Origin: Aminobacter niigataensis
Lineage (GTDB): Bacteria > Pseudomonadota > Alphaproteobacteria > Rhizobiales > Rhizobiaceae
Direction: 5' to 3'
Length of the DNA stretch: 64,000 nt
Assembly (NCBI RefSeq): GCF_014200015.1
Contig: NZ_JACHOT010000007.1
Span: 62,001 to 126,000, forward strand
Shown here one piece after another: positions 1-64,000 of this stretch; positions within the stretch are counted from its first letter, which is position 1, and every line of letters starts with the position of its first letter. The translations under genes were made by a program, and so were the position numbers. The notes under the pieces are model-generated. The model worked only from the letters and a program-made list of their open reading frames with translations, did not search any database and was not told the DNA's origin.

Positions 1-2
1 CC

Positions 3-2036
3 TTCACCGGCTCGACCACCGACACCGCTGCCGTCACCGGTCTGGCTGAGGACCTCAAGGCGCTCGAAGCGCTTACCCGCCGTTCCGACGAGCGCAACGG
101 CAAGACCTTCGAGGCGATCCACGACACGCTGCTCAAGATCGTCGACCGGCTCGGCTCTATCGAAACCGGCGAACCTGCCGCCGTCGACATCCCGCCGGCT
201 TCCGTCGCCGAATTGCTGTCGCCGAGGATCGTCGAGGCGGAAGCCAAGCTTGCGCTCAGCGAGACGCCGTCGCTGGATCCCGATGAACCTGCACCGCTGC
301 CCGAAGCCAACGCCACCTTCGGCCGCCGCAATGCAGGCGATGACGAACGCGTCACCCGCAGCCCGGCCCAGGCCGCCGCGGAAGCTGCCGCAGCGGTTGC
401 AGCGCTCGACGGCGTGCGCGCCGACAAGAAGGATGCAACACCCGCCAGGGCCTCGATGTTCAGCGGCCTGGCCCGCGCCTTCAGCTCCAAGAAGACTAGG
501 CAGCAACAGCCGGCAGCCGAGGCTGCCGAGCCGGTCATCGAGGACACGGCCCCGAGCGTCATGCTCGACGCGCCGCTTGACCCCAAGATCGCCAACCGTC
601 CACTGGAGCCCGGCTCCGGCGCCCCCGACCTCAACGCCATCATGCGCCGCGTCCGCGACGAGCGCGGCGAAACGGCCCGGCCGAACGAGACCGATGCGTC
701 GAAGTCCGACTTCATCGCCGCCGCCCGCCGCGCCGCCCAGGCAGCGGCAGCCGAAGCCGACGCGCTCAAGCGCAGCTCCGATCTCAAAGGCCCGGTGCGT
801 GCACTGCGCATCGGCGATCTCATCAAGTCGCGCCGCAAGTCGGTGCTGATGGCGGTCGGTGCGGTGATGCTGGCGCTCGCCGGCATGCAACTCGGCAAGG
901 CCTTCCTCAACGATCCGGTCGAAACGGCAAGCGTCACCGTCGCACCCTCGGCATCCCAGCCGGTCAAGGTCGCTGCCGCAGCGCCGGCCAAGGCCATCGA
1001 AGCCCCCGCAGCCTCGGTTCGCAATGTCGACAAACCCGAAGTCGCCAAGGCACCGGCCGCCGAACCCGACATGGTCGCCGAGACGATCGAAGCGGCCGCA
1101 CCGGCCCAGGTTGCGCTCGACCACAACAGCACGCAGTCCATTCCGGCGCAGCCGACCGTGACCGAGACGTTCAAGCCGACCAGCACGCCTGCCGCCTTCA
1201 TGCCAGAGGCGATCGGCCCGACGGCCCTGCGCGAAGCTGCCAATGCAAGCGACGCCAAGGCGCTGTTCGAGATCGGCTCGCGTTACGCCGAAGCCCGCGG
1301 CACCAATGCCGACATGAAGGCTGCGGCCCAGTGGTACGAGAAGGCCGCCGAGCTCGGCTTCGCACCGGCGCAATACCGCATCGGCAACCTGTATGAGAAA
1401 GGCAACGGCGTCGACCGCGATGCCGCCAAGGCCAAGACCTGGTACCAGCTCGCCGCGGCCCAGGGCAACGCCAGTGCCATGCACAATCTGGCGGTGCTGT
1501 TTGCCATGGGGGCCGACGGCACCGTCGACAACGACTCTGCGACGCGCTGGTTCGTCAGTGCCGCCGAACTCGGCGTCAAGGACAGCCAGTTCAATCTCGG
1601 CATCCTCGCTGCCAAGGGCGTTGGCATGAAGCAGAACCTCGAGGAGTCCTACAAGTGGTTCGCCATCGTCGCCAAGGGAGGCGACAAGGATGCGGCTGCC
1701 AAGCGCGACGAGATCGCCAAGGCGCTCAACCCCGAGCAGCTCAAGCGTGCCGAAGAGACGACCGCGCTCTGGCAGGCCAAGACGCTCGACCCGGCATCTA
1801 ATGCCGTCGACATCCCGGCCGCATGGCAGGATGCGCCGGCGGCCGTCGACATGAAGAAGGCCATCCACAACGTCCAGGCCATTCTCAACAAGAACGGCTA
1901 CGAAGCCGGCCAGCCTGACGGCATGATGGGCCAGAAGACCAAGGACGCCATCGCCGCGTTCCAGAAGGACAACGCCCTCAAGCCGACCGGCGAGATCGAC
2001 GGTCCCCTGGTCGAAGCGCTGCTAGCGCGCAAATAA
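3..2036 (+). CDS. podJ: PodJ-like polar localisation protein, C-terminal part (5' end outside window)
   Basis: The reading frame is open from the first bases of the window, so the N-terminus lies upstream. In order, the visible part has a charged, Ala/Glu-rich, probably coiled or disordered region, a single membrane segment near nt 840-910 (motif VLMAVGAVMLALAGM), an Ala/Pro-rich linker, about four Sel1-type repeats at nt 1258-1700 (for example AAQWYEKAAELGFAPAQYRI), and a peptidoglycan-binding domain at nt 1861-2030 ending shortly before the TAA stop. Cytoplasmic coil, one membrane segment, Sel1 repeats and a periplasmic peptidoglycan-binding domain is the architecture of PodJ, the old-pole organiser of Caulobacter and rhizobia. 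Function is inferred from that order. Another Sel1/peptidoglycan-binding protein is possible because the diagnostic N-terminus is missing. Confidence 0.8.
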   Translation, partial: FTGSTTDTAAVTGLAEDLKALEALTRRSDERNGKTFEAIHDTLLKIVDRLGSIETGEPAAVDIPPASVAELLSPRIVEAEAKLALSETPSLDPDEPAPLPEANATFGRRNAGDDERVTRSPAQAAAEAAAAVAALDGVRADKKDATPARASMFSGLARAFSSKKTRQQQPAAEAAEPVIEDTAPSVMLDAPLDPKIANRPLEPGSGAPDLNAIMRRVRDERGETARPNETDASKSDFIAAARRAAQAAAAEADALKRSSDLKGPVRALRIGDLIKSRRKSVLMAVGAVMLALAGMQLGKAFLNDPVETASVTVAPSASQPVKVAAAAPAKAIEAPAASVRNVDKPEVAKAPAAEPDMVAETIEAAAPAQVALDHNSTQSIPAQPTVTETFKPTSTPAAFMPEAIGPTALREAANASDAKALFEIGSRYAEARGTNADMKAAAQWYEKAAELGFAPAQYRIGNLYEKGNGVDRDAAKAKTWYQLAAAQGNASAMHNLAVLFAMGADGTVDNDSATRWFVSAAELGVKDSQFNLGILAAKGVGMKQNLEESYKWFAIVAKGGDKDAAAKRDEIAKALNPEQLKRAEETTALWQAKTLDPASNAVDIPAAWQDAPAAVDMKKAIHNVQAILNKNGYEAGQPDGMMGQKTKDAIAAFQKDNALKPTGEIDGPLVEALLARK

Positions 2037-2108
2037 TTCACCGTCTCCACTATCAGCAGCCCGCCTTAACCGGCGGGTTAACTGATTGAGATATTTTCAT
2101 TTCGGGCA

Positions 2109-2129
2109 CGGCGAAGTTTGACTTCGCCG
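2109..2129. terminator. Intergenic hairpin after the podJ-like gene
   Basis: Perfect 8-bp stem (cggcgaag / cttcgccg) with loop tttga. No T-run follows, so it may only stabilise the 3' end of the upstream transcript. A weaker cccgcc/ggcggg stem lies about 40 bp upstream. Confidence 0.35.
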
Positions 2130-2210
2130 CAATGTCGGCGCAAGTACCCGGTAGCCAACTGGCTCCCAGGGATGGGCGACGGCAATAATTCATTTTGCAG
2201 AGACTGACGG

Positions 2211-3137
2211 GTGGGCATTTATCTCCCGATAGCTGAAATGTCGGTCAATGTGTTCGTGCTCCTGGCGATGGGCGCGGCGGTCGGCTTCCTGTCGGGCATG
2301 TTCGGGGTCGGCGGCGGCTTCCTGATCACGCCGCTCCTGATCTTCTACAACATCCCGCCCGCGATCGCGGTCGCCACCGGCGCCAACCAGGTCATCGCCT
2401 CGTCCTTCTCCGGCGCGCTCGCCCATCTCAAGCGCGGCACGCTCGACTTCAAGCTCGGCACGGTGCTCCTGATCGGCGGTATCGCCGGCTCGGCAGCCGG
2501 CGCCTTCGTCTTTGCGCTGCTGCGCGCCATCGGCCAGCTCGACCTGTTCATCTCGCTGCTCTACGTCGTCTTCCTCGGCACCGTCGGCGGGCTGATGCTG
2601 ATCGAAAGCGTCAACGCGCTTCGCCTGACCAAGGGCGGCGTGCCGCCGGCGCTGAAGAAGTCGGGCCAGCACAACTGGATCCACCGCCTGCCCTTCAAGA
2701 TGCGCTTCCGCACCTCGAAGCTGTTCGTCTCGGTCATCCCGGTGCTCGGCATCGGCGCCGGCATCGGCTTCCTCTCCGCCATCATGGGCGTTGGCGGCGG
2801 CTTCATCATGGTGCCGGCGCTGATCTACCTGCTCAAGGTGCCGACAAACGTCGTCGTCGGCACCTCCTTGTTCCAGATCGTCGTCGTCTCGGCGTTCACC
2901 ACGCTGGTGCATTCGACCACCAACCAGACCGTCGACATCATCCTGGCGCTGGTGCTGATGATCGGCGGCGTGGCGGGCGCCCAGTACGGCGCCAAGGCCG
3001 GCCAGAAGCTGCGCGGCGAACAGCTGCGTGCCCTGCTCGCGCTGCTCGTGCTGGCGGTTGCGCTGCGCCTCGGCTTCGACCTGTTCGTCAAGCCGCAGAA
3101 CCTCTATTCGCTGACCGGCGTGAGCGGGCTGCTGTGA
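2211..3137 (+). CDS. TSUP (TauE/SafE) family sulfite/anion permease
   Basis: 308-residue integral membrane protein. It has the two internally repeated halves typical of the TauE/SafE (DUF81) family, each starting with the glycine signature: MFGVGGGFLITPLL near residue 30 and IMGVGGGFIMVPAL near residue 195. The family exports or imports sulfite, sulfoacetate or other small organosulfur anions; the substrate cannot be read from sequence. GTG at 2211 was chosen because the N-terminus GIYLPIAEMSVN resembles rhizobial homologues; an internal ATG lies at 2238. The stop overlaps the next gene by 4 nt (GTGA), so the two are probably translationally coupled and the partner may act with the transporter. 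Confidence 0.88.
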   Translation: MGIYLPIAEMSVNVFVLLAMGAAVGFLSGMFGVGGGFLITPLLIFYNIPPAIAVATGANQVIASSFSGALAHLKRGTLDFKLGTVLLIGGIAGSAAGAFVFALLRAIGQLDLFISLLYVVFLGTVGGLMLIESVNALRLTKGGVPPALKKSGQHNWIHRLPFKMRFRTSKLFVSVIPVLGIGAGIGFLSAIMGVGGGFIMVPALIYLLKVPTNVVVGTSLFQIVVVSAFTTLVHSTTNQTVDIILALVLMIGGVAGAQYGAKAGQKLRGEQLRALLALLVLAVALRLGFDLFVKPQNLYSLTGVSGLL

Positions 3138-3919
3138 TGCGGGCGGCGGCACTTCTTGCGGCCCTGTTGCTGGCTCCCGCACTTCCGGCGCAGGGCCAGG
3201 AAGCGGCGCATCCCGAAAGCATCCAGATCGGGCTATCGACCGACCGCGTCGCCATCACCGCCGACTTCTCGGGCGCAGACCTGACCATCTTCGGCGCGCT
3301 CGAGAACGCCGATCCGCTAATCAACCGCCAAGGCCGCTACGACGTCTATGTCGTGCTCGAAGGCCCGGCCCGGTCGGTCGTCGTGCGCCGCAAGGACCGC
3401 GTGCTCGGCATGTGGATCAACACCCGCTCCGAGACCTTCGTCAACGTGCCGGTGTCCTATTCGGTGGCGACCACGCGCCAGCCGCAGGACATCACCGATC
3501 CCAACAACTATCGCCAGCTGTCGCTGGGCGCCAACAACATCTACATGGAGCCCGAGGACAAGCGCGACAGCCCGCTGACCATCCAGGAGTTCACCGAGGC
3601 GCTGCGCGATCGCAAGCAGGCGATCGGTCTCTACTCGGACAATATCGGCGGCGTGCAGTTCCTGTCGCAGAGCCTGTTCCGCGCCACGCTGCACCTCGCC
3701 CCCAACGTGCCGGTCGGCACCCACAAGGCGCGCGCCTTCCTGTTCCGCAACGGCATCTTCATCAAGGAAACCTCGGCCCAGCTCGCCATCGTCAAGTCGG
3801 GCTTCGAGCAGACCATCTTCCGTTTCGCCACCGACCACGGCTTCGGCTACGGCCTCTTTGCCATCGGGCTCGCCATGCTCACCGGCTGGCTCGGACGGAT
3901 CATCTTCAGGAAGGACTGA
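3134..3919 (+). CDS. TIGR02186-family membrane-anchored protein of unknown function
   Basis: 261 residues with an N-terminal signal peptide (AALLAALLLAPALPAQGQ), an extracytoplasmic beta-rich region and one C-terminal membrane helix near residues 235-256 followed by the basic end RKD. This matches the TIGR02186 family of alphaproteobacterial proteins, which is repeatedly found next to TauE/SafE transporters, as here. The GTG start overlaps the permease stop. The exact role is unknown; as an inference it is a periplasmic accessory subunit of the adjacent permease. An ATG start three bases downstream is equally possible. Confidence 0.8.
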   Translation: MMRAAALLAALLLAPALPAQGQEAAHPESIQIGLSTDRVAITADFSGADLTIFGALENADPLINRQGRYDVYVVLEGPARSVVVRRKDRVLGMWINTRSETFVNVPVSYSVATTRQPQDITDPNNYRQLSLGANNIYMEPEDKRDSPLTIQEFTEALRDRKQAIGLYSDNIGGVQFLSQSLFRATLHLAPNVPVGTHKARAFLFRNGIFIKETSAQLAIVKSGFEQTIFRFATDHGFGYGLFAIGLAMLTGWLGRIIFRKD

Positions 3920-3950
3920 GGGGGCCGACGAACGCGTTTCGCAGCGTATC

Positions 3951-4136
3951 GCCCCCTCTGGCCTGCCGGCCATCTCCCCCTCAAGGGGGCGAGATCACGC
4001 CGTCATCGGCGCCTTCACAACCTGCAGAGCCACTCCCCAGGTCTATTACTGGTGCACATCTGACGTCGAGAGCCGCCGGCAACGCGACTAATCTCCCCCC
4101 TTGAGGGGGAGATGTCCGGCAGGACAGAGGGGGGCG
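3951..4136. repeat. Palindromic intergenic repeat, type A, copy 1
   Basis: About 186 bp bounded by near-perfect inverted arms of about 44 bp. The left arm runs CCCCTCTGGCCTGCCGGCCA then CTCCCCC-TCAA-GGGGG; the right arm is its complement (TTGAGGGGGAGATGTCCGGC then AGGACAGAGGGG). Each arm contains a small hairpin of its own. The same arms recur near 7.7 and 10.2 kb. It resembles the short intergenic mosaic elements of rhizobia (RIME-type) in style; membership was not tested. Confidence 0.85.
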
Positions 4137-4172
4137 TGAAGGAACTCGACGTCCTTTCCAGCCAGTCTCGCC

Positions 4173-4886
4173 TCATCCCGGCCTCAGTAACGACCCGGCA
4201 ATCGGATAAACGCGACTCGTGCCGATCATATACGCGGTGGGCGCACCATCGCGGAACATGCCCTTGTACGCCCGGTCGAGCACGTTGAGCGAACCGGTGA
4301 AGGCGCCGAAGGCGGGCATGATCAGCCGCGCGCCGTCGCTGGCAAAGCAGCGCCGGCGCACCGAGCGGCCACGCTGGACGATCCTGGCGCAAGGATGCAG
4401 ATGGCCCGCGATCTCGCCCTCGGCATGGCCCTTCGACGGCTCGTGGCGGAACACCAGCCCGCCGACCGCCAGTTCCTCGACCGTCTCGCCCGGCAAATCC
4501 GCCGGTGCATCGGGATCGTGGTTACCCGCGATCCAGAACCAGTTCCGCCCCGCCATCATCGCCATCAGGCTCACGCGGAACGGCTCGGGCAAACGCGCGG
4601 CGCCCTCGCCGTCATGGAAGCTGTCGCCGAGGCTGACGATGATGCGCGGCTGATAATCTTCGACCACCTCGGCAAGGCGCGACAGCGTCGCCGCCGTGTC
4701 GTAGGGCGGGATCAGACGGCCGCGGCGGGCATGGGACGAGCCCTTCTCCAGATGCAGGTCGGAGACGACGAGCAGATCGAGTTCGGGGAAGTGCAGCACC
4801 CCGCGCTGGTCACAGGCGGCGCGCATGCCGGCCACCGCGATCGCCTCGCAGCCGGCCCTGGTCAGTTCGCGCGCGGCTATGTTCAT
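4173..4886 (-). CDS. pdeM: Ligase-associated metallophosphoesterase (PdeM-like)
   Basis: 237-residue calcineurin-type phosphoesterase. The metal-binding motifs occur in order: SDLHLEKG (D-x-H), GDSFHDG (GD), AGNHDPDAP (GNHD) and GHLHPCA (GHxH). This pattern and the neighbourhood match the TIGR04123 ligase-associated phosphoesterase, a small nuclease/phosphodiesterase thought to act in DNA repair with the co-encoded helicase, exonuclease and ligase. Its ATG overlaps the helicase TGA (ATGA), so it is the second gene of a minus-strand pair and should be made in step with the helicase. Substrate and in vivo role are inferred from family and context. Confidence 0.9.
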   Translation of the reverse strand: MNIAARELTRAGCEAIAVAGMRAACDQRGVLHFPELDLLVVSDLHLEKGSSHARRGRLIPPYDTAATLSRLAEVVEDYQPRIIVSLGDSFHDGEGAARLPEPFRVSLMAMMAGRNWFWIAGNHDPDAPADLPGETVEELAVGGLVFRHEPSKGHAEGEIAGHLHPCARIVQRGRSVRRRCFASDGARLIMPAFGAFTGSLNVLDRAYKGMFRDGAPTAYMIGTSRVYPIAGSLLRPG

Positions 4887-7537
4887 GCGCTTCCCATCGC
4901 CTCTTCGATCAGGTCGGCTGCCTCCATCAGCAGCGTGTCGTTGGCCTCGCCATTGACCGGTTCCCGGCCAATTTCCAGCATGACGGGCACCGCCAGCGGG
5001 GAAATCTGGTCGAGCATCTTATGGACGATTCGGCCGCGGATGCGCGAGAGCATCTCCGCCAGTCTCCTGACATCGAGCAGCCCGCTGGCGGCATCCGCAC
5101 GCGTCGCCTTGAGCAGGATGTGATCGGGCTCATGGCTGCGCAAGACGTCGTAAATGAGGTCGGCCGAAACCGTCACCTGCCGGCCGTTCTTTTCCTGCCC
5201 GGGAAAGCGCCTCTCGATAAGGCCCGCTATGACCGCGCAATTGCGGAATGTGCGCTTGAGCAGCCAGCTGTCGGCGAGCCAGGCCTCAAGGTCATCGCCG
5301 AGCATGTCCTCGTCGAACAGTTCCGCCAGCGACGGCTTCTTCGCCTTGAACATGCGACCGAGGTCGCCCAGCGCCCAGACCGCCAGCGAATAATCTGTGG
5401 CGACGAAACCCAGCGGTCGCGCGCCCATGCGCTCCAGACGGCGCGTCAACAGCATGCCGAGCGTCTGGTGCGCCAGCCGGCCCTCGAAGGGGTAGGCGAC
5501 CATGTAGAAGCGTTCGCCGCGCGGAAAGGTCTCGACCAGCAGGTCCTCACGCCTGGGCAGGATCGACTTCATCTGCTGCATGCGCAGCCAGTCCGACACC
5601 TGGTCGGGCAGCGCCGTCCAGCGCGCGGGGTCGGCCAGCATGCCGCGCACCTGCTCGGCGAGATAGGTCGAGAGCGGGAACTTGCCGCCGGCATAAGACG
5701 GCACCAACACGTTGCCGCCACCACCCGTGGAGACGTAGCACTCGTTTTCGCGGATGCCCTCGAAGCGCAGCACCTTGCCGGCGAAGATGAACATGTCGCC
5801 GATCGACAACGTCTCGACGAAATACTCCTCGATCTTGCCGAGCACGGGCCCGCCGCGCAAGGCAAGCGACTGGGCGCTACCCGCCCCCGACTTGCCCTTG
5901 GCGCGGGTGTAGCGGACGTTGAGCATCGGCGCCTCGATGATGGTGCCGACGTTGAGTCTGTATTGCTGGGCGATGCGCGGATGCGACACCCGCCACTTGC
6001 CGTCCTTGGTCTTGCGGATGCGCGCATAGCGCTCGTAGCTGCGCAGCGCGTAGCCGCCGGTGGCGACGAAGTCGACGACGCGGTCGAAGCTTTCGCGGTC
6101 GAGCCCGGTATAGGGCGCGGCCCCCCTCACCTCGTCATAGAGTTCGTCCGCGTCGAAGGCTGCACCGCAGGCGCAACCCAGCACATGCTGGGCCAGCACG
6201 TCGAGCGCGCCCTCGATCAGCGGCGGGGTGTCCTGCGCGCCGAGATAGTTGGCCTCCAGTGCTGCCCGGCACTCCAGCACCTCGAAGCGGTTGGCCGGCA
6301 CCAGGATCGCCCGGCTCGGCTCGTCCATCCGGTGGTTGGCGCGGCCGATGCGCTGGGCCAGCCGGCTCGCGCCCTTGGGCGCGCCGACATGGATGACGAG
6401 ATCGACATCGCCCCAGTCGATGCCGAGGTCGAGCGTCGAGGTGGCGACGACGGCGCTCAGCACGTTGTCGGCCATCGCCTTCTCGACCTTGCGGCGCTGA
6501 CCGACATCGAGCGAGCCGTGATGTAGTGCGATCGGCAAATTGTCGTCGTTGACCCGCCACAGCTCCTGGAACAGCAGCTCCGCCTGGCTGCGGGTGTTGA
6601 CGAAGAGCAGCGTCGTCCTGTGCTTGCGGATCGCTTCATAGACATCTGGAATGGCATAGCGCGCCGAATGCCCCGACCACGGCACGTGTTCCTCGGAATC
6701 GAGGATCGATATCTCGGGCTTGGCGCCGCCCGACACCGTGATCAGCTCAGCCATGTTGTTTGTACCCTCCCCCTTGTGGGGAGGGTCGACGCGCAGCGTC
6801 GGAGTGGGGGTAGAGGCGAGACCGTCACCCCCACCCCGCCCTTCGGGCGACCCTCCCCACAAGGGGGAGGGTGAAGAGCCCTGCCTCACCAACCAGCGGC
6901 GCAGCTCGTCCGGTTCGGCCACCGTCGCTGACAGGCCGATCGCCTGAAGGTCGGGCACGAAGGCACGCAGCCGTGCCAGCCCGAGCGACAGAAGGTGGCC
7001 GCGCTTGGAGGTCACCAGCGAGTGCAGCTCGTCGAGCACGATGTAGCGCAGGTCGGAAAAGAAGCGCTCGGCATCTGGCGAGGCGATCAGCAGCGCCAGT
7101 TGCTCGGGCGTGGTCAGCAATATGTCGGGCGGCGACAGCTTCTGGCGGGTGCGCTTATGCTGCGGCGTGTCGCCGGTGCGCGTCTCCATCGAAATCGGCA
7201 GGCTCATTTCATCGACCGGCTTGCCGAGATTGCGCTCGATGTCGACGGCCAGCGCCTTGAGCGGCGAGATGTAGAGCGTGTGCACGCCGCGATGGGCCGC
7301 GCCCGGCCGCTTCTTCGGCCTGATGGCGAGATCGGTCAGCGCCGGCAGGAAACCGGCCAGCGTCTTGCCGGCACCGGTCGGAGCGATCAGCAGCACCGAG
7401 TTTCCCTGCTGGGCCGCGGCCAGCAAATCGAGCTGATGGGCACGAGGCGACCAGCCGCGTTCGGCGAACCATCGCACGAATGGTTCCGGCAACATGGCGG
7501 CAGTCGAATTCGGCTCCAGTCGCGCTTGGCTCGTCAC
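4883..7537 (-). CDS. Ligase-associated DEXH-box helicase (Lhr-like), carrying an in-frame palindromic insertion
   Basis: 884-residue superfamily 2 helicase. Walker A is APTGAGKTLAGF, the DEAH-type box is LDELHS, motif III is LSATVAE, motifs V/VI are STLDLGIDWGD and QRIGRANHRMDEPSRA, and the long C-terminal half is the Lhr/DEAD-associated region. It belongs with the TIGR04121 ligase-associated helicases, predicted to remodel DNA during repair. It starts the operon with the phosphoesterase. It is somewhat long for the family because residues about 222-258 (motifs SPSPLWGGSPEGRGGG and PPHKGEG) are encoded by a 109-bp palindromic repeat inserted in frame between the SAT motif domain and the second RecA lobe. 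The gene has no stop there and appears functional. Confidence 0.92.
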   Translation of the reverse strand: MTSQARLEPNSTAAMLPEPFVRWFAERGWSPRAHQLDLLAAAQQGNSVLLIAPTGAGKTLAGFLPALTDLAIRPKKRPGAAHRGVHTLYISPLKALAVDIERNLGKPVDEMSLPISMETRTGDTPQHKRTRQKLSPPDILLTTPEQLALLIASPDAERFFSDLRYIVLDELHSLVTSKRGHLLSLGLARLRAFVPDLQAIGLSATVAEPDELRRWLVRQGSSPSPLWGGSPEGRGGGDGLASTPTPTLRVDPPHKGEGTNNMAELITVSGGAKPEISILDSEEHVPWSGHSARYAIPDVYEAIRKHRTTLLFVNTRSQAELLFQELWRVNDDNLPIALHHGSLDVGQRRKVEKAMADNVLSAVVATSTLDLGIDWGDVDLVIHVGAPKGASRLAQRIGRANHRMDEPSRAILVPANRFEVLECRAALEANYLGAQDTPPLIEGALDVLAQHVLGCACGAAFDADELYDEVRGAAPYTGLDRESFDRVVDFVATGGYALRSYERYARIRKTKDGKWRVSHPRIAQQYRLNVGTIIEAPMLNVRYTRAKGKSGAGSAQSLALRGGPVLGKIEEYFVETLSIGDMFIFAGKVLRFEGIRENECYVSTGGGGNVLVPSYAGGKFPLSTYLAEQVRGMLADPARWTALPDQVSDWLRMQQMKSILPRREDLLVETFPRGERFYMVAYPFEGRLAHQTLGMLLTRRLERMGARPLGFVATDYSLAVWALGDLGRMFKAKKPSLAELFDEDMLGDDLEAWLADSWLLKRTFRNCAVIAGLIERRFPGQEKNGRQVTVSADLIYDVLRSHEPDHILLKATRADAASGLLDVRRLAEMLSRIRGRIVHKMLDQISPLAVPVMLEIGREPVNGEANDTLLMEAADLIEEAMGSA
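6764..6872. repeat. Palindromic repeat, type B, inserted inside the helicase gene
   Basis: 109 bp with perfect 23-bp terminal inverted repeats (positions 6764-6786 and 6850-6872). The left arm begins accctcccccttgtggggag, and each arm also folds on itself around ttgtgg/ccacaa. A second inner pair (gtgggggt / acccccac) nests inside. It lies within helicase codons 222-258 and is open in the helicase frame. Confidence 0.9.
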
Positions 7538-7643
7538 GCCCCAGACCTAGCGCGGGCGCGTTGGAACGCCAAGTGGAATCTGGAACAAAAAGGGATCAGG
7601 CGTCGCATGCACCAACCAGCTTGAAATGCCTCATTCCTTCGCG

Positions 7644-7821
7644 CCCCCCTCTGGCCTGCCGGCCATCTCCCCCTCAAGGGAGGAGATCAGGCCTTCATCG
7701 CCGCCGCAGCCAGTCGCCAACGTAGCTGTTTGCGCCTTGCAACCTCTCAGGAGATGGGCACTGCCGGCGACGAGACTGATCTCCCCCTTGCGGGGGAGAT
7801 GGCCGGCAGGCCAGAGGGGGG
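7644..7821. repeat. Palindromic intergenic repeat, type A, copy 2
   Basis: About 178 bp with arms ccccctctggcctgccggcc ... and ...ggccggcaggccagaggggg, inner hairpins CTCCCCC-TCAA-GGGAGG and CTCCCCC-TTGC-GGGGGAG. Arms match copy 1 apart from a few bases; the core differs. It fills most of the roughly 360-bp gap between the helicase start and the small coiled-coil ORF, so it sits in what should be the helicase promoter region. Confidence 0.85.
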
Positions 7822-7901
7822 TGGGAAGGATCGCGACGCAACAGACTTGCATCCCAAGCACTGCGGTATCAGATGGACAGCCCAAACTGAGAGCCGCCCG
7901 A

Positions 7902-8069
7902 ATGATCGACACAGCCTCCCACGAAGCCCGCATCGCCAAACTCGAAAAGCTCGTCCACGAGCTTCAGGCGCAACTGGAGATCGTGCAGAAGCAGGTGGGC
8001 ATCACGGCCAAGCCGGCCGAAAAGCCGCTACGCTCGCGCGGCATGCTCGGCAGCCCGAAGGGGCGCTAG
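7902..8069 (+). CDS. Small coiled-coil hypothetical protein
   Basis: 55 residues. The first 35 form an amphipathic heptad-like helix (EARIAKLEKLVHELQAQLEI), followed by a basic tail ending SPKGR. The organisation resembles SlyX-like or other short helical proteins, but I do not recognise a family. The stop overlaps the stop of the convergent methyltransferase gene by 3 bases. There is no strong ribosome site directly upstream. It could be real on the strength of its coiled-coil character and clean fit between genes. Confidence 0.5.
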   Translation: MIDTASHEARIAKLEKLVHELQAQLEIVQKQVGITAKPAEKPLRSRGMLGSPKGR

Positions 8070-8977
8070 GCCGCCCACTCCGTCACCACGATCAGGCCCT
8101 CGACCGGCTCGCGGCGGTCCTGGCGGATCACGGCGCGCTCCAGCGAAACCAGCTTCAGGCCGGCAGCGGCGATCAGCCCGTGCACATAGGCTTCGGAATG
8201 GGCGTAGCGGCGCGAGTCCTGAAGCTCGAACGGCTCGACGCCCGAAAAGAGCTCGACCGAAAAGGCAAAGATGCCGCCCGGCGCCAGCATCTTCATGACG
8301 CTTGAAAACACTCTATCGAGCGCACCGAGATACATGAATACGTCAGCGGCGGTGACCAGGTCTGCCGCCTCGCCCGCAAATTCCGGTTCCTGCAGGTCGG
8401 CCTTGATCAGCTGGTCGTAAACGCCCTTGTCGCGCGCCTTGCGCAGCATTTCGGCCGAGATGTCGTAGCCATCGAGGCGCTTCGCCACCGGCCGCAGCTT
8501 GACGCCCATCAGCCCGGTGCCACAGCCGAGATCGACCGCATGCGCAAACGCGTTGCGCCCGGTCGCACCGATGGCCGCCGTCAGCAGTTCCGGCACGCGG
8601 TAGTGCAGCGTCTCGACCAGGGCGTGATCGAACTTGTCGGCATACTGGTCGAACAGCATTTCGACGAAAGCGCTGGGCGGGCTGTCGGCAGCGGGAGCCG
8701 CACCGACCAGTTGCAGCTTCAGCGCCGCGCCCGGCCTATCAGCCGGCTCGAGCTTCAGCGACATGCGCCAGGCCTCGGCCGCGGCTTCCATCTGCCCAGC
8801 AGCCTCGTGCATTTCGCCCGCGCGGAACCAGCCCATCGCCCAGTTCGGCGCCAGTTCGAGCGCGCCGAGCATCAGTTCGGCGGCAGCAGCGTGGTCGCCC
8901 GAGGCGAACAGCATTTCGGCATAGTCCGCCCGCCGGTCGGCAAGCAGGTCGTTGGAAGAGAGCTGCAACGGCGTCAA
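8066..8977 (-). CDS. TPR-containing class I SAM-dependent methyltransferase
   Basis: 303 residues. The N-terminal third has TPR-like helices (residues about 15-75, for example GDHAAAAELMLGALELAPNW). The methyltransferase domain follows, with SAM motif I AVDLGCGTGLMG near residue 146, the acidic motif LDGYDIS and a VTAADVFMYLG motif IV. The linker FDQYADKFDHALVETLHYRV is characteristic of a TPR-methyltransferase family common in alphaproteobacteria whose substrate is unknown. It lies between the two arms of the ligase-associated repair cluster. Whether it takes part in repair or is only a passenger cannot be told from the window. Confidence 0.82.
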   Translation of the reverse strand: MTPLQLSSNDLLADRRADYAEMLFASGDHAAAAELMLGALELAPNWAMGWFRAGEMHEAAGQMEAAAEAWRMSLKLEPADRPGAALKLQLVGAAPAADSPPSAFVEMLFDQYADKFDHALVETLHYRVPELLTAAIGATGRNAFAHAVDLGCGTGLMGVKLRPVAKRLDGYDISAEMLRKARDKGVYDQLIKADLQEPEFAGEAADLVTAADVFMYLGALDRVFSSVMKMLAPGGIFAFSVELFSGVEPFELQDSRRYAHSEAYVHGLIAAAGLKLVSLERAVIRQDRREPVEGLIVVTEWAA

Positions 8978-9061
8978 GCGCGGTATCCAGAATGAGGAGA
9001 GTGGCGCGCATTACTGCCAAAGCGGCCTTCCACGCAAGCGGCAAATGCCTATCTTGCAAAG

Positions 9062-10072
9062 ATGCGTGCCCGCGACCTGCTCCATCCGCGCCCCGAAGGG
9101 CTCTATTGCCCGCCCGGCGATTTCTACATCGACCCCGTGCGCCCGGTCGAGCGCGCGCTCATCACCCACGGCCATTCCGACCATGCCCGGCCCGGCCATG
9201 CCAAGGTGCTGGCAACGCGCGAGACGCTCGACATCATGGCGATCCGCTGCGGACCGGGCTTTGCCGGCAGCACCCAGGCGATGGCGCTGGGCGACAAGAT
9301 CAAAGTCGGCGATGTCACCGTGTCGTTCCACCCTGCCGGCCATGTGCTGGGCTCGGCCCAGATATCGGTCCAGCACAACGGCCTGCGCATCGTCGCCTCG
9401 GGCGACTACAAGCGCGCCAGCGACCCGACCTGTGCCGCCTTCGAGGTGGTGGCTTGCGATGTGTTCATATCAGAGGCCACATTCGCGCTGCCGGTGTTCC
9501 GCCATCCCGATGCCGCACACGAGATCGGCAAGCTGCTGAAGTCGGTGCAGCAGTTTCCCGAGCGCGCGCATCTCGTCGGCGCCTATGCGCTGGGAAAGGC
9601 GCAGCGCGTCATGCGCCTGTTGCGCGACCAGGGCTACGACAAGCCGATCTACATCCACGGCGCCATCGCCAGGCTCAGCGAATATTACCAGCACCAGGGC
9701 GTCGACCTTGGCGAGCTGCAGCCCGCGACCGTCGAGGACGGCGACAAAAGCGACTTTGCCGGCGCCATCGTCATTGCGCCGTCGTCGGCCTTCGCCGACC
9801 GCTGGGCACGGCGCTTTCCCGATCCGCTCGCCTGCTTCGCCTCCGGCTGGATGCGCATCCGCCAGCGTGCCAAGCAGGGCGGCGTCGAACTGCCGCTGAT
9901 CATCTCCGACCATTCCGACTGGATTGAGCTGACCGACACGATCAAGGAAACCGGCGCCGGCGAGGTCTGGGTCACCCACGGCCGCGAGGAAGCGCTGGTG
10001 CGCTGGTGCGAGCTCAACGGGATTTCCGCGCGCCCGCTGCATCTCGTCGGCTACGAGGATGAGGGAGATTGA
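9062..10072 (+). CDS. Ligase-associated DNA exonuclease (metallo-beta-lactamase/beta-CASP fold)
   Basis: 336 residues. The MBL signature THGHSDHARPGH (HxHxDH) is near residue 40, followed by HPAGHVLGSAQI and SGDYKRASDPT with the metal-bridging Asp, then beta-CASP elements and the C-terminal ISDHSDW and WVTHGREE motifs. This is the TIGR04122 type: a predicted 3'/5' nuclease of the ligase-associated repair set, related to the CPSF/Artemis/SNM1 superfamily. It is the first gene of the plus-strand arm, with the ligase 253 bp downstream, separated by a palindromic repeat. Start ATG 9062 keeps the conserved N-terminus LHPRPEGLYCPPGDFYIDP. Confidence 0.92.
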   Translation: MRARDLLHPRPEGLYCPPGDFYIDPVRPVERALITHGHSDHARPGHAKVLATRETLDIMAIRCGPGFAGSTQAMALGDKIKVGDVTVSFHPAGHVLGSAQISVQHNGLRIVASGDYKRASDPTCAAFEVVACDVFISEATFALPVFRHPDAAHEIGKLLKSVQQFPERAHLVGAYALGKAQRVMRLLRDQGYDKPIYIHGAIARLSEYYQHQGVDLGELQPATVEDGDKSDFAGAIVIAPSSAFADRWARRFPDPLACFASGWMRIRQRAKQGGVELPLIISDHSDWIELTDTIKETGAGEVWVTHGREEALVRWCELNGISARPLHLVGYEDEGD

Positions 10073-10131
10073 GGATGCCCAGCCGCGCGATCTTTCACGC
10101 CTCCCGCTGGCCTGCAAGGCTTGCGGGACAG

Positions 10132-10288
10132 CGCCCCCCTCTGTCCTGCCGGACATCTCCCCCACAAGGGGGGAGATTGGCAGTTCCACCGCCGGTCCTC
10201 GTCCTGCAACAATGGCGATTGGCGAAAGCCGAGATGACGGCCAATCTCCCCCCTTGTGGGGGAGATGTCCGGCAGGACAGAGGGGGGC
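10132..10288. repeat. Palindromic intergenic repeat, type A, copy 3
   Basis: About 157 bp between the exonuclease and ligase genes. Outer arms ccccctctgtcctgccggac and gtccggcaggacagaggggg are inverted copies; the inner arms CTCCCCC-ACAA-GGGGG and CCCCC-TTGT-GGGGGAG are also inverted. The transcript of the two genes would contain a very stable long hairpin here. Confidence 0.87.
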
Positions 10289-10325
10289 AACGTAGAGCGC
10301 CCACCCAGCCCAGGTCGGCTGCCCC

Positions 10326-12047
10326 ATGAACCGCTTCGCCGAACTGCTCGACCGCCTGGTGCTGACGCCGTCGCGCAACGGCAAGCTCAAGCTCATCACC
10401 GACCATTTCCGCGCGGTCGAGGATCCCGACCGCGGGCTGGCGCTCGCCGCACTCACCGGCGATCTCGACATCGCCTCGGTCAAGCCAGCGATGCTGCGAC
10501 AGCTGGTTTCCGAGCGCATGGATCCCGTGCTGTTCGGCTATTCCTATGACTATGTCGGCGACCTCGCCGAAACAGTCTCGCTGGTCTGGCCAGAGCCGAG
10601 CCGCAACGCATCGCCTGTGACACCCCCACCCCTTACCCCTCCCCACAAGGGGGAGGGGAACGTCGACGCCTCAGAATCCCCCTCCCCCTTGTGGGGAGGG
10701 GTAAGGGGTGGGGGTAGCCAGGAGCACGACCCCAAACCCAAGCCGCAAACATTGGCCGATGTCGTCGCCGCCCTCCAATCGGCCAGCCGCTCCGACGGGC
10801 CGGCCGTGCTTGCCCGCCTGCTCGACCAGGCGGAAACATCCGCCCGCTTCGCCATCATCAAGCTGGTCACCGGCGGATTGCGCATCGGCGTCTCGGCACG
10901 GCTTGCCAAGCAGGCGCTGGCCGACCTTGGCCCCGTCGACGTCGCCGAGATCGAGGAGTTGTGGCACGGGCTGACACCGCCCTATGCCGAACTGTTCGCC
11001 TGGCTGGAAGGCAAGGCACCGAAGCCGGAACAGGCTGCCAAGGCGCCATTCCGCCCGGTGATGCTGTCCAACCCGCTCAGTGACGGCGATCTCGAAAAGC
11101 TCGCGCCGGCCGACTACGCCGCCGAGTGGAAATGGGATGGCATCCGCGTCCAGGCGGTTTCGGAGGGCGGCATCCGCCGGCTCTATTCGCGCACCGGCGA
11201 CGACGTCTCCGGCGCCTTCCCCGACGTGGTCGCGTCGATGGATTTCGATGCGGCACTCGACGGCGAATTGCTGGTCGGCGTGCCCCGCGAGGCGACCGGC
11301 ACCTTCTCCGACCTGCAGCAGCGGCTCAACCGCAAGACCGTCTCGGCCAAGATGCAGGACCGCTACCCTGCTTTCGTGCGCTGCTACGATCTGCTCCAGC
11401 TGAACGGCGAAGACCTGCGCGGTCTCGCCTTCACCGAGCGCCGCGCGCGGCTCGAAACCTTCATCGCCACGCTGGACCCCGACCGCTTCGACCTGTCGCC
11501 GATCATCGCCTTCGAAAGCTGGCAGCAGCTCGAAGGCATGCGCAGCGCACCGCCGCACCCGATCATCGAGGGCGTGATGCTGAAACGCCTGGATTCGGCC
11601 TACCTCGCCGGCCGCCCCAAGGGTCCGTGGTTCAAGTGGAAGCGCGATCCGCACACGGTCGACGCCGTGTTGATGTATGCCCAGCGCGGCCACGGCAAGC
11701 GCTCGAGCTTCTACTCCGACTATACATTCGGCGTCTGGTCGGGGGCGGAAGGCCAGGAGGAACTGGTGCCAGTGGGCAAGGCCTATTTCGGCTTCACCGA
11801 CGAGGAACTCAGGCAGATCGACAAGTTCGTCCGCGACAACACCATCGAGCGCTTCGGCCCGGTGCGCTCGGTGCGCGCCGACAAGTCGAACGGGCTGGTG
11901 CTGGAAGTCGCCTTCGAGGGGCTCAACCGCTCGACGCGCCACAAGTCGGGCGTTGCCATGCGTTTTCCCAGGATCTCGCGCCTGCGCTGGGACAAGCCGC
12001 CGGCGGAAGCCGACCGCATCGAAACGCTGCAGGCGCTGCTCGACTGA
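10326..12047 (+). CDS. ATP-dependent DNA ligase (ligase-associated type) with in-frame palindromic insertion
   Basis: 573 residues. The adenylation motif is EWKWDGIRVQ with nucleotidyl-lysine Lys269 (KxDG type), motif III is LDGELLVG, motifs IV/V are EGVMLKRLDS and GPWFKWKRDP, and the C-terminal OB domain ends with SGVAMRFPRISRLRWDK. This is the stand-alone bacterial ATP-dependent ligase of the TIGR04120 type that defines the repair neighbourhood. Residues about 99-130, in the N-terminal DNA-binding domain, derive from a 94-bp palindromic repeat (motifs PPLTPPHKGEG and SPSPLWGGVRGGG) read in frame. The catalytic core is complete, so the enzyme should be active if the insertion is tolerated. 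Confidence 0.93.
   Translation: MNRFAELLDRLVLTPSRNGKLKLITDHFRAVEDPDRGLALAALTGDLDIASVKPAMLRQLVSERMDPVLFGYSYDYVGDLAETVSLVWPEPSRNASPVTPPPLTPPHKGEGNVDASESPSPLWGGVRGGGSQEHDPKPKPQTLADVVAALQSASRSDGPAVLARLLDQAETSARFAIIKLVTGGLRIGVSARLAKQALADLGPVDVAEIEELWHGLTPPYAELFAWLEGKAPKPEQAAKAPFRPVMLSNPLSDGDLEKLAPADYAAEWKWDGIRVQAVSEGGIRRLYSRTGDDVSGAFPDVVASMDFDAALDGELLVGVPREATGTFSDLQQRLNRKTVSAKMQDRYPAFVRCYDLLQLNGEDLRGLAFTERRARLETFIATLDPDRFDLSPIIAFESWQQLEGMRSAPPHPIIEGVMLKRLDSAYLAGRPKGPWFKWKRDPHTVDAVLMYAQRGHGKRSSFYSDYTFGVWSGAEGQEELVPVGKAYFGFTDEELRQIDKFVRDNTIERFGPVRSVRADKSNGLVLEVAFEGLNRSTRHKSGVAMRFPRISRLRWDKPPAEADRIETLQALLD
10622..10715. repeat. Palindromic repeat, type B, inserted inside the ligase gene
   Basis: 94 bp made of two perfect 37-bp inverted arms (10622-10658 and 10679-10715) around a 20-nt spacer. 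The arms begin acccccaccccttacccctc and contain the same cccacaaggggg core as the helicase copy. It is translated in the ligase frame. Confidence 0.92.
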
Positions 12048-12061
12048 CTCTCGATGGCGAT

Positions 12062-13306
12062 CTACTCGGTGACAGACACCCTGATCTCGTAGATGTCGAC
12101 CGCCTTGCCTTCCTTGGCGAGGTCCGAGTTGATGGCGATGGTTCCGGCCGCGCCCGGCTCCTTGTCGGGCACGTCCATCTCGAACAGATACTCGCCGCGC
12201 TGATAGCCGACGATGTAGCGCTTGCGGCCGCAATCGCCGAGTTCGCCGAAATTGCAGTCGACGGCCATCTGCGTTTCCTTGCCGTCCTCGGCGCGGGCGA
12301 CGATGTCGAACACCGCATGCTTGCCGGCGATCTGTTCGAGCACGCCCTGGCCGACGTCGAAGCTGACGGCCGAGCCGGTGTTGCCCGAGCGGATGCGCAG
12401 GAAGCTGCCGGTGTCGTCCTTGGCGACTTCCGCCGAGGTGCCGCTCGGCGCGCTGACATCGGTGGGATCGGTCGGCGTGAACACGGTGATCCAGTTGCGG
12501 GCCTGGTCGGCCTCGCCCGGCCGTGCCGGCCCGCCGTCCGGCGAAAAATCTTCGCTCTCGAGCGTCTTGGGCGGGTTACGCACCGAGGTATCGATCTCTT
12601 CGGCCGACTTGAACTGGTCGGTCTGCACCGCCCACCAGGCGCCTATGCCGCCCATGGCAAGCAGCGTCACTGCCAAGAACATCGCCGCGAAAGGCCGTTG
12701 CCTTTCGGCGCGCCGGGCCGCGCGATCCGCCGCGCGCCTTTCGGCCCTGCTGCGCTTTTCGGTGATCTCGACCGGCGGCCCGCCCGGCAAGGTGGCATCG
12801 GGCATGATGTCGGGCACGACGGGTGTCACGCCTGTTGCAGGGCTGCCGATCGATACGGAAGGCGCCTTCGCAGCGCCATTGCCGTTGAGCGACACTTCCG
12901 GAACCGGGGTCGCACCGGCTGCGCCGGCCGAAACCGCCGGGGCAGCCGGCATGAACTCCGATTCGATCTCGGTGATCGTGGCCTGCAGCGACTTGCGGCG
13001 GTTGATCGCCACCTCGACCGTCATGGCAGGATTGGTCTTGAGCGCACGATCGAGCGCGGCGAAGGCCGCGCGGTAAACCTTTTCGCGAAATTCGCGGTTC
13101 TCGGGATCGCCCTTTTCGAAAGCGTTCCGGATCGCCTTTTCGATCGAATCCAACCGATATTCCTCGCAACGCGCCTGTGTTGCCAGATGGTTAGCGACAG
13201 AGGCGGCATCAATCAACGGCACGGAAAGCGTTTTGTCAGCCAAAACTGGATGCAATGTGCCTCCGGACCGGCAAAACGCGTGCAGCAACCGTCGAAGTCG
13301 GTGCAT
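12062..13306 (-). CDS. Membrane-anchored protein of unknown function
   Basis: Up to 414 residues. The N-terminal 100 residues are predicted helical and cytoplasmic (motif HLATQARCEEYRLDSIEKAI), followed by a Pro/Ala-rich linker, a basic stretch, one membrane helix (AAMFLAVTLLAMGGIGAWWA) and a beta-rich C-terminal domain of about 200 residues that is probably periplasmic. No family is recognised. The start is uncertain: ATG 13306 has a weak ribosome site, whereas a GGAGG sits just upstream of an in-frame TTG near 13255, giving a protein about 17 residues shorter. It converges on the ligase with a 14-bp gap and diverges from the nitronate monooxygenase. Confidence 0.75.
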   Translation of the reverse strand: MHRLRRLLHAFCRSGGTLHPVLADKTLSVPLIDAASVANHLATQARCEEYRLDSIEKAIRNAFEKGDPENREFREKVYRAAFAALDRALKTNPAMTVEVAINRRKSLQATITEIESEFMPAAPAVSAGAAGATPVPEVSLNGNGAAKAPSVSIGSPATGVTPVVPDIMPDATLPGGPPVEITEKRSRAERRAADRAARRAERQRPFAAMFLAVTLLAMGGIGAWWAVQTDQFKSAEEIDTSVRNPPKTLESEDFSPDGGPARPGEADQARNWITVFTPTDPTDVSAPSGTSAEVAKDDTGSFLRIRSGNTGSAVSFDVGQGVLEQIAGKHAVFDIVARAEDGKETQMAVDCNFGELGDCGRKRYIVGYQRGEYLFEMDVPDKEPGAAGTIAINSDLAKEGKAVDIYEIRVSVTE

Positions 13307-13338
13307 TGTCCGGAGCGCCCGATCTGCTATATGAAGTT

Positions 13339-13354
13339 ACGTTTACGGAAACGT
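13339..13354. promoter_or_regulatory. Candidate operator (inverted repeat acgttt-N4-aaacgt)
   Basis: The sequence acgtttacggaaacgt lies 28 bp upstream of the nitronate monooxygenase start, in the divergent promoter region. It resembles the TTTACGT-type palindromes bound by regulators of acyl-CoA and branched-chain amino acid catabolism in alphaproteobacteria (LiuR/PsrA-like). The regulator is not in this window. Confidence 0.4.
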
Positions 13355-13381
13355 CAAAACAAAGAGCCGGGAGAGACAAGC

Positions 13382-14338
13382 GTGGCGCTGCCTGAAATCC
13401 TCAAGAAGAACCTGCGCGTCCCGGTCGTCGGCGCGCCGCTGTTCATCATCTCGCATCCGCCGCTGGTGCTGGCGCAGTGCAAGGCCGGCATCGTCGGCTC
13501 GTTCCCCGCGCTGAACGCCAGGCCCGAGGCACAGCTCGACGAGTGGCTGGCCCAGATCACCGAGGATCTCGCCGCCCACGACGCCGCCAATCCCGACCGC
13601 CCGGCAGCCCCCTTCGCCGTCAACCAGATCGTCCACAAGTCCAACAAGCGCCTCGAGCACGATCTCAGGCTCTGCGTCAAATACCGCGTGCCGATCGTCA
13701 TATCGTCGCTCGGCGCGGTCGAGGAGGTCAACCAGGCCGTCCATTCCTATGGCGGCATCGTGCTGCACGACATCATCCACGACCGCCATGCCCGCAAGGC
13801 GATCAAGATGGGCGCCGACGGCCTGATCGCGGTCGCAGCGGGCGCCGGCGGCCATGCCGGGACGCTGTCGCCGTTTGCGCTGATCCAGGAAATCCGCCAG
13901 TGGTTCGACGGGCCGCTGCTGTTGTCGGGCGCCATCGCCAATGGCGGTGCCGTGCTCGCCGCCCAGGCCATGGGTGCTGACCTCGCCTATATCGGCTCGC
14001 CCTTCATCGCCACCGAAGAGGCCCGCGCCAATGACGCCTACAAGCAGATGATCGTCGAATCCAAGGCCGCCGACATCGTCTACTCCAACCTGTTCACCGG
14101 CATCCACGGCAACTACCTCAAGGGCTCGGTGCGCGCCGCCGGCATGGACCCCGACAATCTCGCCGTCTCCGACCCGACGCAGATGGATTTCGAAGGCGAC
14201 AACAAATACAAGGCCTGGAAGGACATCTGGGGTTGCGGCCAGGGTACCGGCGCCGTCGACAAGGTCGTGCCCACGGCCGAACTCGTCACGCGCCTCGCCA
14301 GCGAATACGCCGCCGCCAAGGCCCGCATCTGCGCCTGA
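13382..14338 (+). CDS. NAD(P)H-dependent flavin oxidoreductase / nitronate monooxygenase
   Basis: 318 residues starting at GTG 13382, seven bases after a GGGAGAG ribosome site; the open frame continues upstream but that part is the ligase shadow. TIM-barrel FMN enzyme of the 2-nitropropane dioxygenase family: N-terminus RVPVVGAPLFIISHPPLVLA, active-site region HDIIHDRHARKAIKMGADGL, FMN phosphate loop AVAAGAGGHAG and SGAIANGGAVLAAQAMGADL. These enzymes oxidise alkyl nitronates or, in some subfamilies, reduce quinones with NADH. Substrate is not determinable. The upstream palindrome hints at control by an acyl-CoA-type regulator. Confidence 0.9.
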   Translation: MALPEILKKNLRVPVVGAPLFIISHPPLVLAQCKAGIVGSFPALNARPEAQLDEWLAQITEDLAAHDAANPDRPAAPFAVNQIVHKSNKRLEHDLRLCVKYRVPIVISSLGAVEEVNQAVHSYGGIVLHDIIHDRHARKAIKMGADGLIAVAAGAGGHAGTLSPFALIQEIRQWFDGPLLLSGAIANGGAVLAAQAMGADLAYIGSPFIATEEARANDAYKQMIVESKAADIVYSNLFTGIHGNYLKGSVRAAGMDPDNLAVSDPTQMDFEGDNKYKAWKDIWGCGQGTGAVDKVVPTAELVTRLASEYAAAKARICA

Positions 14339-14500
14339 GACGGGCGTCCTGCGCCGCCGCGGCGCCCGGGTCCGTGCATGAAGGCAGGCGGCGTCCATTC
14401 GCCACTTGTCAAATCCCTTCAAAGGCCGCTTGAAATCGGCGCGCAATGAAGTTATCAGGCACTCACGTCGCGCGAGCCTCCGGGATCGCGTAGCCTGGAA

Positions 14501-14576
14501 GCCGCTTTAGCTCAGTTGGTAGAGCACATCATTCGTAATGATGGGGTCAGGTGTTCGAGTCACCTAAGCGGCACCA
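14501..14576 (+). tRNA. tRNA-Thr, anticodon CGU
   Basis: 76 nt with encoded CCA. Acceptor stem GCCGCTT (14501-14507) pairs with AAGCGGC (14566-14572). The anticodon stem CATCA/TGATG encloses loop TTCGTAA with anticodon CGT (14534-14536), reading ACG. The T-arm is AGGTG-TTCGAGT-CACCT. It is followed by an accessory-looking region, and its 3' end is imperfectly duplicated at 17078-17100. Confidence 0.97.
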
Positions 14577-14608
14577 GCCATCCAGTTGAAACACGCACTG
14601 TTTTTTCA

Positions 14609-14642
14609 CGACGTGAAGCATCCTGCGACGTGAAGCATCCTG
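14609..14642. repeat. Perfect 17-bp tandem duplication downstream of tRNA-Thr
   Basis: Two adjacent copies of cgacgtgaagcatcctg, 14609-14625 and 14626-14642, just beyond the tRNA 3' end. The rest of the 237 bp between the tRNA and the exporter gene shows no gene I can support. Confidence 0.85.
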
Positions 14643-14813
14643 CATTGAAAATGCGGCCGGGGCGTCACGGCGTTCGAATTGTCGCCGCTTGCTCCATATC
14701 GACGTGCCGTCATTATGTCGACGCAAGGTCCGCGCCAACGTCGTGGGCGCAGCGTGTGGCGCCCTGTTCACAAGGGACATACATGCCGTCGGGGTACGGG
14801 AAGCGGCGAGCGG

Positions 14814-15731
14814 TCATTCCGCCGAACGCTCAGATCCCATGCCATTGGTGAGCCGCACCAGCACGTAGGTCGATGCCAGGATTGCGCTCGCTCCCATCCA
14901 TTGAATGGGTGTCAGCGTTTCACCAAGAAACACATAGGCAAGCCCAACTCCGAATATGGGAATCACGTTGAAATAGCTGCCAGCGACTGCTGCCGGGACC
15001 GAGCGGAGAGCGGCGATGTAAAGCCAATATGCGGCGGCATAGTATAGAAGGCCGGATACTGCTGCCGTTGCGAGGATGCCTGGAGGGATAGTCTGGAAGT
15101 CGTCCACCGAACCGAATGGGGTGCGGACGAGCAGCAGAGCAACAGCCCAACCTAGCCCAGCCGTCTGCTGCAGGGCCACGGTGAACACTGGGTCGACGCT
15201 TTCGACCAGCTTTCGTGAAAACACGGTGTAGACAGCACAACAGAGGACCGCTCCCAGCAGCAAGAGTATTCCCTGGGGAGCAGTTACGTCTCCGAGACCG
15301 CCGTAGACGTTGGCCACCAAACCAACCCCCAAACCGCCGAGCAGCATTACCAGGAGCAGCCGCCAGGTGACTTTCTCTCCGAGAACCAGCGCAGCCAGGC
15401 CAAGTATCATCAGCGGCTCGGCGGCCCACAACAGCGTCGCGACGCTCGCCGACACGCTGGCAAGGCCCATCAAGTTGAGCGTGTAGGAAATGCCGGGGTT
15501 GAGTACGCCGAGAGCGATCAGCGGAAGCCAATATGACTTCGCGGGAGCAGGACAGGCTGTTGCAAGAACGGCGGCCCACAGGAACAAGGCACTCGGCGCA
15601 AGCTGGACGACCAGCAGCGTAACCGGGTTGATTGACGCAAGCAGTGCCTTGTTCAGGACGGTTGCAGCACCCCACAGGGCACATGCAGCAACCAGCAGGA
15701 CAGCAGGAGGAAAGCGCGGCGAATGGCGCAT
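14814..15731 (-). CDS. EamA/DMT-superfamily transporter
   Basis: 305 residues with about ten hydrophobic segments and the two EamA repeats. The N-terminal repeat starts AACALWGAATVLNKALL and the second contains GLLYYAAAYWLYIAALRSVPAA. The family exports amino acids, metabolites or drugs; the substrate is unknown. A GGAG lies nine bases before ATG 15731. Base composition is visibly less GC-rich than the repair cluster. It is the first gene after tRNA-Thr, on the opposite strand, in a region that looks acquired. Confidence 0.88.
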   Translation of the reverse strand: MRHSPRFPPAVLLVAACALWGAATVLNKALLASINPVTLLVVQLAPSALFLWAAVLATACPAPAKSYWLPLIALGVLNPGISYTLNLMGLASVSASVATLLWAAEPLMILGLAALVLGEKVTWRLLLVMLLGGLGVGLVANVYGGLGDVTAPQGILLLLGAVLCCAVYTVFSRKLVESVDPVFTVALQQTAGLGWAVALLLVRTPFGSVDDFQTIPPGILATAAVSGLLYYAAAYWLYIAALRSVPAAVAGSYFNVIPIFGVGLAYVFLGETLTPIQWMGASAILASTYVLVRLTNGMGSERSAE

Positions 15732-15926
15732 CTCAGTGGACTCCAGAAGCGGTTACGGAAAAGCGGTGGATGCAGCGAACGGGCTAGCGCCCGGCGCAGT
15801 TCTCCGCGTCGCAATGGTCGTAACCGGGTCTTCTTGGAGGCCTAGCCATCCGTCTCTAACCCATCATGCAAGATCTTCGATTGTTAGCACCTGCGGCAGG
15901 GGCCATCAACCTGTCGGGTTTTCCGC

Positions 15927-16052
15927 CTAGCTACAGCACGGCTGGCCATCGCCTTTCGCGGGGCCGCAGCAGGCAGCGGTGGCCTTAGCCTGTTCGACCA
16001 GCCAACGGTCTCGCGGCTTGCAGCTCGCCGCCCCGGGCGGACAGCTGCACAT
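15927..16052 (-). CDS. Cys-rich 41-residue small ORF
   Basis: The ORF begins MCSCPPGAASCKPRDRW and ends CGPAKGDGQPCCS. It has 7 Cys in 41 residues arranged as CxC, a single C, CC and CC. A perfect GGGAGG (minus strand, 16061-16066) sits eight bases before ATG 16052, which is better than for many certain genes here. It could be a metal-binding (metallothionein-like) peptide, a precursor peptide or the C-terminus of a decayed longer gene. No maturation genes are adjacent. It overlaps the end of another minus-strand frame (15985-16206). Confidence 0.45.
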   Translation of the reverse strand: MCSCPPGAASCKPRDRWLVEQAKATAACCGPAKGDGQPCCS

Positions 16053-16206
16053 GCACATCACCTCCCTGGACGAGCGGCATCGATGCCTGGTGAAGCTGCA
16101 TCGGCGCGATGCCGTCGCTTGCCTCAAAGGTCAGCTTGGCAGTGGGATCGAGCGCCACGTGTTCGCTGACCTTGCGTATGATGGCCGAGAACTTTCCGGC
16201 GGGCAT
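15985..16206 (-). CDS. Possible small hypothetical protein or gene remnant
   Basis: 73 residues starting MPAGKFSAIIRKVSEHVALD, with coding-like composition (KLTFEASDG, QLHQASMPLVQGG). It overlaps the Cys-rich ORF in another frame. No good ribosome site precedes the ATG, and neighbouring frames also contain protein-like fragments, so this may be a frameshifted relic rather than a live gene. No family recognised. Confidence 0.25.
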   Translation of the reverse strand: MPAGKFSAIIRKVSEHVALDPTAKLTFEASDGIAPMQLHQASMPLVQGGDVHVQLSARGGELQAARPLAGRTG

Positions 16207-16405
16207 GCGGGTCCGCTCGTCCTCGTTCGGTGTCGAGGGGCGAAACGCAGGAACCACTCAGGCTCAAGGGCAAGCAGTTCAGGGCATAGAGCCCGCGCCA
16301 GGGACGCTTGATGGGTGGCCCCGGCTTTCCACCGGGGCCTTATTGCAGGCCGATCTCTACGGGTGCAATGGTACGCCTGTCTCAGGCGAATGCGCCGTTG
16401 CGCAC

Positions 16406-16762
16406 TTACGATCCGACAGTGACGACGAAGTGTTTCGTCACTGGCTCGATGATCTTCCAAGTGCCCTTGAAATCCGCTTCCACGACAAACGCGTCGCCCG
16501 GCCCAACCTCGACAGGCTCGCCGCCGTCTGGAGTGATGACGATACGGCCCGAGATCATGTGGACGAATTCGTAATCTGTGTAGCTTGCGTGGTAGGTGCC
16601 CGGGGTCGCTTGCCATGTTCCCGACAGAACCTTGCCGTCCTTGGTCTTGTGCTGGACGGCGGTCTTCATCGTCGGCTTTCCTTCGACCACCACCCATCCC
16701 GGCAGATCGTTGACGTCGGCATTTTCCACTTTGCCGAACTTGAGGACAGTGTTGTGTGCCAT
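16406..16762 (-). CDS. Cupin-domain protein (ureidoglycine-aminohydrolase cupin type)
   Basis: 118 residues, a single small cupin. Motif 1 lies around SGTWQATPGTYHASYTDYEF and motif 2 around GGEPVEVGPGDAFVVEADF, followed by KGTWKIIEPVTKHFV. It fits the DUF861/cupin_3 family, often annotated as ethanolamine-utilisation-like or (S)-ureidoglycine aminohydrolase-type cupins. The first motif has only one obvious His, so metal binding may differ from classical cupins. A GGGAG lies nine bases before ATG. It is flanked on both sides by non-coding or decayed sequence and has no operon partner. Confidence 0.85.
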   Translation of the reverse strand: MAHNTVLKFGKVENADVNDLPGWVVVEGKPTMKTAVQHKTKDGKVLSGTWQATPGTYHASYTDYEFVHMISGRIVITPDGGEPVEVGPGDAFVVEADFKGTWKIIEPVTKHFVVTVGS

Positions 16763-17077
16763 GGTAAAGAACTCCCATTTATCAGACGCTTCTCAATAGC
16801 CGATGTATCATTGACAGGCAACTTAGTTTCCTACCATTTAATTTTCTTGAAGGTCTTGCGCCGCCGAGGAGAGGCGCAAGTCCCGGCACTTGCGGCGGCG
16901 ATCGAGATCCAGCAGACGCTGGCAATCGCGCCTGGGCTGGTGGGGAAAGCGGAAGATCCAAGAGCCAAGCTGTCATCCAGGGAACGCGCGCGACAGGCTG
17001 GCCACGCGCTCGACCGATCAGGCGAAGCAACTCCTTATGCTTTGCGCCGCACCGATCGCAGACGAGGCCGGCGATCT

Positions 17078-17100
17078 TTCGAACCACCTAAGCGGCAACC
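17078..17100 (+). repeat. Imperfect duplication of the tRNA-Thr 3' end (candidate attachment-site half)
   Basis: ttcga-ac-cacctaagcggca here aligns without gaps to ttcga-gt-cacctaagcggca at 14554-14573 in tRNA-Thr: 18 of 20 identical, including a 13-nt exact block. It lies 2.5 kb downstream in the same orientation, as left by tRNA-targeting integrases. No integrase gene is present. Confidence 0.5.
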
Positions 17101-17353
17101 GCTTCCCCCGAGAAAACTGGACAATCGACAAGCACGCGGCCCATGCGCGTCCTGATGGCGCAGAATCGGTCGCAGACATTGCTGTGACGGAATTAGGCGG
17201 CCAAGGTCTGCGCAAGCACGCGCCCGATGTCGGCAATGGCGGCATTCCATGGATGCAGCTGGCAGTTTGACCCAGCGCAAAGAAGCCACCGCCGGACTTG
17301 CTATGGTCTTTCGGTCGGGTGCAACACCCTCTGTTTGCACTTGATGCAACCTC

Positions 17354-17390
17354 GCCCGCGCTGCTTCCCCATTCGGCGCGGGCCTTTTCG
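17354..17390 (+). terminator. Terminator-like hairpin
   Basis: The stem gcccgcgc/gcgcgggc (17354-17361 and 17376-17383) is followed by cttttcg. It could end an unannotated transcript from the left; no gene is recognised directly upstream. Confidence 0.4.
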
Positions 17391-17541
17391 TTTGCTGGCC
17401 GGCTGTCTCTGTCTCCGGCGAAGCAAGGCCAAGCATGGCTGCGACGTTTGCCGCATCGAGGCAACCGCGGGCATCTTGTTTGCGCTAGCGCAAAGAAGAC
17501 GCAAGACGTTGGGTCATACTGCCGGCAGCCCAACCGGAGAA

Positions 17542-17646
17542 ATGCTCGTGCCTGACGCCAATCAAGAAAGCTCCCTTCTGCCGATGCTGGTTGCCGGGCT
17601 CGTCCTAGTGGCGGTCGGCGGCATCGCCATCATGATGTTCGTCTGA
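17542..17646 (+). CDS. Single-pass small membrane protein
   Basis: 34 residues from ATG 17542, or 32 from GTG 17548. It has a short polar head (PDANQESSL) and one strongly hydrophobic helix (LPMLVAGLVLVAVGGIAIMM), then FV and a stop. CCGGAGA lies just upstream; the GTG has the better spacing. Small one-helix proteins are common in rhizobia and usually of unknown function. Confidence 0.5.
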   Translation: MLVPDANQESSLLPMLVAGLVLVAVGGIAIMMFV

Positions 17647-18002
17647 CCGGCGGCCGGGACCCGCGAGACAGAACCCACGCAAAGGCGGGGCAAAGATGGG
17701 GCGTATCCGCCATATTGCTGCCCTGCATGTGAGCCGGCGGATATGCCGGAGCTCAGGCGGAAATGCCAAGGGCCCGCCGGTGGTACCGGCAGGCCCCTAT
17801 GTCGGAGCGATGGCGGGCGGGGGTGTTGGGTCGCTCCGTCAACAGGAACGTAGCTGTGAGGCTTCGGTTCCCGAACTCAGAAACGGCAGCGCAAGCCGCT
17901 TGTATCCGCGTTCATTCAAGCTGCATCACCCGCCAATCACCACGCGGAACGCATAGCGACAGGGCGGCCGCCGCAAGGCCTGGCTGCCATAGCGGGGTGA
18001 AC
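17647..18002. other. Intergenic stretch with one strong hairpin
   Basis: About 356 bp without a supported gene. It contains an imperfect hairpin at about 17770-17795 (gggcccgccgg / ccggcaggccc), which could terminate transcription from either side, although no T-run follows. Nothing else recognised. Confidence 0.4.
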
Positions 18003-19112
18003 TCAGGACGCAGTCTGCCGCAGGCGGGCGATCAGGGCGACAAGTTCCGATTGGCGCCCGGTGCCGGTCTTGGCAAAAATGGAGCGGAGATGCGATCGCG
18101 CCGTCTCATAGCTGACCGACCGCAATTCGGCGGCTTCGCGAAGCGACATGCCATCGGCCAGCATCGAGGCCAGCATCGCCTGGGACTTGGTCAGGCCGAA
18201 TGTTTCGGCCACATTTTCGGGTTCCGATATCTTCGATTGATCGAGGTCTTCGATCAGGCAAACGCCAACCGAGTGCGAGAAGATGTCGAGAAGGTTGCCG
18301 CCGAGACGCTGGATACGCAGCAGGATCGGCCGCGCGGCATCCCTCTGGATCACGACCGGCTTGGCGAGGCTAGGGTCCAGCCATCTTTCCGTCAGCACGG
18401 CATTCATGCGCGTCTTGATCAGGACGGTTTCGGCATGTGTCCGCGAACGGAGTTCACCTTGCGAAATCTGCAATTCGCGCCCGAGGCTTGCGCTTGCGGC
18501 AGCGTTCGTGGCCGTTACTCTCCCAAAGCGGTTGAAAAACACCGCTCCCATCCTGGCCATCTGGAAGGCTTCCAGCATGCCGTCGATTTTCTGGCTGGCA
18601 ATGTTCCACATGATGGAGGCGGAGACCATCAACCGGTCCCGCATGGCGCGGAAAATCCGCTCGTCCTCTACGTCGAACGGGTCCTCGTCCAGGCGCCGGT
18701 GCAAGGTGAAGCAGACCAGGTCGCTGGGGTTGGAGAGGCCTATGATGCAGGTGCGGCCAATGCCGTATTTCGACTGGGCGCGATAATATTCCTGCTTCTT
18801 GAAATCTTCGCTGGTGGTGTAGTGCTGTTCCAGAACGGTTCCCTGCAAGGCCAGCAACGGCAATGCGCGAAGACGCCACTCCCTCTTGTTCCAGCCGCCA
18901 TCAAAGTAGCCCTCGAGGGCTGGCTGGAGGCTGTCAGTCATGACCACCCCACCGGGGAAACAGCCATGCAACGGCACGATGTTGACCCCGAAGGCGCCCG
19001 TAGCTTCGGCCACCTGGTCGAGAATGCGCGGCCACAAGGAAGGGTCGACGGCAGCTTCGAGAGTTCCGTCGAGCGCACGATCCAGTTTGGCTAAGTCAAT
19101 TCGCATGGGCAT
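18003..19112 (-). CDS. LuxR-family transcriptional regulator
   Basis: 369 residues. A C-terminal LuxR-type helix-turn-helix spans about residues 305-362 (FGLTKSQAMLASMLADGMSL, ARSHLRSIFAKTGTGRQSEL). The N-terminal 290 residues form a sensory part with PAS-like character (GAVFFNRFGRVTATNAAASA), similar to a widespread rhizobial group of LuxR proteins without an autoinducer domain. No response-regulator phosphorylation site or obvious ligand-binding motif is visible. There is no adjacent gene in an operon, so the target cannot be named. The start could also be the second Met, two codons in. Confidence 0.85.
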   Translation of the reverse strand: MPMRIDLAKLDRALDGTLEAAVDPSLWPRILDQVAEATGAFGVNIVPLHGCFPGGVVMTDSLQPALEGYFDGGWNKREWRLRALPLLALQGTVLEQHYTTSEDFKKQEYYRAQSKYGIGRTCIIGLSNPSDLVCFTLHRRLDEDPFDVEDERIFRAMRDRLMVSASIMWNIASQKIDGMLEAFQMARMGAVFFNRFGRVTATNAAASASLGRELQISQGELRSRTHAETVLIKTRMNAVLTERWLDPSLAKPVVIQRDAARPILLRIQRLGGNLLDIFSHSVGVCLIEDLDQSKISEPENVAETFGLTKSQAMLASMLADGMSLREAAELRSVSYETARSHLRSIFAKTGTGRQSELVALIARLRQTAS

Positions 19113-19353
19113 GCAGAACAGGCGCGAGTTCTATTTTCCAATACATACATCAATACGTCGCAGGAAATCGAGACAGCTGCGGTGCGTGTTCGGACTCGAT
19201 TTGCCCTGGCCGCGATGAATACCCAGATGCTCCCGCCGGCATTTTCTTCCAGCCGATGCCGGCGCTGCACGCGGACGGATCTTTCTGCCGTCCATGGAAC
19301 TGTCCTTCGTTTCGGGAATTGAATCGTGAGGCAGCGTTCAGGAGCCCCACATC

Positions 19354-19503
19354 ATGCCGACGCCGTTGCAGCCGCGCCAACCGAGAGAAGATCAAAACAG
19401 CTTCGAATACTTCTTCGCGGCGGCGGTCATGATCGCCGTTGCGGCAACGCTTCTCAACGCAGCGGCGGCGGATTTCATGCTGGCCATATTGCTGCTGCCC
19501 TAA
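19354..19503 (+). CDS. Small membrane protein, 49 residues
   Basis: Starts MPTPLQPRQPREDQNSFEYF, then has a hydrophobic region (FAAAVMIAVAATLL) and a second hydrophobic end (DFMLAILLLP). AGGAG lies nine bases before ATG. Divergent from the LuxR gene. No family recognised; ribosome site and composition support a real small gene. Confidence 0.5.
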   Translation: MPTPLQPRQPREDQNSFEYFFAAAVMIAVAATLLNAAAADFMLAILLLP

Positions 19504-19537
19504 CCGCACGAGGAGCGGGAATGCCCCGCTTGCCGCT

Positions 19538-19615
19538 ATGGACTGGTCGGATTGGTTCTATGTCGCCGTGGCATTCGGCACAGTGAGCGCGGTGCTTTGG
19601 CAACTCGGCTACTAA
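19538..19615 (+). CDS. Possible 25-residue micropeptide
   Basis: MDWSDWFYVAVAFGTVSAVL, ending WQLGY: an aromatic head and one short hydrophobic helix. It lies 34 bp after the previous small ORF on the same strand, but no convincing ribosome site is seen. Confidence 0.3.
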   Translation: MDWSDWFYVAVAFGTVSAVLWQLGY

Positions 19616-19763
19616 TGGCTGGTGGGTCGCACGCGGCGCGCCGCCTCTTCGTCGCGAACATGTCGACGGCGCAAGATCGCGGTCGCCTTGAGCTTTGCAA
19701 TTGCCGCCTATTGCGCGCAGACCCGGACATTGCCCGGGCCTGCGGATTTGTACGCGCTCGGCG

Positions 19764-20018
19764 CTAGGCTGATTTCACCAGTCTCAGCAGCACGAGCAGG
19801 ATCACAGCACCAATGGTCGCATGGAGGATGGCGGCGATGATGCCGGCCCCCAGGCTGATGCCGATGGCCGGAAACAGCCAGCCGGCAATCAGCGCGCCGA
19901 CGATGCCAACCACGATATTGCCGATCAGGCCGAAACCGTAGCCCTTGACCAACTGGCCGGCGAGCCAGCCGGCGACGGCACCGACGATAAGGAAGACGAG
20001 CAGGCTTTCGATACCCAT
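19764..20018 (-). CDS. GlsB/YeaQ/YmgE-family stress-response membrane protein
   Basis: 84 residues, nearly all hydrophobic, with the family pattern of Gly-rich helices: VFLIVGAVAGWLAGQLVKGY, then GLIGNIVVGIVGALIAGWLF and a third helix. These transglycosylase-associated small membrane proteins are induced by general or envelope stress. AGGAGA lies six bases before ATG. It is probably co-regulated with the adjacent YegP-like gene on the same strand. Confidence 0.92.
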   Translation of the reverse strand: MGIESLLVFLIVGAVAGWLAGQLVKGYGFGLIGNIVVGIVGALIAGWLFPAIGISLGAGIIAAILHATIGAVILLVLLRLVKSA

Positions 20019-20049
20019 GTGATCTCTCCTGGTTTGTGCCGTTTGCAGG

Positions 20050-20238
20050 TCAGGCTACGGCAGTGGTCTGGTCTTCGACGGCAGCGCCCGGTGTATTCTT
20101 CTTGATCGACTCGATCGCCTTCAGCGCCGACGCCTTGGCCGCGTAGCCTTCGGAGCTGAACATGACCTCGCCATTGGAAGCCCTGAAGCGGAAGCGAAAC
20201 TCGCCGCCCTTGTCCTTGTAGACCTCGAACTTATACAT
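20050..20238 (-). CDS. YegP-family (DUF1508) small protein
   Basis: 62 residues: one copy of the DUF1508 fold (YKFEVYKDKGGEFRFRFRAS, then NGEVMFSSEGYAAKASALKA). E. coli YegP carries two copies; single-copy versions are common in rhizobia and are linked to stress. GAGGAAAT precedes ATG. It sits 31 bp upstream of the GlsB-like gene and is probably in the same transcript. Confidence 0.92.
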   Translation of the reverse strand: MYKFEVYKDKGGEFRFRFRASNGEVMFSSEGYAAKASALKAIESIKKNTPGAAVEDQTTAVA

Positions 20239-20354
20239 CGCATTTCCTCGTAATTACCGGTTCGCGACTCACGCCGCTGACGAATCGTCGCACAGGCTGG
20301 CGGCGAAAGTCCATCGCGGTTGCAAGGGCGCTGTGCCGACACGCTGCAGGCGTG

Positions 20355-20858
20355 TCAGGCGTCCCTGTCGGTCAGGCAGATGTGGCAGCAGCCCGTGCCG
20401 TGGCCGGGCGTCCAGGTGACATTGTCGAAGCGCACGCCGGTCGCCTCGAACAGGCCACGGTCGAAAGCGCCAGCGATCCGGCACAGCGTCGCCAGCCTGT
20501 CGTCGCCGACGTCTGCCGCCACCCACGCGTCCTTCAGCGGACAGCGCTTGACCTTGAAGGCGATGTGGCTGTCGCTGCGCTCGACATCGGTCGGGTACAT
20601 GCGTCCGTCATCGGGGCTGACGGCTAGGAAAGCCTCGCCGATAGCGCGCGCGTCGTTCGGCCCGAACTGCGCGAACGCCACCTCGGCCACCTCGCGGCCG
20701 CGCCGTTCTATCGCCCGCACCAGCACTTCCTCGGCCTTCACCTCGCCCAGCTCGGCTGACAGCTCCTCCAGCATCAGCCGGTAGAGGTCGGCGCGGTTGC
20801 GGAAGGCGGAGTCGAGTTCCGCGGCGAGCTTTTCCGCACGTATCGCAAGTTCGGTCAC
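20355..20858 (-). CDS. L-2-amino-thiazoline-4-carboxylic acid (ATC) hydrolase family protein
   Basis: 167 residues. It has the PF14196-type pattern: KRCPLKDAWVAADV, then TLCRIAGAFDRGLF and the Cys-rich end TWTPGHGTGCCHICLTDRDA. The founding member opens the thiazoline ring of L-ATC to give N-carbamoyl-L-cysteine in the Pseudomonas L-cysteine pathway; most homologues are untested. The GTG start overlaps the stop of the upstream ABC ATPase by 4 nt, so it is the last gene of a six-gene ABC importer operon. That makes a transported cysteine- or thiazoline-like compound a reasonable guess for its substrate. Confidence 0.82.
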   Translation of the reverse strand: MTELAIRAEKLAAELDSAFRNRADLYRLMLEELSAELGEVKAEEVLVRAIERRGREVAEVAFAQFGPNDARAIGEAFLAVSPDDGRMYPTDVERSDSHIAFKVKRCPLKDAWVAADVGDDRLATLCRIAGAFDRGLFEATGVRFDNVTWTPGHGTGCCHICLTDRDA

Positions 20859-21643
20859 GAAACAGTCTCCTTGATAGTCGGCAGCTCCGGCGTGGCGGCC
20901 ACCAGCGCCCGGCCAGTGGCGGAGGCGGGTGCGGCGATCACCGCTTTCGCCTCGCCCTGTTCGACGATGCGTCCGCCATCCATGATGGCGATGCGGTGGG
21001 CGATCGCCCTGACAGCACCCAGGTCATGCGAGATGAAGAGATAGGCGATGCCCTCCTCCGCCTGCAGTTCCCCAAGCAGGCGCAGGATATCGCCGCGCAC
21101 CAGCACGTCGAGCGACGCCACGGCCTCGTCGAGCACGATCAGCCGTGGCCTTGTGGCAATCGCCCGGGCAATGGCGACGCGCTGGCGCTGCCCACCCGAG
21201 ATCTCGTGGACCCTGCGGCTGGCGAGTTCTGCCGACAGACCGACACGCTCGAGCAGGGCAGCGATGGCCTTGGGGCGCGTGGCTCGGTCGGCGATGCCGT
21301 GGATCCGCAGCGGATCGTCGAGCAGGCGCGCCACCGTGGCGCGCGGGTTGAAGGCGGCGAGCGGGTCCTGGAACACCATCTGCAGTTTCGGCCTGACGGC
21401 GCGCAGCGCGGCACCGCGCAGAACGAGCAGGTCTTCTCCGGCGAACCGAACGCTGCCGGCGTCCGGTTCGACCAGCCTGAGCAGGATGCGAGCAACCGTC
21501 GACTTGCCCGACCCCGAGGGACCCACCAGCGCCAGTGTCTCGCCGGCTGCAATTGAGAAGGAAACACCGTCGAGCGCGGCGAAATCCCTGTCGCCGCGAC
21601 GGTAGCGTTTCGACAGCCCGTCGACTTCGAGCAGCGCGCTCAT
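20855..21643 (-). CDS. Peptide-type ABC transporter ATP-binding protein (second ATPase)
   Basis: 262 residues. Walker A is GPSGSGKSTVAR, the Q-loop QMVFQDPLAAFNPRATV, the signature SGGQRQRVAIARA, Walker B LIVLDEAVASLD and the switch His in FISHDLGAVRAIAH. The AFNPR sequence after the Q-loop is typical of OppF/DppF-type ATPases. It overlaps both neighbours by 4 nt and so forms an obligate pair with the other ATPase. Confidence 0.93.
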   Translation of the reverse strand: MSALLEVDGLSKRYRRGDRDFAALDGVSFSIAAGETLALVGPSGSGKSTVARILLRLVEPDAGSVRFAGEDLLVLRGAALRAVRPKLQMVFQDPLAAFNPRATVARLLDDPLRIHGIADRATRPKAIAALLERVGLSAELASRRVHEISGGQRQRVAIARAIATRPRLIVLDEAVASLDVLVRGDILRLLGELQAEEGIAYLFISHDLGAVRAIAHRIAIMDGGRIVEQGEAKAVIAAPASATGRALVAATPELPTIKETVS

Positions 21644-22416
21644 ATGCCAGCACCAGAATGGGCCTCGAGCCCCAGATGCGCGGCAAGCAGCGCGCGGCTG
21701 TAGTCGCTCCTGGGTTGGGCGACCAGTTCGACAGTCGGCGCCAGCTCGACCATGCGGCCGTGGCGGAACACGGCGATGCGTTCGGCAAAGCTGGCGGCGA
21801 GCGCGATGTCGTGGCTGACGAAGATCAACGCCATGCCGTCCTCGGCCACCAGTTCGCGGATCAGTGCCACGATCTCGGCCTGGACGATGGTGTCGAGCGC
21901 GCTCGTCGCCTCGTCTGCGATCAGCAGCCGCGGCCGCGCTGCGATGGCCGCGGCAATCGCCACGCGCTGCTTCTGCCCGCCGGAAAGCTGGTGCGGATAG
22001 GCATGCGCCAGTACCGAAGGCTCGGGCAGCCTCACCCGGTCGAGCAACTCGACTGCCAGCCGCATTGCCGCGCGCCAGTCCATATCGAGATTGGCATGCG
22101 CCACCTCGGCCACCTGCTTACCGACCGACATGACAGGGTCGAGGCTCGACCCCGGGTCCTGGAAGACGAAACCGATGTCGCGACCATTGCGCGCCGGATG
22201 GTCGAGACCCGGCCACGCGATTGTTCCTTCCAGCGTCGCCGTTTGCGGCAGCAGGCCGGCAATGGCCCGTGCCAGCGTGCTCTTGCCCGAACCGCTCTCG
22301 CCGATGACGGCCAGCCGTTCGCCGGGGGCCAGGTCAAGGTCGACGCCTTCGAGCGCCGCCGCTGTGGCGCCGCTGTAGCGCACGCCCAGTCCACGCAGCG
22401 AAAGCAGCGGGCTCAT
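21640..22416 (-). CDS. Peptide-type ABC transporter ATP-binding protein (first ATPase)
   Basis: 258 residues from ATG 22416; the open frame runs further upstream but only through the permease gene. Walker A is [14 protein letters not shown], the Q-loop is GFVFQDPGSSLDPVMSV, the signature LSGGQKQRVAIAAAI and Walker B LLIADEATSALD. SLDPVMSVGKQ resembles OppD/DppD-type proteins. The start overlaps the permease stop (ATGA). Confidence 0.92.
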   Translation of the reverse strand: MSPLLSLRGLGVRYSGATAAALEGVDLDLAPGERLAVIGESGSGKSTLARAIAGLLPQTATLEGTIAWPGLDHPARNGRDIGFVFQDPGSSLDPVMSVGKQVAEVAHANLDMDWRAAMRLAVELLDRVRLPEPSVLAHAYPHQLSGGQKQRVAIAAAIAARPRLLIADEATSALDTIVQAEIVALIRELVAEDGMALIFVSHDIALAASFAERIAVFRHGRMVELAPTVELVAQPRSDYSRALLAAHLGLEAHSGAGI

Positions 22417-23240
22417 GCCTGCCCCTCCCGCGCCGCGGTGCTTTCGACCACGCCCTCGCCGGCGAGGTAGACGCCGAGCACTGAGAAAACCAAGGCGATG
22501 CCGGGTATGACCGAAAGGAAGGGCGCCGAGCGCAGCACCGCCCTGCCCTCCGCGATCATGCCGCCCCAGGTGACGCGATTGGGATCGCCGAGGCCGAGGA
22601 AGGACAGTGCCGCCTCCGTCAGGATCGCCGCCGCCACGATGACCGAGGATAGCGCCAGCACCGGCGGCAGCGCATTGGGCAGCACCTCGCGGAAGGCGAT
22701 CTCGATGGGATGCATGCCGATGACCCGCGCCGAGGCGACATAGTCGCGCTCGCGGATCGACAGCACTTCGGCGCGGGCGATACGCGCCGGCCCGGTCCAG
22801 GCGCTGAGCGCGATCGCCGCCACCACCACCGAAAGTGAAGGCCCGACGACGCTGACGAGTGCCAGCGACAAGAGGAAGCCCGGCACCGTCTGGAAGGCGT
22901 CGGTGATGCGCATCAGCACCTCGTCGACCAGCCCGCCGGCAAAACCGGCCACCGTGCCGACGACGCTGCCGACGAGGATCGATGCAGCGGCGGCGGCAAG
23001 GCCGACGGCCAGCGAGGTGCGCGCGCCGTGGAACAGCCCGGCCAGCACGTCGCGGCCGAGCCTGTCGGTGCCGAGCGGCAGCGCCCAGTCCTGGAAAGGC
23101 CGCAGCAGGGGCTGGCCGGCGATGGCCAGCGGGTCGCCGGGAAACAGCAAGGGCGCCGTCAGCGCCATCGCGCCAAGCAGGCCGAGGATGACGAAACCGG
23201 CGACGGCCTCGGGCGAACGGAACAGGCGGCGCAGGCTCAT
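22413..23240 (-). CDS. ABC transporter permease (DppC-type)
   Basis: 275 residues with about six membrane helices. The DppC-type N-terminal extension is followed by LGTDRLGRDVLAGLFHGART, and the inner-membrane EAA loop is at SIRERDYVASARVIGM ... HPIEIAFREVLPNALP. It couples to the ATPases in the cytoplasmic membrane. The start overlaps the upstream permease stop by 4 nt. Confidence 0.93.
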   Translation of the reverse strand: MSLRRLFRSPEAVAGFVILGLLGAMALTAPLLFPGDPLAIAGQPLLRPFQDWALPLGTDRLGRDVLAGLFHGARTSLAVGLAAAAASILVGSVVGTVAGFAGGLVDEVLMRITDAFQTVPGFLLSLALVSVVGPSLSVVVAAIALSAWTGPARIARAEVLSIRERDYVASARVIGMHPIEIAFREVLPNALPPVLALSSVIVAAAILTEAALSFLGLGDPNRVTWGGMIAEGRAVLRSAPFLSVIPGIALVFSVLGVYLAGEGVVESTAAREGQA

Positions 23241-24223
23241 GCGTTCGCCTCGTTGGCGCCGACGCGCGGGTCGAGCGCGGCATAGGCGATGTCGACGAGC
23301 AGGTTGATGACGATTACGAGCACGGCGCTGACAAGGATAATGCCGATCAGAAGCGGCGTGTCGCGCGACCCCACCGCCTCCTGCGCCAGCCGGCCTAGGC
23401 CCGGCACCGAAAACACGCTTTCGATGACCACGCTACCGCCCAACATCTGGGCCGACTGCAGGCCGAGCATGGTGACCAGCGGCAGCAGCGCATTGCGGGC
23501 GACATGGCGCAGCACGATGCGGCGCCGGCCGATCCCCCTGGCGCGCGCGGCGAGGGTAAAGTCCATGCGCCAGACCTCGGCCATGCCAGCGCGCATCATG
23601 CGCAAGTACAGCGCCAGATAGATCAGGCCGAGGCTCGTCACCGGCAGCACCATATGCCGGGCAATGTCGAGCGCGCGGGCAAAACCCGTCTTGCCGGACG
23701 CGATGGTCTCCATGCCCGACAAAGGCAGCCAGCGCAGCTCGACCGAAAAGACGATGGTCAGCACCAGCGCCAGCCAGAATCCCGGCACGGCATAGAGCGC
23801 CAGAGAACCGATCGACAGCAGCCGGTCGCGGGCGCTGCCCGGCCGCGCGCCGGCAAGGATGCCAAGCGCTGTTCCAAGTGCGAAGGACAATGCAGTTGCC
23901 GCCCCCATCAGCAGCAGCGTGTTGGGCAGCCGCTCCAGCACGACATCCAGCACCGGCCTGGAAAAAGCGACCGAATGGCCGAGGTCGAGATGCAACAGCG
24001 CCCAGAGATAGGCGGCAAGGCGCGTCATCGGCGAAGCATCGAGCCCCCAGCTCTGGCGCAACGCCTCGATCATGCCGGCGTCGCCGCCGACGGAGGCGAC
24101 ATAGGCGTCGACCGCGTCGCCGGGGGCGGCCTCGAGCAAAAGGAAGGAACCGACGATCACGATCAGCAGCACCGGGATGCTGCCAATCAACCGGCGCCGG
24201 AGAAGGCGCAATGCGCGGTTCAT
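23237..24223 (-). CDS. ABC transporter permease (DppB-type)
   Basis: 328 residues. N-terminal helix RLIGSIPVLLIVIVGSFLLL, then the large periplasmic loop of DppB-type permeases, the EAA loop around TLAARARGIGRRRIVLRHVA and VIESVFSVPGLGRLAQEAV. It partners the DppC-type permease. A palindromic repeat separates it from the upstream binding-protein gene, so expression of permease genes may be set apart from that of the binding protein. Confidence 0.93.
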   Translation of the reverse strand: MNRALRLLRRRLIGSIPVLLIVIVGSFLLLEAAPGDAVDAYVASVGGDAGMIEALRQSWGLDASPMTRLAAYLWALLHLDLGHSVAFSRPVLDVVLERLPNTLLLMGAATALSFALGTALGILAGARPGSARDRLLSIGSLALYAVPGFWLALVLTIVFSVELRWLPLSGMETIASGKTGFARALDIARHMVLPVTSLGLIYLALYLRMMRAGMAEVWRMDFTLAARARGIGRRRIVLRHVARNALLPLVTMLGLQSAQMLGGSVVIESVFSVPGLGRLAQEAVGSRDTPLLIGIILVSAVLVIVINLLVDIAYAALDPRVGANEANA

Positions 24224-24228
24224 GACCT

Positions 24229-24433
24229 ACCCTCCCCCTTGTGGGGAGGGTGGCCCGTAGGGCCGGGTGTGGGTTAGCGGAGTGGAAGAATTACCCCCAC
24301 CCCCACCCCCACCCCTCAAGGAGGAGGGGAATTCTGATTCCGCCTGGTCGGCCAAGACAAACACCCACCCAATTGAAAAGCGCGCAACCGCCAGTCCCCC
24401 TCCCCCTTGTGGGGAGGGGTCAGGGGTGGGGGT
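24229..24433. repeat. Composite of type B palindromic repeats
   Basis: Fills most of the 280-bp gap between the binding-protein and permease genes. The left end is a copy of the helicase-type arm (24229-24251, accctcccccttgtggggag...). In the middle is a CCCCCA tandem run. The right end (24395-24433) matches the ligase-type arm with one base changed (gtcaggggtgggggt). It looks like two elements or one rearranged element. Confidence 0.82.
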
Positions 24434-24502
24434 GAATTGAGGCACTGCGACTTCCAGGGGCATGCTCAGTAACGGGTCATCATCCCAGCTCAGGCGATGA
24501 TG

Positions 24503-26110
24503 TCACGTTTCGACATAGGTGTCCGCCCAGTTCGAAACCGCCCAGCGCGGGTTGTTCGACACGTTCTTCACCGTGTCGCGCGCCACTGTGATGAAGCCCC
24601 ACTCGGCAACGTTGATCAGCGGCAGGTCGGCCGCCACCTTCTTCTGGAACTCCTTGTAGAGCTCGATGCGCGCCGCAGGATCCAGCGTCTCCGCCGCCTT
24701 GGCGATCAGCGCGTCGAGCGCGTCGTTCTTGTAACCGCCCTGGTTGGAGAACGGCACGCCATCGGGGATACCCGACTGCACCAGGATGGTTGTCGAGATC
24801 GCCGGGTCGCCGCGGAACACAGGCGGGGCGATGGCGATGTCGAAGGCATGGTCGGTGTAGACGGCCTTCTGGTGCGCGGCCGAGTCGTTGTTGACCAGTT
24901 CGGCGTCGATGCCGACGGCAGCCAGCGCCTGGCGCAGATAGTCGCCGAACTGCTTGGTCTCATTGAAATAGGGCGCCGGCAACAGCTTCAGGGCAAAACG
25001 CTTGCCGTCGTCCTTCTTCGGATAGCCCGCCTCGTCGAGCAGCGCATTGGCCTTGGCGACGTCGAAGCCATAGGTCGCAACATCAGGCGTGTAGAACTGC
25101 TTGTCGTTCTGCGGCACGATGCCGGTCGCCGGCTTGGCGTAGCCGAGGAAGATCGTCTTGACGACGAAGTCCTTGTCGATGGCATGCGCGATCGCCTGGC
25201 GCACCTTGAGATCGGCGAGTTCCTTGCGGCGATGGTTGATCTCGACGACGAGCTGGTAGGTCAGCGCCTCGTATCCTTCCGTGATCACCCTGATGCCGGG
25301 CACTTTGGAAATGCGCTCGAGGTCGGCCAAAGGCACGGCGGAAAACGCGGCGAGCTGGATCTCTTCGGCCTCCAGTGCACCGGCCGCTGCCGCACGGTCA
25401 GGCAGCACGCGGTAGATGATCTCGTCGAGTTGCGGCTCGCTCTCGCCCCAGTATTTGTCGTTCCGCTCGAGCCGGTAATATTCGCCCGGCTTGTGCTCGG
25501 CAAACTTGAACGGCCCGGTGCCGACGGGCGCATTGTTGGCCGGGTTCTCGGCGATGTCCTTGCCCTCGTAGACATGCTTGGGCACGACCGACGTCAGCGC
25601 CGGCAGCGCGTTCTTGATCAGTTGCAGCGGCGTCGGCTTGGAGAACTTGAAGACGGCGGTGTGTTCGTCGGGTGTCTCAACCGCCTCCAGGTTCTTGAAG
25701 ACGACGCGGCCGAGGTTCTGCAGAGGTTTCCAGACGTTGAGCGCCGAAAACGCCACGTCGGCCGAGGTGAAGGGCTTGCCGTCGTGCCAGGTCACGCCCT
25801 CGCGCAGCTTGAAGGTAACAGTCAACCCGTCCTCCGAGCCTTCCCAGCTCGTCGCCAGCCGCGGCTCAAGCCCGCCCTCACCGTCGAACGAGGCCTCGGC
25901 CAGCGGCTCGACAACCTTGCTTGCGACGAAGAACACGCCGTTGGAAGCGACGATCGCCGGGTTCAGGTTGCGCGGCTCGGAGTCGGCCGCCACCACCAGC
26001 CGCCCGCCTTTCTTCGCCTGCGTCCAGCCGATCGATGGCAAGGCCGTCGACGCCAGAAGGAATGCCGACCCTGCCAGGACCCTGCGCCTGGAAATTTTGA
26101 AACCCGCCAT
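24503..26110 (-). CDS. Peptide-type ABC transporter substrate-binding protein (Tat-type signal)
   Basis: 535 residues from ATG 26110, chosen because GGAGG lies five bases upstream. The signal sequence contains the twin-arginine-like KISRRRVLAGSAFLLAST. The mature protein is a SBP_bac_5 (cluster C) binding protein: LVVAADSEPRNLNPAIV near the N-terminus, the LREGVTWHDGKPFTSADVAF motif and APVGTGPFKFAEHKPGEYYR. It is the first gene of the six-gene importer operon ending in the ATC hydrolase homologue. The ligand is not determined; peptides, opines or heterocyclic amino acid derivatives are all carried by this class. Confidence 0.92.
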   Translation of the reverse strand: MAGFKISRRRVLAGSAFLLASTALPSIGWTQAKKGGRLVVAADSEPRNLNPAIVASNGVFFVASKVVEPLAEASFDGEGGLEPRLATSWEGSEDGLTVTFKLREGVTWHDGKPFTSADVAFSALNVWKPLQNLGRVVFKNLEAVETPDEHTAVFKFSKPTPLQLIKNALPALTSVVPKHVYEGKDIAENPANNAPVGTGPFKFAEHKPGEYYRLERNDKYWGESEPQLDEIIYRVLPDRAAAAGALEAEEIQLAAFSAVPLADLERISKVPGIRVITEGYEALTYQLVVEINHRRKELADLKVRQAIAHAIDKDFVVKTIFLGYAKPATGIVPQNDKQFYTPDVATYGFDVAKANALLDEAGYPKKDDGKRFALKLLPAPYFNETKQFGDYLRQALAAVGIDAELVNNDSAAHQKAVYTDHAFDIAIAPPVFRGDPAISTTILVQSGIPDGVPFSNQGGYKNDALDALIAKAAETLDPAARIELYKEFQKKVAADLPLINVAEWGFITVARDTVKNVSNNPRWAVSNWADTYVET

Positions 26111-26278
26111 ATCGGCCTCCATGCCCTCGGCACGGCGACATCGCCGGCCCATCAGATGATGGCCGGGATTATGATCCGGGAAAGCCGTTTTGCGAGAGAC
26201 GAAATTGGCGTTTTGCGGCGCTGGCCCAAAACATTGTGCTCTTTGCGCGATGCCATGCCGCGCAAACGCCTCGGAAAA

Positions 26279-26320
26279 TGCATCGGCCCGGAAACCGCTG
26301 CCGATTTCCGGGCCGATGCA
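26279..26320. terminator. 16-bp inverted repeat between the two importer operons
   Basis: Perfect arms tgcatcggcccggaaa (26279-26294) and tttccgggccgatgca (26305-26320) around a 10-nt loop. It lies 31 bp past the dppF stop, so it is well placed to end or stabilise the dpp transcript. It may also be a dispersed repeat. Confidence 0.6.
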
Positions 26321-26350
26321 TAAGACCGTGCGTCGAATATCTGCCGCCGT

Positions 26351-27178
26351 TCAGGCGGCCTTCTTCTTGGCCAGGCGGGCGCGTATGCTTTCGACATCGG
26401 CGCGCGGCGTCGCCGCAAACAGCGTCTTGGTGTAGCTGTGCTTGGGGTCGGCGAAGACCTCGTCGCGGCTGCCATATTCGACCGCCTCGCCGAAATACAT
26501 CACCATCACCTCGTCGGCGATGTAGCGCACCACACTGAGGTCGTGGCTGATGAAGACGTAGGTCAGCTGGAACTCGTCCTGCAGGTCGGCGAGCAGGTTC
26601 AGCACCTGTGCCTGCACCGACAGGTCGAGCGCCGAGACGGGCTCGTCCAGCACCAGCAGCTTCGGGTTCAGCATCAGGGCACGCGCAATGGCGATGCGCT
26701 GGCGCTGCCCGCCGGAGAACATGTGCGGATAGCGGTTGTAGTGCTTCTCCTCGAGCCCGACCTTCTTCAGCAGCGTCATCGCCCGGTCGCGGCGTTCGTC
26801 GGCGGGCGTCTTGGTGTTGATGACCAGCGGCTCGGTCAGGATGTCGCCGATCTTCTGGCGCGGGTTGAGCGAGCCGTAGGGGTTCTGGAAGACGATCTGC
26901 ACCTTGCGGCGCATCTCCGGCGTCAGGTCGCCCTTGGCGATGTCGATCTTCTTGCCTTCGATCAGAAGATCGCCCGACGTCGCCGGATCGATCAGCGTCA
27001 GGATGCGGCCGAGCGTGGACTTGCCGCAGCCGCTTTCGCCGACGATGGCCAGCGTCTTGCCCTTTTCGACAGAGAAGCTCACGCCTTTGACGGCGTGCAC
27101 GGTCTTGGCTTTCTTCAGAAAGCTGCCGGGCACATGGTAGTCGCGCACGATGTTGCGCGCTTCGAGAATGACGCTCAT
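26351..27178 (-). CDS. dppF: Dipeptide ABC transporter ATP-binding protein DppF-like
   Basis: 275 residues. Walker A is GESGCGKSTLGRIL, the Q-loop VQIVFQNPYGSLNPRQKIGD, the signature FSGGQRQRIAIARALM, Walker B LLVLDEPVSALD and the switch FISHDLSVVRYIAD. The SLNPRQKI motif after the Q-loop marks it as the DppF/OppF partner. It overlaps the DppD-like gene by 4 nt and ends the operon. Confidence 0.93.
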   Translation of the reverse strand: MSVILEARNIVRDYHVPGSFLKKAKTVHAVKGVSFSVEKGKTLAIVGESGCGKSTLGRILTLIDPATSGDLLIEGKKIDIAKGDLTPEMRRKVQIVFQNPYGSLNPRQKIGDILTEPLVINTKTPADERRDRAMTLLKKVGLEEKHYNRYPHMFSGGQRQRIAIARALMLNPKLLVLDEPVSALDLSVQAQVLNLLADLQDEFQLTYVFISHDLSVVRYIADEVMVMYFGEAVEYGSRDEVFADPKHSYTKTLFAATPRADVESIRARLAKKKAA

Positions 27179-28026
27179 CGTGCTGCCCCTTCAATCTGGT
27201 CGTCGACGAACAGTTCGGAGATCGTCGGCAGCCGGTCGCCGGTCGCATTGTCGGGCAATGCCGCCAGCAGCGCGCGCGTGTAGTTGCTCTTGGGGTTCTC
27301 GAACAGCGTCAGCACGTCGGCCTCTTCCATCTTGCGGCCCTTGTACTGCACGACCACGCGGTCGGCGGTCTCGGCAACCACGCCCATGTTGTGGGTGATC
27401 ATGATCAGGCCCATGCCATAGTCCGCCTGCAGCTTCATCAGCAGGTCAAGGATCTGCTTCTGGATCGTCACGTCGAGTGCCGTGGTCGGCTCGTCGGCGA
27501 TCAGGAGCTTGGGGTTGCAGGCGATCGCGATGGCGATCATCACCCGCTGGCACTGGCCACCCGACATCTGGTGCGGGTAGGAACCGAGGCGCTCGGCCGG
27601 GTCGGCAATGCCGACCGCCTCGAACAGCTCGATCGCCCGCTTGCGGCGCGCGGCTCTGTCGAGCCCCAAATGCATGCGCAGCACTTCCTCGATCTGGAAG
27701 CCGACGGTGAAGCACGGGTTGAGGCTGGCCACCGGCTCCTGGAAGATCATGGCAATTTCCTTGCCGATGATCTTGCGCCGCTCGTTGGCCGACATCGACA
27801 GCAGGTCGCGGCCGTTGAAGGTCAGTTTGTCGGCCGTGACCTTGGCCGTCCAGGGCAAGAGGCCCATCGCCGCCAGCATCGACACCGATTTGCCCGAACC
27901 GGATTCGCCGACGATGGCGAGAACCTCGCCCTCGTGAACCTTCATCGACACGCCGTTGACCGCCCGGAAGGGGCCAGAGGCCGTCTCGAATTCGACGACC
28001 AGGTTTTCGATTTCAAGAAGTGCCAT
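27175..28026 (-). CDS. dppD: Dipeptide ABC transporter ATP-binding protein DppD-like
   Basis: 283 residues. Walker A is [13 protein letters not shown], the Q-loop [20 protein letters not shown], the signature [16 protein letters not shown] and Walker [17 protein letters not shown]. The SLNP-x-FTVG sequence is typical of DppD. It begins one base after the permease stop on the minus strand, consistent with tight coupling. Confidence 0.93.
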
Positions 28027-28027
28027 G

Positions 28028-28936
28028 TCAGGACCTCTTCAGCTTCGGGTCGAGCGCGTCGCGCAGGCCGTCGCCCATCAGGTTGATCGCCAGAACGGTG
28101 ATGAGGATCGCCACGCCCGGGAGCGTCACCACCCACCATTTGCTCTGGATGAACTCGCGGGCCTCGGCCAGCATCGTGCCCCATTCCGGGGTCGGCGGCT
28201 GCGCGCCCATGCCGAGGAAGCCCAGTGCGGCGGCATCGAGAATGGCGCTCGAAAACGACAGCGTCGCCTGGACGATCAGCGGCGCCATGCAGTTCGGCAG
28301 GATCGTCTTGAACATCAGGCGGATATGGCCGGCACCGGCCACCTTGGCGGCGACGACGTAGTCGCGGCTCTTTTCGCTCATCACCGCGGCGCGGGCCAGG
28401 CGCACGAAATGCGGCTGGTAGACGAGCGAGATGGCGATCATGGCGTTGACAAGGCCCGGCCCGAGGATGGCCACCAGCACGAGAGCCAGCAGCAGCGACG
28501 GGAAGGCCAGGATGATGTCCATCACGCGCATGATGGCGGTGTCGACCCAGCCGCGGAAGTAGCCGGCGATCACGCCGAACACGACACCTACAACCAGCGA
28601 CAGCGTCGTCACGATGACGCCGACGAACAGCGAGAACTGGGTGCCGAAGATCAGGCGCGAAAGCATGTCGCGGCCGACGGCGTCGGTGCCGAGCAGGAAG
28701 TCGGCGCGGCCGCCCTCCTGCCAGACCGGCGGAACCAGGACCGCGTCGCGGTACTGCTGGGTCGGATCGTGCGGTGCGATCAGCGGGGCGAAGATCGCCA
28801 GCAGAACCAGGAAAATGAAGAACACGAGGCCGATGACGGCGCCGCGGTTTTCGGAGAAGTAGTACCAGAATTCGGCCAGTCGCGCCCGGCGGGACGGATC
28901 AGTCGAAACGGCGCTTGTTGCAGCAGCTTGAGACAT
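28028..28936 (-). CDS. dppC: Dipeptide ABC transporter permease DppC-like
   Basis: 302 residues. The N-terminal cytoplasmic tail is followed by about six helices, the FLLGTDAVGRDMLSRLIFGT motif and the EAA loop region SEKSRDYVVAAKVAGAGHIR. It pairs with the DppB-like permease, whose gene lies 9 bp upstream. Confidence 0.94.
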   Translation of the reverse strand: MSQAAATSAVSTDPSRRARLAEFWYYFSENRGAVIGLVFFIFLVLLAIFAPLIAPHDPTQQYRDAVLVPPVWQEGGRADFLLGTDAVGRDMLSRLIFGTQFSLFVGVIVTTLSLVVGVVFGVIAGYFRGWVDTAIMRVMDIILAFPSLLLALVLVAILGPGLVNAMIAISLVYQPHFVRLARAAVMSEKSRDYVVAAKVAGAGHIRLMFKTILPNCMAPLIVQATLSFSSAILDAAALGFLGMGAQPPTPEWGTMLAEAREFIQSKWWVVTLPGVAILITVLAINLMGDGLRDALDPKLKRS

Positions 28937-28945
28937 GACGCCCTC

Positions 28946-29950
28946 CTAGTGCCGGATGCGCGGATTGATGAGACCGTAAAGCAGGTCCACGGCAAGATTC
29001 ACCAGCATGATGACGGCGGCGATCATCAGCAGGCCGCCCTGGATGACGGCGTAGTCGCGCCGCGACACGGAATCGACCATCCACTTGCCGATGCCCGGCC
29101 AGGAGAAGATCGTCTCGGTCAGGATCGCGCCGGCGAGCATCACGCCGACCTGCAGGCCGACCGTGGTGACGACCGGGATCATGGCGTTGCGCAGCGCATG
29201 GACGCCGACGACACGGAAGGTCGACAGGCCCTTGGCGCGCGCGGTGCGGACATAGTCTTCCGACAGCACTTCGAGCATCGCCGAGCGCGTCTGGCGCGCA
29301 ATGACGGCAAGCGGGATGGTGCCCAGCACAATCGTCGGCAGGATCAGGTGGCTGACGGCCGACTTGAAGGCGCCGGCCTGGCCGGACAGCAGCGAGTCGA
29401 TCAGCATGAAGCCGGTGACGGGCGGGAAGTAATACATCAGCGAGATGCGGCCGGAGACGGGCGTCCATCCGAGCATGCCGGACACCAGCATGATCAGCAG
29501 CAGGCCCCACCAGAAGATCGGCATCGAAAAGCCGACCAGCGCCGTGCCCATCATCGCCTGGTCGGCGAAGGAGCCGCGCTTGATGGCGGCGATCATGCCG
29601 GCGGGAATGCCGAGCACGACGGCGAAGATGATGGCGCAGAGCGAAAGCTCGACGGTCGCCGGGAACAGCTCGAAGAACTGGTCGACCACCGGCCGCTTGG
29701 TGACGATCGAAGTGCCGAAATCGCCCCGCACGACGCCCCAGAGGTAGTCGAGATACTGGATGACGATCGGCCGGTCGAAACCGAGCTGGGCGGAGATTTC
29801 CGCGTGGCGCTCCGGCGACATGACGCGCTCGCCCGACAGGAGGGCTACGGGATCGCCGGGCAGAAGTCGGATGAATGAGAATGCGATGATGGAAACCCCG
29901 ACGAATGTCGGGATGAGGACGGCTAGCCGCCCCAATAGGAACCGGAGCAT
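28946..29950 (-). CDS. dppB: Dipeptide ABC transporter permease DppB-like
   Basis: 334 residues. Starts MLRFLLGRLAVLIPTFVGVS, the standard DppB beginning, then DYLWGVVRGDFGTSIVTKRP, the EAA loop DYVRTARAKGLSTFRVVGVH and the end TETIFSWPGIGKWMVDSVSR. The dppA-dppB gap of 109 bp contains a strong hairpin, suggesting lower permease than binding-protein expression. Confidence 0.94.
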   Translation of the reverse strand: MLRFLLGRLAVLIPTFVGVSIIAFSFIRLLPGDPVALLSGERVMSPERHAEISAQLGFDRPIVIQYLDYLWGVVRGDFGTSIVTKRPVVDQFFELFPATVELSLCAIIFAVVLGIPAGMIAAIKRGSFADQAMMGTALVGFSMPIFWWGLLLIMLVSGMLGWTPVSGRISLMYYFPPVTGFMLIDSLLSGQAGAFKSAVSHLILPTIVLGTIPLAVIARQTRSAMLEVLSEDYVRTARAKGLSTFRVVGVHALRNAMIPVVTTVGLQVGVMLAGAILTETIFSWPGIGKWMVDSVSRRDYAVIQGGLLMIAAVIMLVNLAVDLLYGLINPRIRH

Positions 29951-30004
29951 GTCAGACCTTTAAGTGAATGTTCCGAGAAAGGTAAGGGTAGCACAAAATG
30001 TGCA

Positions 30005-30033
30005 TTGGGGCGCTTGTCGTCCAAGCGCCCCAA
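30005..30033 (-). terminator. dppA-dppB intercistronic hairpin
   Basis: Perfect 11-bp stem ttggggcgctt / aagcgccccaa with a 7-nt loop, 27 bp past the dppA stop. It is positioned to cause partial termination or to protect the dppA mRNA end, which in many importers gives an excess of binding protein. Confidence 0.7.
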
Positions 30034-30059
30034 CCCAGGTTGGCCATGTTTAGGCAACC

Positions 30060-31655
30060 TTACTCCGTGATGTCAACTCCGTCGAAGGCGAAGTCGCCGA
30101 GCGGGCTCTGGACGAAGCCTTCGACGTTCTTGCGCATCGGCACGACCGACAGCGAGTGGTCGATGGTCGCCCAGGGGGCGTCCTTCTTGAACACCACCTG
30201 CGCCTGCTCATAGAGCTTGGTGCGCTCGGCCAGGTCGTTGGTCTCCTTGGCCTTGGTCACCAGGTCGTCGAACTCCTTGTTGCACCACTGGGCGCGGTTG
30301 TTGCCGCCGACGGCGTCGCAACCGAGCAGGGTGTCGAGGAAGTTGTCCGGATCGCCATTGTCGCCGGTCCAGCCGAGCATGACGGCACCGTCACGATCCT
30401 TGGCCTTCGACTTGTCGAGATATTCGGCCCACTCGTAGGAGACGATCTCGACCTCGACGCCGACCTTGGAGAAGTCGGACTGGATCAGTTCGGCCGCGCG
30501 GCGGGCGTTGAGCATGTAGGGACGCGAAACCGGCATCGCCCACACCTTCATCTTGAGACCGCTGACGCCGGCTGCCTCAAGTGCCTTCTTCGAGGCTTCC
30601 GGATCGTATTTGTCGTCTTCGACGGCCTTGTTATACGACCACATGGTCGGCGGGATCGGGTTGGTTGCCGGGGTGGCAGCACCCTGGAACACGGCGTCGA
30701 CGATCGCCTGCTTGTTGATGGCCTGGTTCAGCGCCTTGCGGACTTCCGGCTTGTCGAACGGAGCCTGGGTGGTGTTGTAGGCCAGGTAAGCAACGTTCAG
30801 GCCTTCCTGCTCCATCACCTTCAGGTTCGTGTCGGCCTTCATCGCGGCCACGTCTGCAGCGTTCGGGAACGGCATCAGGTGGCATTCGCCGGCCTTCAGC
30901 TTCTGGTAGCGAACCGATGCGTCAGGGGTGATCGCGAAGACCAGGTCGTCGATCTTCTGCTTGCCGCCCCAGTAATCCGGGTTGGCCTTGTAGCGGATGA
31001 TGGCGTCCTGCTGGTAGGCGACGAAGCTGAACGGACCGGTGCCGAGCGGCATCTGGTTCATCTGGTTCATCTTGCCGTCGGCCTGCAGCTTGTCGGCATA
31101 TTCCTTCGACACGATCGAAGCGAACGGCATCGCGATGTTGGCGAGGAACGGCGCTTCCTTGCGGGTGAGCGTGATCTTGACCGTCAGGTCGTCGACCTTC
31201 TCGACCGACTTGATGACTTCCGGGAAGCCCATGCCGGCGGAATATTCCCACGAAGCGCCGGTCACGTACTTGTTCCAGGGATTGTCGGCCTTGAGCTGGC
31301 GCTCGAAGGAGAAGACGACGTCATCGGCGTTGAAGTCACGGCTCGGCGTGAAGAACTCGGTGGTCTGGTACTTGACGCCCGGACGCAGCTTGAAGGTGTA
31401 CTCCAGGCCGTCGTCGGAGATCGTGTAGCTCTCGGCCAGGCCCGGCTCGGTCTCGGTCGTGCCCTTCTTGAACTCGAGCAGGCGGTTGTAGACGGTGTGC
31501 GCAGCAGCGTCGAAAGTCGTGCCGGCAGTGTAGAGGCCCGGATCGAAGCCTTCCGGCGAACCTTCCGAGCAGTAGACGAACGTCTTGGCGCTCGCCGCAC
31601 CGCTGAGGACGGTTGCAGCCAGCAACGCGGCCGCAAAGGTCGTTTTTTTGAACAT
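30060..31655 (-). CDS. dppA: Dipeptide ABC transporter substrate-binding protein DppA-like
   Basis: 531 residues. Sec signal peptide KKTTFAAALLAATVLSGAASA, then the mature start KTFVYCSEGSPEGFDPGLYT that is characteristic of DppA. It has the SBP_bac_5 motif SRDFNADDVVFSFERQL and MPLGTGPFSFVAYQQDAIIR. Periplasmic receptor for dipeptides, and in E. coli also haem and delta-aminolevulinate. First gene of the five-gene dppABCDF operon. Intact, with all partners present. Confidence 0.95.
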   Translation of the reverse strand: MFKKTTFAAALLAATVLSGAASAKTFVYCSEGSPEGFDPGLYTAGTTFDAAAHTVYNRLLEFKKGTTETEPGLAESYTISDDGLEYTFKLRPGVKYQTTEFFTPSRDFNADDVVFSFERQLKADNPWNKYVTGASWEYSAGMGFPEVIKSVEKVDDLTVKITLTRKEAPFLANIAMPFASIVSKEYADKLQADGKMNQMNQMPLGTGPFSFVAYQQDAIIRYKANPDYWGGKQKIDDLVFAITPDASVRYQKLKAGECHLMPFPNAADVAAMKADTNLKVMEQEGLNVAYLAYNTTQAPFDKPEVRKALNQAINKQAIVDAVFQGAATPATNPIPPTMWSYNKAVEDDKYDPEASKKALEAAGVSGLKMKVWAMPVSRPYMLNARRAAELIQSDFSKVGVEVEIVSYEWAEYLDKSKAKDRDGAVMLGWTGDNGDPDNFLDTLLGCDAVGGNNRAQWCNKEFDDLVTKAKETNDLAERTKLYEQAQVVFKKDAPWATIDHSLSVVPMRKNVEGFVQSPLGDFAFDGVDITE

Positions 31656-32133
31656 TGAACACTCCCTATGATTTTTCCCAAGCCCTACCCGTCAGGCTCG
31701 CAGGCGCGCATATAAGCACCGTTTATTCAGCTTTGGAACTCCCCGCCTACGTGCCCTTTGGTAAGCAGAATAAATTACCCACAGATGACTTGAAGACAGT
31801 CTGTTTTTTTCGAAGTTTCATTACCGGGCAGTCGATTTCAACTTTGCCGACGCTTCATCAGAAACCGCTTTATCAGCGTCCGCTACGCCATATCCCGTCC
31901 CGGTCGCGATATCGGGCCGGCCGCGTCGTGGCCGGGTCCAGCCGTGCCAAAAAAAGCGCAATTCGTGTGTCTAGCTGACGTTGGGTGATACTTGCCGTTA
32001 ACGTCAGGTGGCAATACAAACAACTACAACATGCCCCGACGCGGCACTGTTCTTGCGGCGCTGCGACTGATCACGAGGGCGAATGCCGGCGGTCCATCAA
32101 GCCGGAAAAACAAGAACAACGTGGGAGGCTGCA
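31656..32133. promoter_or_regulatory. Divergent promoter region of dppA and the acyl-CoA ligase gene
   Basis: 478 bp without a gene. It is markedly more AT-rich than its flanks (for example ataaattacccacagatgac and gtctgtttttttcgaag), as expected for a region with promoters in both directions. No specific operator can be assigned. Confidence 0.5.
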
Positions 32134-34422
32134 TTGGCTAAATCTACCGGCAAGGCGCGTACGGCAAACACCGCAACGAAGACGGCGGCCACCAAACCCG
32201 CCGGCAAGGAAAAGCCCGAAACCAGGGCAACCGCCAAGCCTGCCGCGCCGAAGGCCGAGGCCGCCAAATCGACAGCCCCGGCGAAGCCCGCCGCCAAGCC
32301 GACAGCCAAGACGACAGCTCCCGCAAGGAAGGCCGAGGCGAAAGCCGCCGCGCCAGCAGCCAAGGCGAAGGCCACGCCGGCAAAGCCCGCCAGTGCCAAG
32401 CCGGCAACGCCCAAGTCGGCTGCAACCAAGGCAAAGCCGGCCGAAACCAAGCCTGCTGCTGCCAGGGCCGAACCGGTAGCGACCGCGCCTGCTGGCAAGG
32501 TCGCACCTGCGAAGGCTGCTCCCGCCGCGCCCGCCAAGTCTGCGACCAAGCCGGTGGCTGCGAAATCCGAATCCACCAAAGCCGCCCCGGCCAAGCTTGC
32601 CGAAATGCCGAAGCCCGCAGCCAAGGCCGCGGCGCCGATGAAGGCCAAGCCTGCCGCCAAGTCTCCCGCGGCAAAGGCCAAGCCCGCCACCAAGTCTCCG
32701 GCGGCAAAGGCCGAGCCGGCGGCCAAGGCAGCCACCAAGCCCACCCCGGTCAAGGCCGGCACCAGGCCATGGCTGAAGAGCTACCCCGCCAACATGGCCG
32801 CCGAGATCGCGCCGCTGGCCTACCAGTCGATCGGCGACCTGCTCACCGCCGCCTGCCAGACCTATGCCGGCCGTCCCGCCTTCTCCTGCATGGGCAAGTC
32901 GCTGACCTATGGCGAGCTCGACCGCATGTCGACGGCGTTTGCCGCCTGGCTGCAGTCGAAGGGCCTCGCCAAGGGCGCGCGCGTGGCGATCATGATGCCC
33001 AACGTGCTGCAGTACCCGGTCGCCATGATGGCGGTGCTGCGCGCCGGCTACACCGTCGTCAACGTCAACCCACTCTACACCCCGCGCGAACTCGAGCACC
33101 AGCTCAAGGATTCGGGCGCGGAAGCCATCATCATCCTGGAGAACTTCGCCACCACGCTGCAGGCGGTCGTCGCCAAGACCGGCGTCAAGCACGTCGTCGT
33201 CGCCTCGATGGGCGAGATGCTCGGGCTCAAGGGCGTGCTGGTCAACCTGGTCGTGCGCCGCGTCAAGAAGCTGGTGCCGGCTTGGTCGTTGCCCGGCCAC
33301 GTCACGTTCATGGCAGCGCTCAAGGAGGGTTCGGGCAAGAGCCTCAAGCCCGTCGCGGTTGCCCCCGACGACATCGCCTTCCTGCAATATACCGGCGGCA
33401 CGACCGGCGTTTCCAAGGGCGCGATGCTGATCCACACGAACGTGCTGGCCAATGTCGCGCAGCTGGCGCTGTGGGTCGAGGACGCCTACACGGTGCGGCC
33501 CAAGCCGCCGCACCTGACCTTTGTCTGCGCGCTGCCGCTCTACCATATCTTCGCGCTGACGGTGAACGCGCTGATGGGCATGCAGCAAGGCGCCCTCAAC
33601 GTGCTCATCCCCAATCCGCGCGACATCCCCGGCTTCGTCAAGGAACTGGGCAAGTTCAACTTCAACATCTTCCCCGGCCTCAACACGCTGTTCAACGCGC
33701 TGACCAACAACGAGGATTTCCGCAAGCTCGACTTCAGCGGCCTGATCCTCTCGCTCGGCGGCGGCATGGCCGTGCAACGGCCGGTCGCCGAACGCTGGAA
33801 GAAGGCGACAGGCAACCACATCACCGAGGGCTACGGCCTGTCGGAGACCTCGCCGGTGGCGACCGCCAACAAGTGCTCGTCGCCCGACTTCACCGGCACC
33901 ATCGGCCTGCCCCTGCCCTCGACCGACATCGCCATCCGCGACGAGGACGGCAACGACATGCCGCTCGGCGAGGTCGGCGAGATCTGCATCAAGGGACCGC
34001 AGGTGATGGCCGGCTACTGGAACCGGCCCGACGAGACCGCCAAGGTGATGACGCCGGACGGCTACTTCAAGTCGGGCGACATGGGCTTCATGGACGAGGC
34101 CGGCTTCACCAAGATCGTCGACCGCAAGAAGGACATGATCCTGGTCTCGGGCTTCAACGTCTATCCCAACGAACTCGAGGACGTCGTCGCCCAGCATCCC
34201 GGCGTGCTCGAAGTCGCGGCCATCGGCGTGCCGGACGAGCATTCGGGCGAAGTGCCCAAACTGTTCGTCGTGCGCAAGGATCCCGACCTCACCGTCGAGA
34301 CGCTGATCGCCTACTGCCGCGAAAACCTGACCGGCTACAAGCGGCCGAAATACATCGAGTTCCGCACCGAGCTGCCGAAGACCAATGTCGGCAAGATTCT
34401 CAGGCGCGAACTGAGGGGTTAG
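32134..34422 (+). CDS. Long-chain acyl-CoA ligase with histone-H1-like N-terminal tail
   Basis: 762 residues from TTG 32134, chosen because a perfect GGGAGG lies five bases upstream; an upstream in-frame ATG at 32083 lacks such a site. Residues 1-209 are a low-complexity tail of Lys, Ala, Pro and Thr with repeated AAKxxPAAK units, like bacterial histone-H1-like proteins. The rest is a complete FadD-type AMP-forming ligase: QYTGGTTGVSKGAMLIHTNV (P-loop), GYGLSETSP, SGDMGFMDEAG and DRKKDMILVSGFNVYPNELE, ending PKTNVGKILRRELRG. It should activate fatty acids to acyl-CoA. The tail is not needed for catalysis in other FadD proteins; its role is unknown (anchoring to DNA, membrane or polyphosphate is possible). 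Confidence 0.9.
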   Translation: MAKSTGKARTANTATKTAATKPAGKEKPETRATAKPAAPKAEAAKSTAPAKPAAKPTAKTTAPARKAEAKAAAPAAKAKATPAKPASAKPATPKSAATKAKPAETKPAAARAEPVATAPAGKVAPAKAAPAAPAKSATKPVAAKSESTKAAPAKLAEMPKPAAKAAAPMKAKPAAKSPAAKAKPATKSPAAKAEPAAKAATKPTPVKAGTRPWLKSYPANMAAEIAPLAYQSIGDLLTAACQTYAGRPAFSCMGKSLTYGELDRMSTAFAAWLQSKGLAKGARVAIMMPNVLQYPVAMMAVLRAGYTVVNVNPLYTPRELEHQLKDSGAEAIIILENFATTLQAVVAKTGVKHVVVASMGEMLGLKGVLVNLVVRRVKKLVPAWSLPGHVTFMAALKEGSGKSLKPVAVAPDDIAFLQYTGGTTGVSKGAMLIHTNVLANVAQLALWVEDAYTVRPKPPHLTFVCALPLYHIFALTVNALMGMQQGALNVLIPNPRDIPGFVKELGKFNFNIFPGLNTLFNALTNNEDFRKLDFSGLILSLGGGMAVQRPVAERWKKATGNHITEGYGLSETSPVATANKCSSPDFTGTIGLPLPSTDIAIRDEDGNDMPLGEVGEICIKGPQVMAGYWNRPDETAKVMTPDGYFKSGDMGFMDEAGFTKIVDRKKDMILVSGFNVYPNELEDVVAQHPGVLEVAAIGVPDEHSGEVPKLFVVRKDPDLTVETLIAYCRENLTGYKRPKYIEFRTELPKTNVGKILRRELRG

Positions 34423-34450
34423 TTTCCGCTCGATCGCGATGAACACGCTG

Positions 34451-34486
34451 CCACCGTGGAGAAGTTCTCCACGGTGGCTGTTTTTT
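34451..34486 (+). terminator. Rho-independent terminator of the acyl-CoA ligase gene
   Basis: Stem ccaccgtggagaa / ttctccacggtgg, almost no loop, followed by ctgtttttt. It lies 28 bp past the stop codon and is the strongest canonical terminator in the window. Confidence 0.92.
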
Positions 34487-34560
34487 GTGGCATTCTGGCG
34501 CGGCTCACTGCGTCCCCGATCCTCAGCTGGCGAATTCGCTGGAACCGTCAGCATGGCGGA

Positions 34561-34835
34561 ACTTTCACGGCATGGATCCCCGGGTCTCCGCACTCGCTTC
34601 GCTCCTGCTCCGCCCGTGGATGACGAAGGCATCTACGCCCTAGGCAAATCGCGGACGTCGACGATTGGCACCAAACACGATCCTTTGAACATGCCTTTAT
34701 CTTTGCGGGCGCATGCCGGCATTTCCTGCCAAATGCCATCTTGGAGATTAGCCGGAAGCCTACATGCCTTCGTCATCCTCGGGCGGAGCAGGAGCGCAGC
34801 GACGTGCGGAGACCCGGGGATCCATGCCGTGAAGT
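34561..34835. repeat. Foldback element with 71-bp inverted repeats
   Basis: Arms 34561-34631 and 34765-34835 are near-perfect inverted copies. They read inward cacggcatggatccccgggt ... gctccgcccg ... gatgacgaaggca, around a centre of about 133 bp that shows no gene. Likely a non-autonomous dispersed element. Confidence 0.85.
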
Positions 34836-35244
34836 GGCAGCTGCCGCTGCGGTCCAGAATCAACGCCCAGCGCATCCCGAAACTGTCATCATCTGTCAGC
34901 AATCCGTGTGGATAGACCGTCCCCGTTTTTCAACCCCCTCTCCGCCTCCCGTATGATTCCCCTTGCGATCTTCCACGGGACTCCGGTGCGCACCGGGCAG
35001 CGGGGGGAAGCGCCGGTGCCGGGCTGGCAGGAGGTCGGATCTCCTGCTGGGTGATGAGCCCCCAAATCCGGGCCTTGCGGCGGCTGGCGGTGAAAGCCGA
35101 GGCGACTGAGCGGGGCAAGAACATCGGGCGGGGCGCGAACGTCGCGCCACATAATTACAATCGGAAGGCACGGCCTCGCGCCCCGCTTCCCGAACCTCAA
35201 ACAATAGCCAGACCGGAAACGGGGTGTGGCAAGGCGAGAACCTG
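34836..35244. other. Intergenic stretch without a supported gene
   Basis: About 400 bp between two repeat elements. Open frames occur on both strands, but none has a family-like sequence or a ribosome site. It may be decayed or repeat-derived DNA. Confidence 0.4.
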
Positions 35245-35422
35245 CCTTCTCCCCCTTGTGGGAGAAGGCAGGTTGGCGCGCAGCCCAAACATGCAAGGGG
35301 TGTTGGAAGAAATGAGAGGCGACAATAGGAAACATTGGTGGGCACCCGGAAGTCGAGCTCCGTCCAACACCCCTCATCCGACCTCGCTTCGCTCGGCCAC
35401 CTTCTCCCACAAGGGGAGAAGG
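35245..35422. repeat. Palindromic repeat, type C
   Basis: About 178 bp bounded by hairpins ccttctccccc-ttgt-gggagaagg (35245-35268) and cttctcccacaaggggagaa (35401-35422). Inner inverted pieces ggggtgttgga / tccaacacccc are also present. The right end is 4 bp from the stop codon of the CoxG-like gene, so it may act as its terminator. Confidence 0.8.
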
Positions 35423-35425
35423 GGC

Positions 35426-35878
35426 TTATGCTCCGCCCACCTTCTCGCCGAAGGTAGAGAAAAACTGCCCGGCCAGCTTCTTCGACGTCGAAGTGATCAG
35501 GCGGCTGCCGAGTTGGGCGATCTTGCCGCCGACATCGGCCTTGGCCGCGTATTTGAGGATGGTCGCGTCAGGACCGTCCTCGGTGAGCGTGACATCCGCG
35601 CCGCCCTTGGCGAAGCCGGCGATGCCGCCCTTGCCCTCGCCTTCGATGGTGTAGGAATGCGGTGGCTTGAGGTTCTTGAGCGTGACCTCGCCGGCGAAGG
35701 TCGCCTTGATCGGGCCGATCTTGAGAACCACCTTGGCGGCCATTTCGGTCGGCGACGACATCTCCAGGCTCTCGCAGCCCGGAATGCTCTCCTTCAGGAT
35801 CGCGGGGTCGTTCAGCGCCTTCCAGACCACGTCGATGGGGGCTGCGATCTTCTCTTCGCCTTCGATCACCAGAGCCAC
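35426..35878 (-). CDS. CoxG-like SRPBCC protein (CO dehydrogenase subunit G family)
   Basis: 150 residues from GTG 35878, seven bases after GGAGGG; a longer frame exists upstream but lacks such a site. N-terminus [20 protein letters not shown], then [36 protein letters not shown] and the C-terminal helix [20 protein letters not shown]: the standard CoxG/DUF1857-like layout. CoxG helps recruit or mature molybdenum hydroxylases of the CO dehydrogenase type. No such hydroxylase genes are next to it, so here it is an orphan of uncertain role. Divergent from the dehydratase. Confidence 0.88.
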
Positions 35879-36061
35879 GGCAAATCCCTCCCAAATGAAC
35901 TGACCAAACGAGGGGTAACGCAGCAAATCGGGCTTGTCCATCGCGCCGGAGCCACGCCAGGCAGCGCCCTCGGCCGGCAGCCACGGCACACGCTCCGGCA
36001 TCGCGCTTGTAGCGTTTTCGTGCTTGGAATAACGATGCAGGTCGGAATACGGGAGAAATCG

Positions 36062-37864
36062 ATGGCCGGCCAAAAGACGACGAAGAAGCTCCGTTCGCAG
36101 GAGTGGTTCGACAATCCCGATAATCCCGGCATGACCGCGCTCTATCTCGAGCGCTATCTGAATTTCGGCCTGACACGCGCGGAGCTGCAGTCGGGCAAGC
36201 CGCTGATCGGCATCGCCCAGACCGGCTCGGACCTGTCACCGTGCAATCGCCACCACATCGAGCTGGCCAAGCGGGTGCGCGAGGGCATCGTCGCTGCCGG
36301 CGGCGTGCCGTTCGAGTTCCCGTGCCACCCGATCCAGGAAACCGGCAAGCGCCCGACCGCCGCGCTCGACCGCAACCTCGCCTATCTCAGCCTCGTCGAG
36401 GTGCTTTACGGCTATCCGCTCGACGGCGTGGTGCTGACCATCGGCTGCGACAAGACCACGCCGGCGCTGCTGATGGCGGCGGCGACCGTCAACATCCCGG
36501 CGATCGCGCTGTCGGTCGGGCCGATGCTCAACGGCTGGCACAAGGGCAAACGCACCGGCTCGGGCACGGTGGTATGGGAATCGCGCGAAAGACTGTCGGC
36601 CGGCGAGATCGACTACGACCAGTTCATGGACATCGTCGCATCGTCCGCACCCTCGGTCGGCTACTGCAACACCATGGGCACGGCAACGACGATGAACAGC
36701 CTAGCCGAGGCGCTGGGCATGCAACTGCCGGGCTCGGCGGCCATCCCCGCGCCCTATCGCGAGCGCGGCCAGATCTCCTACGAGACCGGCAAGCGCATCG
36801 TCGACATGGTGCGCGAGGACCTGAAGCCGTCCGACATCATGACGCGCGCGGCGTTCGAGAACGCCATCGTCGTCAATTCGGCGATCGGCGGCTCGACCAA
36901 CGCGCCGATCCACCTCAACGCGATTGCCCGCCATCTCGGCGTGCCGCTCGACAATGACGACTGGCAAAAGGTCGGCCATCATGTGCCGCTGCTGGTCAAT
37001 TTGCAGCCGGCCGGCGAATATCTCGGCGAGGACTATCACCATGCCGGCGGCGTGCCGGCGGTGGTCGCCGAACTGATGAAGGCGGGCCTGCTGCCCCATC
37101 CGGATGCGGCCACCGCCAATGGCAAGACCATGGGCGAGAACTGCGCCGGTGCCGAAAACATGGACCCCAAGGTGATCCGGCCGGTCGCCGAGCCGCTGAA
37201 GACGGATGCCGGCTTCATCAACCTCAGGGGCAATCTGTTCGACAGCGCGATCATGAAGACCAGCGTGATCTCGAAGGAATTCCGAGACCGTTATCTGTCG
37301 AACCCACGCGATCCGGAAGCCTTCGAAGGCACAGCAAAAGTGTTCGACGGGCCGGAGGATTATCACGCCCGCATCGACGACCCGGCCGAAAACATCGATG
37401 AGAACACGGTGCTTTTCATGCGCGGCGCGGGCCCCGTCGGCTATCCCGGCGGTGCCGAGGTGGTCAACATGCAGCCGCCGGCCTACCTGCTCAAGCGCGG
37501 CATCCATTCGCTTCCCTGCATCGGCGACGGGCGCCAGTCGGGCACGTCGGGCTCGCCGTCGATCCTCAACGCCTCGCCGGAGGCGGCCATCGGCGGCGGA
37601 CTGGCGTTGCTGAAGTCAGGCGACCGGGTGCGCATCGACCTCAGGAAAGGCACCGCCGACATCCTCATCAGCGACGACGAGCTTGCCCGTCGCCGCGCCG
37701 AGTTGCAGGCCAATGGCGGCTACCATTTCCCGGCGCACCAGACGCCGTGGCAGGAGATCCAGCGCGGCATGGTCGACCAGCTGTCGGACGGCATGGTGCT
37801 GAAGCCGGCAGTGAAATACCAGCGCGTCGCCCAGACCAAGGGTATTCCACGCGACAATCACTGA
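36062..37864 (+). CDS. IlvD/Edd-family dehydratase (sugar-acid dehydratase, probably arabinonate/xylonate type)
   Basis: 600 residues from ATG 36062, six bases after GGGAG. The three Fe-S cysteine motifs of the family are present: [26 protein letters not shown] and [20 protein letters not shown]. Further landmarks are [20 protein letters not shown] and [19 protein letters not shown]. The N-terminus [20 protein letters not shown] is that of pentonate/hexonate dehydratases rather than dihydroxy-acid dehydratase IlvD. It removes water from an aldonate to give a 2-keto-3-deoxy acid. No sugar transporter or aldolase gene adjoins it, so the exact sugar is not assignable. Confidence 0.9.
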
Positions 37865-37895
37865 GGGATCGCCGCGCGGGAACCAGACGCATTGG

Positions 37896-38183
37896 TCAGT
37901 CGAGTTGCGACAGCAGCTGATCTTTCGAACGGCTCGCCGGCGTGCCGGCGCAGATTGGCTGGGCGAGCACCTCGGCAAGCACCGTGCGCCGGTTGGCGTC
38001 GGCGCGTTCGGCGTAGTGGCCGAAATGCTGCGCGGCGGCAGCAGCAGCACCGACACCAAGCACCAGGGCCGCGGCGAACACCGCAGCCCATCGCAGCATG
38101 CGACACCAGCCTGACGCCACAGCGAGCAGCCGCCGCCATATGGCGACCATCGCAAGCATCAGGCCGGCCAGCGCGCAGCACAT
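37896..38183 (-). CDS. Small hypothetical membrane protein
   Basis: 95 residues if begun at ATG 38183, or 67 from ATG 38099. It has two hydrophobic segments (ALAGLMLAMVAIW and WAAVFAAALVLGVGAAAAAA) and a polar end ICAGTPASRSKDQLLSQLD. It lies directly downstream of the DUF899 gene on the same strand. The ribosome sites are weak. No family recognised; composition is plausible for a real protein but not decisive. Confidence 0.4.
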   Translation of the reverse strand: MCCALAGLMLAMVAIWRRLLAVASGWCRMLRWAAVFAAALVLGVGAAAAAAQHFGHYAERADANRRTVLAEVLAQPICAGTPASRSKDQLLSQLD

Positions 38184-38188
38184 ATCGC

Positions 38189-38971
38189 TCAGACGTGCTT
38201 GCCGCAGCCGCAATCGGCCGGGTGATAGCGGCCCGTCGGCTCGACCATGCCGCCCTTGCCATACATGTCGTGCGGCCGCACCCAGCTTGTCAGGTCGTTG
38301 GAAGTCCCGTTTTCGTTGCGGCCCTTGGGCATGGCATCGAGAATGCCGTAGGCACCAAGATACATTTCGCTGCCGCGGCCGAAGTTGGCATAAGTCAGGA
38401 ATATCTGGCCGTTATCGTCCTTGTAGAAGACGCTGTCGCCGGAGAGATCCTCGATCTCGAAGTCGAGCGGGCCGAAGTTATAGGTAGCCTTCTTCGCCAC
38501 CAGTTGCTCGGGTGTGTAGGAAACATTGAAGTCGAAGTTGAAGTCACTGCCGTAGGACGAGACGAAGCGCGCGCGCCAGCCCATGCGCGCCTTCAGCGCC
38601 TCGATTTCCACAATCGGCGCACGCGCCACGGCGACGTAGCTGACGTCGTGATTTTCGAGATGCACGAGCACGCCTTCGGCATTGTCGAGCTCGAACGAGC
38701 AGCCGACGCAGTGGTGTTGCTGGCCCGGGCCCATCATGAAATGCTTGATGAACAACTGGCTGCGGCCAGCGAACAGGTCGGATAGTGACAGCCGGCCCTC
38801 GGGCCCGTCGAAGAAGTATGGCTTGTCGATCCGAACCCAGGGCAGTTCGCGCCGCTCGGCGCTGAGTTGGTCACGAGCGCGGGTCATCGCCTTTTCCTTG
38901 GCGAGCAACGCGCGCCGCGCCACCACCCACTGCTCTTTCGATACGATTTCATGCTGCATCTTGCTCTCCAT
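38189..38971 (-). CDS. DUF899 thioredoxin-like family protein
   Basis: 260 residues. It begins at ATG 38971 or, more typically for the family, at the Met four codons later (MQHEIVSKEQWVVARRALLA). Family landmarks include RRELPWVRIDKPYFFDGPEG, the Cys motif HHCVGCSFELDN, YGSDFNFDFNVSYT and DDNGQIFLTYANFGRGSEM. The C-terminus has an extra metal-binding-like GCGKHV. DUF899 proteins are predicted thioredoxin-fold enzymes of unknown substrate, common in soil bacteria. It heads a minus-strand cluster of small detox/stress-type genes. Confidence 0.9.
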   Translation of the reverse strand: MESKMQHEIVSKEQWVVARRALLAKEKAMTRARDQLSAERRELPWVRIDKPYFFDGPEGRLSLSDLFAGRSQLFIKHFMMGPGQQHHCVGCSFELDNAEGVLVHLENHDVSYVAVARAPIVEIEALKARMGWRARFVSSYGSDFNFDFNVSYTPEQLVAKKATYNFGPLDFEIEDLSGDSVFYKDDNGQIFLTYANFGRGSEMYLGAYGILDAMPKGRNENGTSNDLTSWVRPHDMYGKGGMVEPTGRYHPADCGCGKHV

Positions 38972-39045
38972 CGTTTGGACACAAGTTTCCTATCGGCCGC
39001 AGGATTGCGGCCGTCATGCTCGGCTTCAAACTGTCAGTGCGTGGG

Positions 39046-39495
39046 CTACAGGTAGGACGTCACCGCCGGCGGCCTGTCCCAGGCGTCGTTGCGACCGTCC
39101 TCGAAGATGATCGGAATGGCGGCCAATTCTTCGGGCGGAACGTCATCAAGGCAGGCGATGTTCACGGCGTGGAAATCGCCGCCCATCGGCTCGAAGCTCG
39201 CGGTGGCGAAGGGATGGACGCCGCAGCGGCTGCAGAAGGTGTGGCGGATGGCGGCCTCGCCGAAGCGGTATTCGGTCAGCATGTCGGCTCCAGAAGTGAC
39301 GCGGAAACCGGACGGGCGGGCAAAACCCTTCCAGAACCGCGTCTTGGCGCACCAGGAGCAATTGCAGCGGAAGCTCGACGTCCACCAGACACCGTCGAGT
39401 TCTGGCTTCGAGCGCTGGCCCTCGGGCGCGAGATCGAGCTGGCATTCGAAATGGACTGCTCCGCAATGGCAGCTGCCGCGATAGGATTTCAGCAT
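39046..39495 (-). CDS. GFA-family (glutathione-dependent formaldehyde-activating/CENP-V) protein
   Basis: 149 residues from ATG 39495, five bases after GAGGAGC; a longer start at 39519 is less likely. Zinc-binding cysteines occur in the family order: GSCHCGAVHFEC, CNCSWCAKTRFW and FCSRCGVHPFATAS. Members related to Gfa bind glutathione or S-hydroxymethylglutathione, but most are not true formaldehyde enzymes. It neighbours the AHSA1/ArsR pair on the same strand. Confidence 0.9.
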   Translation of the reverse strand: MLKSYRGSCHCGAVHFECQLDLAPEGQRSKPELDGVWWTSSFRCNCSWCAKTRFWKGFARPSGFRVTSGADMLTEYRFGEAAIRHTFCSRCGVHPFATASFEPMGGDFHAVNIACLDDVPPEELAAIPIIFEDGRNDAWDRPPAVTSYL

Positions 39496-39600
39496 TCGTC
39501 GCTCCTCGGCATGGCGCATCGTTCCGAGGATCGGCGACGACCCTCGGCAAGCGCAGTTTCAAGACAGGCAGTCGTCGCGCGCCGGTCTGGCGCGCAAAAC

Positions 39601-40080
39601 TCAGACCACGGGACGGCCGGCGAGCGCGTCGGCCAGGCGATCGAGGCATTCGCCCCAACCACCCAGATGCGAGTCGCGCGTTTCGATATCGAGGAACGGC
39701 TCCTGCCGGAAGGTCAGCCGCGTTCCCGTGCCTTCGGCCACAAGCGTCACCGTCACCAGCGTCTGCCACTCGGGGTCGTAGTCCCAGGCGAAGGTGAAGA
39801 CGATCTTTTCGCCCTCGACGATTTCGCGGAACGTGCCGGACATACCGGACGACATGCTGTCATCCTGGCCGCCTGGGCCGAGGATGAGGAAGTGGTAGCG
39901 CCCACCCTTGTGGAATTCGAGTTTCTTGACGGCCGAGGTGAAGCCTTTCGGACCCCACCAGCGGGTCAGGTGCTCAGGGCTCGACCACATCTTGAAGACG
40001 AGAACCGGCGGCGCATCGAAGACCCTGGAGAATTCGAGCGAAAGCGACTGTGCTGCGACGGCGTCAGTTCTTGCGGTCAT
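39601..40080 (-). CDS. AHSA1-like SRPBCC domain protein
   Basis: 159 residues. Landmarks SRVFDAPPVLVFKMWSSPEH, LTRWWGPKGFTSAV, FREIVEGEKIVFTFAW and the C-terminal GWGECLDRLADAL match the Aha1-C/SRPBCC family that is almost always encoded next to an ArsR regulator. It overlaps that regulator by 17 bp here. Ligand and role are unknown; the two genes form a typical unit. Confidence 0.92.
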   Translation of the reverse strand: MTARTDAVAAQSLSLEFSRVFDAPPVLVFKMWSSPEHLTRWWGPKGFTSAVKKLEFHKGGRYHFLILGPGGQDDSMSSGMSGTFREIVEGEKIVFTFAWDYDPEWQTLVTVTLVAEGTGTRLTFRQEPFLDIETRDSHLGGWGECLDRLADALAGRPVV

Positions 40081-40423
40081 CCCGGTCTCCCTTGGTTTTC
40101 ACTGTCTGCAGTTCCTTGAGATAGTCGGCCATGCGGTCGAAGCTCGCATCCCAGAAGCGGCGATAGTGCTCGACCCAGTTGGCGATGTCCTTGAGCGGCC
40201 CGGCCTCCAGCCGGCACGGCCGCCACTGCGCCTCGCGGCCTCGGCTGATGAGGCCGGCGCGCTCAAGTACCTTCAGATGCCTAGAGATGGCCGGCAGGCT
40301 CATCTCGAACGGTTCTGCCAGTTCGTTGACCGTCGCCTCCCCTTGCGCCAGCCGGGCGAGAATGGCTCGCCTCGTCGGGTCGGCGAGGCTGGCGAACGTA
40401 GCATCGAGGCGATCTTCGGTCAT
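40064..40423 (-). CDS. ArsR-family winged-helix transcriptional regulator
   Basis: 119 residues. DNA-binding part LADPTRRAILARLAQGEATV then EMSLPAISRHLKVLERAGLI. It lacks the metal-binding ELCVCDL cysteine motif of arsenic sensors, so it belongs to the SRPBCC-linked subgroup. It overlaps the AHSA1 gene and probably autoregulates the pair. An AT-rich promoter (taattaacatacttgttaac) lies upstream. Confidence 0.93.
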   Translation of the reverse strand: MTEDRLDATFASLADPTRRAILARLAQGEATVNELAEPFEMSLPAISRHLKVLERAGLISRGREAQWRPCRLEAGPLKDIANWVEHYRRFWDASFDRMADYLKELQTVKTKGDRDDRKN

Positions 40424-40579
40424 TTATTTAGCACGACTGTTAATTAACATACTTGTTAACTACAGCGGACAAGTTTCTCTGTCAAGCTCGGGCCGCTAAA
40501 TGCGCCAGGCACGCGCGGCCGAGCTCCCAGAAAGCTCCATCCAGGGAGCAAACCTCCGGGAAGGAAAGAAGCAGCCTCG

Positions 40580-42856
40580 CTACAGCGGCATGTCAAAACC
40601 GATTTCGGCCCTTGCGGTGAAGGCGCTGTTGCTGTCGTAGCCAAGTTCGGTCCCGACATTGAAGCTTGCGCCGCCTGCCGTGGCATAGGCCGCATCGAAG
40701 CCGGCAAAGCCGCGCAGGATCTGGTCGGAGCCGTCGACCGCCGCGAAATCGAGCGGGTTGCCGGCAATTCCCGCTTCGATGCTGCCGCCATCGGAAAAGA
40801 CACCGTCCGCGCCGGCGCGCAGCGTTGCGCGGAAGATGCCGTTTTCGGCCTGCCACGGTGCCAGGCCATAGGCCAACTGCCCGCGCAGCTCGAACACGTT
40901 TACCGTGCGGTTGTCGACGCTGATGTTCGCTGCTGATCCGCTTTCCTCGTAGCTGCCAAGGAACAGCCCGGCGTAGCGCGCCCGCAGGCTCGGCGTGACG
41001 ACGCCGCCATTGGCCATTGAAAAATCCCTGCCGAAGGTGACCGAGGGGCTGATGAAGACGCCGTTGTAGTCGGCTTCGGCATGCTCGAAACCGCCAGGAG
41101 CCAAGTTGTTGGCGACGCGCCGGTCGCTGGAAAAATCCGACAGGCCAGCCGTCAGCGACAAGTCGACGAAGCCGCCGGGGCCTGAAAAACCCGCATAGCC
41201 GCCGGCGAAATAGTTGCCGGTGTCGATGGCCTGGGAGTCCCGGTCTGTCCGCATGCGGCTTGCGGCGGCGCCGATGAACAAGCCGCCGCGCCAGCCCTCG
41301 CCGATTGCCCCGTCGGCGCCGGCCATCAAGCCGCCGATCTGGTTGTCGAAGCCTGCGTCGAGGCCGTCGGTTTTCTGGTCGCGATGGCTGCCGAGAGCTG
41401 TGAGCCAGGCGACCGTGCCGGCGCCCTCGGCGCCGTCGCCGACAGCAACGGGGCCGCTGCGCGCCGCGGTAAAGCGTTCATCGAGCGCGCCGGCCACGAC
41501 CCCGGTCAAGTCGGCGACCATCTCGTCGGCGGTGGAAAAACCGGTCGGGTCGACGACATAAACGACGCTACCGCTGTCGTGGCTTGGCAGGCCGAAGGTG
41601 TTGATGGTCGGCGTGCCGGTATAGGCAAAGGCCGAACTGAGGCCGATATCGATGTTGAGCATGTTGCCGGTGCCGAGCGCCAGCATGCCCTGGATGTTGC
41701 TGCCGGCCAGCAGGTTCAGCGTGTTGCCGGTGCCAACCAGATGAACAGCAGACGCGCTGCCGACAATCGTGCCCGAGTTGGTGATGGTGTTGGAGCTACT
41801 GGCCGCGATGCCGATGTTGCCGCTGGCCGTCCCCGTATTGGTGACGGTGTTGAAGCTGCCAGAGCGGATCCCATAACGAACACCTGTGGCGGCGCCCGCA
41901 TTGGTGATCGTATTATTGTTCTGGAGCCAGATGGCAGAACTGCTCGCACCGATGCTGGTTATCGCGCCAGTATTGGTGATTGTGTTGTTATCGATGACGG
42001 CGATGCCAGCAAGCCCCGAGCCTATACTGGTTACATCACCAGCATTGATGATGGTGTTGGATTCGTCTGCCTGGATGCCATAGTCGCCCTTTGCCGTGCC
42101 CGTGTTGATGACGGTGTTGCCGTCACCGGCTTGGATGCCTGCGGACAGGAAGTTCGCGCCAGTAGCCGTGCCCGAATTCACAATGATGTTGTTGTCAAGG
42201 CCGCGGATGCCGCTGAGCCCACCCTCAGCAATGCCCGCATTGGTGATGGTGTTGGAGTTGTCGACGCCGATGCCGATGTCCGCGCTCGAGCTCATGCCCG
42301 AGTTGGTAATGGTGCTGCCGTCGTTGGCGTAGATGCCAAACAGCCCGCCCGAGGCCGTGCCCGAGTTGGCGATAGTGTTGTTGTCCCAGGCGTGAATGCC
42401 AGACCAACCGCCGGTGACCTCGCCCGTATTGGTGATGGTGTTGTTGTGAAAGGCACGGATACCAAATAGTCCGCCCGTTAGCGTGCCCGAGTTGGCAATG
42501 GCGTTGCCGTCGTTGGCGCGGATGCCAACATCCCCGCCCGTCACCGTGCCCGCATTGGTGATCGTGTTGCCGTCCTCGGAGTAGATGCCGGAAGCCCCGA
42601 ATGCCGCGGCGCTGACGCTACCCGCATTGGTGATGGTCACACCGTCGACGGTGGCTTCGATACCATGCCCGGCAGGTACATCGACGGTTCCTCCCGCCTC
42701 TACCGTGCCGACGTCGCCCGCGGTGTCGAGTATCTGGGTGGTGCCGACGGCCTGTCCATTGACGATGGTGAAGCTGTCGGCAGATGCCGCCTGCGCCAGC
42801 ACAATCGTGGATGCGGCAACGCCGCAGAATAGTACCTGGTACCGCTTGACCTTCAT
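40580..42856 (-). CDS. Autotransporter with beta-helix repeats
   Basis: 758 residues from ATG 42856. Signal peptide KRYQVLFCGVAASTIVLAQA. The passenger has 13 tandem repeats of 20-24 residues (residues 95-374) of the form DGNTITNAGTVTGGDVGIRA, typical of a right-handed beta-helix with an Asn ladder. A linker (residues about 390-480) leads to a C-terminal autotransporter barrel of about 270 residues (DGLDAGFDNQIGGLMAGADG, RAEIGFDMPL end). The barrel ends in Leu rather than the usual aromatic residue. It is a predicted secreted or surface-exposed adhesin-like protein. It stands alone between ArsR and a hypothetical gene. Confidence 0.9.
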   Translation of the reverse strand: MKVKRYQVLFCGVAASTIVLAQAASADSFTIVNGQAVGTTQILDTAGDVGTVEAGGTVDVPAGHGIEATVDGVTITNAGSVSAAAFGASGIYSEDGNTITNAGTVTGGDVGIRANDGNAIANSGTLTGGLFGIRAFHNNTITNTGEVTGGWSGIHAWDNNTIANSGTASGGLFGIYANDGSTITNSGMSSSADIGIGVDNSNTITNAGIAEGGLSGIRGLDNNIIVNSGTATGANFLSAGIQAGDGNTVINTGTAKGDYGIQADESNTIINAGDVTSIGSGLAGIAVIDNNTITNTGAITSIGASSSAIWLQNNNTITNAGAATGVRYGIRSGSFNTVTNTGTASGNIGIAASSSNTITNSGTIVGSASAVHLVGTGNTLNLLAGSNIQGMLALGTGNMLNIDIGLSSAFAYTGTPTINTFGLPSHDSGSVVYVVDPTGFSTADEMVADLTGVVAGALDERFTAARSGPVAVGDGAEGAGTVAWLTALGSHRDQKTDGLDAGFDNQIGGLMAGADGAIGEGWRGGLFIGAAASRMRTDRDSQAIDTGNYFAGGYAGFSGPGGFVDLSLTAGLSDFSSDRRVANNLAPGGFEHAEADYNGVFISPSVTFGRDFSMANGGVVTPSLRARYAGLFLGSYEESGSAANISVDNRTVNVFELRGQLAYGLAPWQAENGIFRATLRAGADGVFSDGGSIEAGIAGNPLDFAAVDGSDQILRGFAGFDAAYATAGGASFNVGTELGYDSNSAFTARAEIGFDMPL
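41735..42574 (-). repeat. Tandem 60-72-nt coding repeats of the autotransporter passenger
   Basis: Thirteen degenerate units of 60, 63 or 72 nt, each encoding NNTITN-G-(T/A)-x-x-G-G-x-x-GI. Third-position divergence shows that the units are old and kept by protein-level selection. Confidence 0.88.
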
Positions 42857-43219
42857 TGCCCCCGCCCACTGCCAAAGAAGTCCGATCAAGGCCAGTAGCC
42901 GCATTTCGGCAGGCGAACAGTTCCCATTTGGGAATGAAATTCGAGCATGGCGGCACAACGATGCCGATGGCCGTCACTTCCTTTCCATCAGCTTCGAGGC
43001 GACCACAGCAACAGCCCGGCGCATTGACCTGACCATTGACCTGGGCAGTCTCCAATCAGGCTTCACCGACAATGTGCGCAACGTTCGCTCAAGGAAAAGG
43101 TGCCCGTCGCCCGCAGCAATTCAGGGCCCCGCCGGAAAGATGTCGGCCAAATGCGGACACCGGCCTTTGAATTCCATGGGCAAACCACCTAGGTGATTTG
43201 GCAAACGGATACGGACATC
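42857..43219. other. Intergenic region between the autotransporter and hypothetical genes
   Basis: 363 bp holding the two divergent promoters. No gene or strong hairpin that I can support. Confidence 0.4.
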
Positions 43220-43618
43220 ATGGCTAGACGGCGCTCTTCCCTTGGTTTTCTCGGCATCTTCGGCCGCTCAGGCGACCTGCGCCAGCTTGACGCTGCGTTG
43301 CGCAGTGTCGACCTGCATCCGGCGCTGGTGCCGGAGGGCGTCAAACTCACCATCGTCAACCTGATGAAGGACCGCTGGCCCGACGAGCCACCGGCCTCGG
43401 CCTATCCGCCGGTGGCGCAATTGTTCGGCTACTGCATTGCCGGACCGGAGGTTTTCGCGCAGGCAAACGGGCGCGACCAAATGCTGGAGGCGGAGCGGCG
43501 CATCGAGGCCGCACTCGAAGCCGGCAGCGGCTTCGACGCCGACATCGTACTTCTGGCGCTGCATGCCAAGCTGATCAACCCGGAAGTCGTCGAGCGCTTC
43601 GACCTGACGGCCGACTGA
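43220..43618 (+). CDS. Conserved-looking hypothetical protein
   Basis: 132 residues from ATG 43220 (MARRRSSLGFLGIFGRSGDL). A basic, possibly disordered start is followed by a compact globular region (RQLDAALRSVDLHPALVPEG, KLTIVNLMKDRWPDEPP, GYCIAGPEVFAQANG, AEVRIEAALE-like helix) and an acidic end. No family recognised. The codon composition is like that of neighbouring genes and the sequence looks like a folded alpha/beta protein, so I regard it as real. It converges with the MttB gene, 7 bp apart. Confidence 0.75.
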   Translation: MARRRSSLGFLGIFGRSGDLRQLDAALRSVDLHPALVPEGVKLTIVNLMKDRWPDEPPASAYPPVAQLFGYCIAGPEVFAQANGRDQMLEAERRIEAALEAGSGFDADIVLLALHAKLINPEVVERFDLTAD

Positions 43619-43625
43619 GCAGCGC

Positions 43626-45215
43626 CTAACCGCCCATGCCGCTGCGCGGCAGCTTGATCATCTCGCCGAAGCGGGCACGCAGCTTGTCGTCGGTCGCTTT
43701 TGGAATATGGCGCGGGAACCGTTCGGCAAGGATGCGTTTCTTCTCGGCGATGGCGCGGCCCAATATGTCGGGCTTGCCCTTTTCATTCCACTCCTTGGGC
43801 GAGAAGCGGTCGGCGATGGCAGGATAGAAATACTCGGTCTGCATCAACCTCAGCGTCTGCTCGTTGCCGAGATAATGGCCGGGACCGTTGAGGCAGACTT
43901 CGGAAATGGTGGCGATGGACAGCGCCTCGTCTGTGACCTCGATGCCGCGCACGCAGCGCAGGCATTGGCCCAGCATGTCGTTGTCGATGATCAGGCTTTC
44001 CAGGCAGAAACCGAGCAGCGAGGCATGCATGCCGGCGGACTCATAGACCAGATTGAGGCCGGACAAACCCGCCATGACATTGGTGATGCCCTTCTCGTAG
44101 CCGGACTGGACGTCGGGCAGCTTGGAGTCGGCCATGCCGGCGGCCGAGCCGCCGGGAAGGTCGTAGAACTGGGCCATCTGGGCGCAGGCCGCCGTGAGCA
44201 ACGCCTGCTCGGCCGAGCCGCCGGACATCGCGCCGGTGCGCAGGTCCGAGACGAACGGCCAGGTGCCGAAGATGGCGGGATGGCCGGGCTTGAGCGCGTT
44301 GACATAGACGAGGCCGGCGAGCACTTCGGCTACCGCCTGGACGACCGCGCCGGCGATTGCCGCAGGAGCGGTTGCGCCCGCCTGCCCTGCCGACAGCAGC
44401 AGGATCGGGATGCCGCCCTCGACGCAGGCCTCGAGCACGCCGCAGGCATCCTCGGCGAACTTCATCGGCGGCACGACGAAGCAGTTGGAGTTGGAGACGA
44501 AGGGCCGCGCCCGGAAGTTCTCCTCGCCGCCGGCGATCTCGTAGAGCATCTCCAGCGCCGGGGCGACGTTCTCGCGTACGGTGAAGCTGGTGCCGACATG
44601 CTTGGTCGTTCCGCTGACGCAGGCGTACAGCGTGTTGAAGTCCATATCGAGCGGATCGGGGATGTCGCGCGGCACCATCGGGCGCTGGAAGAAATGGATG
44701 TTGTCGAGCCCTTCGACGATGCGGGCGGCGTCGTAGATGTCCTGCAGCAGCGATTCGCGGTACTCGCGCCTTTCGACATCGACCAGATGCACCGCGGCGC
44801 CCGCCGTGCCGTAGTGCACGCGCTTGCCCTGTATCAGCATGTCGTGTTTGGGGTCCTGGCCGCAGAGGGTGAAGTTGCGGGCGGCATTCTCGATCGTCGA
44901 CATCACCAGCGCACGGGGGAAGCGGATGCGGCCGTCGTCGCCGTAGCTGGCGCCGACCCGCGTCAGCGCCTCGATACAGTTCGGAATGGCATTGGCGAAC
45001 CCGACTGTTTCAAGCAGCGTCAGCACCGCCTCGTGGATGCGCTCCAGATCGTTCCGGCCGAGCGGGCCGAAGCGGCCACCTTCGAGGCCGGCACGGATGG
45101 GGCGGATGTCGTCGGCCAAAGGTGCTGCGCGCATCGCCCGCCTCGCCTCCCGGCCGCCGGACCGACGCGAGCGCTGCTCTACCGACAGGTCATGGCTTTC
45201 GATGGCAACTGACAT
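43626..45215 (-). CDS. MttB-superfamily trimethylamine methyltransferase homologue (non-pyrrolysine)
   Basis: 529 residues from ATG 45215, six bases after GGAGG. The frame has no internal amber codon, so this is the non-pyrrolysine branch of the MttB family, some members of which demethylate glycine betaine, proline betaine or carnitine with a cobalamin protein as acceptor. Landmarks: LGRNDLERIHEAVLTLLETV, GKRVHYGTAGAAVHLVDVER, HVGTSFTVRENVAPALEMLY and GGSAAGMADSKLPDVQSGYE. No corrinoid protein or reactivase gene is in the window. A MocR regulator lies upstream on the same strand. Confidence 0.9.
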   Translation of the reverse strand: MSVAIESHDLSVEQRSRRSGGREARRAMRAAPLADDIRPIRAGLEGGRFGPLGRNDLERIHEAVLTLLETVGFANAIPNCIEALTRVGASYGDDGRIRFPRALVMSTIENAARNFTLCGQDPKHDMLIQGKRVHYGTAGAAVHLVDVERREYRESLLQDIYDAARIVEGLDNIHFFQRPMVPRDIPDPLDMDFNTLYACVSGTTKHVGTSFTVRENVAPALEMLYEIAGGEENFRARPFVSNSNCFVVPPMKFAEDACGVLEACVEGGIPILLLSAGQAGATAPAAIAGAVVQAVAEVLAGLVYVNALKPGHPAIFGTWPFVSDLRTGAMSGGSAEQALLTAACAQMAQFYDLPGGSAAGMADSKLPDVQSGYEKGITNVMAGLSGLNLVYESAGMHASLLGFCLESLIIDNDMLGQCLRCVRGIEVTDEALSIATISEVCLNGPGHYLGNEQTLRLMQTEYFYPAIADRFSPKEWNEKGKPDILGRAIAEKKRILAERFPRHIPKATDDKLRARFGEMIKLPRSGMGG

Positions 45216-45394
45216 GCAGGTCCTCCGAATTTCTGTGAGGCTGGCCGCAGTGATTATGCCACCGTCGTGTCGCCTCGTTCCCTTTGCGCGACTATGCAGC
45301 GTCCATTGGCCCAGACCATGGGCCAGCATATCCCGCCGGATATGCCAGAGCGCTCATATGACCGGCGGCACGGAGAAGCCGCCGGCAAAGGGCA

Positions 45395-46888
45395 TCATGC
45401 AGCCGCGGGACGGCGACCGGCGGCAGTCGCCAGCTCACGGATTCCTGGCTCGATATGCTGCAGGGCGATCGAGGAAATACCCAGCCGCATGAAGCGTGTA
45501 GGCTTGTCGCCATGCTCAAAGAAGCGTTCGCCCGGCTCGATGATGACGCTGCGCGCCGCCGCCGCCGCGGCAAGCCCGCGCGAGTCCGTTCCGCGCGGCC
45601 CCTCGAGCCACAGCGACGTGCCGCCGGCCGAGTCGGTCGACTGCCAGTCCGGCAGAAAAGCCGAGATCGCCTGGACCAATCGCTTGCGCCTCTCGGTGAA
45701 GGCCGTCGACAGGCGACGCACCAGCGCCTCATGATGGCCAAGCGACAAGAACAGGGCGACCGCGCGCTGGTTGTTGGCCGGCGGGTGGCGCAGCATGAAT
45801 CGGCGCAGCGCGCGCAGCTCGGCGATGAGATCCGCCGAGGCGACGATGTAGCCAAGGCGCAGGCCAGGCGCGAGTGTCTTCGACATCGAGCCGACATAGA
45901 CGACGCGGCCGGAGCGATCGAGGCTCTTCAGCGCCTGCTGCGGCGCCTCGTCGAGCAGCTGGCTGTCGTAGCCATCCTCGATGATGATCTGGTTGTTGCG
46001 CGTGGCGCGGGCGAGAAGGTCCTGGCGACGCTCGGCGCTGAGCGGCACCATGGTCGGGCACTGGTGGCTCGGCGTGACGAAAACGAAGCCGGCATCCGAG
46101 GGGATGGCTGACGTGACGATACCCTGCTGATCGACCGGCACGGGCTCGATGTCGGCACCGGCGAGGCGGAAGATCGAACGCGCATCGGGATAGCCCGGAT
46201 CTTCCATCGCCACCTTGGAGCCCTTGGACATCAAGAGCGAGGCCAGCATGTAGAGCGCGTTCTGGGCGCCCAGCGTGACGATGATCTCGTCCGGATTGGC
46301 GAAGATTCCGCGGCGCGGCAAGAGACGCGCCTGGATCTGCTCGATCAGGAGCGGATCGTCGCGGTCGACCATGTCTGCAGCCCAGTTGCGGATCTCCAGA
46401 ACGGCCAGCGCCATGCGGTTGCATTCGCGCCATTCGGCGGTCGGAAACAGCGTCGGATCGAACTGGCCGTAGACGAAGGGGTAGGACGACTTGATCCAGT
46501 TCTCGAGCTTGGCCGGCGGCGGCATGTCAGAGGCAGCGATCTTGCGGCGCGCCTTCCAATCGATGTCATTGGCCTGGTCGGGAGCCTTCTGCTGCGGCTT
46601 GGCCGGCGTCGCCAGCACTTCCGGATTGACGAAGTGGCCGCGGCGCTCGCGCGCCACGAGGAAGCCCTGGTCGACCAGCTGCTGGAAGGCCAGCACCACG
46701 GTGCCGCGGGCAACACCGAGCTTTTCTGCCAGGATTCGGCAGGACGGCAGCGGCATCGAGGCCGCAATCTGCCGGTCGAGAATGGCGGCGACGATCGCCT
46801 GCCTGATCTGCGCCTGGAGCGTCTGGCCTGATTCCGCTGAAATCCGGAACAGGCCGGACCAGATCGCCGTGTCGTTTCGCTGTGGCAT
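45395..46888 (-). CDS. MocR/GabR-type regulator (GntR HTH plus aminotransferase domain)
   Basis: 497 residues from ATG 46888. The N-terminal winged helix is ILAEKLGVARGTVVLAFQQL, then VDQGFLVARERRGHFV. A Pro/Gln-rich linker leads to a fold-type I aminotransferase domain with the PLP-lysine motif YVGSMSKTLAPGLRLGYIV and the substrate-side QLLDEAPQQAL. MocR proteins sense an amine or amino acid through PLP. It lies 179 bp upstream of the MttB gene on the same strand, so control of a methylated-amine pathway is a fair inference. Confidence 0.92.
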   Translation of the reverse strand: MPQRNDTAIWSGLFRISAESGQTLQAQIRQAIVAAILDRQIAASMPLPSCRILAEKLGVARGTVVLAFQQLVDQGFLVARERRGHFVNPEVLATPAKPQQKAPDQANDIDWKARRKIAASDMPPPAKLENWIKSSYPFVYGQFDPTLFPTAEWRECNRMALAVLEIRNWAADMVDRDDPLLIEQIQARLLPRRGIFANPDEIIVTLGAQNALYMLASLLMSKGSKVAMEDPGYPDARSIFRLAGADIEPVPVDQQGIVTSAIPSDAGFVFVTPSHQCPTMVPLSAERRQDLLARATRNNQIIIEDGYDSQLLDEAPQQALKSLDRSGRVVYVGSMSKTLAPGLRLGYIVASADLIAELRALRRFMLRHPPANNQRAVALFLSLGHHEALVRRLSTAFTERRKRLVQAISAFLPDWQSTDSAGGTSLWLEGPRGTDSRGLAAAAAARSVIIEPGERFFEHGDKPTRFMRLGISSIALQHIEPGIRELATAAGRRPAAA

Positions 46889-47147
46889 AGTGGCGTTTCC
46901 TGCATGTCCAGTCTTTTTGACTTTGCTGGACCATAGAAAGCTATCCTTGGCACAAGCCGTTGCACCAATCAATTTTTCTAATCCTATGGATTTATGCCAG
47001 TGAACCTTTCCATCGACGGTTGCTGACAGGACCAGTTGAATCGATTGAAATTTGCCCCGATAGTCCGCCGCGACACCCTCTCAATGAGCCCACAGGTCTG
47101 CTAGGATGGCGTCGCAGGCGAACGGGCAGCCCAACTTCCGGAGTTCC

Positions 47148-48794
47148 ATGGTGACCGAACAACCCTTCCAGGCGGCTCTTGCCGCGCTTCGCAACCATCG
47201 TCAGGAAGCGCCGAAGAACATGCGTGCGGCTTTCGCGTCCGACCCGAAGCGGTTCAAGAACTTTTCGATCACCGATGGCGACCTGTTGTTCGACTGGTCG
47301 AAATGCGCCGTCGATGCGACGACCATGGTGCTGCTCGAAAAGCTGGCGCAGGTGGTCGATATCGAGGGCAAGCGCGCGGCGATGTTTGCCGGCCAGCGAA
47401 TCAACATCACCGAAGACCGGGCGGTGCTGCACACGGCTCTGCGCAACCCGCGCGGCGAAGCGGTCATGCTCGACGGCCAGGACGTGACGGTGGACGTGCA
47501 TGCCGTGCTCGACGCCATGGCGGCTTTCGCCGACGACATCCGCTCGGGCAAGGCGGCCGGCGCGACCGGCAAGAAGATCACCGACGTCGTCAATATCGGC
47601 ATCGGCGGCTCCGATCTCGGCCCGGCCATGGCGACGCTGGCGCTGGCGCCCTATCACGACGGGCCGCGCGCCCATTTCGTCTCCAACATCGACGGCGCCC
47701 ACATCCACGACACGCTGAAGGGGCTCGACGCCGGAACGACGCTGTTCATCATCGCGTCGAAGACCTTCACCACCGTCGAGACCATGACCAATGCCGCAAC
47801 CGCCCGGCGCTGGGTCGAACAGGCGCTCGGCGCCAAGGCGGTGGGCAGCCATTTCGCGGCCGTGTCGACCGCACTCGACAAGGTCGCGGCCTTCGGCATC
47901 GAGCCGTCGCGCGTCTTCGGCTTCTGGGACTGGGTCGGCGGGCGCTATTCCTTGTGGTCGGCGATCGGCCTGCCGATCATGATGGCGATCGGACCGCGGA
48001 ATTTCCGCGACTTCCTCGCCGGTGCGCACGCCATGGACCGGCATTTCGCCACGGCACCACTGCTCAAGAACATTCCGGTGCTGATGGGGCTGGTCGGCTT
48101 CTGGCACCGCGCGGTGTGCAACTATCCGGCGCGCGCCGTCATCCCCTATGACCAGCGGCTTGCGCGCCTGCCGGCCTATCTGCAGCAGCTCGACATGGAA
48201 TCGAACGGCAAGAGCGTGACCGTTGCGGGCGGCGCCGCGGTGACGCCCACCGGCCCGCTGGTCTGGGGCGAACCCGGCACAAACGGCCAGCACGCCTTCT
48301 TCCAGCTGCTGCACCAGGGCACCGATTACATTCCGGTGGAGTTCCTGGCGGGGGCTGAGGGCCATGAGCCCGACCTTAGGGAACACCATGACCTTCTGCT
48401 CGCCAACTGCCTAGCGCAGTCGGAAGCACTGATGAAGGGCCGCACGCTGGAAGAGGCGCGGCGGCAGATGCTGACCAAGGGCATCAAGCCGGAAGAAGTC
48501 GACAAGATCGCGCCGCACCGCGTCTTCTCCGGCAACCGGCCCTCGGTAACGCTGCTCTACCGCAAGCTCGACCCGCATATGCTGGGCCGGCTGATCGCAC
48601 TCTACGAGCACCGCGTCTTCGTCGAAGCGCAGCTGTTCGGCATCAATGCCTTCGACCAGTGGGGCGTGGAACTGGGCAAGGAACTGGCGACCGGGCTGCT
48701 GCCTGTCGTGGAGGGGCGGGAAAATGCCGCGCGAAGCGACGCCTCGACAGCCGGGCTGGTGGAGCATATTCACCGGCTAAGGGCTAAGGAGTAG
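47148..48794 (+). CDS. pgi: Glucose-6-phosphate isomerase
   Basis: 548 residues from ATG 47148 (or GTG 47151), preceded by CCGGAG. Both family signatures are present: [20 protein letters not shown] with [26 protein letters not shown], and [20 protein letters not shown]. The catalytic Glu/His/Lys regions are conserved ([17 protein letters not shown]). Interconverts glucose-6-phosphate and fructose-6-phosphate; in rhizobia it mainly runs toward gluconeogenesis and Entner-Doudoroff recycling. A HAD phosphatase follows within 5 bp. Confidence 0.97.
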
Positions 48795-48799
48795 GTGAT

Positions 48800-49510
48800 T
48801 TGCGGGGCATCAAGGGCATACTTTTCGACAAGGATGGAACCCTTGTCGATTTCCAGGCGACGTGGTTCGCCATCGGCGAAATGATGGCGCTGAAGGCGGC
48901 GGATGGCGACCGGGCGCGGGCGACCGCCCTGATGGAAGCCGCCGGGTACGATTTCGAGGCTCATTGCTTCAAGGCCGATTCGGTGTTTGCCGCCGGCACC
49001 AACGCCGACATCGTGGCGCTGTGGTATCCCGATGCCGACGATGCCGAGCAGGCGGTGCTGGTCAAGATGTTTGACCAGGTCTCGGCCGAACAAGGCTCGG
49101 CGCAGGCCGTGGCGCTGCCCGGCAGCAAGGACGCTTTGGCCAGCCTGCACAGTGCCGGCTTCCGGCTGGGCGTCGCCACCAACGATTCGACCAGCGGGGC
49201 GGAAAAGACGCTGCTGTCGCTCGGCGTCGCCCAGATGTTCGACGCGGCCTATGGCTACGATGCGGTTGCCAATCCCAAGCCTGCGCCTGATTCGATCCAC
49301 GCCTTCTCCGACCTCACCGGCCTCAAGCCGTCGGAGATCGCGATGGTCGGCGACAACCGCCACGACCTCGAAATGGCCAAGGCCGGCGGTGCGCTGGCGA
49401 TCGCCGTGCTTTCGGGAACGGGCACACGCGAGTCGCTGACGCCGATGGCAGACGTCGTGCTCGATTCGATCGCCGACCTGCCGGCGTTCCTGGCTGCCGG
49501 CCAAGACTGA
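48800..49510 (+). CDS. HAD-superfamily hydrolase (phosphoglycolate phosphatase-like)
   Basis: 236 residues from TTG 48800. HAD motif I is LFDKDGTLVDFQATW, motif II VATNDSTSG, motif III NPKPAPDS and motif IV AMVGDNRHDLEMAKAGG. The cap is alpha-helical (subclass I, Gph-like). Substrate is unknown; position 5 bp after pgi suggests a sugar-phosphate housekeeping role. GGAG lies nine bases upstream of the TTG. Confidence 0.9.
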   Translation: MRGIKGILFDKDGTLVDFQATWFAIGEMMALKAADGDRARATALMEAAGYDFEAHCFKADSVFAAGTNADIVALWYPDADDAEQAVLVKMFDQVSAEQGSAQAVALPGSKDALASLHSAGFRLGVATNDSTSGAEKTLLSLGVAQMFDAAYGYDAVANPKPAPDSIHAFSDLTGLKPSEIAMVGDNRHDLEMAKAGGALAIAVLSGTGTRESLTPMADVVLDSIADLPAFLAAGQD

Positions 49511-49750
49511 CAGGGCGCGGTCGCCTCTGCGGCGGCCCTTCCCGTCCAGTGGAAAAACGGGGCACGTCCATCCGCGCAGGTTGCCGGCGAATGCCGACTA
49601 TCGGCCGTCGTCGCGTGCTGGTTCCGGACCGCTGCGGCGTTTCCCACTTCCGGCCATGATCCCCGCGCCACAATCGGAAGTTCTCGACAGCCCAATGCCG
49701 CATCGTGGAATTGGCGGGCAATCCGCTTCAAAATCGGGGGACGACGTCCG

Positions 49751-50680
49751 CTATCGCTCCCGTGATTGATCGCTGTCCGTGGTCAACGTCCTGAAAAGCA
49801 CTTCAAGCACCATAGAAACCTTCGGCAGTTCCTGTTTACTCCGCTGCCACATGACGCTGATGGGGAGCCCGACTGTCGACGCCTCCGGGAGTATTGCAAC
49901 GATTGTCCCGCTTTCCAACTCGTGCTGTGCAAGCCAGGTCGGAAGTTGAGCCACGCCACAGCCTGCGGCTACCGCCGCAACTTCTGCATCTCCGCTACCG
50001 ACGGCGATGCGTCCATCGACAACGTGACGTACCCCAGGGTCGTTTTCGGTTTCCTTGAACATCCACGAAGTGGCTGTACCGTCAGCCTTCTTGTAGACGA
50101 TGCAATCGCGTTGTTTCAAATCGGCGACTGACAAGACCGGACCGTGGCGCTTCAGATACTCTGGCGAGGCGCAGAAAATCACCCGCTCGAAGCCCAGGAG
50201 CCGGTGCCCGAGGGAGGGTTGCCAAACAGCAGGCCCTCCGATCCGGACGACGATATCGATCTCCTCGGCAATCAGATCGACGAAGTGGTCGGAAAAGGAA
50301 ATTTGCGGGCGAAGGCGCGGATGTTCGTTCGCGAACCGCAAGAGATGAGGCAGGACGTGCAACCTCCCGTAGGACACCGGGACGTCTATCCGTAGGCGAC
50401 CTGCGGGCTCGAGCCGCTCGGCCGTGAGAACAGCCTCTGCATCCTCAAGGTCGGCAAGGATCTTTGCGCATGTCCGATAGTACGCCACGCCCGCGTCGGT
50501 GAGGGACAGGCTTCGGGTGGTTCTGGCGAACAATCGCGTACCAAGGCGCTGTTCAAGTCTTGCGACCGCCTTTCCCACCGCGGAATTGGTGATCTTCAGT
50601 CGCGAAGCTGCTGCCGTGAAGCTTCCACTGTCAGCGGCTGCGACGAACGCATCAATGCCCTTGAGCCGTTCCGGCAACAT
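49751..50680 (-). CDS. LysR-family transcriptional regulator
   Basis: 309 residues from ATG 50680; a longer TTG start is possible. N-terminal HTH GSFTAAASRLKITNSAVGKA then VARLEQRLGTRLFARTTRSL. The effector domain resembles the AaeR/DsdC-like group (RLRIDVPVSYGRLHVLPHLL). It diverges from the MFS exporter, and the shared 110-bp promoter region carries a TTCCAG-N10-CTGGAA palindrome, so it most likely controls that exporter and itself. Confidence 0.93.
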   Translation of the reverse strand: MLPERLKGIDAFVAAADSGSFTAAASRLKITNSAVGKAVARLEQRLGTRLFARTTRSLSLTDAGVAYYRTCAKILADLEDAEAVLTAERLEPAGRLRIDVPVSYGRLHVLPHLLRFANEHPRLRPQISFSDHFVDLIAEEIDIVVRIGGPAVWQPSLGHRLLGFERVIFCASPEYLKRHGPVLSVADLKQRDCIVYKKADGTATSWMFKETENDPGVRHVVDGRIAVGSGDAEVAAVAAGCGVAQLPTWLAQHELESGTIVAILPEASTVGLPISVMWQRSKQELPKVSMVLEVLFRTLTTDSDQSRER

Positions 50681-50703
50681 CTCGACTCGTCCCAATTCTG
50701 GAA

Positions 50704-50725
50704 TTCCAGTCCATTATTGCTGGAA
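50704..50725. promoter_or_regulatory. Candidate LysR operator between regulator and MFS exporter
   Basis: Inverted repeat ttccag (50704-50709) / ctggaa (50720-50725) with 10-bp spacer, fitting the T-N11-A type. A related half-site (tccattatacctgga) follows 30 bp later, closer to the exporter. Confidence 0.6.
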
Positions 50726-50796
50726 ATCTTAGCCAGAGACACATGTAAATTTCCATTATACCTGGATGTGCATCTTCGTTCCCATGGTGATCATCG

Positions 50797-52008
50797 ATGC
50801 ACACGACCTCTTCGGCTTTCCCTTCATCCACGGATCGGGAGGGCATTCCAAAGCCCGGCCTTTCGATCTTTCTCCTTGCAGTTGCGGCATTTCTGATCGT
50901 CACGACGGAATACATCATTCTTGGAATCCTGCCCGCTCTTTCCCGAGACCTTGATATATCGATCTCCACTGCCGGCCAGTTGGTCACCTTGTTCGCCTTC
51001 ACGGTGATGCTGTTCGGGCCACCTCTGACGGCTGCCCTGTCGCATCTCGATCGAAAGCAGCTGTTTATTGGAATCCTGCTTGTTTTCGTTGTTTCGAACG
51101 CCGTAGCGGCTGTAGCGCCCAACATATGGGTCCTGGCGGCGGCGCGTTTTACCCCGGCTCTGTTCCTGCCGGTATTCTGGGGGACTGCCAGTGAAACCGC
51201 TGGCCAGTTGGCTGGACAAAGGCACTCTGGACGCGCGGTTTCAAAGGTCTATCTCGGTATCTCAGCGGCCCTCGTCTTCGGAATCCCGCTCGGTACCATC
51301 GCGACAAACACGATAGGCTGGCGTGGGACCTTCTGGGTCCTTGCGGTCATGTCGCTGGCGATGGCGATCGCCATGGCGGTGATGATGCAAAAGCTTCCCG
51401 CACCTCCTACGACTGCCCCAGGGACACGGCAGGCTCATGTTCTCAGGGACAAGGCCTTTTTGGCGAACGTCCTCCTGTCAGTCTTTCTCTTTACGGCAAT
51501 GTTCACCGCCTACACCTATCTGGCGGACATGCTGGAACGTCTGGCAAACATCGCGCCAAAGCATGTCGGCTGGTGGCTGATGGGCTTTGGTGCGGTCGGC
51601 ATGCTTGGCAACTGGCTGGGCGGACGCATGGTCGACAAGGCCCCGCTGGGGGCGAGCATGCTGTTCGCCGCAATCCTGGCCGTGGCCATGCTCGCATTCG
51701 CGCCCTTGGCAGGTTCGACGGTCGGATTGACTTTGTCCCTTGTCGCTTGGGGCGTTGCCTACACTGCCTTGTTCCCAATCTGCCAGGTCCGGGTGATGAA
51801 GGCTGGCGCGGGTGCCCAGGCACTTGCGGGAACCATCAACGTTTCCGCCGCCAACGCCGGCACAGGACTTGGTGCGATTTTCGGCGGCCTCACCATCGAT
51901 CATCTGGGCCTGGAGAGCGTGGGAGCGGTATCGAGCGGGGTCGCCGCCATAGCCATCCTCGTCGCTCTGGCGATGTCGGTTCGGCTTCGGCGCCTCGCCA
52001 CCGCATAA
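50797..52008 (+). CDS. MFS exporter (arabinose-efflux/drug:H+ antiporter type)
   Basis: 403 residues with about twelve membrane helices. N-terminus PGLSIFLLAVAAFLIVTTEY, motif A region FGPPLTAALSHLDRKQLFIG, and WWLMGFGAVGMLGNWLGGRM in the second half. This is the DHA1/AraJ-like group (PF07690). It is controlled, by inference, by the divergent LysR protein. The substrate is unknown. Base composition is slightly lower in GC than the pgi region, which suggests a separate acquisition. Confidence 0.9.
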   Translation: MHTTSSAFPSSTDREGIPKPGLSIFLLAVAAFLIVTTEYIILGILPALSRDLDISISTAGQLVTLFAFTVMLFGPPLTAALSHLDRKQLFIGILLVFVVSNAVAAVAPNIWVLAAARFTPALFLPVFWGTASETAGQLAGQRHSGRAVSKVYLGISAALVFGIPLGTIATNTIGWRGTFWVLAVMSLAMAIAMAVMMQKLPAPPTTAPGTRQAHVLRDKAFLANVLLSVFLFTAMFTAYTYLADMLERLANIAPKHVGWWLMGFGAVGMLGNWLGGRMVDKAPLGASMLFAAILAVAMLAFAPLAGSTVGLTLSLVAWGVAYTALFPICQVRVMKAGAGAQALAGTINVSAANAGTGLGAIFGGLTIDHLGLESVGAVSSGVAAIAILVALAMSVRLRRLATA

Positions 52009-52143
52009 GCTCCACCACGCCCGATTGTGGCCCAAACGAGCATCCTGGGCGAACGACGGTTTCCCAACCGTCTCAGACGCGATGAGAATGGCGTTGCCGA
52101 TCAAATGCCCGACGCAAAAACGGCCACCGTGGACAACGCGACA

Positions 52144-52280
52144 TCAGAACTTGTAGGCGACCCCGAACCGGACGTCCTTGCATGTCCGGTTCGTATGCCG
52201 ACATACCCTCCCGTCCAGACGACATTGGAAGCCGGCGGAGCAGCCACCGATTCGGCCCTTGCAACACTGGCGAACATGGC
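52144..52280 (-). pseudogene. Relic of an Omp25/Omp31-like outer membrane protein gene with internal deletion
   Basis: On the minus strand the frame reads a signal-peptide-like LLAMFASVARAESVAAPPAS followed by NVVWTGGYVGI, the classical start of mature Omp25/31-type porins. A few bases later, in a different frame, it reads DVRFGVAYKF and then a TGA stop (52144-52176), the classical end of the same family. The 150 or more residues between are missing, the junction is out of frame, and no proper start codon precedes the signal sequence. This is a dead gene from which the middle was lost. Confidence 0.75.
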
Positions 52281-52353
52281 CAACAGCGCTACCCCGACGC
52301 CGGATTGTTCGACGCCGGCCTCGATATATGGCGGCTGCAGCCGTGGGAAAGCT

Positions 52354-52373
52354 GAGGGGGCAGAAGCCCCCTC
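52354..52373 (-). terminator. Hairpin after the mrp gene
   Basis: Perfect 8-bp GC stem gagggggc / gccccctc with a 4-nt loop, 3 bp past the mrp stop codon. No T-run, but position and strength suggest a terminator or mRNA-end stabiliser. Confidence 0.6.
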
Positions 52374-52375
52374 GC

Positions 52376-53545
52376 CTATTCGAACACGATCGTAGGCGTG
52401 GCGGCTGCGGCGGCGCCCTGCTCTTGCTGGAGCCGCTCCCAGACCTTGGTGGCGATGTCGCGATAGGTCTTGGCCTCGACGCTGTCGGGCCTGGCTACCG
52501 TGACCGGCGTGCCAGCATCGGAGCTTTCGCGGATGCCCATTTCCAGCGGCACTTCGCCGAGGAAGGTCACGCCGAGGCGCTCGGCCTCCTTCCTGGCGCC
52601 GCCATGACCGAAGATGTCGTAGCGCTTGCCGGTATCGGGGGCGACGAAATAGCTCATGTTCTCGACGATGCCGAGCAGCGGCACGTCGACCTTCTTGAAC
52701 ATGTTCAACCCCTTGCGGGCGTCGATCAGGGCCAGGTCCTGCGGCGTGGAGACGATGACGGCGCCGGCCAGCGGCACCTGCTGGGCCATGGTCAGCTGGG
52801 CGTCACCGGTGCCGGGCGGCATGTCGACGACGAGCACGTCGAGCGGACCCCATTCGACTTCGCGCAGCATCTGCGTCAGCGCCGACATGACCATCGGGCC
52901 GCGCCAGATCATCGGCGTCTCCTCGTCGACGAGGAAGCCCATGGACATGACCTTGAGGCCGTAATTCTGCATCGGCTTCAGGATCTTGCCATCGACCGTT
53001 TCGGGGCGGCCATGGATGCCGAGAAGCTTGGGCATCGACGGGCCGTAGATGTCGGCATCGAGCACGCCGACCTTGAGACCGTTGGCGGCGAGGCCGAGTG
53101 CGATGTTGACGGCAGTCGTCGACTTGCCGACGCCGCCCTTGCCGGAGGCAACCGCGATGATCGCGGCAATGCCGGGCACGCCGCGCTTGCCCTGCGACTG
53201 CGAGGCGGGCGCGTGCGGTGCGGGGCGTGCGGCGGGCGCGGCTGCCGGACGCGGAGGTGCCGGGCGCTGCGGCACCGGCGCTTCCATGCCGCCGCCCTTC
53301 TTCTCGGCGGTCAGGGCCACGACAGCGCCATTGACGCCGGGAATGGCCTTGACAACGCGCTCGGCGGCGGCACGCAGCGGCTCCATTTCCTGGGCGCGCG
53401 CGGCCGGCACGGTGATCGAGAAGAACACCTTGCCGTCGGCGATGAAGATGTCGGAAACCAATCCGAGATCGACGATGTTGCCTGAGAAATCCGGGCCGTT
53501 GACCGTCTTGAGACGCTCCACAACGGTTTCTTTGGTGACTGTCAT
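52376..53545 (-). CDS. Mrp/ApbC-family P-loop ATPase (Fe-S cluster carrier type) lacking the CxxC motif
   Basis: 389 residues from ATG 53545. An N-terminal MIP18-like domain (VVERLKTVNGPDFSGNIVDL) and a Pro/Ala linker lead to the MinD-type ATPase with deviant Walker A VASGKGGVGKSTTAVNIALG, LDADIYGPSMPKLL, VVDMPPGTGDAQLTMAQQV and GHGGARKEAERLGV. Mrp/ApbC proteins carry Fe-S clusters bound by a C-terminal CxxC. Here that place reads ENMSYFVAPDTGKRYDIFG, with both Cys replaced by Ala and Thr. It may bind clusters differently or work as an ATPase only. Confidence 0.92.
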   Translation of the reverse strand: MTVTKETVVERLKTVNGPDFSGNIVDLGLVSDIFIADGKVFFSITVPAARAQEMEPLRAAAERVVKAIPGVNGAVVALTAEKKGGGMEAPVPQRPAPPRPAAAPAARPAPHAPASQSQGKRGVPGIAAIIAVASGKGGVGKSTTAVNIALGLAANGLKVGVLDADIYGPSMPKLLGIHGRPETVDGKILKPMQNYGLKVMSMGFLVDEETPMIWRGPMVMSALTQMLREVEWGPLDVLVVDMPPGTGDAQLTMAQQVPLAGAVIVSTPQDLALIDARKGLNMFKKVDVPLLGIVENMSYFVAPDTGKRYDIFGHGGARKEAERLGVTFLGEVPLEMGIRESSDAGTPVTVARPDSVEAKTYRDIATKVWERLQQEQGAAAAATPTIVFE

Positions 53546-53750
53546 GTGTCGAACCTGTCTGCTTCCTTGTTGGGCTTCAGATAATGCAGTTTGGCGAAAG
53601 AACCAAGCTACCCGAAATGGCAGTCGACGGCTGCGCTTGGCAAAGCGGCATCGCGCCCCACCTGTCATGGACATGATTTTTTTGCCGATGTGTCGGCATC
53701 GACCAGCCTGCGGCGTCCTTGGTGCAGACACCCAACCAGGGAGAAATGCG

Positions 53751-54161
53751 ATGAAATTCGTCAACTACCTGTTCTTCAACGGCAACTGCCGCGAAGCCTT
53801 TGCGTTCTACGCCAAGGTTTTCGACGGCGAGATCGTCGGCATGCTCACTCACCGCGAAACGCCGGCCAGCAAGGACGTTTCGGAGGAATGGCAGGACAAG
53901 ATCATCAATGCCCAGCTCGTCATCGGCGACGAGATGATCATGGCTTCCGATGCACCGCCACAATACCGGACGGAGATGTCGGGATTTTCGGTATCGGTCG
54001 ACACGGACGACCTGGCCAAGGCCGAGGCGATCTTCGCAGCACTTGCAGATGGCGGCACGGTCAACATGCCGTTCAGCCCGACCTTCTGGGCCAAGGGTTT
54101 CGGCATGGTGAAGGACAAGTTCGGCACGCCCTGGATGATCAGCAGCGGCAACGCCGAATAA
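53751..54161 (+). CDS. VOC-family protein (PhnB-like)
   Basis: 136 residues from ATG 53751, preceded by GGGAG. N-terminus KFVNYLFFNGNCREAFAFYA, middle IINAQLVIGDEMIMASDAPP and end FWAKGFGMVKDKFGTPWMIS: the PhnB/3-demethylubiquinone-type glyoxalase fold. The metal site is degenerate, as in most PhnB-like proteins. First of three closely spaced small genes (VOC, DoxX, SRPBCC), probably one transcript. Confidence 0.9.
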   Translation: MKFVNYLFFNGNCREAFAFYAKVFDGEIVGMLTHRETPASKDVSEEWQDKIINAQLVIGDEMIMASDAPPQYRTEMSGFSVSVDTDDLAKAEAIFAALADGGTVNMPFSPTFWAKGFGMVKDKFGTPWMISSGNAE

Positions 54162-54191
54162 ACAGCACGAGTGCGATTTCACGAGGAAAAC

Positions 54192-54602
54192 ATGACCTAT
54201 TCAGCCATTGAAACTCCCGCAATTTCGAACGCGGCACTGTGGACCGGCCGCGCACTGAGCGGCGCGGTGATCGCGTTCCTGGTCTTTGACGCGGCGATCA
54301 AACTCGTGCCGCTGCAGGTGGTGATCGAAACCACCGCGGCACTCGGCTTTCCACCGGAGCTTGCCCGGACCCTCGGCGTGCTGACCCTTGCCTGCGCGGC
54401 GCTCTATGCCTGGCCACGAACGGCCGTCCTCGGCGCGATCCTGCTGACCGGCTATCTCGGCGGCGCCATCGCCATCCACCTACGCATCGGCAACCCGCTG
54501 TTTTCGCACACTTTGTTCGGCGTCTATCTCGGGCTGATGGCCTGGGGCGGGCTCTATCTGCGCGATCCACGCCTGCAGGCGCTGATCCCGTTCCGCCGCT
54601 GA
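54192..54602 (+). CDS. DoxX-family membrane protein
   Basis: 136 residues with four helices. WTGRALSGAVIAFLVFDAAI, then ALGFPPELARTLGVLTLACA and GYLGGAIAIHLRIGNPLF, characteristic of DoxX-like proteins, which associate with oxidoreductases or transport. It follows the VOC gene by 30 bp, with a GAGGAAA ribosome site. Confidence 0.9.
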   Translation: MTYSAIETPAISNAALWTGRALSGAVIAFLVFDAAIKLVPLQVVIETTAALGFPPELARTLGVLTLACAALYAWPRTAVLGAILLTGYLGGAIAIHLRIGNPLFSHTLFGVYLGLMAWGGLYLRDPRLQALIPFRR

Positions 54603-54624
54603 AGCCATATCCACGGAGACGACC

Positions 54625-55176
54625 ATGCAGATTCTCGCCATCATCCTCGGCCTGATCGTGATCGCGATCCTCGCCATCCTGGCGATTGCCGCGACCAAGC
54701 CCGCCACGTTCAGCATTCGGCGAACAACCGATGTCGCTGCCGTACCGGAGGCAATCTTTCCGCTGATCAACGACTTCCGCAATTGGCGCGACTGGTCGCC
54801 ATGGGAAGCGCTCGACCCCGACCTCAAGCGCAAGATGAGTGGCGCCGAATCGGGTCGCGGCGCGGTCTACGAATGGGAGGGCAACAAGAAGGTCGGCAGC
54901 GGCCGGATGGAGATCACCGAGGTGACGGCACCGACCAAGGTGGTCATCAAGCTCGACTTCCTGAAGCCGTTCGACGCTCACAATGTGGCGCGCTTCACCA
55001 TGGAGCCGCAGAACGGAAAAACGCGGCTGAATTGGGAAATGACCGGCCCATCGCCCTTCATGTCCAAGGTGATGCAGGTGTTCATGAACTTCGACAAGAT
55101 GGTCGGCACGGACTTCGAAAAGGGCCTCGCCACCCTCAAGGCGATCGCCGAACGGAAGCGCCTCGCCGGCTCGTGA
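54625..55176 (+). CDS. SRPBCC-family protein with N-terminal membrane helix
   Basis: 183 residues. One N-terminal helix (AIILGLIVIAILAILAIAAT) anchors a polyketide-cyclase/START-like domain (PEAIFPLINDFRNWRDWSPW, then EALDPDLKRKMSGAESGRGA, GRMEITEVTAPTKVVIKLDF). This layout is common in proteobacteria; ligand unknown. It lies 22 bp after DoxX and likely shares its transcript. Confidence 0.9.
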   Translation: MQILAIILGLIVIAILAILAIAATKPATFSIRRTTDVAAVPEAIFPLINDFRNWRDWSPWEALDPDLKRKMSGAESGRGAVYEWEGNKKVGSGRMEITEVTAPTKVVIKLDFLKPFDAHNVARFTMEPQNGKTRLNWEMTGPSPFMSKVMQVFMNFDKMVGTDFEKGLATLKAIAERKRLAGS

Positions 55177-55263
55177 GTCCGCCGATCTGGCGCAACAGCC
55201 TGTCACCCCGCCGGGGCGGCACTATCTTCATCAGGATGTGGGGCAGCACGAAAGGAAACTGAC

Positions 55264-55641
55264 ATGCTTGGTCAAATCAACGCCGTTGCCAATCTGGCCG
55301 TCAAGGACCTCGGGCGCGCCAAGACCTTCTATGAGCGCACGCTCGGCCTCAAGGAGATCGACCATATGGGCGAGGAGGTGTCGGTGCTGAAGAGCGGTGA
55401 CACCGTGATCAACGTCTACCGGTCGGACTATGCCGGAACCAACAAGGCGACAGCGGTAAGCTGGGCCGTCGGCGACAAGATCGACAGGCTGGTCGATGAA
55501 TTGAAGTCGAAAGGCGTGACATTCGAGCACTACGACATGCCGGATACCCGCCATGAAGGCGACGTCCATGTCTTCGGCGACATCAGGGTTGCCTGGTTCA
55601 AGGATCCCGACGGGAACATACTGAACCTCATCAACCAGTGA
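55264..55641 (+). CDS. Glyoxalase/bleomycin-resistance (VOC) family protein
   Basis: 125 residues: MLGQINAVANLAVKDLGRAK, TFYERTLGLKEIDHMGEEVS, KGVTFEHYDMPDTRHEGDVH and the end AWFKDPDGNILNLINQ, a single-domain VOC protein. The metal-binding pattern is incomplete in the first half. AAAGGAAACTGAC precedes ATG. Probably a detoxifying or binding protein of unknown substrate. Confidence 0.9.
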   Translation: MLGQINAVANLAVKDLGRAKTFYERTLGLKEIDHMGEEVSVLKSGDTVINVYRSDYAGTNKATAVSWAVGDKIDRLVDELKSKGVTFEHYDMPDTRHEGDVHVFGDIRVAWFKDPDGNILNLINQ

Positions 55642-55703
55642 TTTTCATAGCAAGTGCAATGTGATGGCTGGCCTAATCGATCGGCGCCGGATAGTTTTGC
55701 GGC

Positions 55704-56603
55704 ATGATTGACAAGCTCGAATTCTTCATCGCACTCGCAAGGGAGCAGCATTTCGGACGCGCAGCCGAGGAATGCGGCGTCACCCAGCCGACGCTTTCGG
55801 CCGGGATCAAGCAGCTCGAGGACATCCTGGGCGTGATGCTGGTGCAGCGCGGCTCGCGCTTCCAGGGCCTGACGCCGGAAGGCCGGCAGGTGCTGGACTG
55901 GGCGCGGCGCATCGTCGGCGACACCCGCGCCATGCGCGAGGAGATGCGCGCCGCCCGCCACGGCCTTTCGGGCCGCATCCGCATCGCCGCCATCCCGACG
56001 GCACTCGCGATGGTGCCGCGGCTGACGACGCCGTTTCGCGACAAGCATCCCGGCGTCACCTTCTCGATCCTGTCGCGGACGTCGATCGAAGTGCTGTCGC
56101 TGCTCGGCAATTTCGAGATCGATGCGGGAATCACCTATCTCGACAACGAACCGCTGGGGCGCGTGACCAGCGTGCCGCTCTATGCCGAGCGCTATCAGCT
56201 GATCACCGCTGCGGGGAACGAATATTCCGATCGTGACAAGGTGACGTGGGAAGAGGTGAGCACGCTGCCGCTTTGCCTCCTGACCCCCGACATGCAGAAC
56301 CGCCGCATCATCGACCAGCACCTCGCCGATGCCGGCGTGCAGGTCCGACCGACGCTCGAATCGAACTCGATGATCGTGCTGTTTTCGCACATCCGCACCG
56401 GCAAATGGTCGTCGATCATGCCGCTGAACCTCGCGGAAACCTTCGGTTTTGCCGAACCTATCAGGGCGATTCCGATCGTCGAGCCGGATGCCAGCCACAA
56501 TGTCGGACTGGTCGTGGCGCGGCGCGATCCGAACACCACGCTGGTGCAGGCGCTGCTTGACGAAGCCATGACGCTGGCAGGCGATTTTCGCCGTCAATCC
56601 TGA
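55704..56603 (+). CDS. LysR-family regulator of the formate dehydrogenase operon (inferred)
   Basis: 299 residues. HTH QHFGRAAEECGVTQPTLSAG then IKQLEDILGVMLVQRGSRFQ. The effector-binding part contains GNFEIDAGITYLDNEPLGRV. It lies directly upstream of fdsG on the same strand, an arrangement seen for LysR genes of fds operons in alphaproteobacteria, so it is the likely activator in response to formate. A near-palindromic AT-rich site lies in the gap between them. Confidence 0.9.
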   Translation: MIDKLEFFIALAREQHFGRAAEECGVTQPTLSAGIKQLEDILGVMLVQRGSRFQGLTPEGRQVLDWARRIVGDTRAMREEMRAARHGLSGRIRIAAIPTALAMVPRLTTPFRDKHPGVTFSILSRTSIEVLSLLGNFEIDAGITYLDNEPLGRVTSVPLYAERYQLITAAGNEYSDRDKVTWEEVSTLPLCLLTPDMQNRRIIDQHLADAGVQVRPTLESNSMIVLFSHIRTGKWSSIMPLNLAETFGFAEPIRAIPIVEPDASHNVGLVVARRDPNTTLVQALLDEAMTLAGDFRRQS

Positions 56604-56631
56604 GCTAGGCTTTTCCTGCTTTCGTCCACTC

Positions 56632-56649
56632 GATAGAAAATTTTTATCA
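56632..56649. promoter_or_regulatory. Candidate LysR operator upstream of fdsG
   Basis: gatagaaaatttttatca: an AT-rich imperfect inverted repeat (GATA...TATC) of the T-N11-A type, about 100 bp before the fdsG start, in otherwise GC-rich DNA. Confidence 0.5.
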
Positions 56650-56744
56650 TGTGACGAAACAGCTTTATTGATTCCGGCTGCCAAAATCGGGTTCAATAGG
56701 GAAATAGCGCCCATGTTAGGCGCCAGTGTCAGGGAGGGCGCTGC

Positions 56745-57224
56745 GTGGTCATGCAGCCAGCAAGTACCGAACTCGCCGCGCGCACGGCCGCGGTGATCAG
56801 CGAAATGAAGAACCTCGAGGGTCCGCTGATCCCGATTCTTCACGGCGTCCAGGAGGAATTCGGCTATGTTCCGCAGGAGACCCTGCCGATCATCGCCGAG
56901 GCGCTGAACATTTCGCGGGCCGAAGTCCACGGCGTCTTCACCTTCTACCACGATTTCCGCCACAACCCGGCTGGACGGCATGTGCTGAAGGTCTGCCAGG
57001 CCGAGGCCTGCCAGTCGATGGGCAGCGATGCCATCGCCGCCCAGATCAAGCAGACGCTCGGCATCGGCTTCCACGAGACCAGCAAGGACGGCGCGGTCAC
57101 GCTGGAGCCGATCTATTGCCTGGGCCTGTGCGCCTGTGCTCCCGCCGCGATGCTCGACGGCCAGGTGATCGGCCGGCTTGACGCAGACAAGATCGAAGAA
57201 ATCGCCGAAGAGGTGCGCAAATGA
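56745..57224 (+). CDS. fdsG: NAD-dependent formate dehydrogenase gamma subunit
   Basis: 159 residues from GTG 56745, seven bases after GGAGG; ATG 56751 is an alternative. NuoE-like thioredoxin-fold 2Fe-2S protein with the cysteines KVCQAEACQSMGS and YCLGLCACAPAAML. It passes electrons between the iron-sulfur chain of FdsA and the flavin subunit. The stop overlaps the fdsB ATG (ATGA). Cytoplasmic. Confidence 0.96.
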   Translation: MVMQPASTELAARTAAVISEMKNLEGPLIPILHGVQEEFGYVPQETLPIIAEALNISRAEVHGVFTFYHDFRHNPAGRHVLKVCQAEACQSMGSDAIAAQIKQTLGIGFHETSKDGAVTLEPIYCLGLCACAPAAMLDGQVIGRLDADKIEEIAEEVRK

Positions 57225-58777
57225 GCGTGACGATCTACGTTCCCGGAGATTCCGGCGCGCTTTCGCTCGGTGCCGAAAAGGTCGCCAAGGCGATCGCCAA
57301 AGAGGCGGCCGAGCGCGGCGTCGACGCCAAGATCGTGCGCAACGGTTCGCGCGGCCTGTACTGGCTCGAGCCGATGGTCGAGGTCGTTACCGATGCCGGC
57401 CGCACAGCCTACGGTCCCGTGTCGACCAAGGACGTGGCGTCGCTGTTCGACGCAGGTTTCATCACCGGCGGCCAGCACAAGCTGTCGCTCGGCGACCCAG
57501 AAAAGCTGCCCTACGTCGCCAAGCAGACGCGCCTGACCTTCGCCCGCTGCGGCATCACCGACCCGCTGTCGCTTGAAGACTACGAAGCGCATGGCGGCCT
57601 GACCGGCCTGCGCAACGCGGTCAAGATGGCCCCTGCCGACGTCGTCAAGCAGGTGACCGAGTCCGGCCTGCGCGGCCGCGGCGGCGCCGGTTTCCCGACC
57701 GGCATCAAGTGGAAGACGGTTCTCGATACCCCCGGCGAGCAGAAATACATCGTCTGCAACGCCGACGAAGGCGACTCGGCAACCTTCGCCGACCGCATGA
57801 TCATGGAAGGCGATCCCTTCGTGCTGATCGAAGGCATGGCGATCGCCGGCCTTGCGACCCACGCGACCAAGGGCTACGTCTACATCCGCTCTGAATATCC
57901 GCATGCGATCGCGGTGATGACGAAGGCGGTGGAAGTCGCCAAGAAGGCCGGCATTCTCGGCAAGAGCGTTCTCGGATCCTCCCAAGGCTTTGACATCGAG
58001 ATCCGCTCCGGCGCCGGCGCCTATGTCTGCGGCGAAGAAACCTCGCTGCTGAACAGCCTCGAAGGCAAGCGCGGCGTGGTCCGCGCCAAGCCGCCGCTGC
58101 CGGCGATCCAGGGCCTGTTCGGCAAGCCCACCGTCATCAACAACGTGATTTCGCTCGCTTCCGTGCCGATCGTCATGGACAAGGGCGCGCAGTACTACAA
58201 GGACTTCGGCATGGGCCGCTCGCGCGGCACCATCCCGATCCAGATCGCCGGCAACGTCAAGCATGGCGGCCTGTTCGAAGTGGCCTTCGGCCTGACGCTG
58301 GGCGAGATCGTCGACGAGATCGGCGGCGGCACCGCATCGGGACGTCCTGTCAAGGCGGTGCAGGTCGGCGGCCCGCTCGGCGCCTATTTCCCGCGCGCTT
58401 TGTTCGACACGCCCTTCGACTACGAGGCGTTCGCGGCCAAGGACGGCCTGATCGGCCACGCCGGCATCACCGTGTTCGACGACAGCGCCGACATGCTGAA
58501 GCAGGCACGCTTCGCCATGGAATTCTGCGCCATCGAAAGCTGCGGCAAGTGCACGCCCTGCCGCATCGGCTCGACGCGCGGCGTCGAGACGCTGGACAAG
58601 CTGGCCCAGAACATCGAGCCGGAGAAGCAGCTCGCGCTGGTGACCGACCTCTGCAACACGATGAAGTTCGGTTCGCTCTGCGCGCTGGGCGGTTTCACGC
58701 CTTATCCGGTGATGAGCGCCATCAACCATTTCCCCGAAGATTTCCGGCCGGCAGCGGTCGCACAGGCAGCGGAATAG
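57221..58777 (+). CDS. fdsB: NAD-dependent formate dehydrogenase beta subunit (flavin, NAD-binding)
   Basis: 518 residues. The N-terminal thioredoxin-like part (VTIYVPGDSGALSLGAEKVA) is followed by the NuoF-like core: FMN/NAD site GLRGRGGAGFPTGIKWKTVL, KYIVCNADEGDSATFADRMI, SGAGAYVCGEETSLLNSLEG, and the 4Fe-4S motif ESCGKCTPCRIGSTRGVE. Reduces NAD+ with electrons from formate. Overlaps fdsG and precedes fdsA by 11 bp. Confidence 0.96.
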   Translation: MSVTIYVPGDSGALSLGAEKVAKAIAKEAAERGVDAKIVRNGSRGLYWLEPMVEVVTDAGRTAYGPVSTKDVASLFDAGFITGGQHKLSLGDPEKLPYVAKQTRLTFARCGITDPLSLEDYEAHGGLTGLRNAVKMAPADVVKQVTESGLRGRGGAGFPTGIKWKTVLDTPGEQKYIVCNADEGDSATFADRMIMEGDPFVLIEGMAIAGLATHATKGYVYIRSEYPHAIAVMTKAVEVAKKAGILGKSVLGSSQGFDIEIRSGAGAYVCGEETSLLNSLEGKRGVVRAKPPLPAIQGLFGKPTVINNVISLASVPIVMDKGAQYYKDFGMGRSRGTIPIQIAGNVKHGGLFEVAFGLTLGEIVDEIGGGTASGRPVKAVQVGGPLGAYFPRALFDTPFDYEAFAAKDGLIGHAGITVFDDSADMLKQARFAMEFCAIESCGKCTPCRIGSTRGVETLDKLAQNIEPEKQLALVTDLCNTMKFGSLCALGGFTPYPVMSAINHFPEDFRPAAVAQAAE

Positions 58778-58788
58778 GAGACAGCATC

Positions 58789-61668
58789 ATGGGTCTCGTA
58801 CACGAAATCGACTTCGGCACCCCCGCCTCCAAGTCCGAAAAACAAGTCACCCTGATCGTCGACGGCTTCGAGGTCACCGTGCCGGAAGGCACCTCGATCA
58901 TGCGCGCCTCGATGGAGGCCGGCATCGAGATCCCGAAGCTCTGCGCCACCGACATGGTCGACGCGTTCGGCTCCTGCCGCCTCTGCCTGGTGGAGATCGA
59001 GGGCCGCAACGGCACGCCGTCTTCCTGCACCACGCCCGTCATGCCGGGCATGGTGGTGCACACCCAGACCGGCCGCCTGAAGGATATCCGCAAGGGCGTG
59101 ATGGAGCTCTACATCTCCGACCACCCGCTCGACTGCTTGACCTGTGCCGCCAATGGCGATTGCGAACTGCAGGACATGGCCGGCGCTGTCGGCCTGCGCG
59201 ACGTGCGCTATGGCTATGAAGGCGACAACCACGTTCGCGCCAAGAACGACGGCGCCGAAAACTTCAAGTGGATGGCCAAGGACGAGTCCAACCCCTATTT
59301 CACCTACGATCCGTCCAAGTGCATCGTCTGCTCGCGCTGCGTGCGTGCCTGTGAAGAGGTTCAGGGCACCTTTGCGCTGACCATCGAAGGCCGTGGCTTC
59401 GACAGCCGCGTTTCGCCGGGCGTGCACGAACTGTTCCTCGACAGCGAGTGCGTTTCCTGCGGTGCCTGCGTACAGGCCTGCCCGACGGCGACGCTGACGG
59501 AAAAGTCGGTCATCGAGATCGGCCAGCCCGAGCACTCGGTCGTCACCACCTGCGCCTATTGCGGCGTCGGCTGCTCGTTCAAGGCCGAGATGCGCGGCGA
59601 AGAGCTGGTGCGCATGGTGCCGTGGAAAGACGGCAAGGCCAATCGCGGCCACTCCTGCGTCAAGGGCCGCTTCGCCTACGGCTACGCCACCCACAAGGAG
59701 CGCATCCTCAACCCGATGATCCGCGAGAAGATCACCGACCCCTGGCGCGAAGTGTCGTGGGAAGAGGCGATCGAGTACACGACCAAGGAATTCCGCCGCA
59801 TCCAGTACCAGTACGGACGCGGCGCCGTGGGCGGCATCACCTCGTCGCGCTGCACCAACGAGGAAACCTTCCTCGTGCAGAAGCTGATCCGCCAGGGTTT
59901 CGGCAACAACAACGTCGACACCTGCGCCCGCGTCTGCCACTCGCCGACCGGCTACGGCCTCGGCCAGACCTACGGCACGTCGGCCGGCACGCAGGACTTC
60001 GATTCGGTCGAAGACACCGATGTCGCGCTGATCATCGGCGCCAATCCTGCCTCGGCCCACCCGGTGTTCGCTTCACGCCTGAAGAAGCGCCTGCGCGCCG
60101 GTGCCAAGCTGATCGTCATCGATCCGCGCCGCACGGAAATGGTGAAGTCGGCCCACATCCTGGCTGAGCATCACCTTGCGCTGAAGCCGGGCACGAACGT
60201 GGCCGTGGTTACGGCCCTGGCACATGTCATCGTCACCGAGGGCCTGTTCAACGAGACATTCATCCGCGAGCGCTGCGACTGGTCGGAATTCCAGGATTAC
60301 GCAGAGTTCGTCTCGGATCCGCGCCACAGCCCCGAGGAAGTCGAGAAGCTTTCGGGCGTTCCGGCGGAGACGATCCGCGGTGCCGCCCGCCTTTACGCCA
60401 CCGGCGGCAATGGCGCGATCTACTACGGCCTCGGCGTGACCGAGCACAGCCAGGGTTCGACCACGGTCATAGGCATCGCCAACCTCGCCATGCTGACCGG
60501 CAATATCGGCCGCAAGGGCGTCGGCGTGAACCCGCTGCGCGGCCAGAACAACGTGCAGGGCGCCTGCGACATGGGCTCGTTCCCGCACGAACTGCCGGGC
60601 TACCGCCACATTTCGGGCGACGCCGTGCGCGACATCTATGACAGCCTGTGGGGCGTCAAGCTCGACAACGAGCCGGGCCTGCGCATCCCCAACATGCTGG
60701 ACGCCGCCGTCGACGGCACGTTCAAGGGCATCTACATCCAGGGCGAGGACATCCTGCAGTCGGACCCCGACACCAAGCACGTGTCGGCCGGCCTCGAGGC
60801 GATGGAATGCGTTGTCGTGCAGGACCTGTTCTTGAACGAAACCGCAAATTACGCCCACGTGTTCCTGCCGGGCTCGACCTTCCTCGAGAAGGACGGCACC
60901 TTCACCAACGCCGAGCGCCGCATCAACCGCGTGCGCAAGGTGATGACCCCGAAGAACGGTTATGCCGACTGGGAAGTGACGCAGAAACTCGCCCAGGCAA
61001 TGGGTCTGAACTGGAACTACAAGCACCCGTCCGAAATCATGGACGAGGTTGCCAAGACGACGCCGAGCTTCGCCAACGTCTCCTACGACTTCCTGGAGAA
61101 GATGGGCTCGGTGCAGTGGCCGTGCAACGAAAAGGCGCCTGAAGGCACGCCGATCATGCACATCGACGGCTTCGTCCGCGGCAAGGGCAAGTTCATCCGC
61201 ACCGAATATGTCGCGACGGACGAAAAGACCGGCCCGCGCTTCCCGCTGCTGCTTACCACCGGCCGTATTCTCAGCCAGTACAATGTCGGCGCGCAGACCC
61301 GGCGTACCGAAAACGTCGCCTGGCATGCCGAGGACCTGCTGGAGATCCACCCGCACGATGCCGAAAACCGCGGCTTGCGCGACGGCGACTGGGTGCGGCT
61401 GCAGAGCCGCGCCGGCGAGACGACGCTCAGGGCGCAGATCACCGACAAGGTGTCGCCAGGCGTGGTCTACACCACCTTCCACCACCCCGACACGCAGGCC
61501 AACGTCATCACCACCGACTTCTCCGACTGGGCAACCAACTGTCCGGAGTACAAGGTGACGGCGGTTCAGGTCGGCGCCTCCAACGGGCCGTCGGAATGGC
61601 AGAAGGGCTACAACGAGCAGGCACAGCAGAGCCGGCGCATTGCCGGGCATCTGGAAGCGGCGGAGTAG
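58789..61668 (+). CDS. fdsA: NAD-dependent formate dehydrogenase alpha subunit (Mo-bis-MGD)
   Basis: 959 residues from ATG 58789. An N-terminal NuoG-like part carries a 2Fe-2S site (GSCRLCLVEIEGRNG), a His-Cys 4Fe-4S site (DHPLDCLTCAANGDCELQ), two ferredoxin-type clusters (CIVCSRCVRACEE and CVSCGACVQACPTA) and the catalytic-domain cluster CAYCGVGCSF. The molybdenum ligand is Cys383 in DTCARVCHSPTGYGLGQ, a cysteine enzyme rather than selenocysteine. The C-terminus has the MGD-binding TDFSDWATNCPEYKVTAVQV. Oxidises formate to CO2 in the cytoplasm, or works in reverse. Confidence 0.97.
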   Translation: MGLVHEIDFGTPASKSEKQVTLIVDGFEVTVPEGTSIMRASMEAGIEIPKLCATDMVDAFGSCRLCLVEIEGRNGTPSSCTTPVMPGMVVHTQTGRLKDIRKGVMELYISDHPLDCLTCAANGDCELQDMAGAVGLRDVRYGYEGDNHVRAKNDGAENFKWMAKDESNPYFTYDPSKCIVCSRCVRACEEVQGTFALTIEGRGFDSRVSPGVHELFLDSECVSCGACVQACPTATLTEKSVIEIGQPEHSVVTTCAYCGVGCSFKAEMRGEELVRMVPWKDGKANRGHSCVKGRFAYGYATHKERILNPMIREKITDPWREVSWEEAIEYTTKEFRRIQYQYGRGAVGGITSSRCTNEETFLVQKLIRQGFGNNNVDTCARVCHSPTGYGLGQTYGTSAGTQDFDSVEDTDVALIIGANPASAHPVFASRLKKRLRAGAKLIVIDPRRTEMVKSAHILAEHHLALKPGTNVAVVTALAHVIVTEGLFNETFIRERCDWSEFQDYAEFVSDPRHSPEEVEKLSGVPAETIRGAARLYATGGNGAIYYGLGVTEHSQGSTTVIGIANLAMLTGNIGRKGVGVNPLRGQNNVQGACDMGSFPHELPGYRHISGDAVRDIYDSLWGVKLDNEPGLRIPNMLDAAVDGTFKGIYIQGEDILQSDPDTKHVSAGLEAMECVVVQDLFLNETANYAHVFLPGSTFLEKDGTFTNAERRINRVRKVMTPKNGYADWEVTQKLAQAMGLNWNYKHPSEIMDEVAKTTPSFANVSYDFLEKMGSVQWPCNEKAPEGTPIMHIDGFVRGKGKFIRTEYVATDEKTGPRFPLLLTTGRILSQYNVGAQTRRTENVAWHAEDLLEIHPHDAENRGLRDGDWVRLQSRAGETTLRAQITDKVSPGVVYTTFHHPDTQANVITTDFSDWATNCPEYKVTAVQVGASNGPSEWQKGYNEQAQQSRRIAGHLEAAE

Positions 61669-61675
61669 CGACGGC

Positions 61676-62503
61676 GTGACCACTCGCCCCGCAATCACCC
61701 AGACCTCCCGTCTCGCCCGCCGGGCGAGCGGGACGACGGTTGCCAACCGCATGGTGCCCGAAGAGACGCCGGTGGCGTTGTCTTATGGCGGCACCACGCA
61801 TGCGGTGATGATGGCGAGCCCGGCCGACTTCGACGATTTCGCGCTTGGCTTCTCGCTGACCGAAGGCATCATCGGCTCGGTCGAAGAAATCGAGTCGATC
61901 GAGGTGCTGGACGTCGAGGCCGGCATCGACATCCAGATCAGGCTCAAGGACAAGGCGAACAAGCGCTTCGAGCAGCGCCGTCGCCGTCTCGCCGGGCCTG
62001 TCGGCTGCGGATTGTGCGGCATCGAATCCATCGAAGAGGCGATGCGCTCGGTCGACGATGTGCACAAGGCAACATCAGGGCTTTCCTCCGAGGACATCGT
62101 GCAGGCGGTGAAGCTGCTGTCCAAGGTCCAGCCGCTGCATGCGGAGACCGGCGCGGTACACGCAGCCGGCTTCTACGTGCCCGGCAAGGGCATTGTCGCG
62201 GCGCGCGAGGATGTCGGCCGCCACAACGCGCTCGACAAGCTTGCCGGCGCCCTCGACAAGGCAGGCATATCGGGCGCGTCGGGCGCCGTGGTCGTGACCA
62301 GCCGGGTGTCGGTGGAAATGGTTCAAAAGACGGCCGCCATCGGCGCGCCTTTCATCATTGCCGTATCGGCGCCAACCGCACTGGCCATCCGCACCGCCGA
62401 ACAGGCCGGCATGACACTGATTGCGCTCGTGCGTGGCGACGATTTCGACATCTTCACCCATCCAGACCGCGTAAGTACCGGAGCCGCCAAAAATGTCGCA
62501 TGA
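61676..62503 (+). CDS. fdhD: Formate dehydrogenase sulfurtransferase FdhD
   Basis: 275 residues from GTG 61676. The sulfur-transfer motif GPVGCGLCGIES (CxxC) is present, plus REDVGRHNALDKLAGAL and VTSRVSVEMVQKTAAIGAPF. FdhD passes sulfur from a desulfurase to the Mo cofactor, needed for active FdsA. It lies 7 bp after fdsA, and its stop region overlaps the fdsD start. Confidence 0.96.
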   Translation: MTTRPAITQTSRLARRASGTTVANRMVPEETPVALSYGGTTHAVMMASPADFDDFALGFSLTEGIIGSVEEIESIEVLDVEAGIDIQIRLKDKANKRFEQRRRRLAGPVGCGLCGIESIEEAMRSVDDVHKATSGLSSEDIVQAVKLLSKVQPLHAETGAVHAAGFYVPGKGIVAAREDVGRHNALDKLAGALDKAGISGASGAVVVTSRVSVEMVQKTAAIGAPFIIAVSAPTALAIRTAEQAGMTLIALVRGDDFDIFTHPDRVSTGAAKNVA

Positions 62504-62744
62504 AGAGCACAAGATGGGGACGAAGGAAAAACTCGTCTACATGGCGAACCAGATCGCGACCTTCTTCGAAACCAAACCCCATGACGAGGGTGTGGCCGGT
62601 GTCGCCAAGCACATCAACGATTTCTGGGATCCGCGCATGCGGCGCCAGTTCTTCGAGATGTTCGATGAAGGCGGCAAGGGCATGAAGCCGCTGGTCATCG
62701 AGGCGGCCGCCACGATCCGTCGCCCCAGGCAGGACGCAGCCTGA
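62493..62744 (+). CDS. fdsD: Formate dehydrogenase delta subunit
   Basis: 83 residues. GTKEKLVYMANQIATFFETK, then GVAKHINDFWDPRMRRQFFE: the FdsD family. Small subunit required for insertion of the Mo cofactor and stability of the fdsGBA complex. Begins inside the end of fdhD (11-bp overlap), completing the fdsGBA-fdhD-fdsD operon. Confidence 0.95.
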   Translation: MSHEEHKMGTKEKLVYMANQIATFFETKPHDEGVAGVAKHINDFWDPRMRRQFFEMFDEGGKGMKPLVIEAAATIRRPRQDAA

Positions 62745-62837
62745 CCGCACCGAGGCCGGCGGAACAGGCCGTTCCCCCCGACCAAACATCTGCTATGTTA
62801 GCCATCCCTAATGGTTTCTACCGATGGGATGGCTCCG

Positions 62838-64000
62838 ATGAGGCTGATCGCGACCCGATATGCGCGCAGCGGTGACGTCCACATAGCATATCAGGTGGTC
62901 GGCCAGGGGCCGATCGACCTCGTTTTTGTTCCCGGCTTCATCTCCAATCTCGACCTGCACTGGGAAGACGAAGGCTACAGCCGGCTGTTGCACCGGTTGT
63001 CGTCCTTTTCCCGCCTGATCCTTTTCGACAAGCGCGGCACCGGGCTTTCCGACCGGGTCGACGCGCATGCCCTGCCCAGCCTCGAAACGCGCATGGACGA
63101 TGTCCGCGCGGTGATGGACGCCGTGGGCTCGAGCCGGGCCGCAATCCTTGGCGCCTCCGAAGGCGCGCCGATGGCGATCCTGTTTGCCGCCACCTATCCG
63201 AAACGGACGCGCTCGCTGGTGCTCTATGGCGGCTACGCGCAGTTCGACAAATGGGTGATGGGGCGCGAACGGCTCGACGCCTTCATCGAGGCGGCGGCGA
63301 CCACGTGGGGCACGGGCGCGACGCTGGCTAACTTTGCGCCCGGGCGTGTCGACGACAGCCGCTTCGCCAACTGGTGGGCACGTTTCGAGCGGCTGTCGGC
63401 CAGCCCGACCGCAGCCGCCGCACTGGCCCGGATGAACGCAGACATCGACGTGCGCGGCGTCCTGGCGAGCATCCGCGCGCCGACGCTGGTGATCCATCGC
63501 CGCAATGACGCGCGGGTCAACCCCGACGCCAGCCGCTATCTCGCGCAGAAGATCCCCGGCGCGCGGCTCGCCGAAATCACCGGGCGCGATCACCCGATCT
63601 GGACGGGCGACGTCAACCGTGTCGCCGATCTGGTCGAGGAATTCCTGACCGGCACGCATGCAGCCCCCGACACGGAGCGGGTGCTCGCCGCCCTGCTCGT
63701 TACCCGCATTTCGGATACGGCACGGCTGGGCGACCGGATGTGGGCGGAACGCAGCCTGCGCTTTCATGAGACCTGGCGCCTTCTGGTCGGTCGCCACGGC
63801 GGCCGTGTAGCCGACCAGCATGGCGAGATGCTGGTCTCGCGCTTCGACGGCCCGGCGCGAGCGGTGCGCTGCGCCGCCGCCTTGCGCGAGGCGGCCCAGG
63901 ACATCGGCATCGCCAGCGCGCAAGGCGTGCATGTCGGCGAGGTCGAGATGCGCGGACCTCCCTCCGGCCTGGCGATCCGCGTGACGGCACAGATCGCCGA
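62838..64000 (+). CDS. Alpha/beta-hydrolase plus adenylate-cyclase-like protein (3' end outside window)
   Basis: Partial, at least 387 residues from ATG 62838; in-frame ATGs at 62811 and 62829 are alternatives. Residues 1-270 are an alpha/beta hydrolase (VPGFISNLDLHWEDEGYSRL, FDKRGTGLSDR, LGASEGAPMAILFAATYPKR with nucleophile-region GASEG, and the late ITGRDHPIWTGD). From residue about 280 a class III cyclase homology domain begins (LAALLVTRISDTARLGDRMW, GGRVADQHGEMLVSRFDGPA). The usual first metal Asp (FTDIVGST-type) is replaced, so it is probably catalytically inactive or a regulatory relic. Such fusions are frequent and poorly understood in rhizobia. Confidence 0.85.
   Translation, partial: MRLIATRYARSGDVHIAYQVVGQGPIDLVFVPGFISNLDLHWEDEGYSRLLHRLSSFSRLILFDKRGTGLSDRVDAHALPSLETRMDDVRAVMDAVGSSRAAILGASEGAPMAILFAATYPKRTRSLVLYGGYAQFDKWVMGRERLDAFIEAAATTWGTGATLANFAPGRVDDSRFANWWARFERLSASPTAAAALARMNADIDVRGVLASIRAPTLVIHRRNDARVNPDASRYLAQKIPGARLAEITGRDHPIWTGDVNRVADLVEEFLTGTHAAPDTERVLAALLVTRISDTARLGDRMWAERSLRFHETWRLLVGRHGGRVADQHGEMLVSRFDGPARAVRCAAALREAAQDIGIASAQGVHVGEVEMRGPPSGLAIRVTAQIA

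Follow-up and report, generated by a model that had tools for sequence, protein, structure and literature searches.

Palindromic repeats lie in frame at two recurrent sites of a DNA ligase and its partner helicase in Aminobacter and other lineages

Palindromic repeats have been described in several systems, summarised here from the portions of the cited sources that were covered. In Rickettsia, palindromic elements of ~100-150 bp (RPEs) lie in frame in unrelated, conserved working proteins (Ogata et al. 2000, as described in PMC2229807, PMC3733652 and PMC6649704); a review (PMC2229807) covers the in-frame fusion of RPEs and of other small mobile repeats. Intragenic GTAG/CGTC REPs are short palindromic units, often inverted dimers, that lie in frame in many genes; many of them reside in genes for DNA replication or repair, among them one in a DNA ligase gene of O. 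terrae, and in two Xanthomonas species recB has been hit by different REPs at nearly the same position (Di Nocera et al. 2013, PMC3733652). CGTC REPs are common in alphaproteobacteria and come without a dedicated transposase (PMC3733652). REPINs are mobilised by RAYT transposases (PMC3116915). The CIRs of Caulobacter and Brucella are stem-loop elements of ~110 bp that are reported not to be intragenic and to have stops in all six frames (Chen and Shapiro 2003, as described in PMC2229807). Finally, working protein genes of Nematomorpha mitochondria contain long perfect inverted repeats, the arms of which are kept alike (PMC6649704). As far as we have searched, in-frame palindromic repeats outside Rickettsia are known and have been little followed up.

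Here, we analysed 64,000 nucleotides of the Aminobacter niigataensis genome (the window). On its forward strand, positions 10326-12047 encode a 573-aa ATP-dependent DNA ligase of the cisplatin damage response family TIGR04120. The open frame is intact (TIGR04120 score 820.8 bits, cut-off 400) and reads through a palindrome in frame, with the translation TPPPLTPPHKGEGNVDASESPSPLWGGVRGGGS. The left arm (10622-10658) consists of the outward tail ACCCCCACCCCTTA and the hairpin CCCCTCCCCACAAGGGGGAGGGG and is translated to ..PPLTPPHKGEG; a 20-nt spacer (10659-10678) with GAATC at its 3' end follows, and the right arm (10679-10715), translated to PSPLWGGVRGG, is the exact reverse complement of the left one. 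Thus, the original prediction of a palindrome with perfect 37-bp arms around a 20-nt spacer, in frame within the ligase, is borne out by the repeat search, which found arms of 37 nt that are 100% complementary. Four of the six reading frames of the element are open, and its RNA has a very stable computed fold of about -97 kcal/mol. Aligned with homologues that have an empty site, the inserted segment spans approximately 10605-10724, i.e. 120 nt, with a 3-nt gap nearby that brings the net difference to +123 nt.

The partner gene on the reverse strand (4883-7537) encodes a ligase-associated DEXH helicase of 884 aa (profile match to TIGR04121). It also holds an in-frame palindrome (6764-6872, reverse strand), which lies between the DEAD and Helicase_C domains, has its hairpins outward and contains small inner hairpins. 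Its peptide, PSPLWGG...PPHKGEG, has the words of the ligase peptide in the opposite order, as had been noticed from the sequence. The ligase-associated exonuclease gene (9062-10072, forward strand; profile match to TIGR04122) has no copy inside. The repeat search found palindromes of a sister family between the exonuclease and ligase genes (10133-10288) and upstream (7635-7830) and downstream (3952-4133) of the helicase gene, and more copies of the ligase/helicase family at 24229-24433, where no long open frame runs across them. Elsewhere in the window, at 34564-34833, there is a long interrupted inverted repeat with perfect outer arms of 30 nt and inner arms of 57 nt at 84%, which is unlike the ligase hairpin family.

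The repeat unit consists of a tail like ACCCCCACCC followed by the hairpin CCCTCCCCACAAGGGGGAGGG, and with up to two mismatches the tail lies upstream of the hairpin in 50 of 51 printed arms. The 23-nt hairpin core has 35 matches in its own genome (at most two mismatches) against none for a reversed control, and so the ligase palindrome is not a chance structure. A looser hairpin pattern gave 106 matches against three in the control, and 31 clusters were counted in the stretches fetched around matches. When one mismatch is allowed in the tail, a short link joins tail and hairpin in 23 arms and a longer link in 25. The 21 distinct longer links have a mean longest stem of 5.5 bp compared with 3.05 bp after shuffling (top shuffle mean 3.67). 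Because the sequence of these links changes while their pairing stays, they point to a structured nucleic acid as the spreading unit. The ligase palindrome has its tails outward and short links; in the helicase palindrome the hairpins point outward, and tail and main hairpin are separated by a small variable hairpin. The suggestion that the same palindrome had entered in an alternative arrangement is therefore roughly right, in that one kind of unit built both and the helicase holds a separate copy of the same family, but the details differ.

A match to the Y1/RAYT transposase (PF01797) was found in none of 10 Aminobacter genomes and, with the same search, in 5 of 14 control genomes, and such a transposase was therefore rejected as the mover in the genus. 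Carriage by phage was likewise set aside, there being no similar DNA among 50,697 phage records. Fourteen plasmid records contain similar repeats; the best place lies outside any listed gene in 10 of these and four are unannotated, the gene table being incomplete. Two Pannonibacter plasmids of ~350 kb (NZ_CP013069 and NZ_CP032313) have a high density of element-like places, 34 and 35, respectively. No Rfam family matched at its gathering score, and the sub-threshold matches, mostly to microRNAs, look like chance on GC-rich hairpins.

Within Aminobacter, 10 genomes were searched and the ligase was recovered in nine; the tenth (G007, 81% complete) had no match to the ligase proper. The segment is carried by G000, G001 and G003 and is missing from G002, G004, G005, G006, G008 and G009, as well as from Mesorhizobium. 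The coding sequence, stop codon excluded, measures 1719 nt in G000 and 1716 nt in G001 compared with 1596 nt in the six empty genomes, and the inserts (+123 and +120 nt) preserve the frame. These empty homologues establish the in-frame insertion: a repeated palindromic element has entered a predicted loop of a gene that stayed intact. The number of core matches per Aminobacter genome ranges from 4 to 80; the genome with 79 matches, G009, is one of those with an empty ligase. Hairpins of this sort can disrupt an assembly; that of the A. anthyllidis-like genome G003 is split inside the ligase palindrome, with both halves visible at the ends of contigs C9 and C12 (loci L091 and L099). The C12 end runs from the palindrome into unrelated sequence that finishes in a run of A.

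The helicase copy is present in G000, G001, G003 and G009 and missing in G002, G004, G005, G006 and G008. Hence a single event linking both genes is not supported, the helicase copy being found in four genomes and the ligase copy in only three of those; as read from these sequences, the helicase copy is a separate and older insertion. By eye, the small inner hairpins of the G003 helicase palindrome (L177) stand in swapped order relative to G000, indicating that an element can be inverted where it sits or exchanged for another.

Altogether, 92 ligases were compared, i.e. 78 of 80 comparison loci (the incomplete L011 and L075 were left out) and 14 loci from further genomes. The linker measures 40-50 residues in 77 ligases, 61 in one and 68-141 in 14, and all 14 long linkers hold palindromes or hairpin units, some of them decayed, from several sequence families. 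Four Jiella species and Ahrensia share a CATCTCCCCC...GGGGGAGATG family, Kaistia and genome G139 have another palindrome family, and L050, a metagenome-assembled genome labelled Rhodobacteraceae, holds a relative of the Aminobacter unit. The G028 linker (L187) contains three hairpin units in a row, that of G126 contains CCCTCCCCCCTCTGCGGGGGAGGG, a hairpin that itself recurs at many places in the G126 genome, that of Prosthecomicrobium contains a single unit and that of G110 an apparent remnant. When the 80 loci were scanned automatically for inverted repeats of at least 16 nt, the inserts of L050, L054, L055 and L072 were picked up, and the others were judged by eye; inverted repeats at gene ends, between genes or with length differences that are not a multiple of three were left uncounted. 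The exact insertion point varies by several codons; the encoded peptide and the frame in which it is read also differ from lineage to lineage. On a maximum-likelihood tree, the long-linker trait needs at least six changes, five of them forced by well-supported branches, a quick search that merits moderate trust. Eight further insert-bearing ligases and two helicases (10 loci in nine genomes) are open frames that score far above the TIGR04120 and TIGR04121 cut-offs. In 12 insert-bearing genomes of other lineages, a general hairpin pattern has 20-225 matches compared with 2-9 for its reversal. Of three insert-free relatives, G108 has two such matches, but 115 and 146 occur in G074 and G141, which are related to G028; copy number is thus a poor predictor of inserts. 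Thus, other genera do not share the Aminobacter segment, but some, in other lineages of the Hyphomicrobiales, hold different palindromes there, and to that extent the term hotspot was apt.

At the helicase site, the interdomain linker has 41-45 residues in 34 of 37 comparison loci, 59 in L037, 104 in L018 (Mesorhizobium sp. Root552) and 132 in L050, compared with 78 in the window. The L018 and L050 linkers hold palindromes, and that of L037 holds what may be a decayed insert, an apparent half arm from the sister family. Among 118 genomes with a helicase match in an order-wide sample, four are split at the site (G000, G072, G073 and G126) and a few others end near it at contig ends. The split helicases of G126 and G072 hold palindromes, so that helicase-site palindromes occur in five lineages (Aminobacter, Root552, L050, G126 and G072). 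The longer linker of the G073 helicase has no palindrome, and neither has a longer ligase linker in G107; other growth of these linkers therefore happens. A second helicase split (around residues 510-524, three genomes of one genus) showed no palindrome by eye. Both genes are hit in three lineages: Aminobacter, L050 and G126. In G126, the same repeat family lies in the ligase and the helicase ~690 kb apart on one contig, and closeness of the genes does not explain this double hit.

Several controls give a measure of frequency. In the order-wide sample of 150 genomes, 5 of 88 ligases have palindromic inserts (G000, G126, G028, G139 and the probable remnant in G110); the others were judged by continuous matches and four of them were also read. 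A class-wide sample has 62 ligase-bearing genomes with a split seen in G000 only, the match in G194 leaving the site uncovered. In the order-wide set of 150 genomes, the exonuclease gave matches in 87 without break or lengthening, except in G143 (split between contig ends) and G123 (a fragment). The NAD ligase LigA matched in 144 genomes; 13 loci, mostly those with split or long matches, were fetched, the 12 re-read by homology have no palindromic insert, and the remaining genes were judged by continuous matches. An inverted repeat in LigA of G126 (17-nt arms, far apart over conserved sequence) was taken as chance. In L212 (G104), the stop codon of LigA (NAD-dependent DNA ligase) is closely followed by a different type of palindrome, whose arms measure 33 nt. 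The control numbers are small, and the shared site, not the rate, is the strong point.

The family is a multi-copy palindromic repeat found in several unrelated host genes, recognised in G000 and G001 from their open frames, their GC by codon position and Pfam matches. In-frame copies lie between the domains of XdhC, between the domains of an ADP-forming acyl-CoA ligase (in both G000 and G001) and between the lipoyl and E3-binding domains of an E2 acyltransferase. Two more lie in the N-terminal part of FtsY, before the SRP54_N and GTPase domains (L239, 1976-3835, G001). A 1317-aa open frame of hydantoinase A/B type (HyuAB; L163, 300-4250, on contig C4 of the genome under study) has two in-frame copies of two sub-families. 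XdhC was missed by the GC3 filter and retained on Pfam evidence; frames flagged by GC3 in L167, L174 (three, forward strand), L239 (forward) and L242 (reverse) were dropped as antisense or wrong-frame. The E2 hinge and the FtsY N-terminal region are flexible parts. Because the copies in XdhC, the acyl-CoA ligase, FtsY and E2 lie between domains or in an N-terminal part, they favor tolerance in flexible parts as the common factor; HyuAB fits less neatly, its copies lying inside or at the edge of Pfam domains and not in a plain interdomain linker. A special bias towards DNA repair is not claimed: of the seven host genes named in G000 and G001, two belong to repair, and these were the reason for choosing this window.

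Based on these data, we suggest that the element is probably a REP-like, selfish or neutral repeat of two inverted hairpin units that persists in frame where a flexible loop permits. In this model, copies would spread as selfish or neutral DNA, probably via single-stranded hairpin intermediates and by some enzyme or replication process. Copies that break genes would be lost, while in-frame copies in flexible loops would survive. The ligase and the helicase would stand out because each offers one very permissive loop and both genes are accessory, and not because the repeat serves repair in any way. The recurrence at the two sites suggests that these loops tolerate such insertions, and the idea of tolerance in linker regions has good support.

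An alternative is that the inserts are selected, either as a hairpin in gene or mRNA or as a proline/glycine-rich loop that tunes the ligase-helicase damage response, with lineages converging on it. The same two sites recur, both genes are hit in three lineages and the RNA fold is very stable, all of which would fit. Moreover, the arms are unusually conserved. Between G000 and G001, one of 74 arm positions differs compared with 9.4% in the rest of the gene (P 0.006), and between G000 and G003 none of 65 (P 0.0006); the ligase gene diverges by 9-11% among these species, and the 20-nt spacer shows four differences in the first pair and one in the second. The ligase arms are thus more conserved than expected of neutral DNA, which sits uneasily with the favored reading and could reflect selection or conversion acting on the hairpin. 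Conversion from arm to arm alone would not keep the arms alike between species, but they could be kept so by constraint acting on the hairpin, by a reduced rate of mutation or through exchange among copies. On the other hand, the inserts are rare (the 5 of 88 ligases, one a remnant) and no split was seen in the 61 further class-wide ligase genomes (the G194 match leaving the site uncovered), peptides and frames differ between lineages, close relatives do without, and unrelated metabolic genes carry the same repeats. We therefore regard selection for the inserts as improbable.

We give about the same low credence to a true target preference, in which a motif or structure at these loci attracts the element or its machinery, making the site a hotspot by mechanism and not by permissiveness. 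The window has a local excess of hairpins around the system: 8 of its 10 hairpins lie within 3900-10800 (6.9 kb), where 0.14 are expected, counting pairs that are not independent. Four of these eight are outside the ligase and helicase genes, and the cluster exceeds what two permissive loops explain. The comparison loci have 39 matches within 500 bp before the ligase start, many of them in related Mesorhizobium and not independent. However, different palindrome families occupy the same site, the exact point shifts by several codons, and both genes of G126 are hit though far apart. A target-site duplication, which the copies might have shared, is not evident at the ligase or the helicase site in the alignments, where the flanks have diverged.

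It is conceivable, with a still smaller chance, that the ligase loop and the helicase linker are convergent docking sites at which palindromes are favored, lowering or retuning the repair that processes hairpins, so that copies there help palindromes to persist and multiply. If true, this would also explain the older report of many intragenic REPs in repair genes.

One would not readily expect a perfect 37-bp hairpin to be translated, and it might be supposed that the open frame is decaying or mis-called and its in-frame reading accidental. This is very hard to reconcile with inserts that keep the frame, with the ten further loci scoring far above their cut-offs as open frames, and with dN/dS ratios below 0.1 among the three insert-bearing Aminobacter ligases. 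These ratios (0.081-0.088, linker excluded; 0.057-0.115 in other pairs) indicate that the insert-bearing ligase is kept under purifying selection, like its empty homologues. An AlphaFold2 model of the ligase (55-row alignment, mean pLDDT 84.5) matches ATP-dependent DNA ligases of archaea and man. Its sole long stretch below 50 covers residues 94-134, a predicted coil in the N-terminal domain between helices 77-87 and 143-152. Residues 221-260 of the helicase form a low-confidence coil in a weak model (mean 65.6) that has other low stretches too. Because the gene is intact, in frame and under purifying selection, the palindrome is probably translated, as a predicted flexible loop of a working ligase. 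That the segment is ancestral and was lost elsewhere is the least credible reading, since the branches around the insert-bearing ones are occupied by empty versions and the inserted sequences differ from lineage to lineage, even if parsimony counts alone cannot separate gain from loss.

The locus is a natural replicate series, with one ligase loop, different repeats, several lineages and close relatives that are empty. It thus allows tests of how proteins take up selfish DNA and of why repair genes are found among the hosts. In the open literature, with subscription papers mostly beyond reach, we found no report of palindromic inserts in the TIGR04120 ligase or the TIGR04121 helicase.

Compared with the systems described above, in the portions of the sources covered, the Aminobacter repeat shares features with each. 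Like REPINs, it combines two inverted hairpin units around a variable spacer and is present in tens of copies, unevenly between relatives; unlike the REPIN-RAYT system, it comes without a Y1 transposase match in the 10 genomes. Like CIRs, it is alphaproteobacterial and forms stem-loops, and the GAATC of the ligase copy is a GANTC site; by description, CIRs differ from the Aminobacter copies, which are intragenic, with four of six frames open in the ligase element. In Nematomorpha, the arms encode conserved protein residues, whereas the Aminobacter arms form an added loop. RPEs, compared by description, have hosts in the order Rickettsiales; the Aminobacter arms are each a hairpin, in two arrangements of one unit. 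In contrast to GTAG/CGTC REPs, the Aminobacter units have no conserved tag (within 9 nt of a 17-nt core, CGTC stands in 7 and GTAG in 2 of 51 units), and the covered parts of PMC3733652 do not describe this family, the ligase/helicase pair or convergence across many lineages. Thus, the kind of element is already known from RPEs and intragenic REPs, and what we did not find in the literature searched is that such repeats converge on two sites within a single repair system.
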